A stretch of DNA of 64,000 bases, taken from assembly GCA_038400315.1 (NCBI GenBank), contig CP151667.1, positions 3,979,174 through 4,043,173 of the forward strand. The letters are read 5' to 3'. Below the pieces are notes generated by a model. That model did no database searches, was not told the origin of the DNA, and saw only the letters and a list, made by a program, of their open reading frames with translations. The translations under genes were made by a program, and so were the position numbers. Shown here piece by piece: positions 1 through 64,000 of this stretch (its first letter is position 1; each line of letters opens with the position of its first letter). The stretch is from Isosphaeraceae bacterium EP7. Its GTDB lineage: Bacteria > Planctomycetota > Planctomycetia > Isosphaerales > Isosphaeraceae.

Positions 1-1
1 G

Positions 2-2242
2 GCGACGTCCTCGCCCGAAGGGATGGCGTCCCCCTTCATCCGCGAGGCCGGCCCGGGCGAGCCGGCCGAGTTCTGCCTCGTTGCTCAAGCGGGAAGCTTC
101 GAGATCACCCGCCCCGATAATACTCGGCCGATCGTCGCGCCGATCGACGACAAGGATCCGGCGAGTGCCCAACTCACCGTGGCCAGGCTGGAGCACATCG
201 CTCGATGGACCCTGACCGCGAGGCTGAGCAACCCCGCCAGTTCAATCCAGCCGAGCGATGTCAAAATCACGGTCCTTTTCGATAGCAAGGAAGTCGCCGG
301 GCGTGAGATCCGGCTCGAATACAGGGACCTGAATGGTCGGCTTGTTGGTCCCCAGTTCCAGATCTCCATCACGAATAATTCCCATCGCCGGCTCTACTGC
401 TGCCTGCTCGATCTGACTCAGGGATACAAGGTCTTCGCCGGCCTCTTCCGCGCCGGCTGCATCCAGCTCGACCCCGGGCAAACTGTCTGGGCGAGCGACG
501 GTAAACCGATCTCGGCCAACATCCCCGATGCGGATTGGTCTCAGGGGATTATCGAGTACAAGGACTTGCTCAAGCTGATCGTCTGCACCCAGGAATTCGA
601 CGCGAGCCTCCTGGAGCAGCCCTCGCTCCTCGATTTGGCAACTCGAAGTATGAGGCCATCGAATCGAAGCATGAGGCAATCGATCGGCCTCCTCGGATCT
701 CTGAATGGCATCCTCAAAAAAGTCCAGACGCGGGAGCTGAATGCCTCACCCACCGTATCTACCCTCGACGACTGGCAGACGTCCGAGCTCACATTCACGA
801 CCGTCCGACCGTTGGACAAGGCCAGCGTCCCGGGCCCCGGCCAATCCGAGGCCTTGACCAATGGCGTCCTTCTCAATGGGCATCCCAAGCTTCGGGCCGA
901 TGCACGACTCTCCACCGAAGCTCTCGCCTCTCGCGACCTGGGCAGCGTCAATCTGCCCCGCCTCCTCGTCGAGGACCCCGCTGTCTGCGTGCCGTTTTCT
1001 GCCCCCGGGACGTTTGGCGGCCCGGGGCTCAGCGTCCTGGAACTGACCGGCGTGGAAGACTCGCGACATGTCACCCACGAGTCGCCACTCCGGCTGACTT
1101 TCCCCCTGGCCCTAAAGCGGAATGAGCATGTGATCGCCGTTGCCTTCGACGGCGAATTCTTCCTCCCGATCGGCCGCGACGAGGTCCGCTCCCAGACCTC
1201 CACGACAGTAGCAATCGATCGGCTCCCTCCGACGCTGGCCGACGGGCGATCGCTCGGTGGCGCCATCAAGATCTTCTTGGAAAAGGTGGTCGATCGCGCG
1301 GAGCTCCCCGCTCCGACGCGATCGATTTTCTCCGTCGCCGTAGCGTCCAACGGGGTCGTCACCACGATCGGCAATCATGCGGAAGTCAGCGACCGAGTCG
1401 CGAAGTCCGCCCGCGTCCTGCTGCTCATCCCCGGCTTCATCGGCGACGTTCGGGATATGGCATCGGCCGTCCAATTCGCCAGGCTCGCTGATGGAACAAC
1501 TCTAGCGTCCCGATACGACGCGGTGCTGACCTTCGACGTCGAAGGTGGAGACGCGGGCATCGAGCAGAATGCCAAGAACCTCCGGGAATGCCTGGAGTTG
1601 GTCGGGTTGGGAGTTGGGCACGGGAAGCAACTTGACATCGTGGCCCATTCCACCGGCGGCCTGATCGCCCGGTGGTTCATCGAACGCGAGGGTGGCCCCG
1701 CTGTGGCCAGCCGGCTCGTTATGCTGGGCACACCCAACGCCGGCCTAACCTGGCCAGGCCCGCGAGACTGGTCGACCCTCGCCCTCGCGTTTGGGTTCAA
1801 TCAGTTCACCAAGATTGCCTGGCCCGCCCCGGTCATCGCGCAATTGGCGGCGCTCGGCCCGAATTCCTCCGCAGTCCTTAGGGATAGCCTTGCCGGTTCT
1901 CCCATCCTCGCCGAACTGGCGAAGGGGGGCGAGCCCGACATCCCCTACGCCGTGCTCGCCGGTCAGTCATCGATCCTCCCGATGGCATTCAATTCGAGTG
2001 GTCCGTTCAACGTGAGCCTGCTCGACCGATTGATCAATTCGTTGATTTCGCCCGGTCAGGCTCGCGAATCCGCCCGTTCGTTCTTCTCCGCCGGAGACAA
2101 CGATCTCGTCGTGGCGATCTCGAGCGTACGCCCCGCAGGACCTCTGTACGAGGTTTACCCCGTGGCTTGTGACCACATGAGCTACCTCCGCGACCCGGCG
2201 GTCCTGGAGTCACTCGCCGACGCCCTCGTGGCGAGACCTTGA
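2..2242 (+). CDS. C-terminal part of caspase-associated protein with alpha/beta-hydrolase (lipase-like) domain, 5' end outside window
   Basis: The frame is open to the left edge; the first Met is at 23, so the true N-terminus probably lies outside the window. Residues 1-300 (counted from Met23) form a beta-rich region that aligns by eye with the C-terminal part of the caspase-like protein at 20457-22460. Both have a segment around VGPQFQISITNNS and, later, a TREL...P...W pattern. Residues from about 470 are an alpha/beta-hydrolase: oxyanion-side segment LLLIPGF, nucleophile elbow AHSTGG (Ser near 543), then candidate Asp in SAGDNDLV (near 691) and His in CDHMS (near 718). The complete protein may therefore be a caspase-hydrolase fusion, but no caspase domain is visible here. 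The hydrolase call is firm; substrate and role are unknown. Convergent with the CHAT operon beyond the IS21 insertion. Confidence 0.75.
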   Translation, partial: ATSSPEGMASPFIREAGPGEPAEFCLVAQAGSFEITRPDNTRPIVAPIDDKDPASAQLTVARLEHIARWTLTARLSNPASSIQPSDVKITVLFDSKEVAGREIRLEYRDLNGRLVGPQFQISITNNSHRRLYCCLLDLTQGYKVFAGLFRAGCIQLDPGQTVWASDGKPISANIPDADWSQGIIEYKDLLKLIVCTQEFDASLLEQPSLLDLATRSMRPSNRSMRQSIGLLGSLNGILKKVQTRELNASPTVSTLDDWQTSELTFTTVRPLDKASVPGPGQSEALTNGVLLNGHPKLRADARLSTEALASRDLGSVNLPRLLVEDPAVCVPFSAPGTFGGPGLSVLELTGVEDSRHVTHESPLRLTFPLALKRNEHVIAVAFDGEFFLPIGRDEVRSQTSTTVAIDRLPPTLADGRSLGGAIKIFLEKVVDRAELPAPTRSIFSVAVASNGVVTTIGNHAEVSDRVAKSARVLLLIPGFIGDVRDMASAVQFARLADGTTLASRYDAVLTFDVEGGDAGIEQNAKNLRECLELVGLGVGHGKQLDIVAHSTGGLIARWFIEREGGPAVASRLVMLGTPNAGLTWPGPRDWSTLALAFGFNQFTKIAWPAPVIAQLAALGPNSSAVLRDSLAGSPILAELAKGGEPDIPYAVLAGQSSILPMAFNSSGPFNVSLLDRLINSLISPGQARESARSFFSAGDNDLVVAISSVRPAGPLYEVYPVACDHMSYLRDPAVLESLADALVARP

Positions 2243-2328
2243 TGGCACGCCCTGCCGGGTGCGGTAGTTGGCCTTTTAGGCTGGCTGAGCGGGCATAGAG
2301 GTGCGGGTAGGGGCCATTCGGGAAGTGG

Positions 2329-2376
2329 AAATGATCGCGTAAAAGGAGCCCACCCTGATCGTCTAAAAGGAGCCCA
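2329..2376 (+). repeat. IS21 left terminal repeats
   Basis: Two adjacent copies of a motif (ATGATCGCGTAAAAGGAG and CTGATCGTCTAAAAGGAG, each followed by CCCAC) form the outer end and an internal copy. The outer copy is repeated inverted at 7380-7395 and the inner one at about 7338-7360. These are the expected binding sites of the IstA transposase. Confidence 0.8.
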
Positions 2377-2423
2377 CTTGGTCCTGGAAAATGGCCGCTC
2401 TGGGCAAGAGCGGCAGGTCTTGG

Positions 2424-2849
2424 TCACTCGGGCTTTCGGCTCTTCTTCGACTTCATCGACTCGCGGAATCTGTTGCTCTCGCCATTCATCTCGAAAATGT
2501 GGCAGTGGTGGCAGAGCCGGTCGAGAAGGGCCGCCGTCATCCGCTCTCCCTGGAAGAGCTGGCCCCACTCGCTGAACGGCAGGTTCGTCGTCACCAGCAG
2601 GCTGCCACGCTCGTAGCGGTCGGCGAAGACGCGGAACAGCAGCTCCACCCCGCCACGGCTCATCGACACGTAGCCCAGCTCGTCGCAGATCAGCAGGTGC
2701 GCCTTCTCGAGCTGGCCCAGGAACCGGTCCAGCGTGTACTGCTTCTGCTCCTTCTCAAACCGGTTCACCAGCTCCGCCGCCGTGAAGAAGCGCACTCGCA
2801 GGCCGGCCCGACAGGCGGCCTGGCCGAGCCCGACCGAAAGATGCGTCTT
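2424..2849 (-). pseudogene. istB: istB, C-terminal portion (ATPase separated from its N-terminus)
   Basis: This is the second half of the IS21 helper ATPase. It resumes within the P-loop (KTHLSVGLGQAA) and contains the Walker B stretch LLICDELGYVS and the conserved LVTTNLPFSEWGQLF. It has no start of its own, because 2.49 kb of recombinase element separates it from the N-terminal half at 5341-5684. Joined at the shared AA dinucleotide, the two halves read in frame through GSHGTGKTHLS, a normal IstB P-loop. As it stands IstB cannot be made, so the IS21 is probably immobile unless the insert excises precisely. Confidence 0.9.
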
Positions 2850-2852
2850 GAC

Positions 2853-4940
2853 TCAGCCATCGCAGTGCTCCTTTGGGAAAGAGACGTGCGGCACTTTGCC
2901 CTCCTTGAGTCGCTTCATTTGCTCGATCGCCGAACGCGTTCTCGGGAACAGGTAGCATCCGCAACAGGCGTCCTTCTCCAGCAGGATTTGGCCCCTGCTG
3001 ATCTTGCGAGAGATCCAGGATCGATCGACACCGATCAAGCGGGCCATCTCGAGGGTGGTGTAGCCCGGCATGGGCTCGCCCCGTCGGAGTCTTTCCAGGC
3101 GCGACAGGATGCGATGGCGGCGGCGGAGCTTGCCGACGATCGCGGGGGTGAAACTCGACCGCCGGCACGGGCGAAGGCCTTCGACGTTGAGTCTCTCGGC
3201 GATCGTCGCGTCGTCCCGGCCTTCGTCGACCGCTCGACGAATCCGTTCGACGATGTGCGTTTCTCGTTCCGTCGAGCGGAACGACGACATCGCCACCGGG
3301 AACGACGTCTCGGTGACCAGCCCGCCGCTCCACACGATCCTCATCCGGACGATACCGTTGGTGTCGCGATCGAGGTTGACCCCGGCCACAAGGGTCCGCA
3401 ACATCGTTTTGCGGGCATCGACCGGGAGTCGCGCCCAGATGTCGGGCAAGCGGCGGCCGACATCAGCGAAGGCGGTTCGTAACGACTCCGGGATCGCGAC
3501 TGGCGGCGTGTCGCGACTCTTCAACTCGGTCAGCCGCGTCTTCGCCTGCTCGAGTTCCACGAGGGCGGCCTCCCACCTCGACTCCAAGGTCGATGCGATC
3601 AGGCGGTTCTCCGGGTCGACGCTGTCGTACTGCCGTTCGGCGCGTCTCGCCGCGTATTCCAGCCTTCGGACCTCTTGCTCCATGTGACGCTCCAACTCCC
3701 TTTGGTGCTCCAGTTGCTTGGCGTTGACGGATTCGAGGGCGTCGATCTCGGCCGGCCGAAGCGCCTTGAAGAACTCCCGCACCACGGCCTCGTCGATCGG
3801 GCGTCCGCCGATGTGCTGGCAGTTCGGCTTGGCATGCAAGGACTGGTAGACATTGCAGACGTATTGGAATCGGTTGTCCTTGTAGATCACCTGCATGGCA
3901 TGGCCGCATCGACCGCAACGCACGAGCCCCGTCAACAGGGCCTCGCCGCAACGGATCGCTTGTTTCCGCGTCAGCCGCTCCGCCATCTTCTGCCTGTTCT
4001 CCTCGATGGTGACCAGGATCCGCTCATGTTCCTCCCACGTAATGTACGCCGGGTAAACGCCCTTGACCAAGGCCAGCCAGCGGTCGCGGGGCTGGCGGAT
4101 CCTTCCCGTCGCGGGGCGACCGGGGACCTGACGTGTCGCATCGACGATCCGCCGGCCGTAGGCGAACGCACCGGCGTATGCGGGGTTCTTCAGGAGCCAG
4201 AGCACGACGTGCGAAGTCGGCTCCTTCCATAGCACGGTGCCCGCATAGAGTCCCGAGGTCTGTCGGCGCGGGAGTTTCAGCTGACTCTTCGCCATATACC
4301 GGAGGACTTTCTGCGCGCTGCCCAGTTCGCCGAACTTGGCGAAGACCAGTTGGATGCGGTCCCGGACGCTCTGATCGGGGTCGAATCGCACGACTCCGGC
4401 GGTGTCGCGGACGTACCCGGTCGGCAGGTGTTGCACCAGTTCGCCCCGCCCGGCCTTCGAGAGCCGGCCGGCATCCATCCTTAGACGAATGCTATGAAGT
4501 TCTGCTTCCGATAAAGTTCCTTTTAAACCAAGCAATAAACGATCGTTGAAATCACGAGGATTGTAGATGCCCTCGGCGTCGGCGATGAGGGTGTCGAACA
4601 ACCCACACAGTTCGAGTAGTCGATGCCAGTCGGCGCAGTTGCGCGAGAGCCGAGAAACCGCGGTGCCGATGATCAGGCCCACCTTGCGCAGGCTGACGTC
4701 GGCGACCAGCCGCTGGAACCCGTCCCGCCCCGCGACCTGCTTGGCGGACTGGGCCTGATCTTCATCGATGAGCACGATCTGATCCTTGCGCCAGCCCCAT
4801 TCGAGCAGGCGACCGCGGAGCGCCCGTTGGTTGGCGGCACTCTCGCAGTTCTTGAGGACTTGCTTGGGCGTCGACTGCCGCAGGTAGACGACGGCCTGAC
4901 GCTGCCGGTGGGTCGGCAGGATCTTGGTCGAGCCGTTCAT
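2853..4940 (-). CDS. Large serine recombinase (resolvase + recombinase + zinc ribbon)
   Basis: 695 residues, a normal length for large serine recombinases. The N-terminal resolvase domain carries the catalytic serine in VVYLRQSTPKQV, the SRLSRNCADWH arginine segment and the LLLGLKGTLSEAEL helix. A recombinase domain follows (about 190-310), then a zinc ribbon (VRCGRCGHAM...YVC...NC, about 330-380), a coiled coil rich in Arg/Glu (about 400-470) and a C-terminal HTH-like segment (TTLEMARLIGVDRSWISRK). It is the sole integrase/excisionase candidate of element 1. The start ATG at 4940 overlaps the stop of the upstream small frame (ATGA), implying translational coupling. No frameshift is seen; probably functional. 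Confidence 0.92.
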   Translation of the reverse strand: MNGSTKILPTHRQRQAVVYLRQSTPKQVLKNCESAANQRALRGRLLEWGWRKDQIVLIDEDQAQSAKQVAGRDGFQRLVADVSLRKVGLIIGTAVSRLSRNCADWHRLLELCGLFDTLIADAEGIYNPRDFNDRLLLGLKGTLSEAELHSIRLRMDAGRLSKAGRGELVQHLPTGYVRDTAGVVRFDPDQSVRDRIQLVFAKFGELGSAQKVLRYMAKSQLKLPRRQTSGLYAGTVLWKEPTSHVVLWLLKNPAYAGAFAYGRRIVDATRQVPGRPATGRIRQPRDRWLALVKGVYPAYITWEEHERILVTIEENRQKMAERLTRKQAIRCGEALLTGLVRCGRCGHAMQVIYKDNRFQYVCNVYQSLHAKPNCQHIGGRPIDEAVVREFFKALRPAEIDALESVNAKQLEHQRELERHMEQEVRRLEYAARRAERQYDSVDPENRLIASTLESRWEAALVELEQAKTRLTELKSRDTPPVAIPESLRTAFADVGRRLPDIWARLPVDARKTMLRTLVAGVNLDRDTNGIVRMRIVWSGGLVTETSFPVAMSSFRSTERETHIVERIRRAVDEGRDDATIAERLNVEGLRPCRRSSFTPAIVGKLRRRHRILSRLERLRRGEPMPGYTTLEMARLIGVDRSWISRKISRGQILLEKDACCGCYLFPRTRSAIEQMKRLKEGKVPHVSFPKEHCDG

Positions 4941-5043
4941 TCTCGACGACCTCCGTGAGAACCCCGATCATCGCCTCGGTGACCGCGTCGCGCTCGTTCC
5001 GGGGCAGGAGTGCCCAGACGCGCTGGCTTGGGATCGGCCGCAT
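4762..5043 (-). CDS. Possible second small accessory frame (WALLP type)
   Basis: It begins MRPIPSQRVWALLPRNER with a good ribosome site (AGGAGGGG) upstream of ATG 5043. The first 35 residues match in style the WALLP protein of element 2 (34381-34500). Unlike that copy it does not stop at the recombinase start but runs 180 bases into it in another frame. Either it is shortened by a frameshift in this copy, or only the first part is meaningful. Low confidence beyond residue 35. Confidence 0.3.
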   Translation of the reverse strand: MRPIPSQRVWALLPRNERDAVTEAMIGVLTEVVENERLDQDPADPPAASGRRLPAAVDAQASPQELRECRQPTGAPRSPARMGLAQGSDRAHR

Positions 5044-5317
5044 GGTCGCCCCTCCTTCCTGAGCGCACAGCTTGGAAGGCGGCGAGCAGGGCTTCAACGG
5101 CGGCGACAGTGAGGACGGTCGGTTCGGGGCGGGGCTCGGCGGAAAGGTTGGTGCAGGCGATGGGGATGTAAGCGATCAGGCCGGGGAGGACTTCGACCTG
5201 GCAGTGACGGACGTGTCCCGGGAGCCGTGCGAGCCCGGAGAGCTTGAACGTCTTGCCGAAGAGCGGATGACCGGGGTCGGTGACGGTGACTTGCCCCTCG
5301 CATTCCTCCGTGACCAG
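4937..5317 (-). CDS. Small protein encoded upstream of the recombinase, DUF5372-like
   Basis: This frame reads (LVTEECEGQ)VTVTDPGHPLFGKTF, then KLSGLARLPG and VEVLPGLIAYIPIACTNLS. It resembles the short VTHPFHPLFGxxF-type proteins often found directly before planctomycete and actinobacterial recombinase genes. The stop TGA overlaps the recombinase ATG. No ATG, GTG or TTG lies in frame near the end of the element; a CTG at 5317 is the only candidate, so the start is uncertain. The function of the family is unknown; an accessory role in recombination or directionality is only a guess from position. Confidence 0.5.
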   Translation of the reverse strand: MVTEECEGQVTVTDPGHPLFGKTFKLSGLARLPGHVRHCQVEVLPGLIAYIPIACTNLSAEPRPEPTVLTVAAVEALLAAFQAVRSGRRGDHAADPKPARLGTPAPERARRGHRGDDRGSHGGRRE

Positions 5318-5340
5318 AGGGGTATTACGCTGGGCGAGGT

Positions 5341-5684
5341 TTTCCAGTCCCGTGGCTGCCCACCAGGCAGCAGTTAAATTTCTGGTCGATCCACTCGCCT
5401 CGGGCCAGCTCGAGGGTCTTCGGCTTGGAGAGGTTCGGCATCACGCTGAAGTCGTTGGTGTCGAAATCCTTCTCGACCGGGAATCCCGCGTTCTTGATCC
5501 TCGCGGCCACCGCGTTGGCCGATCGCGAGGCCAGCTCGACCTCGGTCAGTCGCAGCAACAACTCGGCGGGCGTCTGGTTGTTCGAGGCGGCGTCTCGCGC
5601 CAGCCTCTCGAACTCCCGGCCCATCGTCGGCAGGCGGAGCTGTTTCAGCCGGGTCTTGAGCAGCTCGATCGTGACATCGGCCAT
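5341..5684 (-). pseudogene. istB: istB, N-terminal portion
   Basis: Starts at ATG 5684 behind an AAGGAGG ribosome site, 40 bases after the istA stop: MADVTIELLKTRLKQLRLPT. It runs through the IstB N-terminal helical domain (ELLLRLTEVELASR) to CCLVGSHGTGK, then leaves the family at the element junction and stops at 5325 after four foreign residues (PRPA). The break falls between the invariant Lys and the Thr of the P-loop. Confidence 0.9.
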
Positions 5685-5724
5685 CGGCAAGGTCCTCCTT
5701 GAAAAGAGTGCTGGAGTGATTCGA

Positions 5725-7269
5725 TCAGGCATAGGACACGCCGATCGGGCTGTCCTCGACGCGGCCCAGGAGCTGGTCGAACCGGCTCAGGTCGGGCAGC
5801 GGTACGTCGACTCGGGTTGTGGCGAATGACTCCGAAGGGGTCGAAGAGTCGGGGGCCTTTGCGGCTTCGATCGATGCCAGGGCCCTGGTGCGGCGGATCA
5901 CGGCGTCGGCCGTGTCGCGCTGCTCGCGCACGCAGGTCTCGATGGCAGTGCTCAGGCGCGTCAAGGGGTGCTCCGTGAGCAGTTGCAGGACCCGGGCGTA
6001 CTGCCGGGCACCGGCCGAGGGGCCGTGTTGACGCTCCAGTCGCCCCCGGAAGTCGACGAAGCAGGCCGGCAGGCTCCAGTCGCGGAAGACCGGCGCGTGG
6101 TCGAGCGAGCCGGGTTTCCTGCCCAAGACCGCCAGGAAATGGAGCGGGTCGAGGATCATCCTCGACTTCTCCAGCGATCGGGCGTGGGAGGCGACCACCT
6201 GGCCGCCCGAGGCGATCGCGACGCGATCGACGAAGCCCTTGACCGTGACCAGCCCGAACGCGAACGCCCGGGGGACGCTGTAGCGGTTGCCGTCGAAGGC
6301 CACGGATTGGTACTTGTCCACCGCGACGGCGGGATGGATCACGCAGGCCTCGAACCGATTCCGGGGCAAGGGCGACGCCGAGGCGAGGTCCTCGGCGAGC
6401 CGGTCCTTGATCACGAACGGGCCGGCGAGCGACCGCACGACCCGGTCGCGTTCGCAATGGCACCAGAGGCGGAGCAAGGTGTTCAACTCGTCGAGGTCGT
6501 TGACGCGAGGGACAGGGGTAGCGAACCGCTTCTGGACGGCCTTGACGGTGCCCTCGGCGTCGGGCTTCTCGTTGCCGCGGGCCGGCATGCAGAACCTCGG
6601 CTCGAAGACGTGATGGCTGGCCAACGCCGCGTATCGCGGGTGGACTCGGCGCTCGCGCCCTTTCAGGATCAGAGTGGCGACGGTCCTGGGGTTGTCCCAC
6701 CAGACCTCCACGGGCACGCCGCCGAAGAACTCGAAGGCGGCGACCATCCCCTCGAGGACGGCCTCGGTGCGCTCGAACGGCAGGGCCAGGACGAACGGCG
6801 CGTTGAAGTAGGCCCAGGCGGCGACGAGGAACGGGACGGGCCTGCGGCCGTCGGGGAAGTCGACGTGGATGTGGCCGAAGTCGGCCTCCATGCGTCGTCC
6901 CGGCAGGTGGCCGAGGGGGATGAAGGTCTCGCGATGCCGGCGCCGGTGCTTGAGCACATAGCGTTGGACCTGGGCATAGCCTCCGGGATAGGCATGCTCG
7001 TCGCGGAGGCGGCGATGGATCTGGGCGGCGGTGTGCCGCTGCTTGGGAGGAGCATCCTCGTCGTCGGCGAGGATGCGATCGATGATCGGCTCGACCTGAC
7101 CGAGGAGCGGAGCTGTCCTGTCACGGGCCGTCGGTGTCGGCGGTTCGGCATGGTCGAGGACATGCCGGACGGTCTTGCGAGTGTGTCCGAATTGCCTGGA
7201 GATCTGCCGGATGGACATGCCATCACGACGAGCCCGCCGAATCGCGCCGTAGTCGTCCACCGTGAGCAC
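5725..7269 (-). CDS. istA: IS21 transposase IstA
   Basis: 514 residues, the usual IstA size. The N-terminal HTH (DGMSIRQISRQFGHTRKTVR, residues 17-36) is followed by a DDE integrase-type core: first Asp in RMEADFGHIHVD (about 131), second Asp in VWWDNPRT (about 193), Glu in KPDAEGTVK (about 239). A C-terminal beta-barrel segment follows (YQSVAFDGNRYSVPRAF). It cuts and joins the ends of the IS21 element as a multimer with IstB. The reading frame is intact, but its partner istB is split, so full transposition should fail in this state. Confidence 0.95.
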   Translation of the reverse strand: MLTVDDYGAIRRARRDGMSIRQISRQFGHTRKTVRHVLDHAEPPTPTARDRTAPLLGQVEPIIDRILADDEDAPPKQRHTAAQIHRRLRDEHAYPGGYAQVQRYVLKHRRRHRETFIPLGHLPGRRMEADFGHIHVDFPDGRRPVPFLVAAWAYFNAPFVLALPFERTEAVLEGMVAAFEFFGGVPVEVWWDNPRTVATLILKGRERRVHPRYAALASHHVFEPRFCMPARGNEKPDAEGTVKAVQKRFATPVPRVNDLDELNTLLRLWCHCERDRVVRSLAGPFVIKDRLAEDLASASPLPRNRFEACVIHPAVAVDKYQSVAFDGNRYSVPRAFAFGLVTVKGFVDRVAIASGGQVVASHARSLEKSRMILDPLHFLAVLGRKPGSLDHAPVFRDWSLPACFVDFRGRLERQHGPSAGARQYARVLQLLTEHPLTRLSTAIETCVREQRDTADAVIRRTRALASIEAAKAPDSSTPSESFATTRVDVPLPDLSRFDQLLGRVEDSPIGVSYA

Positions 7270-7379
7270 GTCCTCGGCCTCCGTACGGGTGATCGATCCC
7301 TGAGAGGACGTTCACCGTAACGGGGCCGCCTGGGGTGGGCTCTTTTTAGACGATCATCTCGCCCCTGGGTGGGCTCCTC

Positions 7380-10202
7380 TTACGCGATCATTTCCGCCTT
7401 ATTAATGTTATCTAATAATGGCCCGTGGTCCCCGTACAGCTGAAAACCGGCCCAATGGCGGAGAAGGCGTCGCCGCGACGGGCCTAAGGTCAAAAAATCC
7501 CGCCTAGCGGCCGCTACCGCTTCGTCACGAGGCAATGCGTCGGCGTGATCATAGAAGGAATGGACGAATGTGGCACCTTCTTCGTCGTGGACCGGCCATA
7601 AGCAGGCCAGGACACTGCCGGCGCCGGAGCGGCAGAGGGATTCGGGGAGGCTCACGGTCAGACGGCCGGGGAGGAGGAAGCTGTCGGCGAGCCAGCAGTT
7701 AGACAGCGTGACGTGGCGCAAGTGGGGGAAGGTCACGCGGGAGAGGTCGCGAAGGTTCAGGACTTCGGGATCGCCGTCGCGGGGCAGGAGGAGGAGGCCG
7801 GAGGAGTCAGGCTGATCGGGGCGGAAAAGGCCGTGGCAGGCAGCGTGGACGAACTCGGCCTCGCGCCAGAGAGAGAGGACGGCGGGACGGGTGGCGTCGC
7901 CGTCGACGAGGACGGAGACCGGCACGGAGCGGGTGCGGAACCAGTCGGCCGTGCGGAGAACCTCCGGGATTGTGCCGGGCAGGGAGGGGATTCCGCGTGG
8001 GTAGTTGGCGCGGGGGGGAAGCCCGCCCGAAACGGCGACGGCGAGGAGCCCGCCGCCCGACGCCGGGGGGGACGACGGCTGGCGGGACCGGTCGAAGGCG
8101 ACGCTCAGGGCGTAATCCTCCGCCAGGTAGCGGCCGCGGTGCCGCAGGGCCGCGAAGGGGAATCCGTGCAGGCTGTCGTCGGGCACGATCGTCAGGCGAC
8201 GGACGTCGGCGGGGAGCCCGTCGAGGAGCTCGGACAGCCCCAGGTCGTCGGACAGTTCCTCGGACAGGGCGTCGGCCTGGGCGTCGTCGTCGTCGCTGAC
8301 GCACTCGATCCATCGCGCGACGAGGCCGCGCAACCGCGGGCGAGGGAATGGGCGGGTGAAGGCGTCGAGCCGCCCGCGACAGACGCGGTAGGCGAAGACG
8401 GCCTCCGGCAGGACGAGGAACGAGAGGATGGCCCGGTCGGGCGGGGTGCGCCACGGATCGGGGTCGGAGTCGGGGCCCGAGGCGGGCCGTGGCCCGTCGT
8501 CCCGGCCGGATTGGGAGCGGAACACGTCGCGGCGCGTTTCGTCGAGGCGATCGAGGAAGGCCTGCACGCGGCGATGATGGGCGCGACGATCGGGTCCGTC
8601 GGCTTGCGGGGCGTCGGCGGCCTCCTCGGCCAGGAGGGCGGCCTCGCGGGCGAAGCACTCCTCCGCCTCGGCCCACTTGTTCCAGCCGTAGATGGCCCGT
8701 TGGGCCCCGGACAGCGAGTTCGTGAGACGGCCGAGGAGATGGTCGGCGAGGCGAAGGTCGAGGGCGGCCCGATCGGGTTGGTCGTGCAGGTCGGCGCAGC
8801 GGGCGCGCAGGCGGAGGGCCTGCCAGAGGTCCGGGCGCAGGCCGAGCCGATCGAGCGAGGGGATGGCCAGGTCGAGCAGGCGCTTTGCTTCGAGGGAGTG
8901 GCCCCGATCGAGGGCCAGCATCGCTCCGTAGAGGAAGAGCCGGGAGACGGTCAACGACGATTCCCCGACCTGAAAGCTGTCGCGCAGGTTGTTGAAGGCG
9001 GCACCGGCGAAGGCCAGGTCCCCGGCGGCCATCGCCCAGTGGAGTTCCAGCGCCCGATCCTCGAACAGTGCCAGATAGGTCGGGGGAGCGGACAGTTCGG
9101 GCGGTCGGCCGACAGCGATCGCGCCTCCCGGGCGACCGGGCGAACGATCGCGCCACAACTCGATGACCGAGGGGGCCGTCCCGGGGTGGCCGAGGTGGAT
9201 CGCGCGGGCGCGGACGAGGGTGGACAGGAACTCGCCCCGCGCGGCGGTCGTCTCGGCGCCGATGGCGCGGGCCGCGCGATCGACCCACCGCACGAGGTCG
9301 GCGGCGGCGGACGTCTGGTTGAGGAAGAGCAGGATCTGGGCCTGATTCAGGACGGCCGCCAACGCGGCCCGGGCGAACCCGCCGCGACGGCACAGGGCGA
9401 CGACTTCCTCGGCCGTGCGGAGGGCCGCGCCGAACTCCCCGCGCAGCAGGTCGAGCTTCCCCCGCAGCTCTAGCCATTCGACGTGATGCGCGGGATGCCG
9501 CTCGGGGTCGACGAGGCCGGCGAGGTGCGCGAGCACGCCGTCGCATGAGGCGAACTCGCCCTGCTCCAGGAGCGTCCGGGCCAGGGCCAAGCGCAGCGCG
9601 GCCAGCGCCTGGCAGGCTAGCGCCGGCGCCGGCGGCACGGCGTGCCGCGCCCCCCGATCAAGCAACAGGGCCGCCTGCCCGAAAAGGCCGCGGCCCGAGA
9701 GCCAGAGGCCGACGACCAGGTAGAGGCGCGACAACAGCAGGGAGCGATCCGGCGGCGAGGCGGTCGGCCAGCAGCCGCGTTCCCAGGGGGCGAGGTCCTC
9801 GGCGCGCGTCGGGGTCCTCCGGAGCGGGCCGATGTGCGGCTCCAGAGATGCGATCAATCCTCTCGCCTCGACCGGCACGCCGCGGAGCAGGGCGAGGTGG
9901 GCACGCTTCAAGCGATAGTAGCCCGCCGCGACGAAATTCCGGTCCTGATCCGCCGAGGCGACGGCGGCGCGGAGCAGCGTGTCGGCCGGCCCCTCATGCC
10001 CGAACGAGACGGCTAGGTCGGCGATCCGTTCGAGCAGGACGCGATCGATCGACGCCAGCGTGCCGCGCCCGGGGAGGAGCCGCCGCGGGAGGAGTTCGAG
10101 GTACAGATTCAGGGCCAGCGCCCAGTTCCCGTGGCGCCACGCGTCTTCGGCGCGGTCGAACAGGTCGCCGTCTTCGGGGGTGTCCGGGGGGTCATCCATC
10201 AC
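7380..10202 (-). CDS. TPR-CHAT protease, third gene of the operon
   Basis: 940 residues. The first 530 are TPR-like helical repeats (ALNLYLELL, AALRTAEEVVALCRRGGF, AADLVRWVDRAARAIG). The C-terminus (about 600-930) is a CHAT domain of the caspase/separase clan: His790 in ACHGLF and Cys836 in LSNCWLAD form the expected dyad, with the WAGFQLYGD ending. CHAT proteases cleave protein partners after activation by a sensor or scaffold; the partner here is unknown. It lies 15 bases after the gene at 10218-14639, so it is probably co-translated. The last six or seven codons and the stop come from the IS21 end at 7395, so the natural terminus is lost but the protease domain is complete. Confidence 0.85.
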   Translation of the reverse strand: MMDDPPDTPEDGDLFDRAEDAWRHGNWALALNLYLELLPRRLLPGRGTLASIDRVLLERIADLAVSFGHEGPADTLLRAAVASADQDRNFVAAGYYRLKRAHLALLRGVPVEARGLIASLEPHIGPLRRTPTRAEDLAPWERGCWPTASPPDRSLLLSRLYLVVGLWLSGRGLFGQAALLLDRGARHAVPPAPALACQALAALRLALARTLLEQGEFASCDGVLAHLAGLVDPERHPAHHVEWLELRGKLDLLRGEFGAALRTAEEVVALCRRGGFARAALAAVLNQAQILLFLNQTSAAADLVRWVDRAARAIGAETTAARGEFLSTLVRARAIHLGHPGTAPSVIELWRDRSPGRPGGAIAVGRPPELSAPPTYLALFEDRALELHWAMAAGDLAFAGAAFNNLRDSFQVGESSLTVSRLFLYGAMLALDRGHSLEAKRLLDLAIPSLDRLGLRPDLWQALRLRARCADLHDQPDRAALDLRLADHLLGRLTNSLSGAQRAIYGWNKWAEAEECFAREAALLAEEAADAPQADGPDRRAHHRRVQAFLDRLDETRRDVFRSQSGRDDGPRPASGPDSDPDPWRTPPDRAILSFLVLPEAVFAYRVCRGRLDAFTRPFPRPRLRGLVARWIECVSDDDDAQADALSEELSDDLGLSELLDGLPADVRRLTIVPDDSLHGFPFAALRHRGRYLAEDYALSVAFDRSRQPSSPPASGGGLLAVAVSGGLPPRANYPRGIPSLPGTIPEVLRTADWFRTRSVPVSVLVDGDATRPAVLSLWREAEFVHAACHGLFRPDQPDSSGLLLLPRDGDPEVLNLRDLSRVTFPHLRHVTLSNCWLADSFLLPGRLTVSLPESLCRSGAGSVLACLWPVHDEEGATFVHSFYDHADALPRDEAVAAARRDFLTLGPSRRRLLRHWAGFQLYGDHGPLLDNINKAEMIA

Positions 10203-10217
10203 GGCGCGGGCGCTCCC

Positions 10218-13200
10218 TTACTTAGCCTGGGCCCCGGGCTTGGTTCGGAGCAGCAGCACGTCGCGAGCGTCGCCGCTCGGGTCGTAGCGGACGTAGCTTC
10301 TCGGCGATTCCGCTCGCCGGGTGAACGGGGCCGCGCGATAGCGTTGGGGCTCGCCGTTGGGGCCGAGCAGGGCGGGATCGGAGCCCGTCTTGACGGTGAC
10401 GAGATCGGGCTGGAAGTGCGCGATCTGCCTGGCCGCGGGGCTCGTCGCCTGGAGCGCGAACAGGTCGGCGCCCTGGCCCTCGATCAGGCCTTTCAGGGTC
10501 GAGAGCCCGCCGGCGGGCGACCAGTCGCGCACGGAGGCGGGTTCGTCGTACAGGAGCAAGGGGGGATTGGACTGATCGAACGCGCCGATTTCGCGCTGGG
10601 GCTTCAGCTCGGTGAGCTGATATCGACCTTCGAGCAGCAGCCGACCGCTCGTCGCGGCGAACAGGGCCATCCCCGATTCGGGGCCCGGGTTGGGGTCGTG
10701 CTTGCGGGAGTCGACCAATCGGGCCTCGCGCAGGAGGTTCTCGCGCTGGGGGGCCGGCAGGTCGGGGGCCTTGAGGCGTGCGCCGATCTCGTCGAGGACG
10801 AGGTCGGCCTCGGTCGGCGTGCGCGGGCGGAATTCGTTGAGGATCTCGGCGGCGCGCCCGGGCCGGTTGCTCAGGGTTTCCGCGGTCACCATCTTGGCCG
10901 TCAGGGTCGGGCTGTCGCCCTGTACGCGCCGGAGGTCGGCCAGGACTTCGAGGGCCTCGGCGGGGCGGTTGGCGTCGAGGAGCTCATCGGCCCGTCGGGT
11001 CTCGTGTTCTCGCTGCCAGTCCAGCGCTCGCCTGGCCTTCACCGGGTCATTGGCAATGATCCGGGCGGCCTCGGCGATCCCTCCGCCGAGCATCGCGGCG
11101 ATGATGGCCTCCGATCCGGCCGGCGGCGTGGGCACGGTGAAATCGGCCTTGCCGTCGCGGATGGCGGCCCGCACCCCTTCGCCGTTGGTGGCGTCGAAGA
11201 CCGCGTCAATGACCGCGAGCGTGGCCAGCAGGTCCCTGGGCAATTCCCCCACCCGGAGGAAGATACGCCTGGGGTTCTCGGTGTCGGCGAAGCACGTGAA
11301 CGAGGGCGGGTCACCGCCGTTGCCGCCCCCGGCGCCGCCCGCCAGGACCTTCAGCCCCTTGCCGGACTCGGGCGGGCCGCGGGCGGGCGTGCGGATCAAC
11401 GGCCGCTGGTCGGCGGTCGCGGGCACCTCGATGGCGAGCCATTCGGATTGCTGCAGTGCCCGGGCGGCCTCCGCGTGGTCTAACCAGGCGAGGTTGAGGG
11501 GCCTGGCGTCCGGGCCCGTGTCGGCCGAGCGGGAGTGCCAGCCGTCGCCAATGGCGACCTCCTCGCCCTTCGCCGGGGCTAGCTTCAGCCACTTCGCGCA
11601 GCCGTGGAGGCGGACCCAGAGGGAGCCGTCCCCCTGCGCGAACACGTGCTCGACGCTCGGCTCCACGGCCAGCGCGGCCGCGAGGTCCTTCTCGGTGCTC
11701 AGGCGCCGGGCGAGAGATTGCCCCTTGTCGATGTCGTGCGACACGAAATCCACGTCGAACCCGTTACGCACGCCCTCGATGCGGAGCGTCCCCAGCCCCG
11801 TCGAGGAGCCGCCCAGCTCGACGCCGGTCGCAATCGAGCGGCGAGGCCCCTCGTCCGGCTGCCAGGTGTGCGTGAACGTGACCCCGGGGCCCTTCCCTGC
11901 GCCGCCGGCGCCTCCGTTCGCGGTCTCGCCGAACCCAGTCGCAGCGCGGGCCTTCCCATTAGCCAGCTCCTCGAACCGGCCGCGCAGCTTGATGCCGCGG
12001 ATCACTTGAGAGCGGACGCCGGGGGCCCGGCCGCCCAGGCCGACGAACGTGTGCTCGATCCCGTCCAGGGTCGTGACGCGATCGCTGCCCGCTCCCATCG
12101 CCTTGAGGTCGAGATTGCCGCGAAGGCTCAGGGGGTTCCCCGGGCGCGTCTCGGGCAGGGCGACGTGCTTCTTTATCACCTCGACGTTCGCGAGCGAAAC
12201 CCCGCCTTTGAGGGGATGCGGGGCCATCGACGGGGAGCCCAACATATCTAGGGCTTCGGTCGAGGTCCCCTTGTAGCCGCGCTCGTGGAACGTGATGTCG
12301 TCCCATTTCGTGAAGCGCAGGGCCTCCTTGCCGGACCTGGCCCAGTCGGGGAACCAGGCCTTGCGGTCGACGTCCACATTCTGGAGGAAGCCGAGCGGAT
12401 CCCAGTTCTGGCCTTGATCCTGGTCCTGGTCCTCCCCCTCGGCCAGCCAGCTGGCCACCAGGCTCCACTTCATGATGGCGTTGAGGCGCTCGTATTGCGG
12501 CTCGAACGCGGCGACCTCCTCGTAATGGTCGTTCCACCAGCCGAGGAACGCCTCGGAACGGGCGTTGGCCTGCGACTCGCTCCGGGTCGTGTTGCTGCGG
12601 GACAGCGCGAAGATCCGCGTGGCGATGTGCGAGAAGAGGAGGGTGCGACGCCCCTCGGCGACCTGGAACCCCCGGTCCTGCGGGCCGAACCAAAGCCGCG
12701 TGTTGTTCAGCTCGTCGTCCTCCTTCGCGAAGATCGGCGAGACCGAGGTGTTCGCCATCGCCGTGAAGTCTTCGATCCCCCGAGGCGAGTCGTAGCTGTA
12801 GTCGATCGCCCACAGCTTGGCCAGCAGGTCGGTGTAGAACAAAACCATCCCGGCCTCGGTTCCAGCGAGGTCGCCGTCGTAGCGAGCCCGCTGGAACTGG
12901 CAGTCGCGCTCCGCGATTTTCAGGTCGCGGGCGAGCAGGAACGCCGCGATGCTCCCGTTCTTGCCGACCTCGTGGATCAGCTGGTTCAGCGGGATCTCAT
13001 CCCCTTGCCTCAGGGCGTGCGTGACCGCATCGACGCGATCCTGACCGATCCGATGCGCCCAGCCCTTGGACGCCTCCAGCAGACGAGGCGAGAGCTCGAC
13101 GAACTTCCGCTCCAGGGCTTGGAAGTCGTAGGTCGGATCGAGGGAGAAGCCGGTCCCGTGCAGGAATCTCTGACCGACGATGGCCTCTTCGAAGCGTTTG

Positions 13201-14639
13201 CGGAAGGCGTCGCCCTCGGCCTTCACCCGTTCTTCGAACTTCCTGGCCTCGGCCTGAAATTCCTGCTTCAGCCGGGCCAGGGCCCGTACGGTCTCGACAT
13301 CGAGGGCCCCCGCCAAGCCCATCGCTCCTTGCCCGATATCGGGCAGGCCGGGCAGCCCCTGCTGCCCCTCGAATTGGCGGAGGAGTCGATCCATCTCGGG
13401 ATCGTTGGTGCTCGGCATGGGCCGCCGAGGAGTTTGGGGCGAGCCGGGCAGGAGGAACTCCGGTCCTCCTCGCCCCAGGCCCGGGTCCAGGCGATCGGCG
13501 CCCCCGGCCCCGAGCACGGCCTTGTTGAGCACGTCATCGATGGCCTTCTGCTGGCGCGCCTCAAAGGCCTTCCCCTGCTGCTCCCAGCCCGCCTTGAGTT
13601 CGGCCTCCTTCTGCTCCCACTTCGCCAGGAACGCGACTTGCTCGCGACGGAGGGCATCCTGCGCCTTCCAGATGGCCGCCACGTCCTCGACGCCGATGCC
13701 CTGGACGGCGCCGGCCATCCGCTGCCGGCCGCCCACGCGCAGGCCCAGGTCGTCCCGGTTCGCGAACGTGAGGTTGGGGGCGGCCTTCAGGAACTCGGCG
13801 AGCCCGGCCGCGTCGCCCACGACGCGCTCGTGGTAGCCGTAGGAAGCCTGGAAGAGGTCGACGCCGGGGACCGGGGGCCGTCGCGTGACCGTCGCGCACG
13901 AGCGGCCGGGGTCCAGCTCGTACTCGAAGACGACGAGCTCGGCGGGCTTGGCCCCGGTGTTCTTGCGGTACTCGTCCGCGATCCGGGCCAGGTGGTCCTT
14001 GCGCTCCGCCTCGGGGCCCTTCGGCACCAAGGCCAGCACCCGATGATTCCCCAGCGCGCAGGAGCGGCTCGGGCCGTATTCGAAGTTCGCCGTCGTCCGC
14101 ATGTAATCGTGACGGACGGTGGGCACGTCGAAGAGTGCCTGGTTACGTTCGGAGGTGGAGAGGCCGGCGTCGGACACGACCGTGATCAGCAGCCAGTCGC
14201 GCAGCTGGTCGTTCTGTGCGCGGGGGCTCAGACGCTGCCGCATCCCGTCGTCCATACGGACGTTGACGGACCGCGGCGCGTCGAGCGGGAAGCCCGCGAA
14301 CTCGGCGGACGCCGGCGCGAGGGCCGGGGCCGAGGCGGGCCTGGCCGCGATGGCGCCCGCGTCCGGGTCGGGGATGGGGATGGGGACCACGGTCGGGGCC
14401 GATCGCGGCACCGGGTCGACCTTCCGGGCGGTGTCGATGTCCCTGAGGACCGGCCGGATGGCCACGGCGTCGAGCTGGAGGCCAGGCGTCGGGACCGGGC
14501 CGGGAGGCGGCTCGTGGGGCCTCGACGGGGCCGGCTCCCACGCGATGGACGGCATCGCGTCGTCGGACGCGAGGCGAGCGAGTTGCACAAGACCGACGGT
14601 CCCGGCGATCGCCGACAGGACCAGGATGATACGTCTCAT
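10218..14639 (-). CDS. Large exported protein of unknown function, second gene of the CHAT operon
   Basis: 1473 residues; I do not recognise the family. The N-terminus MRRIILVLSAIAGTVGLVQLA is a signal peptide or anchor, followed by a Pro/Ala-rich linker (about 30-115). Around 330-370 and 440-480 there are charged helices likely to form coiled coils (KWEQKEAELKAGWEQQGKAF). A helical, Trp/Tyr-rich central domain (about 490-790) and a Gly-rich beta segment around 880-930 follow. The region around 1190-1260 has short TPR-like helices (RADELLDANRPAEALEVL). It lies 10 bases after the 14650 gene and 15 bases before the CHAT gene. It may be the surface or periplasmic partner of the membrane repeat protein. 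Confidence 0.7.
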   Translation of the reverse strand: MRRIILVLSAIAGTVGLVQLARLASDDAMPSIAWEPAPSRPHEPPPGPVPTPGLQLDAVAIRPVLRDIDTARKVDPVPRSAPTVVPIPIPDPDAGAIAARPASAPALAPASAEFAGFPLDAPRSVNVRMDDGMRQRLSPRAQNDQLRDWLLITVVSDAGLSTSERNQALFDVPTVRHDYMRTTANFEYGPSRSCALGNHRVLALVPKGPEAERKDHLARIADEYRKNTGAKPAELVVFEYELDPGRSCATVTRRPPVPGVDLFQASYGYHERVVGDAAGLAEFLKAAPNLTFANRDDLGLRVGGRQRMAGAVQGIGVEDVAAIWKAQDALRREQVAFLAKWEQKEAELKAGWEQQGKAFEARQQKAIDDVLNKAVLGAGGADRLDPGLGRGGPEFLLPGSPQTPRRPMPSTNDPEMDRLLRQFEGQQGLPGLPDIGQGAMGLAGALDVETVRALARLKQEFQAEARKFEERVKAEGDAFRKRFEEAIVGQRFLHGTGFSLDPTYDFQALERKFVELSPRLLEASKGWAHRIGQDRVDAVTHALRQGDEIPLNQLIHEVGKNGSIAAFLLARDLKIAERDCQFQRARYDGDLAGTEAGMVLFYTDLLAKLWAIDYSYDSPRGIEDFTAMANTSVSPIFAKEDDELNNTRLWFGPQDRGFQVAEGRRTLLFSHIATRIFALSRSNTTRSESQANARSEAFLGWWNDHYEEVAAFEPQYERLNAIMKWSLVASWLAEGEDQDQDQGQNWDPLGFLQNVDVDRKAWFPDWARSGKEALRFTKWDDITFHERGYKGTSTEALDMLGSPSMAPHPLKGGVSLANVEVIKKHVALPETRPGNPLSLRGNLDLKAMGAGSDRVTTLDGIEHTFVGLGGRAPGVRSQVIRGIKLRGRFEELANGKARAATGFGETANGGAGGAGKGPGVTFTHTWQPDEGPRRSIATGVELGGSSTGLGTLRIEGVRNGFDVDFVSHDIDKGQSLARRLSTEKDLAAALAVEPSVEHVFAQGDGSLWVRLHGCAKWLKLAPAKGEEVAIGDGWHSRSADTGPDARPLNLAWLDHAEAARALQQSEWLAIEVPATADQRPLIRTPARGPPESGKGLKVLAGGAGGGNGGDPPSFTCFADTENPRRIFLRVGELPRDLLATLAVIDAVFDATNGEGVRAAIRDGKADFTVPTPPAGSEAIIAAMLGGGIAEAARIIANDPVKARRALDWQREHETRRADELLDANRPAEALEVLADLRRVQGDSPTLTAKMVTAETLSNRPGRAAEILNEFRPRTPTEADLVLDEIGARLKAPDLPAPQRENLLREARLVDSRKHDPNPGPESGMALFAATSGRLLLEGRYQLTELKPQREIGAFDQSNPPLLLYDEPASVRDWSPAGGLSTLKGLIEGQGADLFALQATSPAARQIAHFQPDLVTVKTGSDPALLGPNGEPQRYRAAPFTRRAESPRSYVRYDPSGDARDVLLLRTKPGAQAK

Positions 14640-14649
14640 GGGAACTCCA

Positions 14650-17562
14650 TCATCGAGTCGGTGGCGCGGTGAGAGTCCGGTATCGATCGGCCCGTTCCTG
14701 GGCCTCGCTTCCTTCAGGGCCGCCGGCGAACCAACGGACGAACGCCGCGTCGTAGCGTTGCCTCACCTGCGTCGTGCGCGGGTCCTCCCCCTCGCGGGGC
14801 CGGGCCTGGAGGAACTGCTCGGCGAGATTAATGACTGCCAGGTCATCCGCCGCGGAGTCGAGGGCTCGGAGGCGGGCGAAAGCGTCGTCGCGCCGTCGCC
14901 GGCCGGGCCACTCGGCGGCCATCCGCTCGGCCCGGTCCACCTGGCCGCGTCGCGGGTCGGCGATCTTCCCCGGCGTGGCCGCCCGGAAATCCGCGATGGC
15001 CTGGGCTGCCGCGACCTCGTCCTTGCCGGCGACGGCCGCGAGGAGACGGCCGTAGGCGTCGTCGCGGCGTCGGAGGTTCGGTCCCTCCTGCGCGAGATCG
15101 CCCAGCCGGGCGACCTGCTCGGCCCGGGGATCGGTCTCGCCCTTCGGCAGGCTCGCGGCGAAGGCCGCCGCCTCGCGGCCGACCGTCGCCTCGCCGGGCT
15201 CCCCCAGGCGGGCCGCGGCGATGAGCGAGCGGTACGCCGCGTCCCGCTCGCGGCGCTTCGGCGCGGCGAGGATCGCCGTGCGGAGGCGTTCGACCTGCTC
15301 CTTGCGAGGATCCGCGGCGCCCCACGTGGGCTCGGCGGCGAGGAAGCGATCGGCCGCGTCGAGGGCGTCGCGGTCCGCCTCGGCGGAGTCGCCCAGGACG
15401 GCGGCGATGCGCTCAGTGAGTTGTCCATAGGCCTGGTCTCTTGCCCGCCGGCGCGGCGCCTCGGCGGCCTGGGCCTTCAGGTCGCGGACCAGCGTTGCCC
15501 GGGGGTCGGTGTTGCTCCCGGCGGCCTGGAGGAAGCGATCGGCCGCCGCCAGGAGGGCCCGGTCGTCACCCGTCCGGGAGGCGGTCGCGACGTCGTTGTA
15601 GGCCCTGTCCCGCGCCACGAGGGCGGGCCACTCGCGGACCCGTCCGCGGATCTCCGAAACCTGCTGCGTCCGTGGATCGTCCACGCCCAGGGCCGTCTTC
15701 AAAAAGTCATCCGCCGCCGCGACCGCCCCCGCCCCGTCGCGCCTGGACGCGGCCGCCATGAGCCGCTCGTAGGCCGCATTCCGCGCCCGGGCCGCGGGCC
15801 ACCCCGGGGCGGCGAGGTGGAGCTTTCGCACCGCGGCCGAGCGGCCGTCACGGCTCACGAACGCGGTGTTCAGGAAGCGTCCCGCGGCATCGGCCCCGGC
15901 CGGGCCATCGAGTCGTTCCGCCGCCGCTTTGAGGTCGGCGAAGGCCGCGTCTCGCTGCATCCTCGCCGACTCAGCCTGGGCTGACAAGACGCCGCCAGCC
16001 AGCAGGAGGAGCAGGCCCGCCGCCACGGCCGCCTTGAAGGAGAGGTCACACGGCCGGACCAGCCAGAGGTCGAACGGGCCGGGGCTGGATTTGCGGAGGG
16101 GCGGGGTGGTAAGGACGGCCGATGGACCCGGCGGCGCCGATTCTTGCTCGGTCTGGCCAAGGAATGAGAGGAGTGTCTCGGGGGCAAAATCCGCCACCTG
16201 CAGATCGGGGCGCGCGGCCCGGACGACGGCCCAATGGTAAAGCAAATCGGCGACGGTCTTTGGCTGACGCGCCAGCACCAGGGCGAGCCCCTCGTCGAGT
16301 CGCGCGGCGAGGGCGTCCCAGTCGCAGTCGGGTCGGGGCAAGCCGGCGCGCTCCCAGAGGTGGCGGCCCCGGGCGATCCGTCGGGCGCGGGCCAGGGCCG
16401 CGACCGTCGGCCCCTTCCGATACTCGTCGCGCGGGCCGAACCCCGCGTCGGCCTCGCGCTGCAATTGCCGCCCCTCCGCCGACCGGCTCGTGGTGACCTG
16501 CCGGTTGTATCCCACCGAGCGCGTGCCGAGGCGGGCGATCATCGTCCTCATCTCGGCCAGCAAGGACCGCATCAAAGACTCGAGCTGGAGGCGGACGTTC
16601 AGTGCCTCGGGCGCCTCCGGTTGATACGCCAGGGACATCTCGACGGCCAGCAGTCCCTCGGAGATGCGGCCGCCGTTGCACAGGCTCACCGCCCTCATAG
16701 AATGGAGCGAGGCGAGCGAGTCGTAGGCGTCCGGGCAGAGGGGATGACGGGCGCGGAAGGCCTCGTGGGCGCGGATCGCATGCCCCAGGGCCGCAGCCTG
16801 GCGGAGGTAGGCCTCTTCCGATTCCGAGATCACCTTGGGAATGCCCCGGACCGACTTCTGATACAGGAGGTTGGACAAGCGATTGGGATAATCGATCCGT
16901 TCCGGATCGGACGCCGCCAGCGTCGCGGCCAGCCCGATGGCGCGGTCCCACAGCCCCGCCTTCTCGAGCCCGGCGACGCAGGCTAGGGTCGCCTGCTTCA
17001 TCAGGTCGCGTTGGCAGTCCACGTCGAGTTCGGAGTGACGTAGGACCCGCTCCAGCACGGCGACGAGGTCGGCGGCCCGCCCCGCATCCGGCGGCGCCTG
17101 GCCGCCCTGGAGATGCCCATTGATCCAGGCGACGAGGCCGTCAATTAGCACCTCGTCGACGAGGCGGCGGCGCAGCCGTCGGGCTTTTCCCAGCTTCTGG
17201 GCGGCGTGCTCGCGTCGCAATTCCGCGGCGAGGTCCGCCCACGCGGGAGAGGCTCCCGGCAGGAGGCGCAACTCGCGCACGACTTCCGCCCAGAACGCAT
17301 CCGCGCGTCGCGCCTTGCCCGACTGCTCGGCTTGATGAGCCTCGCGGTGGAAGTGGAGGAGTCGTTGCAGCCGAGCGGCCGGAGCGATCCGCCAGCCATA
17401 GCGAACACGGCCCCGACACGGGGCGGCGGACAACGCCAGCACCCGGTCGGCGGCGCGTTCCTCGAGCGAGGGGGCGGGCCCCTCGGGAGACGCGTAGAGG
17501 TCCGGTGAGATCGGCGTGAAGACGCGCGGCTCCTGCTGCCCGCGTACGACGATGGGGACCAT
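14650..17562 (-). CDS. Membrane-anchored repeat protein, first gene of the CHAT operon
   Basis: 970 residues with no named family. A soluble helical N-terminal half (1-505) has TPR-like stretches. One transmembrane helix lies at about 508-530 (AAVAAGLLLLLAGGVL). Seven consecutive repeats of about 60 residues fill 535-950, each opening with a motif like RDxAYxxL (RDAAF, RNAAY, RDRAY, RDQAY, RDAAY, RDDAY, RDDAF) and containing AADRFLxA and a DPRxxQV turn. With one helix, the two halves are on opposite faces of the membrane. As first gene it probably has its promoter in 17563-17690. A scaffold or sensor role upstream of the CHAT protease is inferred from context only. Confidence 0.7.
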   Translation of the reverse strand: MVPIVVRGQQEPRVFTPISPDLYASPEGPAPSLEERAADRVLALSAAPCRGRVRYGWRIAPAARLQRLLHFHREAHQAEQSGKARRADAFWAEVVRELRLLPGASPAWADLAAELRREHAAQKLGKARRLRRRLVDEVLIDGLVAWINGHLQGGQAPPDAGRAADLVAVLERVLRHSELDVDCQRDLMKQATLACVAGLEKAGLWDRAIGLAATLAASDPERIDYPNRLSNLLYQKSVRGIPKVISESEEAYLRQAAALGHAIRAHEAFRARHPLCPDAYDSLASLHSMRAVSLCNGGRISEGLLAVEMSLAYQPEAPEALNVRLQLESLMRSLLAEMRTMIARLGTRSVGYNRQVTTSRSAEGRQLQREADAGFGPRDEYRKGPTVAALARARRIARGRHLWERAGLPRPDCDWDALAARLDEGLALVLARQPKTVADLLYHWAVVRAARPDLQVADFAPETLLSFLGQTEQESAPPGPSAVLTTPPLRKSSPGPFDLWLVRPCDLSFKAAVAAGLLLLLAGGVLSAQAESARMQRDAAFADLKAAAERLDGPAGADAAGRFLNTAFVSRDGRSAAVRKLHLAAPGWPAARARNAAYERLMAAASRRDGAGAVAAADDFLKTALGVDDPRTQQVSEIRGRVREWPALVARDRAYNDVATASRTGDDRALLAAADRFLQAAGSNTDPRATLVRDLKAQAAEAPRRRARDQAYGQLTERIAAVLGDSAEADRDALDAADRFLAAEPTWGAADPRKEQVERLRTAILAAPKRRERDAAYRSLIAAARLGEPGEATVGREAAAFAASLPKGETDPRAEQVARLGDLAQEGPNLRRRDDAYGRLLAAVAGKDEVAAAQAIADFRAATPGKIADPRRGQVDRAERMAAEWPGRRRRDDAFARLRALDSAADDLAVINLAEQFLQARPREGEDPRTTQVRQRYDAAFVRWFAGGPEGSEAQERADRYRTLTAPPTR

Positions 17563-17696
17563 GAGTCACCCCATAATAACGGTGGAGAATCTCGCCCTTG
17601 GGATTCCCGCTATGCCGACGGCCGCGAACTCGCAAAGTGTACCGACTCGCGCATTCAAACCGGAAACAACTTATTTTTTCTCTTGCTTAGCGGTTT

Positions 17697-18903
17697 ATCC
17701 GGCAAGCGATTTGCTGGTGGATGGGGGGGTATCATCTTCGGAGGTGCTTCTTGGCCGCCCGCGTCCTCCTTCGCCCGGTAAATCCCGCAGAACAGCTGGC
17801 CATAACGGCCCTGATTCAGTCACGAACCGCCCCAATCCGCTCGATCGAGCGGGCCCGCATCATCCAAGCCGCCGCCAGCGGCCTATCGGCCGCGGCTATC
17901 GCGGCGAGCCTGGGATGCTCGCGGCCCACGGCCTATGCCTGGATCCGACGATTCAACGATCACGGCCTCGACGGGCTGGAGGAGCGACGCCGCTCGGGCC
18001 GGCCACCGACCTATTGCGCCGGGCAGCGGGCCGAGGTCGTCGCCACCGCCCTGACCGACCCGCAGTCGCTGGGCCTGCCCTTCGCCTCGTGGACGATGGA
18101 CCGCCTTCACGTCTATCTCGACGACCAGAAGGCCCTAGCCAAGAGGCGGAGTCGCATCGGCGAGATCCACATTGAGGAGGGCCTCCGCTGGCGCAAACAG
18201 GAGACATGGTTCGGCGAGCGGGTGGACCCCGACTTCGCCGTAAAAAGGGGGTCATCGCCGAACTCTACACGTCCCCTCCCGAGGGCTCGGTAGTCGTCTG
18301 CCTGGACGAGATGGGGCCGGAGTTGGCTAAGAGCTTCCGCGGATCGCGACTGGTCCATGCCGATCCCGGCACGGACGAACAGGGGCAGCCTCAACCCGCC
18401 GGGCGGGCCACTCAGGAGGCGGACTACGGCCGGCGCGGCAAGGGCTACATCTTCGGGGCGTTTCGCCCCGCGACGGGCGAGGCGTTGACGGCCCCTCACG
18501 GTGGCCGGACCACGGCCAACTGGGTGGACTTCCTGGAGAAGGCCGAGGCGTGGTTGCCTGTGGAGTTCGAGCGGGTGTATGCGGTGGTCGACAACCTGAA
18601 AGCCCACCGCGCCCCCGATGTGCTGTTCTTCGGCCTGGCTCATCCGCGTTGGGAGTTCGTCTTCCAGCCGAAGTACGCGGCGTATCTCAACCTGATCGAG
18701 CCATGGTGGAAGCTGCTGCGGTCGCTGGCGTTGAAGGGTCGGCGGTTCGAGACGTGGGAGGCGATTACTCAGGCGGTCGCGGCGGCGACGGCCTACTGGA
18801 ACGAGCATCGCCATCCGCTCGTGTGGGGTCGGCGACGACGCCATCGGCCCCGACGGCAACCTGGAGTCGCCGCCGTGCCGGGAATCAGGGCAATTGCCGG
18901 ATG
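17697..18903 (+). mobile_element. IS630-family insertion sequence A
   Basis: The ends share the inverted sequence ATCCGGCAA (17697-17705 and 18895-18903), looser beyond. TA precedes the left end; a TA duplicate on the right is not clear. It holds one transposase gene in two overlapping frames. It sits upstream of the CHAT operon, pointing away from it, and nearly touches the next element, which starts at 18914. Confidence 0.75.
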
Positions 18904-18904
18904 A
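17721..18904 (+). CDS. IS630 transposase, two frames joined by a probable -1 frameshift
   Basis: The first frame (17721-18293) gives an HTH domain (GLSAAAIAASLGCSRPTAYAW) and the winged linker. The second (to 18904) gives the DDE core: Asp in VVVCLDEMGPE, Asp in AVVDNLKAH, Glu in YLNLIEPWWK. Family continuity (AVKKGVIAEL) requires a -1 shift at AAAAAGGGGG (18242-18251), where AAA-AGG can slip to AAA-AAG. Frameshifting is common in IS630 elements, so this may be programmed rather than damage. The fused product would be about 390 residues. The true start may be a codon or two inside the long frame. Confidence 0.85.
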
Positions 18905-18913
18905 GCCAGTTAG

Positions 18914-20362
18914 CTCGACTGATGCAGAAAGTCGAAATTCAAGCCGCCGGGGCCAACGCATAAATCAAGACCTTGTGCAGTGCCTTGGGAAGTTGATCCA
19001 CAGGGCCGCTCCCACCGGCCTGTGGAAAAACCCACTCCCGCCACAACCAGCGACGCGCGCAGGTCAGGGTATCGGAGAACGTCACGCCCGTCTTGCCGGG
19101 CCACTCGATCCGGCCCGATCGCTTTGTCTCGGGCAACGCCTGGTACAGCAGGGCCACCACCGTGTACAACCCGAACAGGCACGGGGCGGCCCGCAGCACC
19201 GTCCGCCGGCACCAGCCCCGGGTGCTCTCCAGCCCAAGAAGGCAGCGGGCCTCCTGGAACGTGGTCTCCAGGTTCCAGCGGCCGGCGTAGGCTTCGATCA
19301 TCGCCACCGCCGTCATCGACGCATCGGTCGTATAGAAGTACTCGTCCCGATGCGTGCCGGTCTGGTCCTTCACGAACACCCCACGATCGGCACCAGGCCT
19401 TCGCCCGCCTTGTACCAGTGTCCCGTGCCGGTGGTGACGCCCACCTTCCGCCGCCCCCCGCCGTGCCAGGCCACCTCCTCGGTCGAGAGCACCGCCCCCT
19501 CGACCGACTGCCTCGACTTGGGCCGCCGTGGCCCCTTCACCCGTGGCCTCCCCCGGCCCGATTACGGCGGAGGCGGCTCGAATAGGTTGGCCTCCGGATG
19601 CAGTTTGCTGACCAGGCCCAGGCGGGGCCGGTGGCGGAATGCGAACCGGGCCATCTCATGAGTGCCGAAGCCCGAGTCTCCGACGAAGACGAACCGCCGG
19701 TCTGGGAACCACGGGAGTATCTGCCGCAGTAGCGTGGTCATGATCTGAGCGGGCGTGCGATGGGGCGGCAACGCTTCCGGTCATCCTCCTCGCTGCGATA
19801 GAGGTCCACCAGCACCGGCAATGCCCTGGGTCGGTTGGCCCAGGAGAAGCGGACCAGCACGGCCAGGACGGCCGCCTTGTGGCCGTACCGCCAGGCGGTG
19901 TAGCCGTGGCTGGAACGGACCGGGTCCCGATGGCGGGCCTTGCCGTAGACCTTGCGCGCGGGTGACCATCGACGGTGTCATCTCCGACGAGGATCACGGG
20001 CTGATCGCCGGGCAGGAGGGCCAGGACCAGGCGGGCAAGCCGGCAGGCCAGACGAAGTGCGGACCACTCGGCGGAGGAGAGGACTCGCTGATAGGCGGTG
20101 CGGTGGCCTTGGGCGAGCGGGGCGGCGGTGCGGAGCAGGTTGGCGACGGTGCGTCGCCCGGTGCAGAGGATGGCCGAGCCGAAGAGGGTGACGAAACGGA
20201 CCAAGGTCGGGGCGGTGAAGACGGGTGACAGAGCATCGAACAGCGGTCGGGCTTCGGCGGGTAGGATCATCGAGGGCCGTCCTCGGTTGGTGGCCTGGGG
20301 TGCGTGTGCTAATCCCCATGCTACCGCCGAGGCGACCCCTCGATATTCTGCATCAGTCGAGC
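18914..20362 (-). mobile_element. Degenerate DDE insertion sequence with perfect 17-bp ends
   Basis: GCTCGACTGATGCAGAA at 18914-18930 is repeated exactly inverted at 20346-20362. TTA flanks both sides (18911-18913, 20363-20365), a likely 3-bp target duplication. The 1449-bp interior holds one transposase gene broken by several frameshifts. The clean ends suggest that decay of the gene is more recent than insertion, or that the ends are kept by mobilisation from elsewhere. Confidence 0.8.
18939..20270 (-). pseudogene. Broken DDE transposase (IS4/IS701-like)
   Basis: It starts at ATG 20270 (MILPAEARPLFDALSPVFTAPT) and reads through ILVGDDTVDGH, the first catalytic Asp, to about 19960. The family then continues in other frames: 19771-19562 (RRFVFVGDSGFGTHEMARFAF, second Asp) and 19379-18939 (YAGRWNLETTFQEARCLLG, catalytic Glu, to the end at LIYALAPAA). 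At least three frame changes are needed, so no active enzyme is made. It is a member of the planctomycete group that reads FDALSPVF near its start; the exact IS family is uncertain. Confidence 0.8.
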
Positions 20363-20456
20363 TTAGGTCCCCGCGTCGCCGCCGGCCCATCGGCCGTGGT
20401 AGATGCCGATCTGGGACTGGCGACGCGACCGACGGCCAACCCGGCCGCGGGCGGCC

Positions 20457-22460
20457 TCAGCCATGCGCCGGCGTCGGCTCCCGACCCGCCCCGGGCAGGC
20501 CGACTCCCAGCAACACCTGGGTCGCGGTCCACTTCTCAATCGGTGGCGAGGCCGGGACTGTGGATAATTCCCTCGTCAGCTCTTGTCCGACGGACTTCGA
20601 GGCCAGGATGTCCGAAAACCGGGTGTCGTTGCGCAAGGAGCTGAGATCCTTATCCATCCGCGTCGTGCCGATGGCCACTAGACGGTCAACGCACGAGCGG
20701 GCGCCCGGCGCCGCTGACGCCACGAAAGGCGCCCCCTGTGTGTTGCCCAGCCAGAATCGGTAGTAGGAGCGCGGGGCGATGATCTGATCGCCGAGGAACT
20801 CGACCCGGCCGCTCCCCGCGCAGTTCAGGAGGGTTACGCGGAGTGTCTCGATCGATGCGTTGCCGACGTGGACGCAGAAGGCCGATCCGAGATCGAGCGC
20901 ATAGCCCAGGGCATCGTCCCCGCTCATTTCGGGCAGATCCGCTTCCTGCGCCTGGGCCTCGGGCAACCCGGGAGCGGGACAGGCGAGGAGCTTCACCCGA
21001 ACTTGGCCGGGAAGGTCGATGCAGCGAGTCGCCATCCGGAGCGGCAGGGAATACCGGGTGTAGAGTTCGAGCACCGGACGGGCCAGGCCGAGTTGATCGG
21101 GGCGAAGGGTGGCGAGCGAGGGATAGCCCGGCTTCGCCCCGGCGACGTCGTCCGTGACGATCCAGGCGCTGTCGGCCCGTCTTTCGAGGCGGACTTGGGC
21201 CTCGCGATCATCGACCACCGAGAGCAGCTCCGAGGCACGGAGCGACGCGACGATAGCGGGGTCGTCCGGCACCACGGCGCATTTCAGGCGAGCGGCGGGG
21301 GCGGGCTGGACGAGCCGCCCTCGTGCCCCGGGCGGGATGTCGAAAGGCGTCGATTCGCAGCGGGCGACGGCACTCGCCCGCTCAGCGATTGTCACCAATA
21401 AAAGAGACTTGCTGACTCGTGCCGCGTCATCCTCGCGGCTGCCGAGCTCCGGGAAGATAGGAGGCCGTTCCCCGTAGACGGCGAGCCTCGCCCCTTCGTC
21501 GATGTCCGCCAGCGTGCCGGAGTCGATCACGTACTCGTTAGGGCCCGTTCTCCTCAGGCCAAAACCTGCATCGCCGTCCACCGGCGGGCCGGCGAGGACG
21601 GCGCGTGCAGCACTTCCCGACATCCAGAGGTGCTGACTCGGATTGGCCTCTTCGACACTGCCTCGCATCCTCTGCCAGATCCGAGCCCACGTTATGGACC
21701 GGATTTCGGCGGCATCGACTTGCTCCAAGAGCGTCACGAAAGCCCGAGTGAGGAGGCCGTGCCTCACGCCATCGTCGCCTAGGGCCTCATGCGCGAGCTC
21801 GTGGTTGAGGCACGCCGCCACTACCTGGCAATCGTCCACGGCGGCTGCACCACGAGCATCCCAGCCCGGCGGGGCAGAGTCCGACCCGATATGCAGGGGC
21901 GAATACCTGGCTAGGTCCTTCGTGAAGTCCAGGCTGCGGGACTGCATGTCTTGACCGATCATAATGTCCCGCGTCGCGCCCGTCGAATGGCAACAGTCTA
22001 GGACCACCGTCACGGAAGTTGTGCGTTTCACGATCGCGGTAAGTAGCCTGTTGAGTTCGAAATCGAGCAAGAATTTTGGAGGATTTAAAACCTGATCGAA
22101 GTCGACCGGCACAAGGGCCTCGCAATGGAAAGCCCCTTGAGGGCCGACGACAGGAATTCTCGCGCCGTGCCCGGAGTAATAAATGAAGACTCGGTCGTCT
22201 GGCTGGACCTCATGCGAACCGAGTGCGCCGAGCGCGTCTCGGATGTTCGCAAGAGTGGCCGGCTTGCCACGGCTTGTCCGCTCGCGAGCCGCATCCCCTC
22301 GTGGTGACGATAGACAGGTAATCTCCTCATTCGGAATATTTGCGCGATCGTGTAGCAGGCGCTCGATAGCCTTAATGTCGTTGACGCATCCACTTAGCGG
22401 TTTCACGGAGTACGCGTCAATTCCGATGAGCAATACATGGTATTTCGGATCCCTAATCAT
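20457..22460 (-). CDS. Caspase-like (metacaspase/peptidase C14) protein
   Basis: 667 residues from ATG 22460 (MIRDPKYHVLLIGIDAYSVK). The open frame extends upstream into the IS256, which is not genuine. The peptidase C14 fold is clear: YALLIGI-type first strand, His98 in IYYSGHGA, Cys157 in VVLDCCHST. The C-terminal 330 residues are beta-rich (DUF4384-like in appearance) and match by eye the N-terminal region of the hydrolase protein at the left window edge. Such proteins act as regulated proteases, often in cell-death or conflict systems; the target is unknown. The gene is isolated: an IS256 end lies 26 bases before the ATG, so its own promoter is gone, and a decayed IS starts 95 bases after its stop. 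Confidence 0.88.
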   Translation of the reverse strand: MIRDPKYHVLLIGIDAYSVKPLSGCVNDIKAIERLLHDRANIPNEEITCLSSPRGDAARERTSRGKPATLANIRDALGALGSHEVQPDDRVFIYYSGHGARIPVVGPQGAFHCEALVPVDFDQVLNPPKFLLDFELNRLLTAIVKRTTSVTVVLDCCHSTGATRDIMIGQDMQSRSLDFTKDLARYSPLHIGSDSAPPGWDARGAAAVDDCQVVAACLNHELAHEALGDDGVRHGLLTRAFVTLLEQVDAAEIRSITWARIWQRMRGSVEEANPSQHLWMSGSAARAVLAGPPVDGDAGFGLRRTGPNEYVIDSGTLADIDEGARLAVYGERPPIFPELGSREDDAARVSKSLLLVTIAERASAVARCESTPFDIPPGARGRLVQPAPAARLKCAVVPDDPAIVASLRASELLSVVDDREAQVRLERRADSAWIVTDDVAGAKPGYPSLATLRPDQLGLARPVLELYTRYSLPLRMATRCIDLPGQVRVKLLACPAPGLPEAQAQEADLPEMSGDDALGYALDLGSAFCVHVGNASIETLRVTLLNCAGSGRVEFLGDQIIAPRSYYRFWLGNTQGAPFVASAAPGARSCVDRLVAIGTTRMDKDLSSLRNDTRFSDILASKSVGQELTRELSTVPASPPIEKWTATQVLLGVGLPGAGREPTPAHG

Positions 22461-22553
22461 GGATTTGTCTCGAGCTATAACCGGAAGTTGTGGATGGCGG
22501 TCTGATTTAGGCGGCGTACCCTTGGTGAATCGCAAGACTACCAGCCGGCCGAA

Positions 22554-23271
22554 ATGGCCGAGGAGTACGCCTCCGTGGAAGAGTCTACAACCCTCCCAAT
22601 CGCCGGGCCAATGCCCGGCGTCCAGGACATCCTGACCGACCTCCTGCGGGACGGCGCCCGACGTCTCCTGGCCGAGGCCGTCGAGGCCGAGGTCCTCGCC
22701 TGGATCGACGCCCATGCCCACCTCAAGGGTCCACGACGGGCGACGGCAGGTCGTCCGCAACGGGCACCTCCCCGAGCGGGCCATCCAGACCGGGCTCGGC
22801 GAGGTCGAGGTGAAGCAACCCCGGGTCCACGATCGAAGGCCCGCCGACGAGCGGGAGAAGTTCACCTCGGCGATCCTGCCGCCCTACCTGCAGCGGACCA
22901 GGAGCCTCGACGAGCTGATCCCCTGGCTGTATCTGAAGGGCGTCAGCACCGGCGACTTCTCCGAGGCCCCCGGTGCACTGCTCGGCCCCGACGCCCCGGG
23001 CCTGTCGGCCACCACCGTCACCCGGCTCAAGTCGACCTGGGAGGACGAGTTCGCCGCCTAGGGCAAGCTGTCGCTGGCGGGAAAACGCTACGTTTACGTG
23101 TGGGCCGACGGCGTCCACTTCAACATCCGCCTGGAGCAGGACCGCCAGTGCATCCTGGTCCTCATGGGTGCCACCGCCGAGGGGTCGAAGGAACTGATCG
23201 CCGTGGCCGACGGCTACCGCGAGGGCGAGCAATCCTGGAAGGAGCTGCTGCTGGATTGCCGGGCCCGCGGC
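22554..23271 (+). pseudogene. IS256 transposase, N-terminal part
   Basis: Mutator-type transposase start (VQDILTDLLRDGARRLLAEAVEAEV), then a frameshift near 22728 into VVRNGHLPERAIQTG and EVEVKQPRVHDRR. An in-frame TAG stands at 23059 where the family has Trp. It continues GKRYVYVWADGVHFNIRLE (first catalytic Asp) to CRARGL, where the IS701/IS630 block begins. Its continuation is at 25691. Certainly inactive. Confidence 0.88.
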
Positions 23272-23275
23272 CTAG

Positions 23276-24670
23276 TACTACAGTTGCAATTGATTAAGGC
23301 GGCTTGGACCGCCGCTTCTTGGAGTGGTGCTCCTTGGCGTCCTGCTGGTGGGCTCGACGCCAGTCCGACCACGCCAGCGCCCGCTCCGCCGGGGTCAGCC
23401 GGTCCCACACCAGCCGCAGGAGCAGCACCCGCACCTCGGGCACCGTCAGAGGGATCAGCCGCGGGCCCCCTTTTCGCGCGGCGAGGGCCGCGAGGCCGCC
23501 CGCGACCGGATCACCGCCAGCATCGCCAGGGCGAACATCGACAGCGTCACATGCCGGTACCAGCCGACCCAGCTCCGCACCTCGTAGTCGGCCAGGCCGC
23601 AGTCCCCCTTGGCCCGCTCGAAGCACTCCTCGATCGCCCACCTCGACCCGGCGACGCGGACCAGCTCCCGCCGCGGCGTGTCGGCCGGCCCGCGGCACAG
23701 GTAGTACGCCCGCTCGTCCTTCCGCTCGCAGTGCCGCCGCACCAGGAGCCAGAGCCGCCAGCCCCGCGCGTCGGCCTCGCCGAATGACTCCGCCGCCCAG
23801 TCGTACCACCGCGGCCCCTTCGAGCCCGCCCCGGCGCTGAGCTTGCGCCACGCCCTGGCCGGCAGCCGCTCGGCGATGGCGTCGACCCGGTCCCGCCACC
23901 GGCCGTCGAAGAGCCGCTGGTCGCTCTTGACCGCCAGGACGTACGCCTGGCCGTTGGACTCCAGCGTCCGGCGGAACTTCGCGTCGTTGCCGTAGACCGC
24001 GTCGCCTGTCACCCAGGCCGCCTTCATGCCGGCGTTCCAGGCCCGCCGGAGCATGCGCTCGGCCAGCCGGGGCTTGGTGGCGAAGGCGACCTCCTCCGGG
24101 ATCCGGGCGGCCTTGCGCCTGTCGGCGTCGCCGGCCCACACTTCGGGCAGGTACAGCTCCCGGTCCACCAGCGCGTGGCCCCGGCCGCCGGCGAATGCCA
24201 GGAAGACGCCGACCTGGCAGTTCTCGATCCGCCCGGCGGTGCCCGAGTACTGCCGCTGCACGCCGGCGGACTTGGTCCCCTTCTTGAGGAACCCGGTCTC
24301 GTCGACGATCAGCACGCCGCGCGGGTCGGCCAGGTGCTCGCGGACGTAGGCCGCCAGGTCGTCGCGGACCCGATCGGCCTCCCAGTCGGCGCGTCCGAGC
24401 AGGTGCTGGACGCCGTGGGGCGTCTCATCGCCGGCCCGCTCGGCGAGTTGCCAGCCGTTCTTACGTCCGGCGTCGGAGAGCAGGCCGCGGAGATATTCGC
24501 CGGCCCGCCTCCGCGGCTCGGACCGTGCAAATCGGCGGGCCAGTCGCTCGCCCACGACGTCGAGTTCGTCGGCCCAGATACGGACGTCCGCGGCGGTTGG
24601 CTGCGATGGCATGGCTCGGCCTCCGTGCGTAACACGCTACGTGGCCAGGGTTTCAATTGCAACTGTAGTA
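23276..24670 (-). mobile_element. IS701-family insertion sequence
   Basis: 1395 bp with terminal inverted repeats TACTACAGTTGCAATTGA, flanked by a 4-bp CTAG duplication (23272-23275 and 24671-24674). This fits the YTAR target rule of IS701. The right CTAG includes the first base of the neighbouring IS630, so this element inserted after the IS630. Its transposase is intact, so it is the youngest and possibly active element here. Confidence 0.9.
23455..24612 (-). CDS. IS701-family transposase
   Basis: 385 residues, full length. RNase-H-like DDE core: Asp in VLIVDETGFLKKGTKSAGVQ (about 104), Asp in AAWVTGDAVYGND (about 183), Glu in RWAIEECFERAKGDCGL (about 330). The start ATG 24612 lies about 60 bases inside the element end. 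No frameshift or stop is seen, unlike the neighbouring transposases, which supports recent arrival. Confidence 0.93.
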   Translation of the reverse strand: MPSQPTAADVRIWADELDVVGERLARRFARSEPRRRAGEYLRGLLSDAGRKNGWQLAERAGDETPHGVQHLLGRADWEADRVRDDLAAYVREHLADPRGVLIVDETGFLKKGTKSAGVQRQYSGTAGRIENCQVGVFLAFAGGRGHALVDRELYLPEVWAGDADRRKAARIPEEVAFATKPRLAERMLRRAWNAGMKAAWVTGDAVYGNDAKFRRTLESNGQAYVLAVKSDQRLFDGRWRDRVDAIAERLPARAWRKLSAGAGSKGPRWYDWAAESFGEADARGWRLWLLVRRHCERKDERAYYLCRGPADTPRRELVRVAGSRWAIEECFERAKGDCGLADYEVRSWVGWYRHVTLSMFALAMLAVIRSRAASRPSPREKGARG

Positions 24671-24673
24671 CTA

Positions 24674-25688
24674 GAGCGGTTCCCTATTGAGCGTGGCGGT
24701 ATCCTGAATGATGAAACCATCCAAGGATATCACCCGGTGTGATTGACTTCAGGGCCTCGCCCATCGCGTCGATCAGGTCGTCGATCGACCTCGCCTCGGC
24801 CGCCCGCAATGACTCCTCGAGCTTGGAGAACATCGACTCGATCGGGTTCAGGTCCGGGCTGTATGCGGGCAGATAGCGGACTTCGGCGCCCGCGGCGACG
24901 ATCAGCCGGTCCACCTCGGCGGTCTTGTGGCAGGCCAAGTTGTCCATCACCACGATATCGCCGGGCCTCAGGGTCGGGGCCAGGCATCCTCCCACGTAGG
25001 CCTCGAAGCAGGCGGAGTTCGTCGCCCCGTCGAAGGCCAGGCAGGCGCCGACGCCGCCGAGCCGGACCGCCGCGGTCAGCGTGAGCACCTTCTAATGGCC
25101 GTGCGGCACCGCCGCATCGACCCGCCGGCCTCGCGGGGATCGGCCGTACCGCCGGGTCATCGCGGTCGTCGCGCCGCTCTCGTCGAGGAACACCAGCCGG
25201 GACGGGGCGACGCCGGCGAACTCCTCGCGCCAGGCCGCCCTGGCCTCCCTCAGATCGGGCCGATCCTGCTCGGCGGCCCGAGTCGACTTTTTTTGCGCGT
25301 GATGCCCAGCCGCCTCAGCGCCCGGTCGGTGGCCGAAGTGCCGCAGGCCACGCCGGCGGCGGCCGCCAGCTGCTTGAGCGTGGCGTCGGGGTCGTCCGCG
25401 ACGGCGTCGCGGAGCCGCTCGGCCGCCTCGCCGGAGAAGGCCGGAACCCTGCCCCCGCCGTGCGGCCTCGGCGCGAACGAGCCGGTCTCCCGGCGTCTCT
25501 TGAGAAGCAGGCGGATCCAGGACTGGCTGACCGAGAATCGCTCGGCGACCTCGGCACGCGTCTCGATCCCCTCATCGCAGGCGGCGATGACCCGCTCCCG
25601 CAGGTCTATCGAGTAGGTGGCCATTCTCCGAGCCCTCCCCTCACGGAGAATCGAAGAAAAGCACACCACGTTCAATAGGGAACCGCTC
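24674..25688 (-). mobile_element. IS630-family insertion sequence B
   Basis: The inverted ends GAGCGGTTCCCTATTGA differ only slightly after base 17. A TA duplication stands on both sides (24672-24673 and 25689-25690), as IS630 requires. It inserted at CTAACGG in the IS256 transposase: joining CCTA to ACGG restores GLTVEPSLAIG. Its gene has a frameshift site and one nonsense codon. Confidence 0.9.
24684..25624 (-). pseudogene. IS630 transposase with frameshift site and amber codon
   Basis: ATG 25624 behind GGGAGGG opens MATYSIDLRERVIAACDEG and an HTH (RAEVAERFSVSQSWIRLLLK). After GITRKK a run of seven A (25288-25294 on the minus strand) allows the -1 shift into STRAAEQDRPDLREA and the first Asp motif RLVFLDESG. 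The second frame meets TAG at 25092-25094, in HGH-stop-KVLTLT where relatives have Trp. It then continues through VVMDNLACHK (Asp) and SPDLNPIESMF (Glu) to 24684. The shift may be programmed, but the amber makes this copy defective. Confidence 0.85.
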
Positions 25689-25690
25689 TA

Positions 25691-26239
25691 ACGGTCGAGC
25701 CGAGCCTGGCCATCGGCGACGGGGCGTTGGGCTTCTGGAAGGCAGTCGCCCAGGTCTGGCCCTCGACCAAGGGCTAAAGGTGCTGGGTGCATAAGGCCTC
25801 CAACGTCCTGGACAAGCTGCCCAAGGGCGTGCAGCCCAGGGCCAAGGCGGCCCTGCATGGGATCTATGAGGCGGAGACGAAGGCCGCCGCCGAGAAGGCG
25901 TTCGACCTGTTCGTGGCGACTTACGAGGCGAAGTACCCGAAGGCGACCGACTGCCTGGCCAAGGATCGTGGGGCGTTGCTCGCCTTCTACGACTTCCCTG
26001 CGGAGCACTGGCGTCACATCCGGACGACCAACCCGATCGAGTCGTCGTTCGCCACGGTGCGTCTTCGGACCGTGAAGGCCAAGGGGAGCGGGAGCCGAAT
26101 GGCGTGCCTGTCGATGGTCTTCAAGCTGATGGAGAGTGCCTCGAAGAGTTGGCGTTCTTTGAACGGCTCAGCTCGCCTTCGGGCCGTGATCTCGGGGGGC
26201 AAGTTCGTCGATGGGATCGAGGTCAAGGACGCCGCCTGA
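25691..26239 (+). pseudogene. IS256 transposase, C-terminal part
   Basis: Continues the gene from 23271: TVEPSLAIGDGALGFWKAV (second catalytic Asp), then a TAA at about 25775 in place of a Gln codon before RCWVHK. It goes on with ASNVLDKLPKGVQ, the catalytic-Glu region TTNPIESSFATVRLRT and the conserved end FVDGIEVKDAA. The open frame 25787-26239 alone is not a gene. Confidence 0.88.
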
Positions 26240-26258
26240 ATCAAAACCCGTCCACAAC

Positions 26259-26616
26259 ATTTGACACAAGCTCGCTGGACCCGGACCGAGGCCCTCTGTT
26301 CACGCCGAAGGCCATCATGCGCAAGTGGTTAATTCATAATGACTTAATAATATTCGCGAGTTACAACTGTAGTATTAGGGGTAGCGAGGAACGAGTCGGA
26401 AAGAACAGCTGGCCAGAAATTATTCACCAGTGCCCTATTGACCCGTCTTAAAATCAGGTCCAAATTGTAAAAAAGCGAATTTAAGCAAAGGGTCTAAGCG
26501 AAGCAAACCTACTTTTCTTGCATGTTTCGCTCCTCATCTCGGTTCGGATGATCGGTCTACCACTTCTCTTGCGTGCGACGTGGTTAATGAGGCTCACTAT
26601 CGGAGTACTTGATTCG
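26259..26616. other. AT-rich intergenic stretch upstream of the four-gene cassette
   Basis: No gene. Base composition drops sharply at about 26320 (TTAATTCATAATGACTTAAT). It holds a lone IS701-like end (26364-26378) and the presumed promoter of the cassette; no convincing -35/-10 pair can be fixed by eye. Confidence 0.5.
26364..26378 (+). repeat. Solitary IS701-type terminal sequence
   Basis: CAACTGTAGTA followed by TTAG is identical over 11 bp to the outer end of the IS701 at 23276-24670 and carries a YTAR target word. No transposase belongs to it, so it is a likely relic of a deleted copy. Confidence 0.5.
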
Positions 26617-27399
26617 ATGGAAATATTTGCGATCTTATTGGCCACGTTCGTCGCTCTCGTATTGCTGCTCTCGTCACTAGTCGCCCTGCTCGGAAGGGAT
26701 TTGCACGCAATCCGAAAAGTATTTCATCTCTCTAACAGTTCGCCGGAGATTTCAGATCGAAGATCGCCTGTACTCGCTATTATAGGCCTGCCACTCTCAG
26801 TTGCAATTTTTATGGGGCTATTCATAGCGGGACTCGTCGTCGAAGACACATCGAATCTCCTGTCGGCGTCGCTCCTGGCATCTGCAATGCTTGGGCTAGT
26901 TGCCACGGCATTAATTCGATGGCCCGCACTATTGCTCATCACTGTTCCAGCCGCGATTGCACTTTGGGTTGTAGTCGGCCTGGGCTCAAGGACTTCCTTC
27001 GAGGCAGGTTCTGACTCAAATGACCTGCGCCTGCGTATCTCCGGTCCCACGTATAACACGGTCGAGGCTTACTTCCGTAACAACTTAGCACGACGAGACT
27101 TTAGGGATGCTTCGAAGTTGTACAGACGAGGGCAAATAGCGATTGCTTCTAAAGGTCCGAACGGCGCATTCGCCGTGCGCCACGGATCCAAACAGGACAC
27201 TTTCACAGCGGTTGCCTTCAAAACTGACAAGGAAACTCCGGAAGTACTGACCCTGACCCCCAAAAATGGTTCGCCCCTCCTACTTGAGTGGGTAACTCCC
27301 GAAGTCATCCGCGCACGCTATGGGGAAAGCTATCTCCTTTCGGTGTCAGTTCGCTTTTTCGACTCGGATACGGGCTGGAAAGTACTTCACCAAGACTGA
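26617..27399 (+). CDS. Membrane protein of unknown function, first gene of the AT-rich cassette
   Basis: From ATG 26617 (GGAG 12 bases upstream) it gives 260 residues; longer starts within the same frame exist. Four hydrophobic helices fill the first 150 residues (FAILLATFVALVLLLSSLV, IIGLPLSVAIFMGLFIAG, LLASAMLGLVATALI, LLLITVPAAIALWVVVGLG). A soluble domain of about 100 residues with several strands follows (VEAYFRNNLARRDFRDASKL ... SYLLSVSVRFFDSDTGWKVL). No family recognised. It is separated by 11 bases from the next gene. Much lower GC than the genes outside the cassette suggests transfer. Confidence 0.7.
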   Translation: MEIFAILLATFVALVLLLSSLVALLGRDLHAIRKVFHLSNSSPEISDRRSPVLAIIGLPLSVAIFMGLFIAGLVVEDTSNLLSASLLASAMLGLVATALIRWPALLLITVPAAIALWVVVGLGSRTSFEAGSDSNDLRLRISGPTYNTVEAYFRNNLARRDFRDASKLYRRGQIAIASKGPNGAFAVRHGSKQDTFTAVAFKTDKETPEVLTLTPKNGSPLLLEWVTPEVIRARYGESYLLSVSVRFFDSDTGWKVLHQD

Positions 27400-27410
27400 A
27401 AGGAGACAAG

Positions 27411-27731
27411 ATGACTGATTCTGAATGCACATATTCGCTTTACCGAGTGAAAGTTCTCGAAAAAGACACCTACCTCTGGGGAGGAGCAGGAATCACCGTA
27501 AACCTCTCGGTTCAAATCATCCTTTGGATACGCGTTGATGAGTTCGGCGATCCGGTCACGGTAGTGACGGAGACCACTACGACCGGTAGTCGCAAGACGA
27601 TCGGAGTCTTACAAGCAGGCGAGTCATACATCATCCCTTTGAATGGCCTGCGCGGTGTAATATGTAAATGCAACACCCCGCACGGCGACTCCCCTGTCCA
27701 CTGTTCTGTGATGCACCCGAGTTCTGCATGA
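27411..27731 (+). CDS. Small hypothetical protein of the cassette
   Basis: 106 residues from ATG 27411 with a clear AAGGAG site. The sequence is strand-rich (YSLYRVKVLEKDTYLWGGAG, ITVNLSVQIILWIRVDEFGD) and has three Cys near the end (VICKCNTPHGDSPVHC). It has no signal peptide. Unrecognised; perhaps a small beta-sandwich partner of the large proteins downstream. Confidence 0.65.
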   Translation: MTDSECTYSLYRVKVLEKDTYLWGGAGITVNLSVQIILWIRVDEFGDPVTVVTETTTTGSRKTIGVLQAGESYIIPLNGLRGVICKCNTPHGDSPVHCSVMHPSSA

Positions 27732-27804
27732 GCAACGTCAAGTTTCGGTCGGCGGTTGGAAATGGCCCTACAAACCGGAAGTGGCATAAGTGGGAGAGAC
27801 GATA

Positions 27805-29427
27805 ATGGCAGAGGCAAAAGTCAGATCACTGACGATTCGTCCGTTCCAATCGGCTGATTTAGCGTTTAACGAGTCCGGTATTCTCGACGCTCAGAACGCA
27901 CAGCTAGCAAAGCTTGGGGAAAAGGTCGATGCATTCAATCTGCAAGACCTTTACTCACGGCTGGGTGAGACACTCGCTGGAGATCACGCCAAGCTGAAGT
28001 TTGCCTCAGAGGAGATCGAGAGCTTTCTGAGTTCCCGCTATCTCTTCGCATTGCGGCGCGAATCTCTTCGTGCATCGTTAGATGAGGCTATGATTGATCG
28101 GGAAAACAATTTCCTGGAGCGGTTTTCTCACAAAGCTTTGATAATCGCCGAGTTGCGGAAACTGTACCCGCTTGGAATAACTGGGGATTCGAAGGTGAGC
28201 CGCCTGCAGGCCATCGCCACCGCTTCCAGCGAGCAGTTCACCGATATGATGGCACTACTGACGGCCCAGGGACGTCTGGGCGTCATCGAGGGACCGTCGA
28301 CGGCGAGCATCGGCACTTCTGCCGCCAATTCGACTGGCAAGAGCCACACAGATGGCACGAACAAAAGTGATTCGCAGTCCAAAACCGAACTCAAAAGTAA
28401 GACGGTAGTCAAGACGGATACAACGTCAGACAGCACCACCATAGACGATTCGACGATAACAACAACTGCAAATTTACTTGCAATTAAAACGAGGGCCATT
28501 GCCCAACAACCTGATGCGCCCGCAAACGCATATTATTTGACTGTTCGACACAACGTCCATCTTGCGGACAACCATGTCGAAGAGCCTACGGATTTCAAGG
28601 ACGCCGCTCGCCACGTCACCTCAGATACGGTAAACGTGCCGATGGTATTTGATGGTGGTTGGAAAGAACTTGAAGCGACTGAAATCAAAACGCATAACCA
28701 GGTGGCTCATGGGGACTCTGTGGACCACGGGACAAGCTTAAGTAATTCCGAGGCTCTCGCAGATGTGACATCCATGACAGTGACCACTGCAAATGAAACC
28801 ATTACCAGTGATGGAACAAATGAATTAATTACTAATAGTTCATTCGAACAAAATGCTAATACAAGAGAACCAATATATTCTCATCCTTCATCAGAAGCCC
28901 GAATGCGATTCCACAGGGCACAAGCATCCCTTCAGGATGAGCTACTGAACCACACGGTTTTCGGCTTACGCTCAGCACATTTTGAGAGGTTGTTTGACAA
29001 CCAATTGAAGATGATCGACCTCAGGCTTCGGCAGCTTCAAGTAGCTCTGGCCCAGCGGTTCCTCATATCTCCCATCAAAGGCGTCATCACTGGGATCTAT
29101 AAGGACTTAGGCGAACAGGTCAATGCGGGTGAGGCTGTTGTCCGTGTCGAGAATCATGAGGATGTACTGATCGTCGGTCGGGTGCAGTCCCGCTCTATGG
29201 TTCGTTTGGGTGGTGCCGTCAAGCTCACCGCCAAGAATGTCTTAGAAGCAGCAGCACCCGAGCCGGTCACACTGAACGGAACCGTTGCCGCGATGCGAGG
29301 ACACGACGCAGACAACGACGAATGGGATTTGGTACTGTTCTGCGACAACCGTGGCCCTGGCAACACAACCAAATTGCCGATTAATTACAATTTCGATAAG
29401 GACGATGTGACCCTTGAGCTTCTGTGA
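27805..29427 (+). CDS. HlyD-like barrel-sandwich protein without membrane anchor
   Basis: 540 residues from ATG 27805 (GGGAGAG upstream). Residues 1-160 are helical. At 165-330 there is a Ser/Thr/Asp-rich low-complexity stretch (KTELKSKTVVKTDTTSDSTT). Helices at 370-420 (RLRQLQVALAQRF) lead into a barrel-sandwich/lipoyl-like hybrid (SPIKGVITGIYKDLGEQVNA, then VVRVENHEDVLIVGRVQ) typical of HlyD-type adaptors. Adaptors of type 1 secretion normally have an N-terminal transmembrane helix; none is seen here. It precedes the repeat protein by 27 bases and may help assemble or export it. This is inference. Confidence 0.7.
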   Translation: MAEAKVRSLTIRPFQSADLAFNESGILDAQNAQLAKLGEKVDAFNLQDLYSRLGETLAGDHAKLKFASEEIESFLSSRYLFALRRESLRASLDEAMIDRENNFLERFSHKALIIAELRKLYPLGITGDSKVSRLQAIATASSEQFTDMMALLTAQGRLGVIEGPSTASIGTSAANSTGKSHTDGTNKSDSQSKTELKSKTVVKTDTTSDSTTIDDSTITTTANLLAIKTRAIAQQPDAPANAYYLTVRHNVHLADNHVEEPTDFKDAARHVTSDTVNVPMVFDGGWKELEATEIKTHNQVAHGDSVDHGTSLSNSEALADVTSMTVTTANETITSDGTNELITNSSFEQNANTREPIYSHPSSEARMRFHRAQASLQDELLNHTVFGLRSAHFERLFDNQLKMIDLRLRQLQVALAQRFLISPIKGVITGIYKDLGEQVNAGEAVVRVENHEDVLIVGRVQSRSMVRLGGAVKLTAKNVLEAAAPEPVTLNGTVAAMRGHDADNDEWDLVLFCDNRGPGNTTKLPINYNFDKDDVTLELL

Positions 29428-29454
29428 CTACACCGTTCCAGGAAGTTAACCAAC

Positions 29455-31926
29455 ATGGCACTGCCCAATAAGCCCGGTCCGCCGTTCATGTTTGGTGCGA
29501 ATCCGCAGGAGCAAGAGGAATCACGGCGTCAGGACTCGATTCGAATTGCGTGGAATTCAGTACCTGACGCATCGGGTTATGACCTGTCCGTAAACGGCGT
29601 CGTAGTTGACGATCAGACAAGCGATGTAGTTGTAAGTGGTTTGGTTCCGGACACACTTCAGCATTTTTCGGTCCGTGCGAAAAACGTTGACGGTGCTTCA
29701 CCTTTCTCTGACCCCCTCGATCTGTGGACTCGTCCTTCCGTCCCGCAAGTCCCCACATTCGCAGCGCCAGCCGACACATCACGGGGGCCGGACTTCCTGA
29801 AACTGGCAGTCGGCGGAACGACTGCTGGGTTGGCTGTCGATCTGCTCCTCAATGACTCAATCCCTATAGCGAATGTAGCGAATCCCGCGACAATTAGTGG
29901 GCAATCGGCAAACTCCATTATTTCCTTGCGTGCAAGACAGCGGGACGATGATCATGGAGGTACTTCATTCTGGAGCGCGTCGTTTGACGCCGTAACACGT
30001 CCGCCGACACCCGTAAACTTTCGTCGAATTCCCCAGTATGGAAGTGAAACCGAAGTCATGCTTGCGTGGGATACGGTTCCAGCTTTTGCAGGTTCGGTGG
30101 GCTCACGAATAGAAATATCGAGAGAGATGCCGGGAGTCGCTAGCCCAAAAGTCATCTTCACGTCTTCGAGTTTAGCAGCGGGCATATTCCGCGATCTACA
30201 GGTTTCGCCGGGACGCGTCTACCTCTATCGAATTCTGGTCATTGCTACTCACCCTGCTATCGGCGTGAACGAGTCTTTTCGCTCGCCTCCCATTCAAGTC
30301 GTCGACCTGGTCTCAAACCAGGGTCTCCGTGCTGATCCAACCCTCGGCCGGGCCAGGTCATCGGCAACCCAGTCTCTCTTAATGCACTATTCACTCCTCA
30401 GGGAATCCGACCCTGGCGGCCATGGTGGCGGCGGTGGCGGTGGCGGTGGCGGCCATGGTGGCGGCGGTGGAGGTGGTGGCGGTGGTGGTGGTGGCGGTGG
30501 TGGTGGTGGTGGAGGAGGCAAGGATCCGACGGGTCCGCCCGCGCCGGGCAAGGAGCCGATGGGTCCGCCCGCGCCGGGCAAGGAGCCGATGGGTCCGCCC
30601 GCGCCGGGCAAGGAGCCGATGGGTCCGCCCGCGCCGGGCAAGGAGCCGATGGGTCCGCCCGCGCCGGGCAAGGAGCCGATGGGTCCGCCCGCGCCGGGCA
30701 AGGAGCCGATGGGTCCGCCCGCGCCGGGCAAGGAGCCGATGGGTCCGCCCGCGCCGGGCAAGGAGCCGATGGGTCCGCCCGCGCCGGGCAAGGAGCCGAT
30801 GGGTCCGCCCGCGCCGGGCAAGGAGCCGAATGAAGGAGATAGAGTAGACGGTGGATTTGAGTTTCCTGAAGGCGGAATAAATATCGCATCCGACTTTTCA
30901 TTTTCTAGCACCAAGTACTCTACCGACCAATCCGACCCGTGGGGAATTACTCTTCGATGGGGCGAAGAAAGGTCCGATTATGATAATCCTGACTACGGCA
31001 AATCCACCAGTGCCAGCTCATCGGGCGAGTCGGATTCATCAACTGCAGATAATAGTAAGGATTCGCAATATCAAAAGTCCGACGCGAACACCAATGGAGA
31101 TGAGGGGAACAATCCGAAAGTACCAGGCAGACGAGCCGGGCGTGAACCTCTTGACCGTCCGGAGAGGCCAAGAGACCCAGCCGGGGACTCACGACCGACT
31201 CACACACCGGTTGCCAACGCCGAAGGAATTAATGGCCAATCTTCTGATCCGGGTAGCAGGGCGCAACCGGGTTCAGGTACAGCCCACGTTCCCTTCGCGT
31301 ACACCACCAGCAATTGGAATGCTTTTCAGACTATTAGTTATAATAACACGGGCAACAATTTACAAAACGTGTTAAGTAATACCTATTTAGGATTCTATAA
31401 CTTAAGCACTATTCCTGCAAATATGGTTGCAAGCGTATTTGTAGCAGTATCCATGGTAGACGAATCCTTGCAAGATTTGCTAGGTGTCGACTATCAAGCG
31501 TTTCAAGCAATGCCATTTGCCATGCCGCTTGAGTTCGCTTCGGCAACTGCTGGAGCGTTTTCAATTATGAGTAAACTGCCCACCTCGCTTGAAAACGCCA
31601 TGTCAATTCTGACCAGTAAGGGCATTGGTACTGCAGCAGAATCAGGAATCGTTCCAGCCGAATTAGGCAAGCTTCCTGATTGGAGTGTTGGAGCGGCCAA
31701 TTTCTCCAACCAGGAATGGAACGCTTTGCAAGAGGTAATGTCAAACCCAGACTCAGGCAAGGTATTCATTACAGAAATGGGGAAGCCTGAAAGGCCATTT
31801 TGGACTGGTTATGAAAAGCTGACAACGAAAAAATTTGACGAAGGATTTCAAGTACACTGGGTCCGTGATAACAAGACACGGGAGAAAGTAGATGACTTTA
31901 AAATTAAGTACAATGATCGAGATTAA
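29455..31926 (+). CDS. Fibronectin-type/Gly-Pro repeat protein with possible toxin tip
   Basis: 823 residues, no signal peptide. Residues 1-300 hold two or three fibronectin III-like domains (IRIAWNSVPDASGYDLSVNG; SVRAKNVDGASPFSDPL; VMLAWDTVPAF). A poly-Gly tract (about 322-356) and ten copies of GPPAPGKEPM (359-458) follow, then an acidic Ser-rich linker. A conserved-looking helical region (about 615-720: AFQTISYNNTGNNLQNVL) and a basic C-terminal 60 residues (FWTGYEKLTTKKFDEGFQVH, ending DDFKIKYNDRD) end the protein. The layout of adhesive head, stalk and short basic tip recalls polymorphic toxins, but no catalytic motif is recognised and no immunity gene follows: a transposase fragment does. 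Confidence 0.65.
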   Translation: MALPNKPGPPFMFGANPQEQEESRRQDSIRIAWNSVPDASGYDLSVNGVVVDDQTSDVVVSGLVPDTLQHFSVRAKNVDGASPFSDPLDLWTRPSVPQVPTFAAPADTSRGPDFLKLAVGGTTAGLAVDLLLNDSIPIANVANPATISGQSANSIISLRARQRDDDHGGTSFWSASFDAVTRPPTPVNFRRIPQYGSETEVMLAWDTVPAFAGSVGSRIEISREMPGVASPKVIFTSSSLAAGIFRDLQVSPGRVYLYRILVIATHPAIGVNESFRSPPIQVVDLVSNQGLRADPTLGRARSSATQSLLMHYSLLRESDPGGHGGGGGGGGGGHGGGGGGGGGGGGGGGGGGGGGKDPTGPPAPGKEPMGPPAPGKEPMGPPAPGKEPMGPPAPGKEPMGPPAPGKEPMGPPAPGKEPMGPPAPGKEPMGPPAPGKEPMGPPAPGKEPMGPPAPGKEPNEGDRVDGGFEFPEGGINIASDFSFSSTKYSTDQSDPWGITLRWGEERSDYDNPDYGKSTSASSSGESDSSTADNSKDSQYQKSDANTNGDEGNNPKVPGRRAGREPLDRPERPRDPAGDSRPTHTPVANAEGINGQSSDPGSRAQPGSGTAHVPFAYTTSNWNAFQTISYNNTGNNLQNVLSNTYLGFYNLSTIPANMVASVFVAVSMVDESLQDLLGVDYQAFQAMPFAMPLEFASATAGAFSIMSKLPTSLENAMSILTSKGIGTAAESGIVPAELGKLPDWSVGAANFSNQEWNALQEVMSNPDSGKVFITEMGKPERPFWTGYEKLTTKKFDEGFQVHWVRDNKTREKVDDFKIKYNDRD
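30415..30522 (+). repeat. GGN trinucleotide tract (poly-Gly)
   Basis: About 36 Gly codons with two His, built from runs of GGTGGCGGT-type units. It sits directly before the 30-bp repeats and is a likely site of length variation. Confidence 0.85.
30531..30830 (+). repeat. Ten tandem 30-bp repeats coding GPPAPGKEPM
   Basis: Ten copies of a 30-bp unit beginning GGGTCCGCCCGCGCCGGGCA and ending AGGAGCCGAT, identical at DNA level except for the edges of the array. The block is far more GC-rich than the rest of the gene. It encodes a Pro-rich stalk. Confidence 0.95.
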
Positions 31927-32053
31927 ACTGTAAAGGCCACTGGCTGTCGGGTGCGGTGGAAGTGTCGGATGTAACATGTGCGGCATAATCCGGGCGTCCA
32001 CCTTGGTGGGCTGCAACTCCACCACCTCAAGCTCAGGGCGATTGCGTCTCAAC

Positions 32054-32269
32054 CTACGCTCCAAATAGCACTTTGCGCAAGTAGTCGGTGTTCCATCCTG
32101 CAACCAGCCGTCGATTCTTGACCCCCACCTTCTCGCTGGTCTCTTTCTTCAATAGGCTCAACGCCGTCCGACGCAACCCACCCAGGTTGGCCGCCGCGTG
32201 GTCCTTCCTCGTCCGGCTCTGGTCCTCGCCGAAGCTCACGTCGAGTTGCCAGTGCAGCGAGTTCTCGAT
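32054..32269 (-). pseudogene. ISAs1-family transposase, C-terminal fragment
   Basis: Reads IENSLHWQLDVSFGEDQSRT, then KDHAAANLGGLRRTALSLLK and ends at YLRKVLFGA. This is the conserved end of ISAs1 transposases, with the catalytic Glu in IEN. Homology starts exactly at ATCGAGAAC (32269 downward), where the serine-recombinase element A begins. The upstream 300 residues of this transposase are absent from the window. Confidence 0.85.
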
Positions 32270-32360
32270 GGACCTGTCATACTGCCCTCCAAGTCACAAG
32301 TTGTGTGAGAGGGGGATCGAGTCACACCATCTCGACCCCCTCCGGTTCGGACGAACGAGA

Positions 32361-34060
32361 TCAGTCGCCACGCGGCCCTGGTGTTCGCAATCGGGCCAAT
32401 CGCTCCTGATGATTCCACAGTCGGGGGCATTCTTTCAACGCCCGGAGCCGGTCCAACTCCGTCGTGTCGACCCACACCGTCCAAGGGCCGCCGCGGCCGC
32501 CCAACTGGCGCGTGTGCATCCAGCCTTTCTTCCGCCAGCCGTGCAACGTGTACGGCGATAGCGCCAGGGTCTGCGCCAGGTCGTGCAACCACACTTCACC
32601 CGACGCCAGGAAGCCCGCCGCCGTCTGGCGCGGCACGCGGGCCCTCAGGCCCAGCTCGTGGAGCAACCGTCGTACGATCCCGCCCGTGAACCGGGTCGCC
32701 CTCTTGGGCGGCCGAAAGCCCTCCTGGTCGAGGATCGTCGCGATCACGTTGGGCGTCTCTCCCAGGCCGTGCAGGGCCGCGAGTCGGCATGAAAGCGGTT
32801 TCCATTGTCGTTGCTTCGTGCATCCGAACACTTCCCTCGGCAGCGTCCGCTCCCGCACCGCACCTCCGGCCCATTCGACTCGTACATTGACATGATCATT
32901 GTCTGAATCAACGGTCAGCACCACGCGGTCGATGAGGAGCCTCACGATCTGGCGGCGGTCCGCGTGTGTCGTCGTGGGGGCATGCCACAAGGACGGGACT
33001 TCCGCGGCCAGGCGGCGGATCCGCTCCCGGTCGGCCGGCCCCAACAATCGCGGCTGCGCCCTGAGGAAACGATTGAAGTCCTCCTCCGCCTTCCGGACGG
33101 CCTGCAACGCCTCATCCCAGCGACGCTCCAGGGTGCGGCCCACCAGGCGATTCTCCGGCTCGCAGGCCTGGTATTGCCGGCCGGCCCGATCGGCCTCGTA
33201 CCGCGCCCGCTCGACCCGACGCTCCCAGTCGCGGATCACCTGACGTCGCTGCTCATCGACCCGCGACGCCGCCTCGAGGCTGGCGTCGAGGGCCGCCGGT
33301 TGCAAGGCCTCCACGACCTCCCGGGCGACCCAGGCCTCGACCTCGATCGCCGAGACCGATTGGCACAGGGGTAGGCCATAGTCCGACCGCAGCGTGCTGC
33401 AGACGTACGTGGGGCAGCCGCCGCTCCGCCTGTATCGCACGTACATCCGACGCCCACATCGTCCGCACCGCACGACCCCCGCCAGCAGGGCGGACCCGTC
33501 CCGGACTGCGCCGGGCGACTCGACTCGCGACCGGTTCGCCGCCATCCGCCTCTGGTTCGCCTCGAACTGGTCCCAACTGATGTACCCCGGATACCGATCC
33601 CTCAAGAAGACCTGGCATTGCTCCGCAGTCAGGCCGCTGCCGCGGCCACTCTTGGGGCTGCCCGGCTTCCGGCGGCGTGGGTCGACCGGGCGAAATCCAT
33701 AGACGTAAGCCCCCGCATAGATCGGATGGCGGAGGATGTGGCGGACGGTCTCCCGGCCCGGGGGCCTCCAGTCCAACTCCCCCCGATCGGGCCCGCCGCG
33801 GCGACGTAACGGCATCCGGATGCCGTAGGCGATCAGATGACGGAGGACCCCGTGCACCGTCCCCTGGCGATCGAACTGATCGAAGACCAGCCGGACGATC
33901 TCCCGGACCTGCTCGTCCGGGTCCAAGCTGACCTCGCCGGCCGGCGACTTGACGTACCCGACCGGGACGGCGACGACCAACTCCCCGCGACGAGCCTTGT
34001 TCAATTTCCCCTGGTGCATCCTCTGCTTGAGGATGTGCAGCTCCGCTTCGTTCATCATGC
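32361..34060 (-). pseudogene. Element A serine recombinase, C-terminal portion
   Basis: Family homology runs from MMNEAELHILKQRMHQGKL through the recombinase domain (HILRHPIYAGAYVYGFRPVD), the zinc ribbon (VVRCGRCGRRMYVRY...YVC), the coiled coil, and a C-terminal HTH-like segment (WLHDLAQTLALSPYTLHGW) to the stop at 32361. The catalytic domain is 2.3 kb away at 36392-36832. The open frame continues upstream to 34817, but those residues are element 2 read backwards. Confidence 0.9.
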
Positions 34061-34069
34061 CGGTGAGCA

Positions 34070-34384
34070 GTGCAACACAACCCACAGTCATTCCACATCC
34101 GCGGGATTCGGGTCGGTATCCTCGAGGTTTGTCGCCCAGAAGTCGGCGACCTCTTTGCCACCGTGACCGACTACTTCTGGAGGGAGGATGCCCCATGGCT
34201 CGTCCTGCAACTGCCCGACGGCCGACGGTCGGTCGCCCCGGCCGACTGGACCGACCTGCCCGCCGATGCCTTCCCGAAGATCCCGGATCGACCGCTGCTC
34301 CTGACCCACGCCCTTCCGCCGATGGCCCGTCTGTGCCAGCGGCTCGGGCCCACCCAATCGGGCCGACGTCGGCCGACGGCGTGA
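34070..34384 (+). CDS. Small accessory protein, first gene of element 2
   Basis: 104 residues from a GTG 11 bases inside the element end: MQHNPQSFHIRGIRVGILEV, later DYFWREDAPWLVLQLPDGRR and VAPADWTDLP. Short proteins of this style occur before serine recombinases in planctomycetes; the function is unknown. Its TGA overlaps the GTG of the next gene. Confidence 0.55.
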   Translation: MQHNPQSFHIRGIRVGILEVCRPEVGDLFATVTDYFWREDAPWLVLQLPDGRRSVAPADWTDLPADAFPKIPDRPLLLTHALPPMARLCQRLGPTQSGRRRPTA

Positions 34385-34500
34385 CGCCCGAGGTCCTCTG
34401 GGCCCTGCTACCGGCCGCCGACCGCGAGCAGTTCGGCCTGCGTCTGTCCCGACTCGTGCTCCGGGCCATCCGCTCCCCCGGCACCGAGGAGGACGTGTGA
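34381..34500 (+). CDS. 39-residue WALLP protein, second gene of element 2
   Basis: GTG start overlapping the previous stop (GTGA): VTPEVLWALLPAADREQFGL, then RLSRLVLRAIRSPGTEEDV. Its TGA overlaps the recombinase ATG (TGATG). The same W-LLP-R pattern occurs in element 1 (from 5043) and as LPWTTIPELRRQQLLRLLG in element A. The recurrence argues it is a real gene, perhaps a directionality or regulatory peptide. Confidence 0.55.
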   Translation: MTPEVLWALLPAADREQFGLRLSRLVLRAIRSPGTEEDV

Positions 34501-36368
34501 TGCCCGACGATCCCAAGATCCGCGCCGATCACCTCCGCCGCCAGGCCGTCGTCTACGTCCGCCAGTCGACCCCGCACCAGGTCCGCAGCAACCGCGAGAG
34601 CACCGCCCGGCAGTACGCCCTGGCCGACCGGGCCAAGGCGTTGGGTTGGTCGGCGGCAGACGTGCAGACCATCGACGAAGATCAAGGGCGGTCCGGGTCC
34701 CGCTCCGACCACCGCGACGGGTTCAAGAGGCTCCTGGCCGAGATCGGCGCCGGCCAGGTCGGGCTGGTCCTGGCCCTGGAGGCGTCCCGGCTGGCCCGCT
34801 CGTCGGCCGACTGGCACCGGCTCGTCGAGATCTGCGGGATCACCAAGACGCTACTGGCCGACGAGTCCGCCGTCTATGACCCCAGGGCCCCCAACGACAG
34901 GCTTCTCCTCGGGCTGAAGGGGACCTTGAGCGAGGCGGAGCTGATGACCATCCGCTGCCGGCTCCACGACGGGCGATGGAGCAAGGCCCGCCGCGGTGAG
35001 CTGGCCAAGCCACTGCCGGTCGGCTACATCGAGGCCGAGGCCGGGGCCGTGGTCAAGCACCCCGACCGCCAGGTCCAGGATCGGCTCGGGTACATCTTCG
35101 AGCTGTTCGCCGAGCTGCGAGTGGCCCGCCGCGTGGTCGCCCGGTTGCGGTATGAGAAGCTGGACATCCCGGCCCAAGCCCGGGGCGGTCCGGGACACGG
35201 CGAGGTGCGATGGAAGGTGCCGACGTTCGGTGCCATCATCCGGATTCTGCACAATCCTGCATATGCAGGCGCGTACGCCTATGGGCAGAAGGAGTACGAC
35301 CCGTTCGATCGATCCCCGGCGACCGGCAAGGCCAGGACGACGGCCCGGGCGGTGGCCGACTGGCCGGTCTGCGTCCGCGACGTGTACCCCGCCTACATCA
35401 CCTGGGACGAGTTCGCGCGGAACCAGCAGACGCTCCGGGACAACTGGTTCCGGGCGGGCACGCGAGGGGCGCCGCGACGCGGGCAGGCGCTGCTCCAGGG
35501 GATCGCCCGATGCGGCCGGTGCGGGGCCCGGTTGAGCGTGTTTTACTACTCGACGAAGGAGAAGCGGGCTCCGGGATACGGTTGCGTCGCGGGGTACGCC
35601 GACGGCGGGGCGACGTGCCAGATGATGAGTTCGGCGCCGGTCGACGCGGCGGTGGCCGAGTTGTTCCTGGCCGCCGTCACCCCGGCCCAGCTGGACGTGG
35701 CGCTGCGGGCGATGGACGCGTACGAGGCCGAGCGGGCCGAGGCCCGGCGGCAGCGGCAGATGCAGGTCCAGAGGGCCGATTACGAGGTCGAGATCGCCCG
35801 CCGGCGGTACGAGGCGGCCGACCCGGCCAACCGACTGGTCGCGGCCGAGCTGGAGTCGCGATGGGAGCAGGCGCTGCGGGAGCGGGAGCGACTGAAGCGG
35901 GAGGCCGAGGAACTGGACCGTCGGACGGCCAGCCCACTGGGAGCGGCCGAGCGGCGACGCGTCCGGGAGATGGCCTCCGACCTCGGCAGAGTCTGGCACG
36001 CGGCGACGACCGGGATGGAGGACCGGAAGGAACTCTTGCGTTTCCTGGTTCACCGGGTTTACCTGGATGGGGTGACCGAGGCCGGGCAGATCCGGCTCGA
36101 GGTCGAGTGGCACACCGGGGCGCGGTCCAAGGTCACCGTGCCGCGTCCGGTCGTCGGGGCGTGGGCCCCGAAGACACCGGCGGCGGCGGTCGAACGGATT
36201 CGCCTGCTGCTGTCTACACGTGACTACAAGGCGATTGCAGAGACCCTGAACGAGGAGGGCTATCGGACGGCGAAGGGGTTGAAGTATGACATTTATTCAG
36301 TTGGATATGTCGCTCGAAGCCGCGGCTGGGGACGGTCGGCGGCGAGGCGACCGGAGCGCGAGGTGTAA
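34500..36368 (+). CDS. Large serine recombinase of element 2
   Basis: 622 residues. Resolvase domain with catalytic Ser in VVYVRQSTPHQVR, Arg segment ASRLARSSADWHR, and helix LLLGLKGTLSEAELMTI. Recombinase domain (about 165-320, ILHNPAYAGAYAYG), zinc ribbon (ARCGRCGARLSVFYY...GYGC...ATC), coiled coil (about 400-480). It lacks the C-terminal HTH-like tail of the other two recombinases, so target choice may differ. Intact and coupled to the upstream gene; the only complete recombinase in this nest. Confidence 0.93.
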   Translation: MPDDPKIRADHLRRQAVVYVRQSTPHQVRSNRESTARQYALADRAKALGWSAADVQTIDEDQGRSGSRSDHRDGFKRLLAEIGAGQVGLVLALEASRLARSSADWHRLVEICGITKTLLADESAVYDPRAPNDRLLLGLKGTLSEAELMTIRCRLHDGRWSKARRGELAKPLPVGYIEAEAGAVVKHPDRQVQDRLGYIFELFAELRVARRVVARLRYEKLDIPAQARGGPGHGEVRWKVPTFGAIIRILHNPAYAGAYAYGQKEYDPFDRSPATGKARTTARAVADWPVCVRDVYPAYITWDEFARNQQTLRDNWFRAGTRGAPRRGQALLQGIARCGRCGARLSVFYYSTKEKRAPGYGCVAGYADGGATCQMMSSAPVDAAVAELFLAAVTPAQLDVALRAMDAYEAERAEARRQRQMQVQRADYEVEIARRRYEAADPANRLVAAELESRWEQALRERERLKREAEELDRRTASPLGAAERRRVREMASDLGRVWHAATTGMEDRKELLRFLVHRVYLDGVTEAGQIRLEVEWHTGARSKVTVPRPVVGAWAPKTPAAAVERIRLLLSTRDYKAIAETLNEEGYRTAKGLKYDIYSVGYVARSRGWGRSAARRPEREV

Positions 36369-36391
36369 CTTGCCGTGCCTTATCTCATGGA

Positions 36392-36832
36392 GCTCTTGAG
36401 CCCGAGCAAGAGTCGGTCATGGTAGTCGGTCGGGTCATAGAGGCCGTCCGCGTCGGCCAGGAGCGTTCGGAAGCAAGCACATAATTCCAGGAGCTGATGC
36501 CAATCTTTACAGGACCGGGCCAGTCGGCTCATCTCGAGGCCGAGGATCAAGCCGACGCGGTCGAGCGCGAGTTCGGCCAGGAGTCGCTGGAATCCCGGCC
36601 GTCCCTCGGCCGACTGGCCGCTCTTGCCGAGGTCGTCATCGATGACCATGACCTGCTCACGTGCCCATCCGAGTTCCACCGCGCGATCGGCGAGGGCGTA
36701 CTGACGCGCGGTGGATTCGCGATGGTCGAGGACTTGCTGGGGCGTGGATTGCCGGATGTAGACGATGGCGCTGCGAGACAGGTGCCAGCTCTGGAGCTTG
36801 GGCGAACGGGCCGGCGGCGAGGCGTCATTCAT
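36392..36832 (-). pseudogene. Element A serine recombinase, N-terminal catalytic portion
   Basis: MNDASPPARSPKLQSWHLSR, then IVYIRQSTPQQVLDHRESTA with the catalytic Ser, SRLARSCKDWHQLLELC, and HDRLLLGLK. There it meets element 2 and stops after SSMR. It holds the whole catalytic fold up to the E-helix, but no DNA-binding domain. A truncated dimer might still form, though cleavage is unlikely. Confidence 0.9.
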
Positions 36833-36935
36833 GACCGCCTCCCGGCCGGACGGCCAGCAGTCGTCGAGCCATCACCTGGCCGAGAAGACGGAGCAATTGC
36901 TGCCGCCGCAGCTCCGGGATCGTGGTCCAAGGCAA
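36825..36935 (-). CDS. Small accessory frame upstream of element A recombinase
   Basis: Reads LPWTTIPELRRQQLLRLLGQ, then VMARRLLAVRPGGGHE and stops at TGA 8 bases inside the recombinase gene. It is placed like the WALLP proteins of elements 1 and 2. The start is uncertain (TTG 36935 or further up). The alternative frame ending in ATGA at 36829 gives a Pro/Ala-rich peptide of unlikely composition. Confidence 0.4.
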   Translation of the reverse strand: MPWTTIPELRRQQLLRLLGQVMARRLLAVRPGGGHE

Positions 36936-37105
36936 GTTTGTCGTTCGGGAGCGGGATGTGCTCAGCGCCTGTCGGCGCGGGGGGGAGCAGCGGCGGGATC
37001 GGGAGCGGTTCGCGACATGATGGGGCTCCGTTCAAATTGCCCGGAGCCATCGGATGGCAAAACCGAGCCAATCTCAGGAGGGCGTCAACGGCCACGATTA
37101 CCGGA

Positions 37106-38152
37106 TCAAGCGGCCCGTGACAACCGCCTGCTTGAGGGGCATTGTGCGTGGGAGTTCTCGATCTTCCAGTGTTGGGCATACCAATCCAGCTTCTCGATCG
37201 CGCCGGCGAGGTCGTCCACGGGCCGGTTCGTCAGCAGCCGCCACCGGATCGGCTCCCGCCCCTCGGGCGCCCCCCGCTCATCGGCGTGGAGGACCGTCAG
37301 CGACAACGCCGGGTACTGGCGATGCTTGCCGATCGGCGGGCGGACCGTCAGCCGGCGGAACCGCAGGTCCACCGCGGCCGTGGTGACTCGCCCGCGGTCG
37401 TCATGGACCTCGACCTCGTGGGTCCCCCGGACCGGCTCGCGTTCCATCTCCCTGGAGATCGTCGTGCCCCCGTCGCCAGCGAGCCGGTCGACGCAGGTGC
37501 GGACCAGGAAGTCGGTCCCCGCCTCGCGGGCGGCGCAGAACAGCTCGAAGATGTCGGCCTCGCGGTCGCCGACGTGGACGCACCGGGACGGGTCGCCCAG
37601 CAACGCGGTCGACCGCCTCAGGTTCTCCAGCCAGCGGACGCTCTCCTTCTGCTCGATCGGGATCCGGGTGGGGTTGACCTTGCCCCTCAGCGCGTTGGTG
37701 CCCTTGAACTTCTTGCGGGTCCAGAACTTGACGGCGGCCAGGCCCAGCGGGAGGCCCGCGGGGGTCAGCACCAGGCTGGAGTGCATCAGCAGCCCGCAGA
37801 GCGTGACGGTGGCGTGGCGGCCCTTCAGCAGCGAGAGCAGGCCGATCGCCTCGGGCCGCTCGCGCCGGAAGCTGAACTCGCTGGTGTCGTGGAGGACGAG
37901 GATCGGGCCGGAGGTCGCGGCGAACCTCGCCCGGGTGGCGGCGAGGTGGCCGGCCAGGATGATGCCCTCGTCGACGCGAGGGTTGCTGAAGAAGCGGTAG
38001 GCGGCCTTGGTGGCGGCCCAGTCCTGGCAGGCCATCGGCACCGTGGCGCCGACCCGGCGTCCCAGGCCGGCCAGGATCTTGCCCAGGCGGGCCCTCAGCC
38101 TGCGATCGGGGAATTCGGCCTCATCGAGCTCGTGGTCGACCCAGACGTCCAT
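37106..38152 (-). pseudogene. IS4-family (Tn5-like) transposase, truncated at the catalytic Glu
   Basis: From ATG 38152: MDVWVDHELDEAEFPDRRLR, then MACQDWAATKAAYRFFSNPR of the Tn5-type N-terminal domain, ILVLHDTSEFSF (first Asp), HVGDREADIFELF (second Asp) and LDWYAQHWKIE (Y-R-E motif with the Glu). Homology ends there, at ATCGAG (37162). The remaining 15 residues are element A sequence. The dimerisation domain is missing. The element's outer end is probably near 38252, where it cuts into an IS1595 gene. Confidence 0.88.
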
Positions 38153-38200
38153 GGTGACGGCCCCCGAGGGGGGCACGACGGTGCCCGCCCCGGGGCCTGA

Positions 38201-38576
38201 CTATAGCCCCGGACCCCCGCGAGGGGACACGGGCCACTTGTGGGTAATCGAAAGGAAGACCGGGACCTTACCCGGCGCCCCTCGGCCGCGCTTGCCGCCG
38301 CGGCGGTGCGCCCCGAAGTAACTCTCGTCCACCTCGACCTCGCCGTCGAACGCCTCTGCGAGCTGCCGCTCCTGGTGCCGCGCGATGGCGCGGCGCAGGC
38401 GGTCGAAGAAGGCCGTGACGGTGTTGCGGTTCAGGCCCACCAGGTCGGCGGCGGTGCGTGCGGTGACGCCCGCGACGAAGTACTTCATCAGCTCCTCGGT
38501 CTGGGCCTCGGAGAGTTTACTGAACTTGATCCGCATATGACCAGCCTAGGAAGGTGTGATTTCCTAGGCCAGCCCC
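38201..38576 (-). pseudogene. IS1595-family element, 5' remnant with transposase N-terminus
   Basis: The transposase frame starts at 38536 (MRIKFSKLSEAQTEELMKYF), with an HTH (TARTAADLVGLNRNTVTAFF) and the beginning of the DDE domain (EVEVDESYFGAHRRGGKRG). It ends at GAPGKVPVF (about 38258), cut by the IS4-type element; the tail residues are foreign. The outer end is probably GGGGCTGGCCTAGGAAATCA inverted at 38553-38576. The palindrome CCTAGGAA/TTCCTAGG next to the ATG may be part of this end. Confidence 0.8.
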
Positions 38577-38934
38577 TTCAGGAATCGCACAGGTCGGAGC
38601 TATTTTACGGCAGAAGTATTGGCAGATCAGGGCCTCTAGGACGACTCGTCCAACGGAGAACATGTTGTGCCGGCCTTCTGCCAGCGCTCGGTCTCGCGGA
38701 AGGGGGCCGGCAGTGGCGAGAGTGGTGGTCACGACCCCGAGCGGTCGAGGTCGGTTGGTCAGAGCTGCTCGAGTCCGCGGGGCAGGCCGGCTGATCCCGC
38801 GGGATCGATTCGCGGGCGACTACCCCGGGGCCGGCCCGCGGGCGTACGATGGGAAGCCCGATCGTGAGCCGGTCGGTCAGGAGGCAGCGCGAGTGCCATG
38901 ATCGGCTCAAGGACCCTCGCCGGGAACCGAGCCC
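38577..38934 (+). other. Region upstream of the ternary operon
   Basis: No gene supported; the plus and minus frames here have arginine-rich, family-free translations. It should hold the promoter of the following operon. I see no clear promoter, operator or terminator. Confidence 0.4.
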
Positions 38935-39564
38935 ATGGTCGACCTCGAAGAGTTCCTGGCCGGGCTTCTGAGTGAGGGAGTCGCCGTCTTCGAGTCGCCT
39001 CCGGTGCCCGCGCGGGGAACCTCGGCGAGGGCCGTCGAGCTGCTTGCCGGGGCCTATGACGCCTACCGGCTCGATCTCGCCGGGCCGACGATCCCGTTCG
39101 ACCCCGAGGTCGCGTGCGAGGCCGGGGAGCTGGTGAGGCAGGCGTGCTGGGCGATGGTGAGCCGGGGCGACCGGGTCGCGGACCTGGCCGGACGGCTGGC
39201 GATGAGCGGGCCTCCGGTCCGGCCGTCCGATCACGCGTCGGCCGACCTGCTCTTCCGCTTCCTGCCCAGGCTCTACCGCCGCGCGAGGTCGACCAGCCCG
39301 GTCGACCCGTTCGTGGGTCTGATCGCGGACCTGCTGAGGCGCTGGCCGTTGTCGGGCGTGCTCGCGGGCCTCGACGAGCCGCCTCTGGCGCCGATCGACC
39401 TGGGGGGACATCCCGGGCTATTGTTGCTCTACGCGGAACGCCTCGTTGTCCAACATCGTCCGTCCTGGGAGCCCGTCGGGGCGGGGCTGGACTATCTCGA
39501 ACTGGTGAGACAGGACCGCAGCCGGTCGGGATCGAGAGAGCAAGGGAGTCGGGATGATTGGTAG
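38935..39564 (+). CDS. First gene of MoxR-vWA-propeller operon, bpX0-like
   Basis: 209 residues, helical: MVDLEEFLAGLLSEGVAVFE, ELVRQACWAMVSRGDRV, ADLLFRFLPRLYRRARS, DPFVGLIADLLRRWPLSGVL and HPGLLLLYAERLV. Size, position directly before a MoxR ATPase, and pattern fit the bpX0 domain described for MoxR-vWA-beta-propeller ternary systems. No enzymatic motif. It overlaps the ATPase gene by 11 bases, so the two are translated together. Likely a small adaptor of the ATPase; family assignment from memory, moderately sure. Confidence 0.7.
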   Translation: MVDLEEFLAGLLSEGVAVFESPPVPARGTSARAVELLAGAYDAYRLDLAGPTIPFDPEVACEAGELVRQACWAMVSRGDRVADLAGRLAMSGPPVRPSDHASADLLFRFLPRLYRRARSTSPVDPFVGLIADLLRRWPLSGVLAGLDEPPLAPIDLGGHPGLLLLYAERLVVQHRPSWEPVGAGLDYLELVRQDRSRSGSREQGSRDDW

Positions 39565-40684
39565 GGACACGGTCGATCGGCTGGATCGCGAGGTCATCGA
39601 GGTGCTCAAGCGTCGGTTCGTCGGCCGCGATGAGGTGGTCGACCTGATCGCCCTGGCCGTCGTCGCCGGGGAGCACCTGTTCCTGCACGGGCCCCCGGGG
39701 ACGGCCAAGTCGGCCCTGATCCGCAGGTTCGCGACGGCCGTCCAGGGCCGGTATTTCGAGTACCTGCTGACGAGGTTCTCCGAGCCGAACGAGGTCTTCG
39801 GCCCGATCGATCTGGTGCGGCTCCGCGAGGGGACGGTGGCCACGGTCACCGCCGGCATGCTCCCCGAGGCGGAATTCGTGTTCCTGGACGAGCTGTTCAA
39901 CGCCAACAGCGCGATCCTGAATAACCTGCTGAGTGTCCTCAACGAGAGGGTCTACCGACGCGGCGCCGAGGTGCACAGGATGCCCGTCCTGTCGGTCTTC
40001 GCGGCCTCCAACCACGTCGCGGAGGACGAGGCGCTGAGGGCCCTGTTCGACCGGTTCCTGATCCGCTGCCACGTGGACAACCTCGGGCGCGATGCGATCC
40101 CCCGCCTGCTGGCGGCCGGTTGGGAGCTGGAGGCGGCCGCGCCCGACGCCTCGTCGGTCACCGCGGCCGAGCTCCGGGCGCTCGGCGAACGCGTCGGTCA
40201 GGTGGACCTGTCGGTCATCATGGAACCCTATGCGGACGCCGTCATGAAGGTGCGCGACCTGGGGGTCGCCCTGTCGGATCGCCGCGCGATCAAGATCCTG
40301 CGGCTGGTCGCGGCCTCCGCCGTCCTCTGCGGCCGGGCCGCGGCCAACCCCACCGACCTCTGGGTCCTGCGCTACGTCTGGGATCGCGAGGAGCAGATCG
40401 CGCCGCTGGCTTCGCTCGTCGCGGGCCTGCTGGAGCCGCACGCCGGCCAGGCCGAGAGCCACCCGCTGGCCGCCACCTCCGGGCGCGTCGACGCCGAGGA
40501 CGTGGCGCGGCAGATCGACGCCGCGGAGGCCGAGGCGGAGGTCGGGACGATCGGCCTCGTGGCGATCGCGCGACTCCGCGAGCAGGTCGCCGACCTGGCC
40601 GACCGCGCCGCCTGGGTGCCCGACCAGGACGCCCGGACCCATCTGCTGGGCCGTGCCGAGCAGCTCCTCAGGCGACTGGGGTAG
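39554..40684 (+). CDS. MoxR-family AAA+ ATPase
   Basis: 376 residues. Walker A GPPGTAKS (about 47-54), Walker B FVFLDELF (about 110-117), sensor 1 FAASN (about 151), arginine-finger helix LFDRFLIR (about 165-172), C-terminal lid domain to about 290, plus a helical tail. MoxR ATPases remodel or load vWA-domain partners, here very likely the protein of 41418-44222. All ATPase motifs are intact. Cytoplasmic. Confidence 0.92.
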   Translation: MIGRDTVDRLDREVIEVLKRRFVGRDEVVDLIALAVVAGEHLFLHGPPGTAKSALIRRFATAVQGRYFEYLLTRFSEPNEVFGPIDLVRLREGTVATVTAGMLPEAEFVFLDELFNANSAILNNLLSVLNERVYRRGAEVHRMPVLSVFAASNHVAEDEALRALFDRFLIRCHVDNLGRDAIPRLLAAGWELEAAAPDASSVTAAELRALGERVGQVDLSVIMEPYADAVMKVRDLGVALSDRRAIKILRLVAASAVLCGRAAANPTDLWVLRYVWDREEQIAPLASLVAGLLEPHAGQAESHPLAATSGRVDAEDVARQIDAAEAEAEVGTIGLVAIARLREQVADLADRAAWVPDQDARTHLLGRAEQLLRRLG

Positions 40685-40689
40685 GATCA

Positions 40690-41418
40690 ATGCATCAGGA
40701 TGCCGAACTCATCGAATGTGCCAGCCTGCCCGCCTCGCTGATCGGCCGCCTGTCGGGGCTCCGGCGCGAGCCCGGCGTGACGGTGACCGTCGCGGGCGAT
40801 CGGGCCTGGGTCCGCTGGGATCCGGCCTCGTCCTCGGTCCTGGATCAGGTCCGGCCGGTCGCGGGGGCGGAGCTCTACTCGCGTCGCGGCGGACTCTGGT
40901 ATCGCCTCGGCCACCGCCTGCCCGCGTTCGGGCTGCCCGTGGACGACGGGGCCGGGATGCCGATCCATCGGGCGATCCTCCCACTCCCCGTACGGCCGGA
41001 GGCCCCCGGGACGGGACCAGCCGAGCCGGTCCGGCTTGCCCTAATCCGCGACGACACAGTGCGGCCGGCGACGGCCATTGAGAGTGGGCTCGAAGAACTT
41101 GGCCGCTGGGCCGAGATGGCCCCCTCCGCACGGCTGAGTGCCCTCCGGGCAGCACGATCGGGCGACAGCATCCTCATCCTCGGGCATCCCTTGCCGCCGC
41201 TCGTCGGGGGCTTCCGCTTCTGGGGAAGTCGCGTGCTGATCCCCCTCGGGATGCGACCCGATCCCGATCTGCCCGAATCCGCCCTCCGCGTTGCGATGGG
41301 CGCAGGAGAGGGGCTGCTCGTCCTGAACGCCGACGGAGCCGAGGTCGTGCCGCTCGGGGCATTCCGGCCCCTGAGCCGCGCCGGAATCCGGCTGGCCCTG
41401 GAGGGCGAGACCCGGTGA
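40690..41418 (+). CDS. bpX2-like protein of the ternary operon
   Basis: 242 residues from ATG 40690, five bases after the ATPase stop. Strand-rich N-terminus (VTVTVAGDRAWVRWD, LYSRRGGLWYRLGHRLPAFG) and a C-terminal part with LILGHPLPPLVGGFRFW, then VLIPLGMRPDPDLPESALR and GLLVLNADGAEVVPLGAF. This matches the appearance of the bpX2-type proteins of MoxR-vWA-propeller systems. No catalytic residues seen. TGATG overlap with the next gene. Confidence 0.7.
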   Translation: MHQDAELIECASLPASLIGRLSGLRREPGVTVTVAGDRAWVRWDPASSSVLDQVRPVAGAELYSRRGGLWYRLGHRLPAFGLPVDDGAGMPIHRAILPLPVRPEAPGTGPAEPVRLALIRDDTVRPATAIESGLEELGRWAEMAPSARLSALRAARSGDSILILGHPLPPLVGGFRFWGSRVLIPLGMRPDPDLPESALRVAMGAGEGLLVLNADGAEVVPLGAFRPLSRAGIRLALEGETR

Positions 41419-44222
41419 TGCGCGTCGACGACTATCTGGGGATCCCGGAGGACTACGGACGCTGGCTCGGTGGGCTCCGCTGGGGCGACGGCGGCGAGGT
41501 CGTCGAGTACGCCGCCGAGGAGCCGGAGATCGGCCTGACGTTCGCGATGGCCGCGGAACTCGCCCTCTTCCTGGAGGGCGCCGCAGCCGCCGACGACGGC
41601 GAGCTGCCACATTTCGCGTTCGTCCTCCATTTCCTGCATCTGATGGGGTTCGGAGGCCGCCACGCTAATGGCGGCGAGACCGCGCGGAAGGGGATGCACG
41701 CGGGGCTGGAGCGGGCATTCCGCGAGGCAGAACGTCCCCTCCGGAATGCGGGGGCACTGTGCGTCGTCATGTGTCGCGGATTACCGGGGGTGGCCGACCC
41801 ACCCCGCTGGGCTTCGCTCAGGCACCGGCTGACGGAGCGGTCGCCGAGCGGGTTCGCGATCCTCAGGCAATATCCCGGCGAGGATCCGCCCCGACGTCCC
41901 GAGGAGTTCGACGCATGGATCCGGGCATGCCTCGACGCCTGGAGACCGATGCGCCTCTGCCACTGGCTTCGTCACGGGAGGGAGCCGATTCCCGAGGCGG
42001 GTGAGACGGTCGCTCGGGCGTTGCCGATCCCGCTCGCCCGGGCCCTGGCGGCGCTGGAGGACCGGCCTCGGCTCCGGGGGATGGCGGGACTCGTCCCGCG
42101 CCTGAACGGGGCGCTGACGCTCCCTCCCCGGATCCTGGCCCACGCGGAGCTGCCGCTGGGCGGTTATGCCGACGTGACCAATCGAGGCCTCCCGGAACGG
42201 ATCCTGCCCTCGCAGCTCGCGCTCGACCCGGACGAGTTCCTCCGCCGTTTCGCCGCCCGGGAACTGCTCTATTACGACCTCGAGGTGCCGCACGCCCCGA
42301 CGGCCCGCGAGCTGGTGATCGTGATCGACCAGGGAGTCCGCACCTGGGGCGACATCAGGCTCGTGCTCGCCGCCGCGGCGCTCGCCCTGGCCGGACAGGC
42401 CGAGCGCAGGAAGCTCGTCATCCGGCTCGCGACGACCGGCAACGGCGGCGAGCCCGTGGATGCTTCGAGCCTGGGCGCGGAGCAACTCGGCGAGCTCCTG
42501 GAGGCGAGCGACCTGTCGCCTAATCCCGCCTCGGGCCTGGCCAGGGCCCTCGGCATGTCCGAGGAAGTCGGGGTGACACGAGACCTCGTGCTGCTGACCC
42601 ATCCCAGGAGCCTCGCCGAACCGGAGGTGGTGGCCGCGATGCGCGTATCGGTCGGCGATGCCCGGCTGTTCGCGGTCGCGGCGGACCCTGGCGGGGATGT
42701 GAGCCTGCTGGAGGTCAGGGCCGGCGTGCCGGTCGCGATCGCCCGATGTCGGGTCGACCTCGCCGATGCCAGGGCGAGGCGTGAGGAGTCGGCGACGGCC
42801 GCCGTCCCCGAGGGAGCGTCGTCACACCGCTGGCGGGGGGAGGTCGAGCCGATCGGCTTCCCGTTCGCGTTCGGGGCGATCGCCCCCATCTCGGATTCGC
42901 TCTTCGCCTACGATGACGCGGGAGACTGGCTGCTCCTCGAGAACGGTCGCGGCCTCCTGCACGCCTGGCGGGCCGACGGCTCGGGGTTGGAGATCCTGCC
43001 CCGGGTCAAACTCGATGGGAAGGTCCTCGACACGGTTCATGCCGTGGTCGGGGTGGCCGGCGGCTTCCTCGTCGCGGGGGCGGCAGGCCACCGGTCGATC
43101 GCGGCTCATTATGACTTGCGGACCCGTACGTGCACGGCGCACGAGCTGGAGCTGGCGGCGAGCGTTCGACTCCGATGGTCCTACTCGCGCCGCCAGCATA
43201 CCGCGGTCGGCCATGACGGGACGGGACAGAGCTTCGCGATCGACCTGAGACAGAGGGGGCACCGCGTCCGAAATGGCCCCGGGGAACCTGCCTCAGGGCG
43301 CGTCGTCGATGCGATCCGATCGGGCTCGGATGCGGACCAGGAATCCTTGGTCGTTCGCCATGGCGAGGTCGCGAGGCTGTTCGGTCGCCTGATCGTGTTC
43401 CACGAGGAGACCGGGGAAGTCGCGATCCGGGACGACGAGGGGGGGTGGATCTGCCACGTCCCGCTCTCCGAAGGCAGGCCTCTGCTCAAGGGGGGGCGAT
43501 TGATCCAGGGTCGATGGAACAACGGCACCCTCGCCCTGCTGGTGGGGTTTCCGCGCTCGCGGAGTCTCCACATCTTCGAGGTCGCGGGCACCCTGCGGTC
43601 GACGGCCGAACACGTCTGCCCTCGCGACGCCAATGACTTCGCCCTGAGCCGCGACGGCCGCCGTGTCGCCTGGCGGCTTGGCGACTGTCAACTCATGTCC
43701 CAGGATGTTGGGGAAGTCGGGCGGCCCCCGCTCGTGACCCCGAAAGGTCGGGCTCACTCCAATCTGGGCCTGGAGCTCGGCCTGCATTTCCTCATAATCA
43801 AGGCCGGCCGCTACCGGCACCTGGTCCGCTGGGATCGCGGTCGCCTCGAGTTCGTCCTGTCCGGCACGGATGTCGGCACGATGGTCGAGCGGTCCTTCGG
43901 CTGGATTCCGCCCCGGATCGAGGCGAGCGCCGAGGCGACCCGGCTTGCCGCCCTCGAGGATCCGAGGCGTTTCATCCTTTTTGCGGACATGCCGACCATG
44001 ACGGCCGCCGTCGACCGGTACGGCCAGGTCGCGATCCTCGATCGATCCGGCGAGGTCGTCTGCATGTTCCTCGTCTTCCGCGAGAAGATCGCCGCCTGGG
44101 CGCCGGATGGGACGCGGGTCGGCCCGGTCCCGATGCATGTCGGCCCCCCGACGCCGGGGGGGGAGGAGCGGATCGCCGCGTTCCTCCTGGCAGCCAGCCC
44201 CTCCATCAGGAGGAACTTATGA
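41418..44222 (+). CDS. vWA domain-beta-propeller protein
   Basis: 934 residues from ATG 41418. Helical N-terminus (1-290), vWA-like Rossmann domain (about 295-460, ELVIVIDQGVRTWGDIRLVL), then a seven- or eight-strand-group propeller (about 470-900, with IGFPFAFGAIAPISDSLFAY and repeated blades such as FALSRDGRRVAWRLG). The metal site motif DxSxS reads DQGVR, so the MIDAS is degenerate and metal-dependent ligand binding is probably lost. It is the central partner of the MoxR ATPase. ATGA overlap with the following gene. Confidence 0.85.
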   Translation: MRVDDYLGIPEDYGRWLGGLRWGDGGEVVEYAAEEPEIGLTFAMAAELALFLEGAAAADDGELPHFAFVLHFLHLMGFGGRHANGGETARKGMHAGLERAFREAERPLRNAGALCVVMCRGLPGVADPPRWASLRHRLTERSPSGFAILRQYPGEDPPRRPEEFDAWIRACLDAWRPMRLCHWLRHGREPIPEAGETVARALPIPLARALAALEDRPRLRGMAGLVPRLNGALTLPPRILAHAELPLGGYADVTNRGLPERILPSQLALDPDEFLRRFAARELLYYDLEVPHAPTARELVIVIDQGVRTWGDIRLVLAAAALALAGQAERRKLVIRLATTGNGGEPVDASSLGAEQLGELLEASDLSPNPASGLARALGMSEEVGVTRDLVLLTHPRSLAEPEVVAAMRVSVGDARLFAVAADPGGDVSLLEVRAGVPVAIARCRVDLADARARREESATAAVPEGASSHRWRGEVEPIGFPFAFGAIAPISDSLFAYDDAGDWLLLENGRGLLHAWRADGSGLEILPRVKLDGKVLDTVHAVVGVAGGFLVAGAAGHRSIAAHYDLRTRTCTAHELELAASVRLRWSYSRRQHTAVGHDGTGQSFAIDLRQRGHRVRNGPGEPASGRVVDAIRSGSDADQESLVVRHGEVARLFGRLIVFHEETGEVAIRDDEGGWICHVPLSEGRPLLKGGRLIQGRWNNGTLALLVGFPRSRSLHIFEVAGTLRSTAEHVCPRDANDFALSRDGRRVAWRLGDCQLMSQDVGEVGRPPLVTPKGRAHSNLGLELGLHFLIIKAGRYRHLVRWDRGRLEFVLSGTDVGTMVERSFGWIPPRIEASAEATRLAALEDPRRFILFADMPTMTAAVDRYGQVAILDRSGEVVCMFLVFREKIAAWAPDGTRVGPVPMHVGPPTPGGEERIAAFLLAASPSIRRNL

Positions 44223-46951
44223 TGAACGTCCCTCTCCGGGTCCGGAGGTGTCTCGAGACGGAGCCGGCCGCTGCGGCCCTGTTCGCGGGCTGCGATGCGG
44301 CCTCGCTACTCGCCCTGTGCGTCAGGCTGGGACTCGACCCGGACGGGCGGGTCTACCCGGTCGCCGACGGCCTGCTCCTGAGGCTGACCGATCCGACCGG
44401 CCATCCGCTCCCCGGGGCCCTGCGCCTCAGGGCGATCGCCCCCGACCTGTTGCTGCCCGTGGACGCGCAGCTCGTGCCGGCCTTGCTGGACGACGAGGCC
44501 CGGGGGATGACCCGCGACCGGGGCCTCATCTTCCTGCCCGGCGACCGCGTGCTGGCCTTCGACCATCGACAATCGCTCCCGCTGTCGATGCTTCTCTCCG
44601 CGCGATCGCGCCCCCGGCGCGAGTGGGGCCCGCTCCCCGACCGCCCCGCCCAGGTCGAGCGAATCGAGTCGATCCGCGTCGAATTCCCGGACGAGTCGCC
44701 CGAGGCCGCGCTCGACGCGGGGTCCGGGGGGACGATCGGGATCGATGCGCGACCTGCGGACGAATCGGGGCCGGGGACCCGGAATCCCGGCGAATCGAGT
44801 TTCTCTCGGATCTGGAACCTCGCGAAGTCGTTCCTGAGGGGCAGATCCGGCGAGGGCCGTGCGGAAACAACGAAGGACGGGGCGAGGCGGCGCGAGCCGG
44901 ATGCCGGGGTGATCGGTCGTCAGGACGCCGCGCTGCGCGATCTGATGCGTGAATTCCGCGAGGGGGACATCGAGAAGGCCCTCCGCCGCGCGATTCCGAT
45001 GGCGGACCCGGCCGATTCTCGCGGCTCGGGAGTCCATGGTGGCGACAATCTCCCGGATCGCGACCTCAGGTACAGGCTGGATGACCTGCTGGGCGGGGCG
45101 AGCGACCCCCCGGGCGATCGCTGGCTCGGAGGCGGCGACCTGATCGCGGCCCTCTCCCGCGAGTATCGCAAGGCCGCCGAGGAGGCGTCACGGCGGGGCG
45201 ACCATCGTCGCGCGGCGGCCATCTACGGGAAGCTCCTGCGCGATCACCGCGAGGCGGCCCTGGCCTTGCTTCGCGGCGGGCTCTATCACGACGCGGGCGT
45301 CATCCTGCTCGCCCGGCTCGACGATCGCCGGGGGGCCGCCCTCGCGTTTGCCGCGGCCGGCGAGGCCGATCGAGCCCTGGATCTCTATCGCGAGGTCGGC
45401 GATCACGAGGCCGCCGGAGACCTGCTTCGCGGCCTGGGCGAGGAAGAGCTCGCCGTGGCCGAGTACCTGGTCGCCGCGAATCGCATGACCTCCTCCGGTG
45501 GGGGGCACCTGGCTGCCGGGAATCTCCTGCTGGAGAAGGCCGGCCGACCCGACCTCGCGCAGCGACATTACGAGCAAGGCTGGGGCCGGCGGCCGGCCGC
45601 GAACGCGGTCGCCTGCGCGGTGAAAATCGCCAGCCTGCTCGCCTCGCGGGCGGATGTCCCGTCGCTCCGATTGCTCGTGGACGAGGCCGACGTCCACTTC
45701 TCCACGAGCCATGGAACTGCGGAGCCGGGGAGATTTTACAACGAGGTGGCCACCCTCGGCGACCGTCCCGGGCTCGAGCAGGCCCGCGACGAGCTGCGCG
45801 ACCGGGCCCTGATGGGGCTTGCCGCCTGCCTCCGCGGCCGCGTGCTGGCCGGTGAGAAGGCGGCCACCCTCGTCTCGTCGCTCCTGGGGGCGACTCCCTC
45901 CTGGCCGGCGGCCGTGGTCAGTGATGCATTCCACGCGGTCGGCGCCTCGCCCCGGCCCGCCGCGGCGGCTCTCCCGACGAGGCCGCATACGAGATCGCGG
46001 TTCCGGGTCTGCACGGGGACCGTCGGCGCGGTCGCGGGCGCGTCGGAGTCCGGCGAGGTGTTCCTGGGGACTTCGAGCGGCGAGGTGTGGGCCTTCCGGC
46101 CGCAGACTTCGGAGGCCGTCTTCGTGGCCTCCAACGACCTGCCGGTCTCGGCACTCGCGACCGACCCGGCGGGCGAGCACCTCGTCGTGCTCCGATCCCA
46201 CACGGTGGGGCGAGGGACAATCGGCTCCTATGCCCGCCAGCCCGACGGTCGCTACGCGATCCTGACCGGGAAGCCGATCGGGGACGTGTTCGCCCCCTGG
46301 CTGACCCCGATCGCGAGGGCGGCTGCCGAGAGCCTGGTCGGGATCTGGGACGGCGCAGCCCTGCATCTGCTCTCGGTAGGCTCGCTCGCGTCTTTGCGGA
46401 GCCTCGCATTGCCCGACGGCGAATCCCAGCCCCCGGCGGCCCTGTTCCATGAAACGAGCGGATGTGACCCATGGAACTTCACGATCCTGGCGTTCCATGG
46501 GCGGCAGTTGTGCCAGCTCGATCCTCAGGGCGACAACCTGCGCACGATCGGGCTGAATTGGAGGCCTGAGCCGCAGGGCAAGTTCCTGCAAACCACCCCC
46601 CTGAGCTGGTTCCCCCTCGCGGACGGTGGGCTCGAGCTCGCCGGCCTGGATGAAGCGGGGACCCTGCATTGCTCTCGATTGCGGGACGGTCGGGTGATCG
46701 CCCGGAATTCCTCACAAGGGGTGGATGAGCGAGGCTATCTGGCCGCCGCGATCGTCCGCGAGGGGCTCGTCGCGGCGGTGTCATCCTCTCGAATCGACTG
46801 GATGAGATGCGGGGCCAGCAAGTTCGTGCCCTGGCGTACCGCGCCCGAGACCATCCCCTCCGCCGTCGCCGCCTTCGCCAGTCGCCCGACCGGCGAGTTG
46901 CTCGTCGTTTGCCACGACGGCTACCTCGTGCGAGTGCCGATCCCGACCTGA
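44219..46951 (+). CDS. TPR-beta-propeller protein, last gene of the ternary operon (bpX6-like)
   Basis: 910 residues. An N-terminal domain (1-135) resembles bpX6 (LLLRLTDPTGHPLPGALRLR, then LPGDRVLAFDHRQSLPLSML). A low-complexity linker follows (about 160-230), then TPR-like helices (about 300-470: AAIYGKLLRDHREAALALLR; AGEADRALDLYREVGDHEAA) and a C-terminal propeller (about 595-905: TVGAVAGASESGEVFLGTSS; PVSALATDPAGEHLVVL). Probably a scaffold that recognises the trigger or recruits an effector. No effector domain is fused to it or encoded directly next to it. Confidence 0.78.
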   Translation: MMNVPLRVRRCLETEPAAAALFAGCDAASLLALCVRLGLDPDGRVYPVADGLLLRLTDPTGHPLPGALRLRAIAPDLLLPVDAQLVPALLDDEARGMTRDRGLIFLPGDRVLAFDHRQSLPLSMLLSARSRPRREWGPLPDRPAQVERIESIRVEFPDESPEAALDAGSGGTIGIDARPADESGPGTRNPGESSFSRIWNLAKSFLRGRSGEGRAETTKDGARRREPDAGVIGRQDAALRDLMREFREGDIEKALRRAIPMADPADSRGSGVHGGDNLPDRDLRYRLDDLLGGASDPPGDRWLGGGDLIAALSREYRKAAEEASRRGDHRRAAAIYGKLLRDHREAALALLRGGLYHDAGVILLARLDDRRGAALAFAAAGEADRALDLYREVGDHEAAGDLLRGLGEEELAVAEYLVAANRMTSSGGGHLAAGNLLLEKAGRPDLAQRHYEQGWGRRPAANAVACAVKIASLLASRADVPSLRLLVDEADVHFSTSHGTAEPGRFYNEVATLGDRPGLEQARDELRDRALMGLAACLRGRVLAGEKAATLVSSLLGATPSWPAAVVSDAFHAVGASPRPAAAALPTRPHTRSRFRVCTGTVGAVAGASESGEVFLGTSSGEVWAFRPQTSEAVFVASNDLPVSALATDPAGEHLVVLRSHTVGRGTIGSYARQPDGRYAILTGKPIGDVFAPWLTPIARAAAESLVGIWDGAALHLLSVGSLASLRSLALPDGESQPPAALFHETSGCDPWNFTILAFHGRQLCQLDPQGDNLRTIGLNWRPEPQGKFLQTTPLSWFPLADGGLELAGLDEAGTLHCSRLRDGRVIARNSSQGVDERGYLAAAIVREGLVAAVSSSRIDWMRCGASKFVPWRTAPETIPSAVAAFASRPTGELLVVCHDGYLVRVPIPT

Positions 46952-48063
46952 TCGCGACGGATCGAAAATCCCGGGATGCTGACTCGTTGCCCGGTCCGAA
47001 TCGCGGTTTTACCGGCGGCCGAGGAGCGTGCCGCAGCGGGCCTCTCGCTCCCGGAGCGGCCTCACCGATCAACTGTGGATGAAACGCGGTCGTCGGATTG
47101 ATTGCGCAGATCGAGCGTGAACCGACGGAGGAGCGGGCCGTCAGGGCGTACAAACTCGCGACAACTCCCGGCCCGCTCTTCCTCCGCTACTCGAGCGAAG
47201 CGAATGGTCGAGGCTGGCGGTGGGCCTTCCGACAGATCGTTGACGAATCGCAGCGATCAGCCGCCGAGGCCTCGCGGCGAGCCGCGCGATGACGCGCGTT
47301 CGATTCCATTCCGGACGGGCTGTAGGATCGGTCGATCTCGATCCCCGGAGATCGGGACATTTCTGGGCGAGTCGGACGCGGCGGATTCAGCTCGCCCCCG
47401 GGCGAGCGCTGCAAAAACAGGATCGACTCGCCCGATCGGCCCATGACGCCGGCCTGGCACCAGCCGTTTTCGATGAAGCACCCGACCAACCACTCCGGTG
47501 TGGCCGGAACCGGTGAACCGGGCAGGCGCCCGCTGCCTCGACAGAGCCGTCGGGTTCGACAGAGCCGGCGGACGCTTCGAATGCTCGCCGCCCTGCCGCC
47601 CCGGGGCCCTACTCGAAGGTGAAAGGCCGCACCGCCGATTGACGTTAATCACTGAGTGCTTTCCGGACCGCTCGAGCTTCGGCCATCGAGGCCGAGGACC
47701 GCCCCCTTGACCGCCTTCGCGGCGGCCCCCGGGCTGCTCGAGCCCACGAGAAGCACCTCGGCGATCCTCACCCCCTCTGCAACAACGCCGTCCGGTCGTT
47801 TGCCGCCGTTGTGCGGTGATTGGGTCGGCTGCACCTTCCGGCCGCGGCCATGCCCCCGAGAATCGGGCGATCAGCCCCCAGCCGGGTCAGGATGCCCGAC
47901 GGTGAGGGGCGTTCCATTCCGAGGCGTTTCCGCCGTCCGGTCACAACCGTCCTTGACGCGGCAACGCCCCCCGCGACAAGGCTCGCCCGGTTGATCTCGG
48001 CCGCACTCGACGGGCCGCCAATGATTGGACCAGCAAGGATCCTGCAGTCGGGCCAGGTCGATT
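46952..48063. other. Gene-free stretch between the ternary operon and the replicating island
   Basis: 1.1 kb with only short, arginine/proline-rich frames. One 64-residue plus-strand frame (47098-47292) is not convincing. No tRNA, no copy of the attachment sequence found at 59865-59911, and no clear terminator hairpin. The left border of the island may lie here, but nothing marks it. Confidence 0.4.
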
Positions 48064-48510
48064 TCAATCCGATCGGGGTGGGGAAGAGGGCCGTGTGCGG
48101 TTTCGGCCGCCTCCCTTGGGGGTTGGCGATGGAACGGTCCGGGCGGAGTTCAAGATCGCCTCGGCGGGCGCCGGCCCCATCTGCATGAAGGCGTCGACAA
48201 TCGCTCGCCTGATCGCGGGGTCACCTGCCTGCCACAGCTCGGCAAAGGCCAGGGCGACGTGGATCCGGTAGCTCTCGCCCAGGCCGCCCATGACCCGGAT
48301 GATCTCGACCTTGAACGCCGCGTCCCCGGCCTTGCGCAGTGTCCTGAACAGTTCCCAGATCGGCGGCGGGTCGAGCCCGCGCAGGGCGGCGGATGCGCCC
48401 GCACGGACCGCCTCGTCCGGGCTCTTCAGCAGGTTGATCAGCCTGGCGGTTGCCCGCTCGAGGCCCTTGACTGCCAGCTGGACGACTCCGGAAACTGTCC
48501 TCGCTTCCAT
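48064..48510 (-). CDS. Small HEAT-repeat-like protein
   Basis: 148 residues from ATG 48510, behind GGGAGGA. The longer open frame upstream is not used. Consecutive helical pairs (TARLINLLKSPDEAVRAGAS; FRTLRKAGDAAFKVEIIRVM; AFAELWQAGDPAIRRAIVDA) look like two or three HEAT repeats, followed by a basic tail (TPKGGGRNRTRPSS) that could bind nucleic acid. Last of three minus-strand genes of the island. Function unknown. Confidence 0.65.
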   Translation of the reverse strand: MEARTVSGVVQLAVKGLERATARLINLLKSPDEAVRAGASAALRGLDPPPIWELFRTLRKAGDAAFKVEIIRVMGGLGESYRIHVALAFAELWQAGDPAIRRAIVDAFMQMGPAPAEAILNSARTVPSPTPKGGGRNRTRPSSPPRSD

Positions 48511-48644
48511 GCTCCATCCTCCCTCGATTCGGGCATCCCCTCCGGGGGGGCTACTTTCTCCCGAGAACGCTCGGATCCTTGCCCTACGCGGGCAGGATCG
48601 CGACTCCCACGGGGGGGACTCCTGACACCTCCCGATGATGCCGG

Positions 48645-49010
48645 TCATCCCGACGGCCTCCGGTTCGAAGCCAGGCGGCGGGCGAGGCCGACGGACCCGG
48701 CGGCGAGACGGGCATAGACCTCGACTTGCCCGGCCCACCGCCCCTGGAGGCGATACTCGCACAGCAGCTGCGCGGTCCGATCGACCAGCTCGGGGCGATC
48801 GTCGCCCGCGACGTAGATCGCCCGGTGCACCCGACGCCCGTCCGCCTCGGCGACAAATCGAACGGCCCAGACGCGTCGGCCGCGGGAGTCCTTGGCGACC
48901 AGCGTGCCCTGCCTGGCCAGCACCCCGGCATTCGCCTCCAGCTTGCGAAGGATGGTCGCCCAGCGGGCCTCCAGGTCGTCGCAGCCGGCCGTCACGCGAG
49001 CCTCATTCAT
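48645..49010 (-). CDS. Small hypothetical island protein, DUF6788-like
   Basis: 121 residues from ATG 49010, which overlaps the preceding stop. It reads MNEARVTAGCDDLEARWATI, then TLVAKDSRGRRVWAVRFVAE and RAIYVAGDDRPELVDRTAQL. Short proteins with this helix-strand-strand-helix pattern accompany planctomycete integrases and HTH genes; the role is unknown. Low certainty on the family name. Confidence 0.55.
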   Translation of the reverse strand: MNEARVTAGCDDLEARWATILRKLEANAGVLARQGTLVAKDSRGRRVWAVRFVAEADGRRVHRAIYVAGDDRPELVDRTAQLLCEYRLQGRWAGQVEVYARLAAGSVGLARRLASNRRPSG

Positions 49011-49728
49011 CACCGTGGCTCCCTTCGCTGGCCGATCCCTGGCCGTCCATGTATCGACCGATCCGGTTGACAGGAAGTGCGATGGCGAGGGGGGGCTCCG
49101 GAAATCCATTCAGTGCCCCGTCCGGGGGCTCGGCCCTCCGCACCTTGTGATGCTTCTCGCGAGGGGCCTTCGGCGGCGTCGAATGACCGTTCGCGGATGC
49201 CGGCGACGTCCGTTCCCGCCGCACCGCTGCGGACTTGCCGCCCCCGCCGGCTCGCCGATCGTTGTCGGCCCGCTTGGCGCGTGCCAGCTCCCACTGGCGG
49301 GCGTTGCCGGCCTGGGCCTGCAGTAACTCGGCGAGGTGGCCCTGGAGGTCCATGATGCGGGGGAGCAGCGTCCCGGAGACGTCGGCGGGGAGGTCTGCGG
49401 GGCCTTTGGTCTGCGTGGCGCGGCCGTGCTGGGCGATCCGATGGTTGATGTAGAACGTGCTCCTCATCATGAGATAAGAGACGAAGCCGATCATCCGGAC
49501 GAAGTTGTCGGCGGCGAACGCCTCGGGATCGCGGCGGCCGCGGACCTCCAGGGCGCGGAGCAGGAGGCCGAACAGCTCCTCCTGGTCGACCATCGAGAAA
49601 TGCCGCTTGGTGAGCTCGGCCCACAGCGCGTCGACGTCTCCGTCGCGGGTTGCCTGCTCACGCATTTCGCGGACGGTGGGGCCGGCGGCCCTCCGGGGAT
49701 CGGTCCTGGTCCGCTTCCTGCTGGCCAT
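49003..49728 (-). CDS. Hypothetical island protein with basic C-terminus
   Basis: 241 residues from ATG 49728 (GAGGTG upstream): MASRKRTRTDPRRAAGPTVR, a helical core (ELTKRHFSMVDQEELFGLLL; FVRMIGFVSYLMMRSTFYIN), a coiled-coil-like segment (LPRIMDLQGHLAELLQAQAG), and a long basic, low-complexity tail (KAPREKHHKVRRAEPP). Overlaps the next gene by 8 bases. Not recognised; basic regions at both ends suggest DNA or RNA binding. Confidence 0.55.
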   Translation of the reverse strand: MASRKRTRTDPRRAAGPTVREMREQATRDGDVDALWAELTKRHFSMVDQEELFGLLLRALEVRGRRDPEAFAADNFVRMIGFVSYLMMRSTFYINHRIAQHGRATQTKGPADLPADVSGTLLPRIMDLQGHLAELLQAQAGNARQWELARAKRADNDRRAGGGGKSAAVRRERTSPASANGHSTPPKAPREKHHKVRRAEPPDGALNGFPEPPLAIALPVNRIGRYMDGQGSASEGSHGDE

Positions 49729-50525
49729 GTTCGACACCTCGGAAAGAGCCCTGGTCGGCGAGACTTCGGCGAACATGTGCATCCTTGCCGACCCTTCGAT
49801 CATATCGCGATGCCGGCGGCAAAACCGCGAATCCCCGAGAATTCCTCGCCAGGACGGCGGCAAGGACCGGGGCCGCTGCCGACGTGGGACAATCCGAGGA
49901 TGGTCGCCGGCCTGCCCGAGCCGGACAATCGGTCGGGGCTTGCCGCGACGAGCGGGTGGGAAGCTGAGAAGTACCGGCCCCAGAGATTATCGATAAACGT
50001 AATCAGAAATGCAGGTGCTGGACCCCCCTCTCGAGCTTTCGCGAATCATCGCCGGTCACCATCGGCTTATCGGCCGTGGCTTTGCGCGATCCCTTCCCCT
50101 GGAGGTGTGATCAGCGAGCGAGGCGGGCAGGGGATTGCTCCGCGATGGTGATCGCAATCGCCAGCGGGGCTTGTCCGAGTTGCCCCCGGTCGAACCTGCC
50201 CTTGGCCCGCGCATTAACGTTCGCGGGACCGGTCGATGTGCGGCGAGCAGAGCAGCCTCGGGCGTCGTCCACCCTTCAGCCGTCCCTGCAGTGCGGCCGT
50301 TATTCTCTCAGCGTTTGAGCGAGGTGGCAGAACCTCGTGGCGCCGCCCGTCACGTTCCCTTTCGAGGTGATAGGGTGCGGCCGGCCGCCGGCGGAGCAGA
50401 CTGGGTCCGAGCGTTTTTGTTTGGAGAGCACGAGGACATGATTCCAACCGATGGACGTCGCCACTCGAAATGGGCGGATGCGGCCTCTGAGGTTTCGAAA
50501 GGGAGGCCGCCCTCCGCCACCGGAT
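49729..50525. other. Intergenic region between the small-gene operon and the polymerase gene
   Basis: About 800 bases without a supportable gene. It should contain the promoter of the 49728-48064 operon (upstream of 49728) and the terminator of the polymerase gene. No repeats or hairpins stood out. Confidence 0.4.
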
Positions 50526-52793
50526 CTAACCTGCAAGCTTCGGCATGCCCGTCCTATCCCTCGCCAAACCCCGCTCGTCATCGTAGCGAGGGTCCAGGTC
50601 CGTCTTATTCAGGGACCGGGTCACGACCGTCTCGACCTTCACCGCCATGCCCGGGGCGATCGTCAGCATGCCTCGCGTCATCAGCTCATCGAGCTCGGCG
50701 ACGCGCCTGGGGACCTGGTCGTCGGCGGGCGACTCGACCACGAGCTGGTCGTGGACGAAATCCACCAGCTTGAATCCGGCCCGCCAGGCCAGCCACATGG
50801 CCATGACCGCCCCGTCGGCCGCCGGGCCCTGGAAGACGTTGTTGCGGCTGCTGGAGAAGGTCGTGTTGGCCCGCAGTCGGCCCGTGAGGGTGAACATCGG
50901 CCGGCGGCCGGCCCATCGGCGGAACGCTTCCCAGAGCGGGACGTCGGCCTGGCGGGCCGCCAGCTTGGCGGCCTGCCTCGGCTTGAGTTTGATCTCCAAG
51001 CCCTGAGCCCGCCCCCAGAAGAAGTCAATCTCCTCCGGCGAGTAGGGCCGGCCCTCGCCCCGCAGGGTGACCGGCGTCTCGTCCCGGAGCACCTTCAGCA
51101 GCATGCCCCCGAGCCAAGCCTGCGGCCGGTGAGCCTCTTGGTCCGCCGGGTCGAAGGCCTTGCCGGTGGCACGGCAGTATTCGGCCGGTGTCAGGTTCAG
51201 GGCGAGGGCCAGGGCCAGCCCGGTGTCCGTTTCGTCCTTGAGGAAGGCGTCAAGCTCCGGGCAGAGCTCGTGATAGGCATGAATCCGCCCCTCGACTTCC
51301 TCGACCGTGAGGTCCTTGCCGTAGCCTGCCTTGGCAACCTGGCGAAGTCGCTCGGCCCCCATGCCCCCGGGCCGCCCGAACGAGACGGCCTTGGCGCTGT
51401 CGCGCTCGTCCTTGGTGACGTCCTCGGGGGCCTTGCCGAGCACGGCGGCGGCGATCAGCCGGTGGACGTCCTGCCCGCCGTTGATCAACGAGGCCAGCTC
51501 GGACTTTAGGCCGAATTGATGCTCCAGGGCGTAGCCCAGAACGACCAGCTCGATCTGCGAGAAGTCGGCGTCGATGAAGACGTTCTCCTCGCCCGGCACG
51601 AAGCAGCCCCGGATGGTGTTCGAAGCGGACTTCTCGGCCTTCTCCCTCGGCAGGTTCTGGAGATTGAAGCCGCCCCCGCAGCTGGTCCGCCCCGAGGCGA
51701 CCAGATAGCCGAACTTCGGGTGCAATCGGGGCCGGTCCATCTTGCGCAGGTAGGTCGACGCGAGCTTGTCGGCGGCCTTGAACTTCGCGTAGTCGGCGAA
51801 GAACTCGCCCTCCGTGGCCAGCGAGGTCAGGTCCTCCTCGGCCGCCGAGTACTGCTCGCCCGAGGGCGTCCGGGCCATGTCGACACCCGGGTGCTCGCGG
51901 GCGAACTGGGCCAGGATCGACTGCAAGGCCTTACCGCTGCCGTGCTCGCCCACCAGATAGCCGGCCCGGCGTAGGGCCTCCTTGGCCCTGTCGCGAACGG
52001 CCTCGACGAGCCTCAATTTCTCGGCCCGGCGGCCCCGATCCACGGCGATCCCGTTGGCGTTGAGCACGTCCGTGACGATGCTGGCCCGGAGCTGGATGTG
52101 GTGCGTCAACGGGCCGAAGCGGCGGACGACGTCCCGGAGCCAGTCGGCGTCGACATAGCCCCAGACCTGATTTGCGCCCTGCAGCACCTCTGTGATCTGC
52201 CGGTTCAGCTCCCAGAATAGGTGCCAGGTCGCCAGCGGGTCGCCGGCTGCGTAGCGGAGGTAGACCTCGGGGATTTCGGCCAGGGGGCGGCCCAGGAACC
52301 GGCCGAAGCCGGTGCGGACTTCACGCCGCTCGAGATCCACGACTCCTTTGGGCAGGTCGAGGCCGAGGTGGGCCTTCACGCAGGCGTCCAGGCCGGCCTC
52401 GCCGCGTGCCGTGTGGCCGGCCGTGGCCAGCGACAGCAGCCGCTTGAGGATCATCGTGTCCCACACCTTATTTTGCTCGACCAGCTCGTAGAGATCGAGA
52501 CGGTCGCCGAGGACGGGCTGGGTGACCTTCAGGTCGAACGCGGCGCTGTGGGCGATGAAGCCTTGCCCCGCATGGGCCGCGAAGAAGGCCGGGACCTGGG
52601 CGCGGGGCACCAGGACGCCCTGGTTGCCATCGCAGGCGGCGGCCAGGACCAGGCCTGGCGTGAGGTCGGGGCGGTCTTCGTCGATCCTGGTCGTCTCGGT
52701 GTCGTAGGCGAACAGGCCGTCGAAGACGCGACCCTGGGCAGGGGTCCACTCCCGGAACGGGCATGAGTAGCGTCCCAACGTGATGTCAAACAT
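50526..52793 (-). CDS. Family A DNA polymerase with 3'-5' exonuclease, island-encoded
   Basis: 755 residues. Exonuclease motifs: AYDTETT (Exo I), AHSAAFDLK (Exo II), YAAGDPLATW (Exo III). Polymerase motifs: A, DADFSQIELV; B, KAVSFGRPGGMG; C, VHDQLVVE. It lacks the 5'-nuclease domain of host PolA. Motif B has Pro-Gly-Gly where cellular enzymes have xxYG, a variation known in some phage polymerases. It very likely copies the excised element, together with the helicase and primase encoded upstream. A 330-base repeat region separates it from them. Confidence 0.92.
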   Translation of the reverse strand: MFDITLGRYSCPFREWTPAQGRVFDGLFAYDTETTRIDEDRPDLTPGLVLAAACDGNQGVLVPRAQVPAFFAAHAGQGFIAHSAAFDLKVTQPVLGDRLDLYELVEQNKVWDTMILKRLLSLATAGHTARGEAGLDACVKAHLGLDLPKGVVDLERREVRTGFGRFLGRPLAEIPEVYLRYAAGDPLATWHLFWELNRQITEVLQGANQVWGYVDADWLRDVVRRFGPLTHHIQLRASIVTDVLNANGIAVDRGRRAEKLRLVEAVRDRAKEALRRAGYLVGEHGSGKALQSILAQFAREHPGVDMARTPSGEQYSAAEEDLTSLATEGEFFADYAKFKAADKLASTYLRKMDRPRLHPKFGYLVASGRTSCGGGFNLQNLPREKAEKSASNTIRGCFVPGEENVFIDADFSQIELVVLGYALEHQFGLKSELASLINGGQDVHRLIAAAVLGKAPEDVTKDERDSAKAVSFGRPGGMGAERLRQVAKAGYGKDLTVEEVEGRIHAYHELCPELDAFLKDETDTGLALALALNLTPAEYCRATGKAFDPADQEAHRPQAWLGGMLLKVLRDETPVTLRGEGRPYSPEEIDFFWGRAQGLEIKLKPRQAAKLAARQADVPLWEAFRRWAGRRPMFTLTGRLRANTTFSSSRNNVFQGPAADGAVMAMWLAWRAGFKLVDFVHDQLVVESPADDQVPRRVAELDELMTRGMLTIAPGMAVKVETVVTRSLNKTDLDPRYDDERGLARDRTGMPKLAG

Positions 52794-52853
52794 GGGCGAG
52801 GGTCCTTGGTTGCCTGCTCGAGAGCGATGGAGCTTGTCCGTTTCAATCCGCTG

Positions 52854-53123
52854 GGTGAACCTATCCTCGGACGAGGTTCACCTCATTTAAGGGTCGATGA
52901 CCAGAAAGTTTGCGTCGCCTCAAGGCCGAGTGGACCTGGATGTCGGATCCCCCTCGGATAGTGTTTACGGCAGGGGATGAATCCCGGAGAAGAGGTCCTG
53001 CATCTCCCTCCAAGAGAGAGGTTCACCAGGTTCACCGTCTCTCCCTAACAGAAAGCAGATGAACGGAATAAATCGGGCGAACCTCGTCTCGTTGGAGGTT
53101 CAGAGACATTCACCAGGTTCACC
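52854..53123. repeat. GGTTCACC repeat region, candidate origin or operator
   Basis: GGTGAACC (52854-52861) and GGTTCACC (52875-52882) form an inverted pair with a 13-base spacer. GGTTCACCAGGTTCACC at 53020-53036 and TTCACCAGGTTCACC at 53109-53123 are tandem direct copies; the first is also framed by GAGAGA/TCTCTC. The region is AT-richer than its surroundings and lies between polymerase and helicase genes. Iterons or repressor sites are both possible. Confidence 0.5.
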
Positions 53124-53124
53124 C

Positions 53125-54972
53125 TCAGAGCCACTCCGGATCCCCCCCGGCCGGAGGGCCTGAAGTGGCGACAGGCCCCGCTTCTCCGGCCGGTGGGGTA
53201 GGCGCCGGGGGCGATCCTGTCAACATCGGTGACTCCTCGACGAGGGCGACGGCCACATCCATCCCCCTCGGGCCGAGCGGCTGCGAGTTGCCCGCCGCAT
53301 CAGCGGCCTGATTCGGCTCTGGGCTCCCTGCCGGCTCGGCGGTGGTAAACTCGAAGAAGTAGAGCTTCTGATGGCGCTTGGCATCTCGCATACGGAGCGT
53401 GGCGGTCCCCTCCCGCTCGCCGATTGCGACTACGGTCGACCGGCCGAGCTTCGCCCCCAGGAAGGAACCGACCGCGGTCTCCTTGCCCCTCGTCGTCATG
53501 GCGGCCAGCCTGTCGCGGGCGACACCTGCATCGGCGAAGCTCGACACCCATCCGGCCGCGGGCATCCCCTTGCCCGCCAAGTCGTCGCCGACCGCCGCGA
53601 TGGCACGTGCGGGGTCTTTCGCCGCGACCTGCTCGGCCAATGCGGCCAGGGCCTGAAGGTCCTGGTCCATCGCCGCCTCGGCCTCCGTGAGGTTGCCGAG
53701 GAACTTATCGCCCAGTCCGCCGGCGTCCAGGATGCCGCCGATCGTCGCCGCCCACGCCGCGCAGCGATGCGGCCTTGCGGCCGCGGGCCGGCCCTCCTGC
53801 ACCCACCGCACCACCATTCCTGCAAGCTCGCCGAGGATCTCCAGCCGGTGAAGAGTGGCGAACTCCAGGGGATCGCCCCCGAAGCGTCTGCCCTTCGGGT
53901 CGCCCTCGTGGTGCAGGCGGATCGGCACGCCCCGCCGGATGAAGTCCGACGTGCCCGTCGTCGCGTTGCTGGTCACGGCCCAGAGGTAGGCGTTCGGCCG
54001 GCGGATCACCGTCGACTGACCGAGGATCCGGAAGGTCAGCACCGGCGACAGGGCGCTCTGCTCGAGCAAAGCCGACTCGACCGTGCCGCGCACGTTGTCG
54101 AAGAAGAATAGGCTCGACCGCATGTCGCGGATCTGCGCGCAGAGACGCTTCTCCAGCTCCTCGTCGCTGGCCAGCGGGATGCGAGCCGGCTCGTGGCCGT
54201 CGAGGATGCGGCCGATCGCCTGGACCAGGAGCGTCTTGCCCAGGCCTGGCTGGTTGGCGTCGACGAGGACCACCGGATGCGGGCGGTCGATGAAGTGATT
54301 CATCAGCATCCCGGTCAGCAACACGCCCAAGGCGTTGGCCAGGTCGGCTTCCGAGCGCCAGCAGAACTCGCCGAGCAGCCCCTTCAGGCGAGGAGGCAGC
54401 CGGTCGAGGAGCTCAGACTCCGGACCGGGTGTCGGCACCGATGAGGCGGGCTCGATCTCGTGTCCGTGGACCAGGATGCCCGAGTCGGGGTTCCAGCCCG
54501 GTCGGCAGAGCTGGAAATCCTCGTCGAAGACGGGGCGGCGGGCGTAGTGGCGGATGATGGGGAGATGCTGCCGCAGGCCTTCGTCGGCGAGCAGGGCCCC
54601 GACAAGCCTCGTCGCTGGGAGGCTCTGCCGGTCTCCTGCGCCGACGACGAAGAGATTGGTCAGGATTCCGGCAGCATGGGGCTCGGCCTTGCCCTGCGTG
54701 GCCAGCGGCATCAGCTGGGCGTGATCCCCTTGGGCGGACTCGTAGCAGATCGTGCCCTCGAAGTCATAGACCCGGCCGCTGTCCGCCAGGATGCGGCCGG
54801 CCTGGGCGAGGAAGCCGTCGACCGTCATGCCGTCGATGAGCTCGCCCCGGCCGTTGACGCCATGGATGACCGGGCGAGTTCGATCGCCGACGACCGGCCC
54901 GAGCCGGAAGGCGTGCAACGCCTTGCGGAGTTTGTCCCACAGGCTCTTGCCGGGGGAATCGGTTGTTGCCAT
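53125..54972 (-). CDS. AAA+/SF3-like replicative helicase of the island
   Basis: 615 residues from ATG 54972 (AAGGGGAAA upstream). Walker A QPGLGKT (about 243-249) after VVLVDAN, Walker B SSLFFFDN (about 283-290), a sensor-like Asn in WAVTSNATTGTSD, and an Arg-rich follow-on (FIRRGVPIRLHHEG). This order is that of plasmid and phage replication ATPases. The N-terminal 200 residues may bind DNA or the primase. The C-terminal 60 are Pro/Ala-rich. Lies 88 bases after the primase gene, same strand. Confidence 0.8.
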   Translation of the reverse strand: MATTDSPGKSLWDKLRKALHAFRLGPVVGDRTRPVIHGVNGRGELIDGMTVDGFLAQAGRILADSGRVYDFEGTICYESAQGDHAQLMPLATQGKAEPHAAGILTNLFVVGAGDRQSLPATRLVGALLADEGLRQHLPIIRHYARRPVFDEDFQLCRPGWNPDSGILVHGHEIEPASSVPTPGPESELLDRLPPRLKGLLGEFCWRSEADLANALGVLLTGMLMNHFIDRPHPVVLVDANQPGLGKTLLVQAIGRILDGHEPARIPLASDEELEKRLCAQIRDMRSSLFFFDNVRGTVESALLEQSALSPVLTFRILGQSTVIRRPNAYLWAVTSNATTGTSDFIRRGVPIRLHHEGDPKGRRFGGDPLEFATLHRLEILGELAGMVVRWVQEGRPAAARPHRCAAWAATIGGILDAGGLGDKFLGNLTEAEAAMDQDLQALAALAEQVAAKDPARAIAAVGDDLAGKGMPAAGWVSSFADAGVARDRLAAMTTRGKETAVGSFLGAKLGRSTVVAIGEREGTATLRMRDAKRHQKLYFFEFTTAEPAGSPEPNQAADAAGNSQPLGPRGMDVAVALVEESPMLTGSPPAPTPPAGEAGPVATSGPPAGGDPEWL

Positions 54973-55060
54973 GATGCAATTTCCCCTTCTTTGATGCTCC
55001 GGCGGGGGTGACTCCGGCCTCTCGAACCCTGGGCCATCCCCGCCGGACGCTCTTGCCCGA

Positions 55061-55846
55061 TCAACGCGACTTTTTTCGTGGCTTGGGCCTGGCCGCACGC
55101 ACGGGCAGCTTGACGACGGGCGTGCGACGGCTCTTCGGACGGCCTCGCGGAGCCCCGGCCCGAGGGGCGGGCTGGTAGATGAGGTCGAACAACCGCTCCA
55201 GGGTCACCTTCGAGCAGCCGCCGTAGCACTTGCCGAACTGGTCGAGGATGTCGAGCCGCGAGCCCTCTCCCCGACAGGCGGGGCAGGGCCGGACGCGGTC
55301 GTCGCCGAGCAGGACGGTCGCTATCACCTTGAATGGAGCCTTGGCAAGGCCCTCGATGAACTCGACGACACGCGCCGGATCGACCGGCTGGCCGGGGGCG
55401 AGCATCTCGACCCTGGCTCCATTCTTGGAGTTGATCGAGCCGATCGGGCGGGTCAGGGCGGTGATGCCGGGCGATTCCAGGTCGCCTGGCAAGGTGTACT
55501 GGGTCGCCTCGACGATGGCCTTCCATCGCTGCTGGGCTGGCGCCGTCTGCAGCTCAATGGGCGGGTTTAAATTGAAGACGAGGTGCAGGCCGGTGCCGCT
55601 GGCGCGAACCTCGGCGTGGCGGGCCAGCGGGTGGCGGTCCAGGACGGGCTTGATGGACTCGTGGAACGCGCGAGGCGAGTCCGCCGGCGGAAAGATGGGG
55701 TTGTTGGGAGCCAGCTTGCCCGGGTCGAGGTCGACCATGAAGCCGTTTAGCGTTGTGATGCGCTCGGCCGGCACCTGGATCATGCCGGCCGCTCCGGTGG
55801 CCCGGTCATTGTAAAGCGCCTCGCGCTGATCGTCGTTCGCTCTCAT
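55061..55846 (-). CDS. AEP-type primase with zinc finger
   Basis: 261 residues. The first catalytic motif FMVDLDPG (about 36-43) and the S-G-x-G-x-H motif RASGTGLHLVFNL (about 82-94) are typical of archaeo-eukaryotic primase-like enzymes. The region around LTRPIGSINSKNG continues the core. A zinc finger CPACRGEG...CYGGC (about 193-217) and a basic tail (RGRPKSRRTP, then KPRKKSR) follow. Shorter than most prim-pol proteins. It likely primes replication for the family A polymerase. Confidence 0.78.
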   Translation of the reverse strand: MRANDDQREALYNDRATGAAGMIQVPAERITTLNGFMVDLDPGKLAPNNPIFPPADSPRAFHESIKPVLDRHPLARHAEVRASGTGLHLVFNLNPPIELQTAPAQQRWKAIVEATQYTLPGDLESPGITALTRPIGSINSKNGARVEMLAPGQPVDPARVVEFIEGLAKAPFKVIATVLLGDDRVRPCPACRGEGSRLDILDQFGKCYGGCSKVTLERLFDLIYQPAPRAGAPRGRPKSRRTPVVKLPVRAARPKPRKKSR

Positions 55847-56360
55847 CTCCGGTTGCTCCTAATGGCGGCGAACTATGCGGAATGCCGACCTTATTTCGAT
55901 GTGCACCTGGCTTGTGATTTACGCGATGCTCGCCGGCGGCCGGGATGGGGCGACCGCGTTAGCGGAGGGCCGGGCCCGCGTCCCGACGAGCTTGGACGAC
56001 TCGTCGATTGTCAGCTCGTCTCCTGATCCACTCTGCTTATCGTTGGTGGCCCCGCCCTTCGTCACGGCGACCTTACCCGTGTTTATCGCGGCCCACTTGT
56101 CGGCCTCGCCCCGTCCTCCGTTGGGGGGGTTACTCGACCACCCGGGAGGACGGTCGGAGTGTCGCGAATCTAGGGGCGGTGCCGGCCACGCTTCGTCGGC
56201 CTCGAATTCGGCCGCTGCTGCTTCCGGCGAGCGGTAGCCGCAGCCTTCGGGACCACGCCCTGGCTGGTCTTGATTTCATGTGCGGACGGCCTTCCTTCGC
56301 GTGGGTGGCGACCTCATGAGCAAGGTCTGTAGGCAGTGCCGCTGGCCTCTTAGCTGTCGT
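55847..56360. other. Intergenic region between primase and repressor genes
   Basis: No gene supported on either strand; the 120-residue plus-strand frame has no family and shadow-like composition. It presumably contains the promoter for the primase-helicase transcript. Confidence 0.4.
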
Positions 56361-57197
56361 TCACGTTCGGATCAGCAGGATGCAGAATGCGGCGACATCA
56401 TCGAGCGCAGGGCGGGCCAGCCCACCTTCCGATCGAATTGCTTGAGCGGGCTCGAGTGAAGGAACTGGTTGTGCGGAATCGGACTCTGCTGGGGCGAGCG
56501 TCTCCGGGGTAGATTTCTTTCGCATTTGAATAGGTCGAACCGGCAATCCAGCCGGTATCGCAGGAGGGCCGACACCGAAGCAATCGAACGCAAGTTCGCG
56601 GGTCATCGGGTCCATGTCGGCCCTGGCGAGCACGAAGTCGATTCCGCTCACTCCGACCAGACGGAGGGCGACTAATTTCCCGACCAAAACCATCCTGTTA
56701 TTCACCCAGAGCTCTCGATCGGTCTCCATCAGGAGGTGATCGCCTGGAGCGACCCGCTCGCCCTCGGCCCGTACGACGGGGTCGCTCGGCTGCAAGGCGA
56801 GAAGGTAACGAGACTCGGCACGGTAGAAGGTTGCGACCGGCAGGCGAGCCCCTGTGAGCAGGGACTGATGCCGCAGAGGGTGGCCGGGAAGGATGCTGGC
56901 GGCCACGGGGACCATCCAATCCCCCCCCAAGACCTCCGGCGACACAGCCGCGGCCGTCCCTCCAATGCCCCGGAGCACAAAGTCGGCATTGACCTTGGTG
57001 TCGGCGGCGACGAGTTCGAGGAGGCGACGGCCGGGGGGCTTGTCGCCCCGGACTACCTGAGAGATTGCCGACTGCGTCACGCCCACGTCCTCCGCCATCC
57101 TTCGCTGATTACCGCCCCAGACGTCGTGGAGTGCGAGCGAAACTCGCCCGACCGGCGTCTTGGGGTCCAGAGAAATGTAGGAGGTTTTACGTGGCAT
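56361..57197 (-). CDS. XRE-type repressor with C-terminal S24-like region
   Basis: 278 residues. HTH at about 30-52 (NQRRMAEDVGVTQSAISQVV). A central beta-rich region (about 90-200: VPVAASILPGHPLRHQ; VAPGDHLLMETDRELWVNNR; VLVGKLVALRLVG) resembles the S24 fold of CI/LexA-like repressors, but no AG cleavage site or Ser-Lys pair could be fixed. Divergent from the HTH gene at 57325 with 127 bases between, so it probably controls both directions. Confidence 0.75.
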   Translation of the reverse strand: MPRKTSYISLDPKTPVGRVSLALHDVWGGNQRRMAEDVGVTQSAISQVVRGDKPPGRRLLELVAADTKVNADFVLRGIGGTAAAVSPEVLGGDWMVPVAASILPGHPLRHQSLLTGARLPVATFYRAESRYLLALQPSDPVVRAEGERVAPGDHLLMETDRELWVNNRMVLVGKLVALRLVGVSGIDFVLARADMDPMTRELAFDCFGVGPPAIPAGLPVRPIQMRKKSTPETLAPAESDSAQPVPSLEPAQAIRSEGGLARPALDDVAAFCILLIRT

Positions 57198-57203
57198 GGG
57201 AGT

Positions 57204-57221
57204 ACCAAGAGGGGTATTGGT
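57204..57221. promoter_or_regulatory. Candidate operator next to the repressor start
   Basis: ACCAA-GAGGGGTA-TTGGT is a small inverted repeat 6 bases upstream of the repressor ATG, in the divergent intergenic region. Short enough to be chance; suggested only by position. Confidence 0.3.
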
Positions 57222-57324
57222 TGTTTTGCGGAGTTGGAAAAGTTATTATCTGATTGTCGAAGTAGATTACTGGTGGAATGCTGATAAGGCAAGCAAGTTC
57301 TTGATCTTGGTGGAGGCTTGCGAC

Positions 57325-57588
57325 ATGGAGCACATCCTCGAGTCCCGACCCATCCCCGACCCCCGAACGGACGCAATCTGCCAGCGGGAGGTCGCGGCCC
57401 TGTTCGGGGTGTCGGAGCGTACCGCGTCCTTGCAGGCCAGGGCGGGCCGGCTGCGAAGCTATGAGAATGGCATCCCCAACTGCGGCCGCCGCAAGTACTC
57501 ACGACTCCTGGTCGAGCTGGAGCTCGAAGGCCGGTGGAATCGGGCAGTTCAGGTCCAGCGCGAATGCCTCGCGCGAGGCGGCGAATGA
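57325..57588 (+). CDS. Small HTH protein, possible excisionase or early regulator
   Basis: 87 residues from ATG 57325: an acidic start, then an HTH of MerR/excisionase style (ICQREVAALFGVSERTASLQ, about 19-38) and a C-terminal helix (RLLVELELEGRWNRAVQVQR). First gene opposite the repressor, the usual place of an early gene. Whether it is Xis or a regulator cannot be told. Confidence 0.6.
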   Translation: MEHILESRPIPDPRTDAICQREVAALFGVSERTASLQARAGRLRSYENGIPNCGRRKYSRLLVELELEGRWNRAVQVQRECLARGGE

Positions 57589-58129
57589 ACGCCGGGCGGG
57601 ACCCACTCGCCAGCACCGCTCCGCTACGGGGGAGCAAGGAGAACGTCGAAGCATGCGTGGGATCATCCGCCTCAGCCCCCGGGCCTATCACTCCAGCTTG
57701 GGACATCCAGTCGGCGTCCCTTTGCTCGACGAGTTGGCGACGCTTACAAAAGGCGTGTGAGTGGGAACGCCGCGTCGCCGCCCGGGCCGAGTCGGGAGGC
57801 CACGGGCGCTTTTCCGGCCTGCCGTTCATGCCCGTCGGTGCGAGCAGCTCATTCGCGGCGGCCCATTGCCGACCCGCCCAACGTCGACGGGCGAGCGTTT
57901 ACCGGGCGGCCCCTCGCCGCGAGCTGCTCGACCAGCTGGCCGCCGTCCGCGTCTCGGCTCCCCTCGAACGCTGGACGACGGTTTTGCCCCAGGCGTTCGA
58001 GGGGTCGGGGTGGCCGCCCAGCTCACCGCCGTGATGCCCTCATCCCAAATGGCTCAGTAGGCCCCAGTCGATCGAACAGCACGCAGGCCGAGCACGTCCG
58101 TCCATGAATCCGCTGTCACCCGGTGCCCC
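57589..58129. other. Region between the two small HTH genes
   Basis: 540 bases. Several overlapping plus-strand frames of 99-166 residues exist, but all have arginine-rich, shadow-like translations and no recognisable motif. Nothing else found. Confidence 0.4.
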
Positions 58130-58429
58130 ATGCTCCACAAGGACAACACCCAAGACATCGCCGCCCGGCTCGACCGCATCGAGGTTCAACTCGTCGAGAT
58201 GCGCAACCTCCTTGTGAGCCAGAGGACGCTCAAGGACTATTACTCGACCGCCGAGGTTGCTGTGGAGCTCGGCAAGGCCGAATTCACGGTACGCGAGTGG
58301 TGTCGCCATGGCCGCGTCCGGGCCGACAAGAGGCACTGCGGTCGCGGCACGTCCAAGGAATGGATGATCAATCACGACGAGTTGACCCGCATCCGCAACG
58401 AAGGCCTGCTGCCACTACGGACCAGTTAG
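58130..58429 (+). CDS. Excisionase-like HTH protein
   Basis: 99 residues: an N-terminal coiled coil (ARLDRIEVQLVEMRNLLVSQ) followed by a MerR-type winged HTH (YYSTAEVAVELGKAEFTVRE, then WCRHGRVRADK) and a conserved KEWMINHDELTRI end. This is the common excisionase/HTH_17 architecture. It converges on the integrase gene and overlaps its stop by 4 bases, supporting a role in excision. Confidence 0.75.
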   Translation: MLHKDNTQDIAARLDRIEVQLVEMRNLLVSQRTLKDYYSTAEVAVELGKAEFTVREWCRHGRVRADKRHCGRGTSKEWMINHDELTRIRNEGLLPLRTS

Positions 58430-59652
58430 CCGAGCAGTCGGCCGATGGCACTCGCGCGGTCCTTGGGGAACAGGTGCTGGTAGCGAACCCTGATCTCGGT
58501 GCTGTGCCCCATGAAGGCGTCGATCACCCGCTGATCGACCCCTTCGCTCGCCAGCAGCGACGCGAACGTATGTCGGAAGACGTGGAAGCCCCTCAGGACC
58601 TTCTCCCAACGGCTCCCTTTCAAGGCTCGCTCGAAGTAATCGTCCGCGAGCGAGACCGTGAGCGGCCTGCCGTCGGGCAGGCATAACGCCGATGCGCCGC
58701 CGGGGTGGCTGGCGAACCAGGTACTCATCACGCCGGAAAGCAACGAATTGACCTCAACATAGCGTCGCGTGAACGTCCGCGACTTGTCCTGCTTCTTCTG
58801 GCGAATCGCGACCACGCCGGCGTCGAGGTCCCAGTCCTCACGCTGCGAACGCACGATCTCCGAGCGTCTCGCCCCTGTGCAGGCGGCGACGCAGAACATC
58901 GGATGGACGAAATCGTGGGCGGCGTGGTCGCCGACGTAGCCCAAAACCTCGCGGACTTCCTCTCTCGTCAGGTAGAGTCCTTCCCAGTAGCGCCTCGCGT
59001 CCTGCTCAGCCACCCGGCCGCCGGCGATGATGGCCTCGATCTGGTCGCGGGTGCGGAAGGGTTCCTTCTCGATGCCCTTGGGGAATTCGACATCCCCGAG
59101 GGCGAAGGGGGGCGGACCGGGGAGGTGCCCGTGCTTTTGCCCCCAGGCCCAGATGATCCTCAGCGTCTTCAACTCCTTCTTAGCGGTCGCGCCATCTACC
59201 GGGCGGCCGCGGAAGAGATCCTTGCGTCGGGTCGCGACGTAGCGATTCGCGGCGGCGAGGTCCACGGCAGTGACGGGGCCCCCTCCGCCCAGGTGCCGCT
59301 TGAGGTGGACGACGTGGATGTCCTCGGTGTAGCGGGTTGAGGCGGCCTTGTTCTCGGCGGCGACCCCGGCCTGGTAGAGGTCGAAGAGTCGCCCGAGGGT
59401 GAGAGGTGCCGCGACGGGCTGGGGCTTGGCTGCCACCTTCCCGCCGGACAGGAGGAAGGCCCCGACCTCGGCATCCGGCGGCACGGTGCACCGACCGAGC
59501 GCGATGTCCCGCAGGGTCTCCTCGACCCGCCCGCAGAGGGTCATGGCGGCCCGGTCGTCCTTGAGGAGGAGGGCACGCTTGTAGGGCTTGCCGGCATGCC
59601 GGAAGCGGATGTGATAGCGTCCGCTCTTGGGATCGAAGTCATAGGATGCCAC
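58426..59652 (-). CDS. int: Tyrosine recombinase/integrase of the island
   Basis: 408 residues from GTG 59652 (GAGGAG 11 bases upstream); the open frame continues upstream without family similarity. N-terminal arm-binding part (VASYDFDPKSGRYHIRFRHA), SAM-like domain (about 95-190), and catalytic domain: Arg in ACTGARRSEIV (about 258), His-x-x-Arg in HVFRHTF (about 352-355), GH in MGHST, Tyr in VRYQHLF (about 391). All five key residues are present. Its start faces the tRNA fragment at 59865-59911, the usual layout for an integrase beside its attachment site. Confidence 0.93.
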   Translation of the reverse strand: MASYDFDPKSGRYHIRFRHAGKPYKRALLLKDDRAAMTLCGRVEETLRDIALGRCTVPPDAEVGAFLLSGGKVAAKPQPVAAPLTLGRLFDLYQAGVAAENKAASTRYTEDIHVVHLKRHLGGGGPVTAVDLAAANRYVATRRKDLFRGRPVDGATAKKELKTLRIIWAWGQKHGHLPGPPPFALGDVEFPKGIEKEPFRTRDQIEAIIAGGRVAEQDARRYWEGLYLTREEVREVLGYVGDHAAHDFVHPMFCVAACTGARRSEIVRSQREDWDLDAGVVAIRQKKQDKSRTFTRRYVEVNSLLSGVMSTWFASHPGGASALCLPDGRPLTVSLADDYFERALKGSRWEKVLRGFHVFRHTFASLLASEGVDQRVIDAFMGHSTEIRVRYQHLFPKDRASAIGRLLG

Positions 59653-59864
59653 GGCGTCCGACTCCTCGGGGGTGGGTCGCCGGATTCTACGGAACCTCCC
59701 GGTCTCGGGCAATGCGTCATGACACAATTCTGACACATCGTCGCCCGCCCAAGCCCAATCTAAGGGCGATGTGCGAAAGGGGCCGAAGCTCGAGAAAACG
59801 CCGGAATCGTGGGGAATCACACGCAATATCAACGCTATTTCAAGTCATGTCCTACGCACGACCT

Positions 59865-59911
59865 CCAGACTGGGGGTCTAGAGGTCGTGGGTTCAAATCC
59901 CGCCGCCCCGA
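59865..59911 (+). other. 3' part of a tRNA-Pro(GGG) gene, integration site (att)
   Basis: Anticodon arm CCAGA-CTGGGGG-TCTAG (anticodon GGG at 59872-59874), T arm GTGGG-TTCAAAT-CCCGC and acceptor strand CGCCCCG-A, without CCA. No D arm or 5' acceptor strand precedes it, so the gene is not complete. This is the usual product of integration into a tRNA 3' end; the intact copy should mark the other end of the island. Isoacceptor identity is inferred from the loop only. Confidence 0.75.
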
Positions 59912-59932
59912 CTAGGACGTGTTGAAATTGAA

Positions 59933-59963
59933 GCGGGCCGCCTGGCAACAGGCGGCCCGCTTT
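59933..59963 (+). terminator. Intrinsic terminator-like hairpin
   Basis: GCGGGCCGCCT (59933-59943) pairs perfectly with AGGCGGCCCGC (59950-59960) around a 6-base loop and is followed by TTT. It stands 21 bases after the tRNA 3' end, so it is likely the original terminator of that tRNA gene, left outside the island. Confidence 0.7.
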
Positions 59964-60419
59964 GCGTTGCTCTCAGAGCGAATGTCGGTTGTGATCTCTG
60001 AATTGAAACCCTCGAAACTTGCTGCATTCCTGATGGATTGAAGACTGATTCGTCGACGCTTATGGAAATCGTCCGATCTTGGCGGTTCGTGGCCTGCGTC
60101 TGGGAACTCGAGATGTCGGAATTCATGCTCGTCCCCAGGGATGACGGATAGGGAGTCGGTCTTGTCGGCGTCGCTCGCGCCGCTCTCGGGCTTCCACGCG
60201 TCCAGTTCGGTCACGGATCGCTTGCCTCCGCGAGCAAGCGGGTGGGGAGACCCACGGCGACACTCCTCGGCAGAAGGTTGCTCTGGTCGTCCATGCAACG
60301 TGCCTCTCCCCGATCGGGATGGCCAAGACTGGACAGGTGTTTGGTATGACGTTTGCGAATTCGCTTGAAGCTCGACCGGGCTTCTCGAGAATTCATCCCT
60401 AAAATACGAGGATTGGCGA
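59964..60419 (+). other. Upstream region of the catalase gene
   Basis: About 450 bases with no supportable gene. It contains the catalase promoter; no clear sigma or OxyR-type site was recognised. Confidence 0.4.
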
Positions 60420-62525
60420 ATGGCCGAGCCAGCAGACGACGCTCGCACCCCCGCGCGTTTCGGCGACGTGGAGGTGGCCATGGGAGCAGGCGGCGAGACT
60501 CATCAGGTGGCCGGAACGGGAAGGCCTGGGCTGACCACGCAGCAGGGCATCCCCGTCGCAGACGACCAGAACTCACTCAAGGTCGGAGCACACGGCCCGA
60601 CGCTCTTGGAGGATTTCCACCTCCGCGAAAAGCTCTTCCACTTCGATCATGAGCGCATCCCCGAGCGGGTCGTTCACGCACGAGGCTTCGGGGCCCACGG
60701 CTATTTCGAGAACTACGGGTCGCTCGCCGACGTCACCAGGGCCGACCTCTTCCAGCGCGCCGGGGAGAAGGTCCCCCTGTTCGTCCGCTTCTCGACCGTC
60801 GGCGGCAACAAAGGGTCGGCCGACCTGGCCCGTGATGTCCGCGGATTCGCGGTGAAGTTTTATACCAAGCAAGGGAACTGGGATCTCGTCGGCAACAACA
60901 TCCCCGTTTTCTTCATCCAGGACGCGATCAAGTTTCCCGACTTCGTCCATGCCGCCAAGGAAGAGCCGGACCGAGGGTTCCCGCAGGCGCAGACGGCGCA
61001 CGACAACTTCTGGGATTTCATCTCGCTCTCACCCGAGAGCATGCACATGGTCATGTGGATCATGTCCGACCGAACCATCCCACGTTCGTTCCGGTTCATG
61101 GAGGGCTTCGGCGTCCACACCTTCCGGCTGGTCAACGCCGAGGGGAAGTCGACCTTCGTCAAGTTCCACTGGAAGCCGAAGCAGGGCCTGCAATCGGTCG
61201 TCTGGAACGAGGCGGTCAAGATCAATGGGGCCGACCCCGACTTCCACAGGCGTGATCTGTGGGACGCGATCGGGGCCGGAGATTTCCCGGAATGGGAACT
61301 GGGCCTCCAACTCTTCGACGAAGCATTCGCCGAGAAGTTCGAGTTCGACGTCCTCGACGCCACCAAGCTGATCCCCGAGGAGCTGGTTCCGATCCGCCCC
61401 GTCGGCCGGATGGTCCTCGACCGCCGCGTCGACAACTTCTTCGCCGAGACCGAGCAGGTCGCGTTCTGCACGCAGAATGTCGTGCCCGGGATCGACTTCA
61501 GTGACGATCCACTGCTTCAGGGGCGGAACTTCTCCTACCTGGACACCCAGCTCAAGCGGCTCGGCGGCCCGAACTTCACCCACATCCCGATCAACGCCCC
61601 GAAATGCCCGTTCGCCCACTTCCAGCAAGACGGCCACATGGCCATGCACAATCCCAAGGGCAGGGTGAACTACGAACCCAACTCCTGGGGCGATGCGGGC
61701 GGACCGCGTGAGACGCCGGCCACCGGCTATCAGAGCTATCCGGCTCAGGTAGAAGGACCCAAGGTGAGGGCTCGCTCGGAGACGTTCGCCGACCATTACA
61801 GCCAAGCGAGGCAGTTCTATATCAGCCAGACCGGGCTCGAGCAGAAGCACATCGCCAACGCCCTGACGTTCGAGCTGAGCAAGGTGGAGACCCCGGCGAT
61901 CCGCTCGCGGATGGTCTCGCACCTGCTGAATATCGACGCCGGCCTCGCCGATGCGGTGGCCAAGGGGCTCCGGCTGAAGGACATCCCTGCGGCGGCCACG
62001 GCCGCGCGGCCGACTCGTCAGGACCTGAAGCCCTCTCCGGCCCTGAGCATCATCAAGAACGGCCCCAAGAGCTTCGCCGGGCGCAAGGTCGCGGCCCTCG
62101 TCACCGACGGGGTCGACGCCGGCGTCCTGGCTGCCCTTGGCAAGGCGCTGAAGGCCGAAGGGGCGGTGCTCAAGCTGGTCGCTCCCGAAGTCGGCGGCGT
62201 GAAGGATTCGGCCGGCGCCTGGCACGACGCCGATGAGAAGCTCGAAGGGGGCCCGTCGGTGCTCTTCGACGCCGTGGCGATCCTCCCTTCCAAGGAGGGT
62301 GCGACGCTGCTGACCACGCTGCCCGCCGCCCGCGACTTCGTCGCCGACGCCGCGGCGCACCGGAAGTTCATCGCCTACGCCGCCGCCGCTTCTCCGCTCC
62401 TGGAGAAGGCGGGCGTCGCTCTCGACGAGGGATTCGTCCCCCTCAACGCCCCGGGTGACTGCGAAGCCTTCATCGCCGCCTGCCGCAAGATCCGCTTCTG
62501 GGACCGAGCCGGCGCAGAGCGATAA
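60420..62525 (+). CDS. katE: Large-subunit (clade 2) catalase
   Basis: 701 residues, the length of HPII-type catalases. It converts hydrogen peroxide to water and oxygen with heme. Distal His in [12 protein letters not shown] (about 86), Asn in [20 protein letters not shown] (about 158), proximal heme Tyr in [12 protein letters not shown] (about 373). The C-terminal 160 residues ([20 protein letters not shown] onward) form the flavodoxin/DJ-1-like domain of this clade. The start ATG 60420 has no strong ribosome site. The first gene outside the island and typical core genome. Confidence 0.95.
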
Positions 62526-62640
62526 GCCGTCTGATCAGGGCTGGGGGCCAGCGTGCGCGGGCCCCCAGCCTCATCACCATCTCATCGTCCCGCGAGTCGC
62601 TGCCGTGCCGCCCACGGCCCATTTCGAAGGACCCAGGACC

Positions 62641-63099
62641 ATGTCCCTTAACCGTCGATCGATCCTCTCCGCCATCGGCGTCGCGATCCCGATCGGCCTG
62701 GGCGCACGCGTCAGTTCCGCCGCGAGCGCGGTAGGCCCAGCCCCAGCGCTCCGGTTCAGGCCGTTCGAGGAGGCCTTGTCCGGAGCGGTCGCGGACCCCG
62801 GCCGGACTACCTCGATTGATCTGGAGGGTCTGACGTATCCCTGCCTCAGGGTCGAGGTCGGATTCTCCGAGCAGATTCAGTCCGGCATCCAGGGATGCCA
62901 CAATGACCGACCATTCGCCGGCTTCCCCGCGGGCCACCTCAGGATTGTCAGAACGGGATCGGAGCCAGGGCCTGTCCGGAACGGGGTTCGGCTCTACGTC
63001 TCCACGGTCGACATCGCCCTAACTGGCGGCCTGACCCCTGGCGACGCGAGCCGCCCGCTCGATTTCGCCTCCCTGCCCCCCGCGCCGACCTTCTCATGA
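62641..63099 (+). CDS. Small exported protein, probable Tat substrate
   Basis: 152 residues from ATG 62641. A twin-arginine-like leader (LNRRSILSAIGVAIPIGLGA, cleavage likely after SSAASA) precedes a domain with two Cys (YPCLRVEVG, IQGCHNDRPF). The longer frame reaching back into the catalase is not used. It follows the catalase by 115 bases. Function not recognised. Confidence 0.65.
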   Translation: MSLNRRSILSAIGVAIPIGLGARVSSAASAVGPAPALRFRPFEEALSGAVADPGRTTSIDLEGLTYPCLRVEVGFSEQIQSGIQGCHNDRPFAGFPAGHLRIVRTGSEPGPVRNGVRLYVSTVDIALTGGLTPGDASRPLDFASLPPAPTFS

Positions 63100-63333
63100 G
63101 ATGGCTCGACTGCCCGGTCGTCAGTCGTCCGTTCGCGGCTTCATCGACGCGATTGGGAAGAAGGCGGTTCACCGCGGCTGCCGCTTTGCACGACTTCAGC
63201 CGTGGAGGATCAACGCCCGGGTCGGTTCGGGATCACCTCTTCCGTGGAAACAGCGAAACGCATCGGCGGGGCGAAGGCGCTGTCGAACTCGCGGCACAAG
63301 AAGAATGGGTCTCCCGCAGCCGCCGGCTTCGGC

Positions 63334-64000
<667 letters not shown>

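Follow-up and report, generated by a model that had tools for sequence, protein, structure and literature searches.

We propose that the insert splitting istB in an IS21 of this planctomycete chromosome is most probably a self-contained serine-recombinase mobile element rather than a part of the IS21, one that enters the DNA encoding the istB P-loop and carries its attP within its own ORF1. This model best accounts for the target, the core, the empty site, the gene content and the in-frame ORF1 of the predicted circle, all of which can be read from the window (the whole 64,000-nucleotide stretch of DNA analysed) and from its relatives. In the model, the recombinase would join a circular attP to an attB formed by the istB Walker A codons, with strand exchange at a 2-bp AA core. 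Conservation of the protein motif would make the P-loop DNA a reliable target, and the same lineage appears to have entered unrelated IS21 copies repeatedly. With attP placed inside the element's ORF1, integration would separate ORF1 from its SD and ATG as well as split istB, and excision would restore both together. The recombinase reads in the istB orientation, and the IS21 promoter probably drives at least part of its transcription. The features on which the model is built are as follows.

2327..7395, minus strand: host IS21, with 29-nt terminal inverted repeats and with istA and both istB halves inside
5725..7269, minus strand: istA, 514 aa, intact (NCBIfam NF033546 IS21 transposase, E 6.6e-70)
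5341..5684, minus strand: istB 5' part, up to GSHGTGK (PF01695, E 7.6e-16, and junction)
2424..2849, minus strand: istB 3' part, from KTHLSVGLG (PF01695, E 2e-35, and junction)
2848..5342, minus strand: inserted element, 2,493 bp plus the repeated AA core (junction sequences)
5341..5342, minus strand: AA core at the left junction, attL (sequence; 2-bp overlap measured in the sister element L134 versus L199)
2848..2849, minus strand: AA core at the right junction, attR (sequence)
4937..5341, minus strand: ORF1 body, 134 codons and stop, lacking a start codon when integrated (conserved in relatives)
2858..2860, minus strand: ORF1 ATG, at the opposite element end, 11 nt before the core (sequence)
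2868..2874, minus strand: SD-like AAAGGAG for the ORF1 start (sequence)
4762..5043, minus strand: ORF2 (MRPIPSQRVWALLP...), 93 aa, a frame with SD-like GGAGG before its ATG
2853..4940, minus strand: large serine recombinase, 695 aa, ending 4 bp from the core (PF00239, PF07508, PF13408; PHROG integrase family, E 1e-52)

The host has the make-up of an IS21, with istA, an interrupted istB and 29-nt terminal inverted repeats (2327-2355 versus 7367-7395) that are 97% complementary and each have a second internal copy. The 3' end of a 940-aa ORF (7380-10202, minus strand) adjoins the IS21, and the last codons of this ORF reach the right terminal repeat. On the minus strand the left junction of the insert reads GGG ACT GGA [AA]ACCTCGCCC, with AA at 5341-5342, and the right junction reads GCTGAGTC[AA]G ACG CAT, with AA at 2848-2849. 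The shared AA forms the first two bases of the Walker A Lys codon, and joining the flanks there gives GGA AAG ACG CAT, with istB open over 255 aa and encoding GSHGTGKTHLS, so that at the sequence level exact excision would rebuild the gene as in skin and fdxN elements. The first-pass annotation had placed the interruption at 2848-5342, after the Lys and before the Thr of Walker A, with AA common to both junctions and a normal in-frame IstB on removal, and we find each of these to be correct, the coordinates to the base. The empty site and 2-bp core that it predicted, against the alternative of a close intact IS21 differing at the site, are likewise borne out in two settings. Three intact IstBs from the same bacterial family (L163, L164 and L179; 82-83% amino acid identity) have GG(A/T/C)AAGAC(A/T)CA at this position, which is the predicted empty site. 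The genome of the sister element L134 holds an intact IS21 copy, L199, of 93% nucleotide identity; the joined flanks of L134 match it in a single 806-bp alignment, and the filled copy breaks up into two alignments sharing exactly 2 bp (subject 1810-1811), as expected if a serine recombinase crossed over at AA. A 2-bp core common to attL and attR is what a large serine recombinase leaves.

In the integrated state istB runs to residue 115 and then continues as PRPA and a stop. A query of the window's own genome returned no second IS21 copy, and thus no intact one, and no other IS21-type istB. IstB is a required helper ATPase of IS21, and because istB is cut at residue 115 in a genome that holds no other IS21-type istB, the IS21 should have no usable IstB while the element is in place. 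Excision would then be expected to reactivate it.

The 695-aa product combines resolvase, recombinase and zinc ribbon domains, all over their cut-offs, as is proper to a large serine recombinase, and its catalytic-type YLRQS motif is invariant. DUF4368, a usual domain of the TndX-like clade, is not among its Pfam matches at E 0.001; not all members of the TndX/TnpX clade carry this domain. The NCBIfam equivalog model for XisF, NF041201, scores 86.6 bits (E 1.7e-24) against a cut-off of 375 bits. ORF2 contains a short helical-looking segment, VWxxL...Exx, and the same segment precedes the recombinase in other elements; two ORF2 relatives gave no match in Pfam or NCBIfam. Since neither ORF2, with its own SD, nor the recombinase loses its start when integrated, ORF2 is the likelier candidate for an excision directionality factor and ORF1 is likelier to act on the free circle. 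Elsewhere in the window, the region 32361-36832 has a further large serine recombinase gene (34497-36368, plus strand; 43% identical) nested in another, minus-strand recombinase gene, which is split at a conserved GLKG motif into 36380-36832 and about 32628-34067; contig C367 of genome G396 has the same recombinase-in-recombinase arrangement.

ORF1 is divided between the two ends of the element. The integrated ORF1 frame of the window offers no ATG, GTG or TTG from the upstream stop to the element, and the same is true of L029, L035, L037, L048 and L134. In all ten istB elements for which both ends are available, a start codon stands at the right end exactly 11 nt before the core (ATG in nine, GTG in L059), in most of them preceded by an SD-like sequence, and when the predicted circle is joined at AA, ORF1 is open in every one, at 125-171 aa. 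The junction of the window's predicted circle reads GATGGCTGAGTC-AA-ACCTCGCCC, which would put attP in codons 4-5 of ORF1 and hence inside a gene of the element. ORF1 is also open, at 132 aa each, in the predicted circles of all three relatives from outside istB whose ends are fixed by identical copies at different sites. Over the wider set of recombinase loci, an SD-like start occurs in only 5 of 63 integrated ORF1 frames, and a right-end SD-ATG is found at 47 of 59 loci versus 12 of 51 in a control stretch. That the in-frame join stays exact in elements whose recombinases are 39-61% identical speaks for selection on the joined frame, and the identity matrices of ORF1 and the recombinase correlate with r 0.82 among the ten two-ended istB elements. 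Two near-identical Bradyrhizobium elements, L024 and L061, diverge just past the right-end ATG and disagree on the right boundary; their simplest circle, drawn by eye with ends that are not fixed, has no open ORF1.

Integration would thus behead ORF1 and circularisation would restore it. In most plasmid copies ORF1 has escaped annotation by gene callers, and its lack of a start codon in integrated copies explains why annotation pipelines overlook it. ORF1 may be made only from the circle and act on the free form, for example by favouring integration. No family for it exists in Pfam, NCBIfam or PHROGs, and a PDB sequence search with an ORF1 profile returned nothing credible. The predicted fold is a small SH3-like barrel and a helix, with pLDDT of about 90 for residues 10-60; Foldseek gave the model no match at E 0.001, and VIA-align against many SH3-like barrels gave Z of at most 5.8, within the range of common arrangements. 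We claim no ORF1 function from this predicted fold, and our suggestions for ORF1 and ORF2 are guesses.

A scan of 84,980 genomes with the family alignment yielded 80 loci, to which further genome searches added more; since conserved recombinase peptides served to find these loci, their frequencies are not unbiased, and many contigs end near the element. A scan of viral contigs gave no relatives. Fourteen elements, the window's and 13 relatives, sit at exactly the Lys/Thr(Ser) position of istB. The 13 (39-61% recombinase identity) lie in divergent istB genes, in Gemmatimonadota (L028), Chloroflexota (L029, L035, L037, L048, L059 and L080), Thermomicrobiota (L070), Planctomycetota or the same class (L030, L031 and L134) and Bdellovibrionota (L033); the last, L075, is unassigned, and its contig includes the left junction only. 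Cultured carriers with complete genomes include Ktedonobacteria brp13, with L035, and Microvirga ossetica, with relatives. At least one rebuilt site, that of L029 (4961-4990), has already lost the Walker A Thr: it would read GKP in place of GKT or GKS, and excision would not restore a normal loop. A further member of the window's recombinase clade, L032, lies at GK|S of what appears, from the translated flank read by eye, to be another AAA-type ATPase. Other placements of kin include genes that read by eye like IS110 transposases (L078 and L128), sites adjoining IS66 genes (L024 and L026), dctP (L023) and other positions in istB (L092, L105 and L135, near the C-terminal TTNLPF region or in the N-terminal part, with L105 in the opposite orientation). 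In the IS110-transposase-like genes, L078, L128, L129 and L132 are close kin of the istB-targeting recombinases and stand before VKAVPGRKTDV. The occurrence of IS110, IS66, istB and recombinase genes among the targets suggests that the family often lands in genes of mobile elements, and identical copies of relatives at different sites indicate that it has moved recently.

Whether the shared position in istB reflects repeated entry or common descent can be judged from the histories of the two partners. The recombinase tree has 53 rows, of which eight make up the clade of the window, seven in istB and one in another P-loop (SH-aLRT 99); a second istB-rich group of 11 rows includes two IS110 insertions and two unassigned members. 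The recombinases found in istB P-loops are therefore not a single clade, as IS110-inserted and unassigned members fall among them. Distances between IstBs and between recombinases agree only weakly among the ten two-ended elements (Mantel r 0.42, with 92 of 5000 permutations as high), as exemplified by L059 and L080, whose recombinases are 66% identical and whose IstBs are 30% identical. With intact IstBs the window's IstB shares 82-83% identity, and with any interrupted one compared over full length at most about 49%. Because of this weak agreement, and because the window's IstB is nearer to intact than to interrupted IstBs, our sequence comparisons favour repeated parasitism of a conserved coding site over a co-evolved IS21 switch or co-descent.

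The better of the alternatives, though in our view improbable, is that the element has been retained to switch IS21 off reversibly, its programmed excision turning transposition on, in the manner of skin and fdxN. The exact in-frame repair of istB on excision would be expected of such a switch, as would the open istB parts of nearly all carriers and the complete joined IstBs of eight of ten (L070 meets a contig end and L080 is truncated), and the window's genome is without a spare istB; the distant likeness of the recombinase to XisF, far under the cut-off, could be read in the same way. Against it stand the loosely matched histories of IstB and recombinase, the presence of the same lineage in a non-IS21 ATPase (L032) and of close kin in IS110, and the GKP loop of L029; moreover, IS21 is never seen depending on an insert, and close intact IS21s do without one. 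Of the on/off claim in the first-pass annotation, we retain the exact Walker A interruption, the AA core and the normal istB as excision product, and set aside an evolved IS21 switch, which is at odds with the divergent istB targets, L032, the r of 0.42 and L029.

Still less probable is a composite in which the recombinase element is a passenger moving together with IS21, the shared position going back to descent from one early insertion. The orientation common to all carriers and the positive, if modest, IstB/recombinase correlation (r 0.42) would suit joint travel, but a stable association should not leave the window's nearest IstBs intact, nor L134 with an intact IstB copy of 95% identity in the same genome, and the r of 0.42 compares with 0.82 for ORF1 and the recombinase. 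A dead relic, or a chance insertion without site preference, is highly implausible, for although the element is single-copy in its genome and no sigma-70-like promoter was found in the region by a scan expected to be little informative in this organism, 14 elements share one codon, the recombinase, ORF1 and ORF2 are all open, and the family has moved recently.

Repeated parasitism by a self-contained element therefore remains our preferred reading. About as likely as not, in our view, is a broader proposal that the sequences also allow: that these elements form a widespread family of minimal serine-recombinase transposons with an ORF1 assembled only in the excised circle, attP lying between its start and its body; that the Walker A codons of IS21 istB have become the special target of one lineage, which thereby disables the mobile element in which it lands; and that ORF1 serves as a sensor of state, distinguishing free circle from integrated copy.

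This model shares individual traits with several known systems. Diverse large serine recombinases have been found to converge on one conserved coding site, as in the gene for a Mg chelatase/ATP-dependent protease or for a prolyl isomerase (Durrant et al., PMC10083194). There, as here, the target is a single conserved gene; here it is the helper ATPase of a transposon, and the element, at 2.5 kb, is minimal. Neither IS21 (0 occurrences) nor istB appears in the main text of Durrant et al., and a literature search of partial coverage found no paper joining large serine recombinases with IS21 or istB. Cyanobacterial interruption elements of the fdxN/xisF type likewise use a serine recombinase, split a gene and repair it by exact excision, and a few interrupt transposase genes (PMC4874684); the present element differs from them in having no apparent developmental link and no xisH or xisI, and its XisF score is far under the cut-off. 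In the integration-dependent immunity of mycobacteriophages such as BPs, attP also lies inside an element gene and integration alters the product, with a tyrosine integrase removing the 3' end of a repressor to yield its active form (PMC9262239). Here, in contrast, a serine recombinase splits off the 5' end, with the SD and ATG, of an ORF1 that has no family match, and ORF1 should be off when integrated.

In Tn4451/TnpX and several ICEs, according to PMC13023037 (citing Lyras and Rood 2000), joining of the ends in the circle creates a signal by which a gene at the opposite end is expressed. In the known cases a recombinase promoter is created or moved, whereas here a translation start would join an accessory frame. 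If the model is true, it would provide a clear case of a mobile element parasitising the conserved ATPase loop of another across phyla, and many natural recombinase/target pairs for P-loop DNA. What appears to be new relative to all of these systems is the right-end SD and ATG predicted to join the left-end ORF1 in frame across the AA core, in ten of ten two-ended istB elements and in three relatives elsewhere; such a split ORF1 would be a simple genetic device that reads the integrated versus the free state through the assembly of a reading frame.
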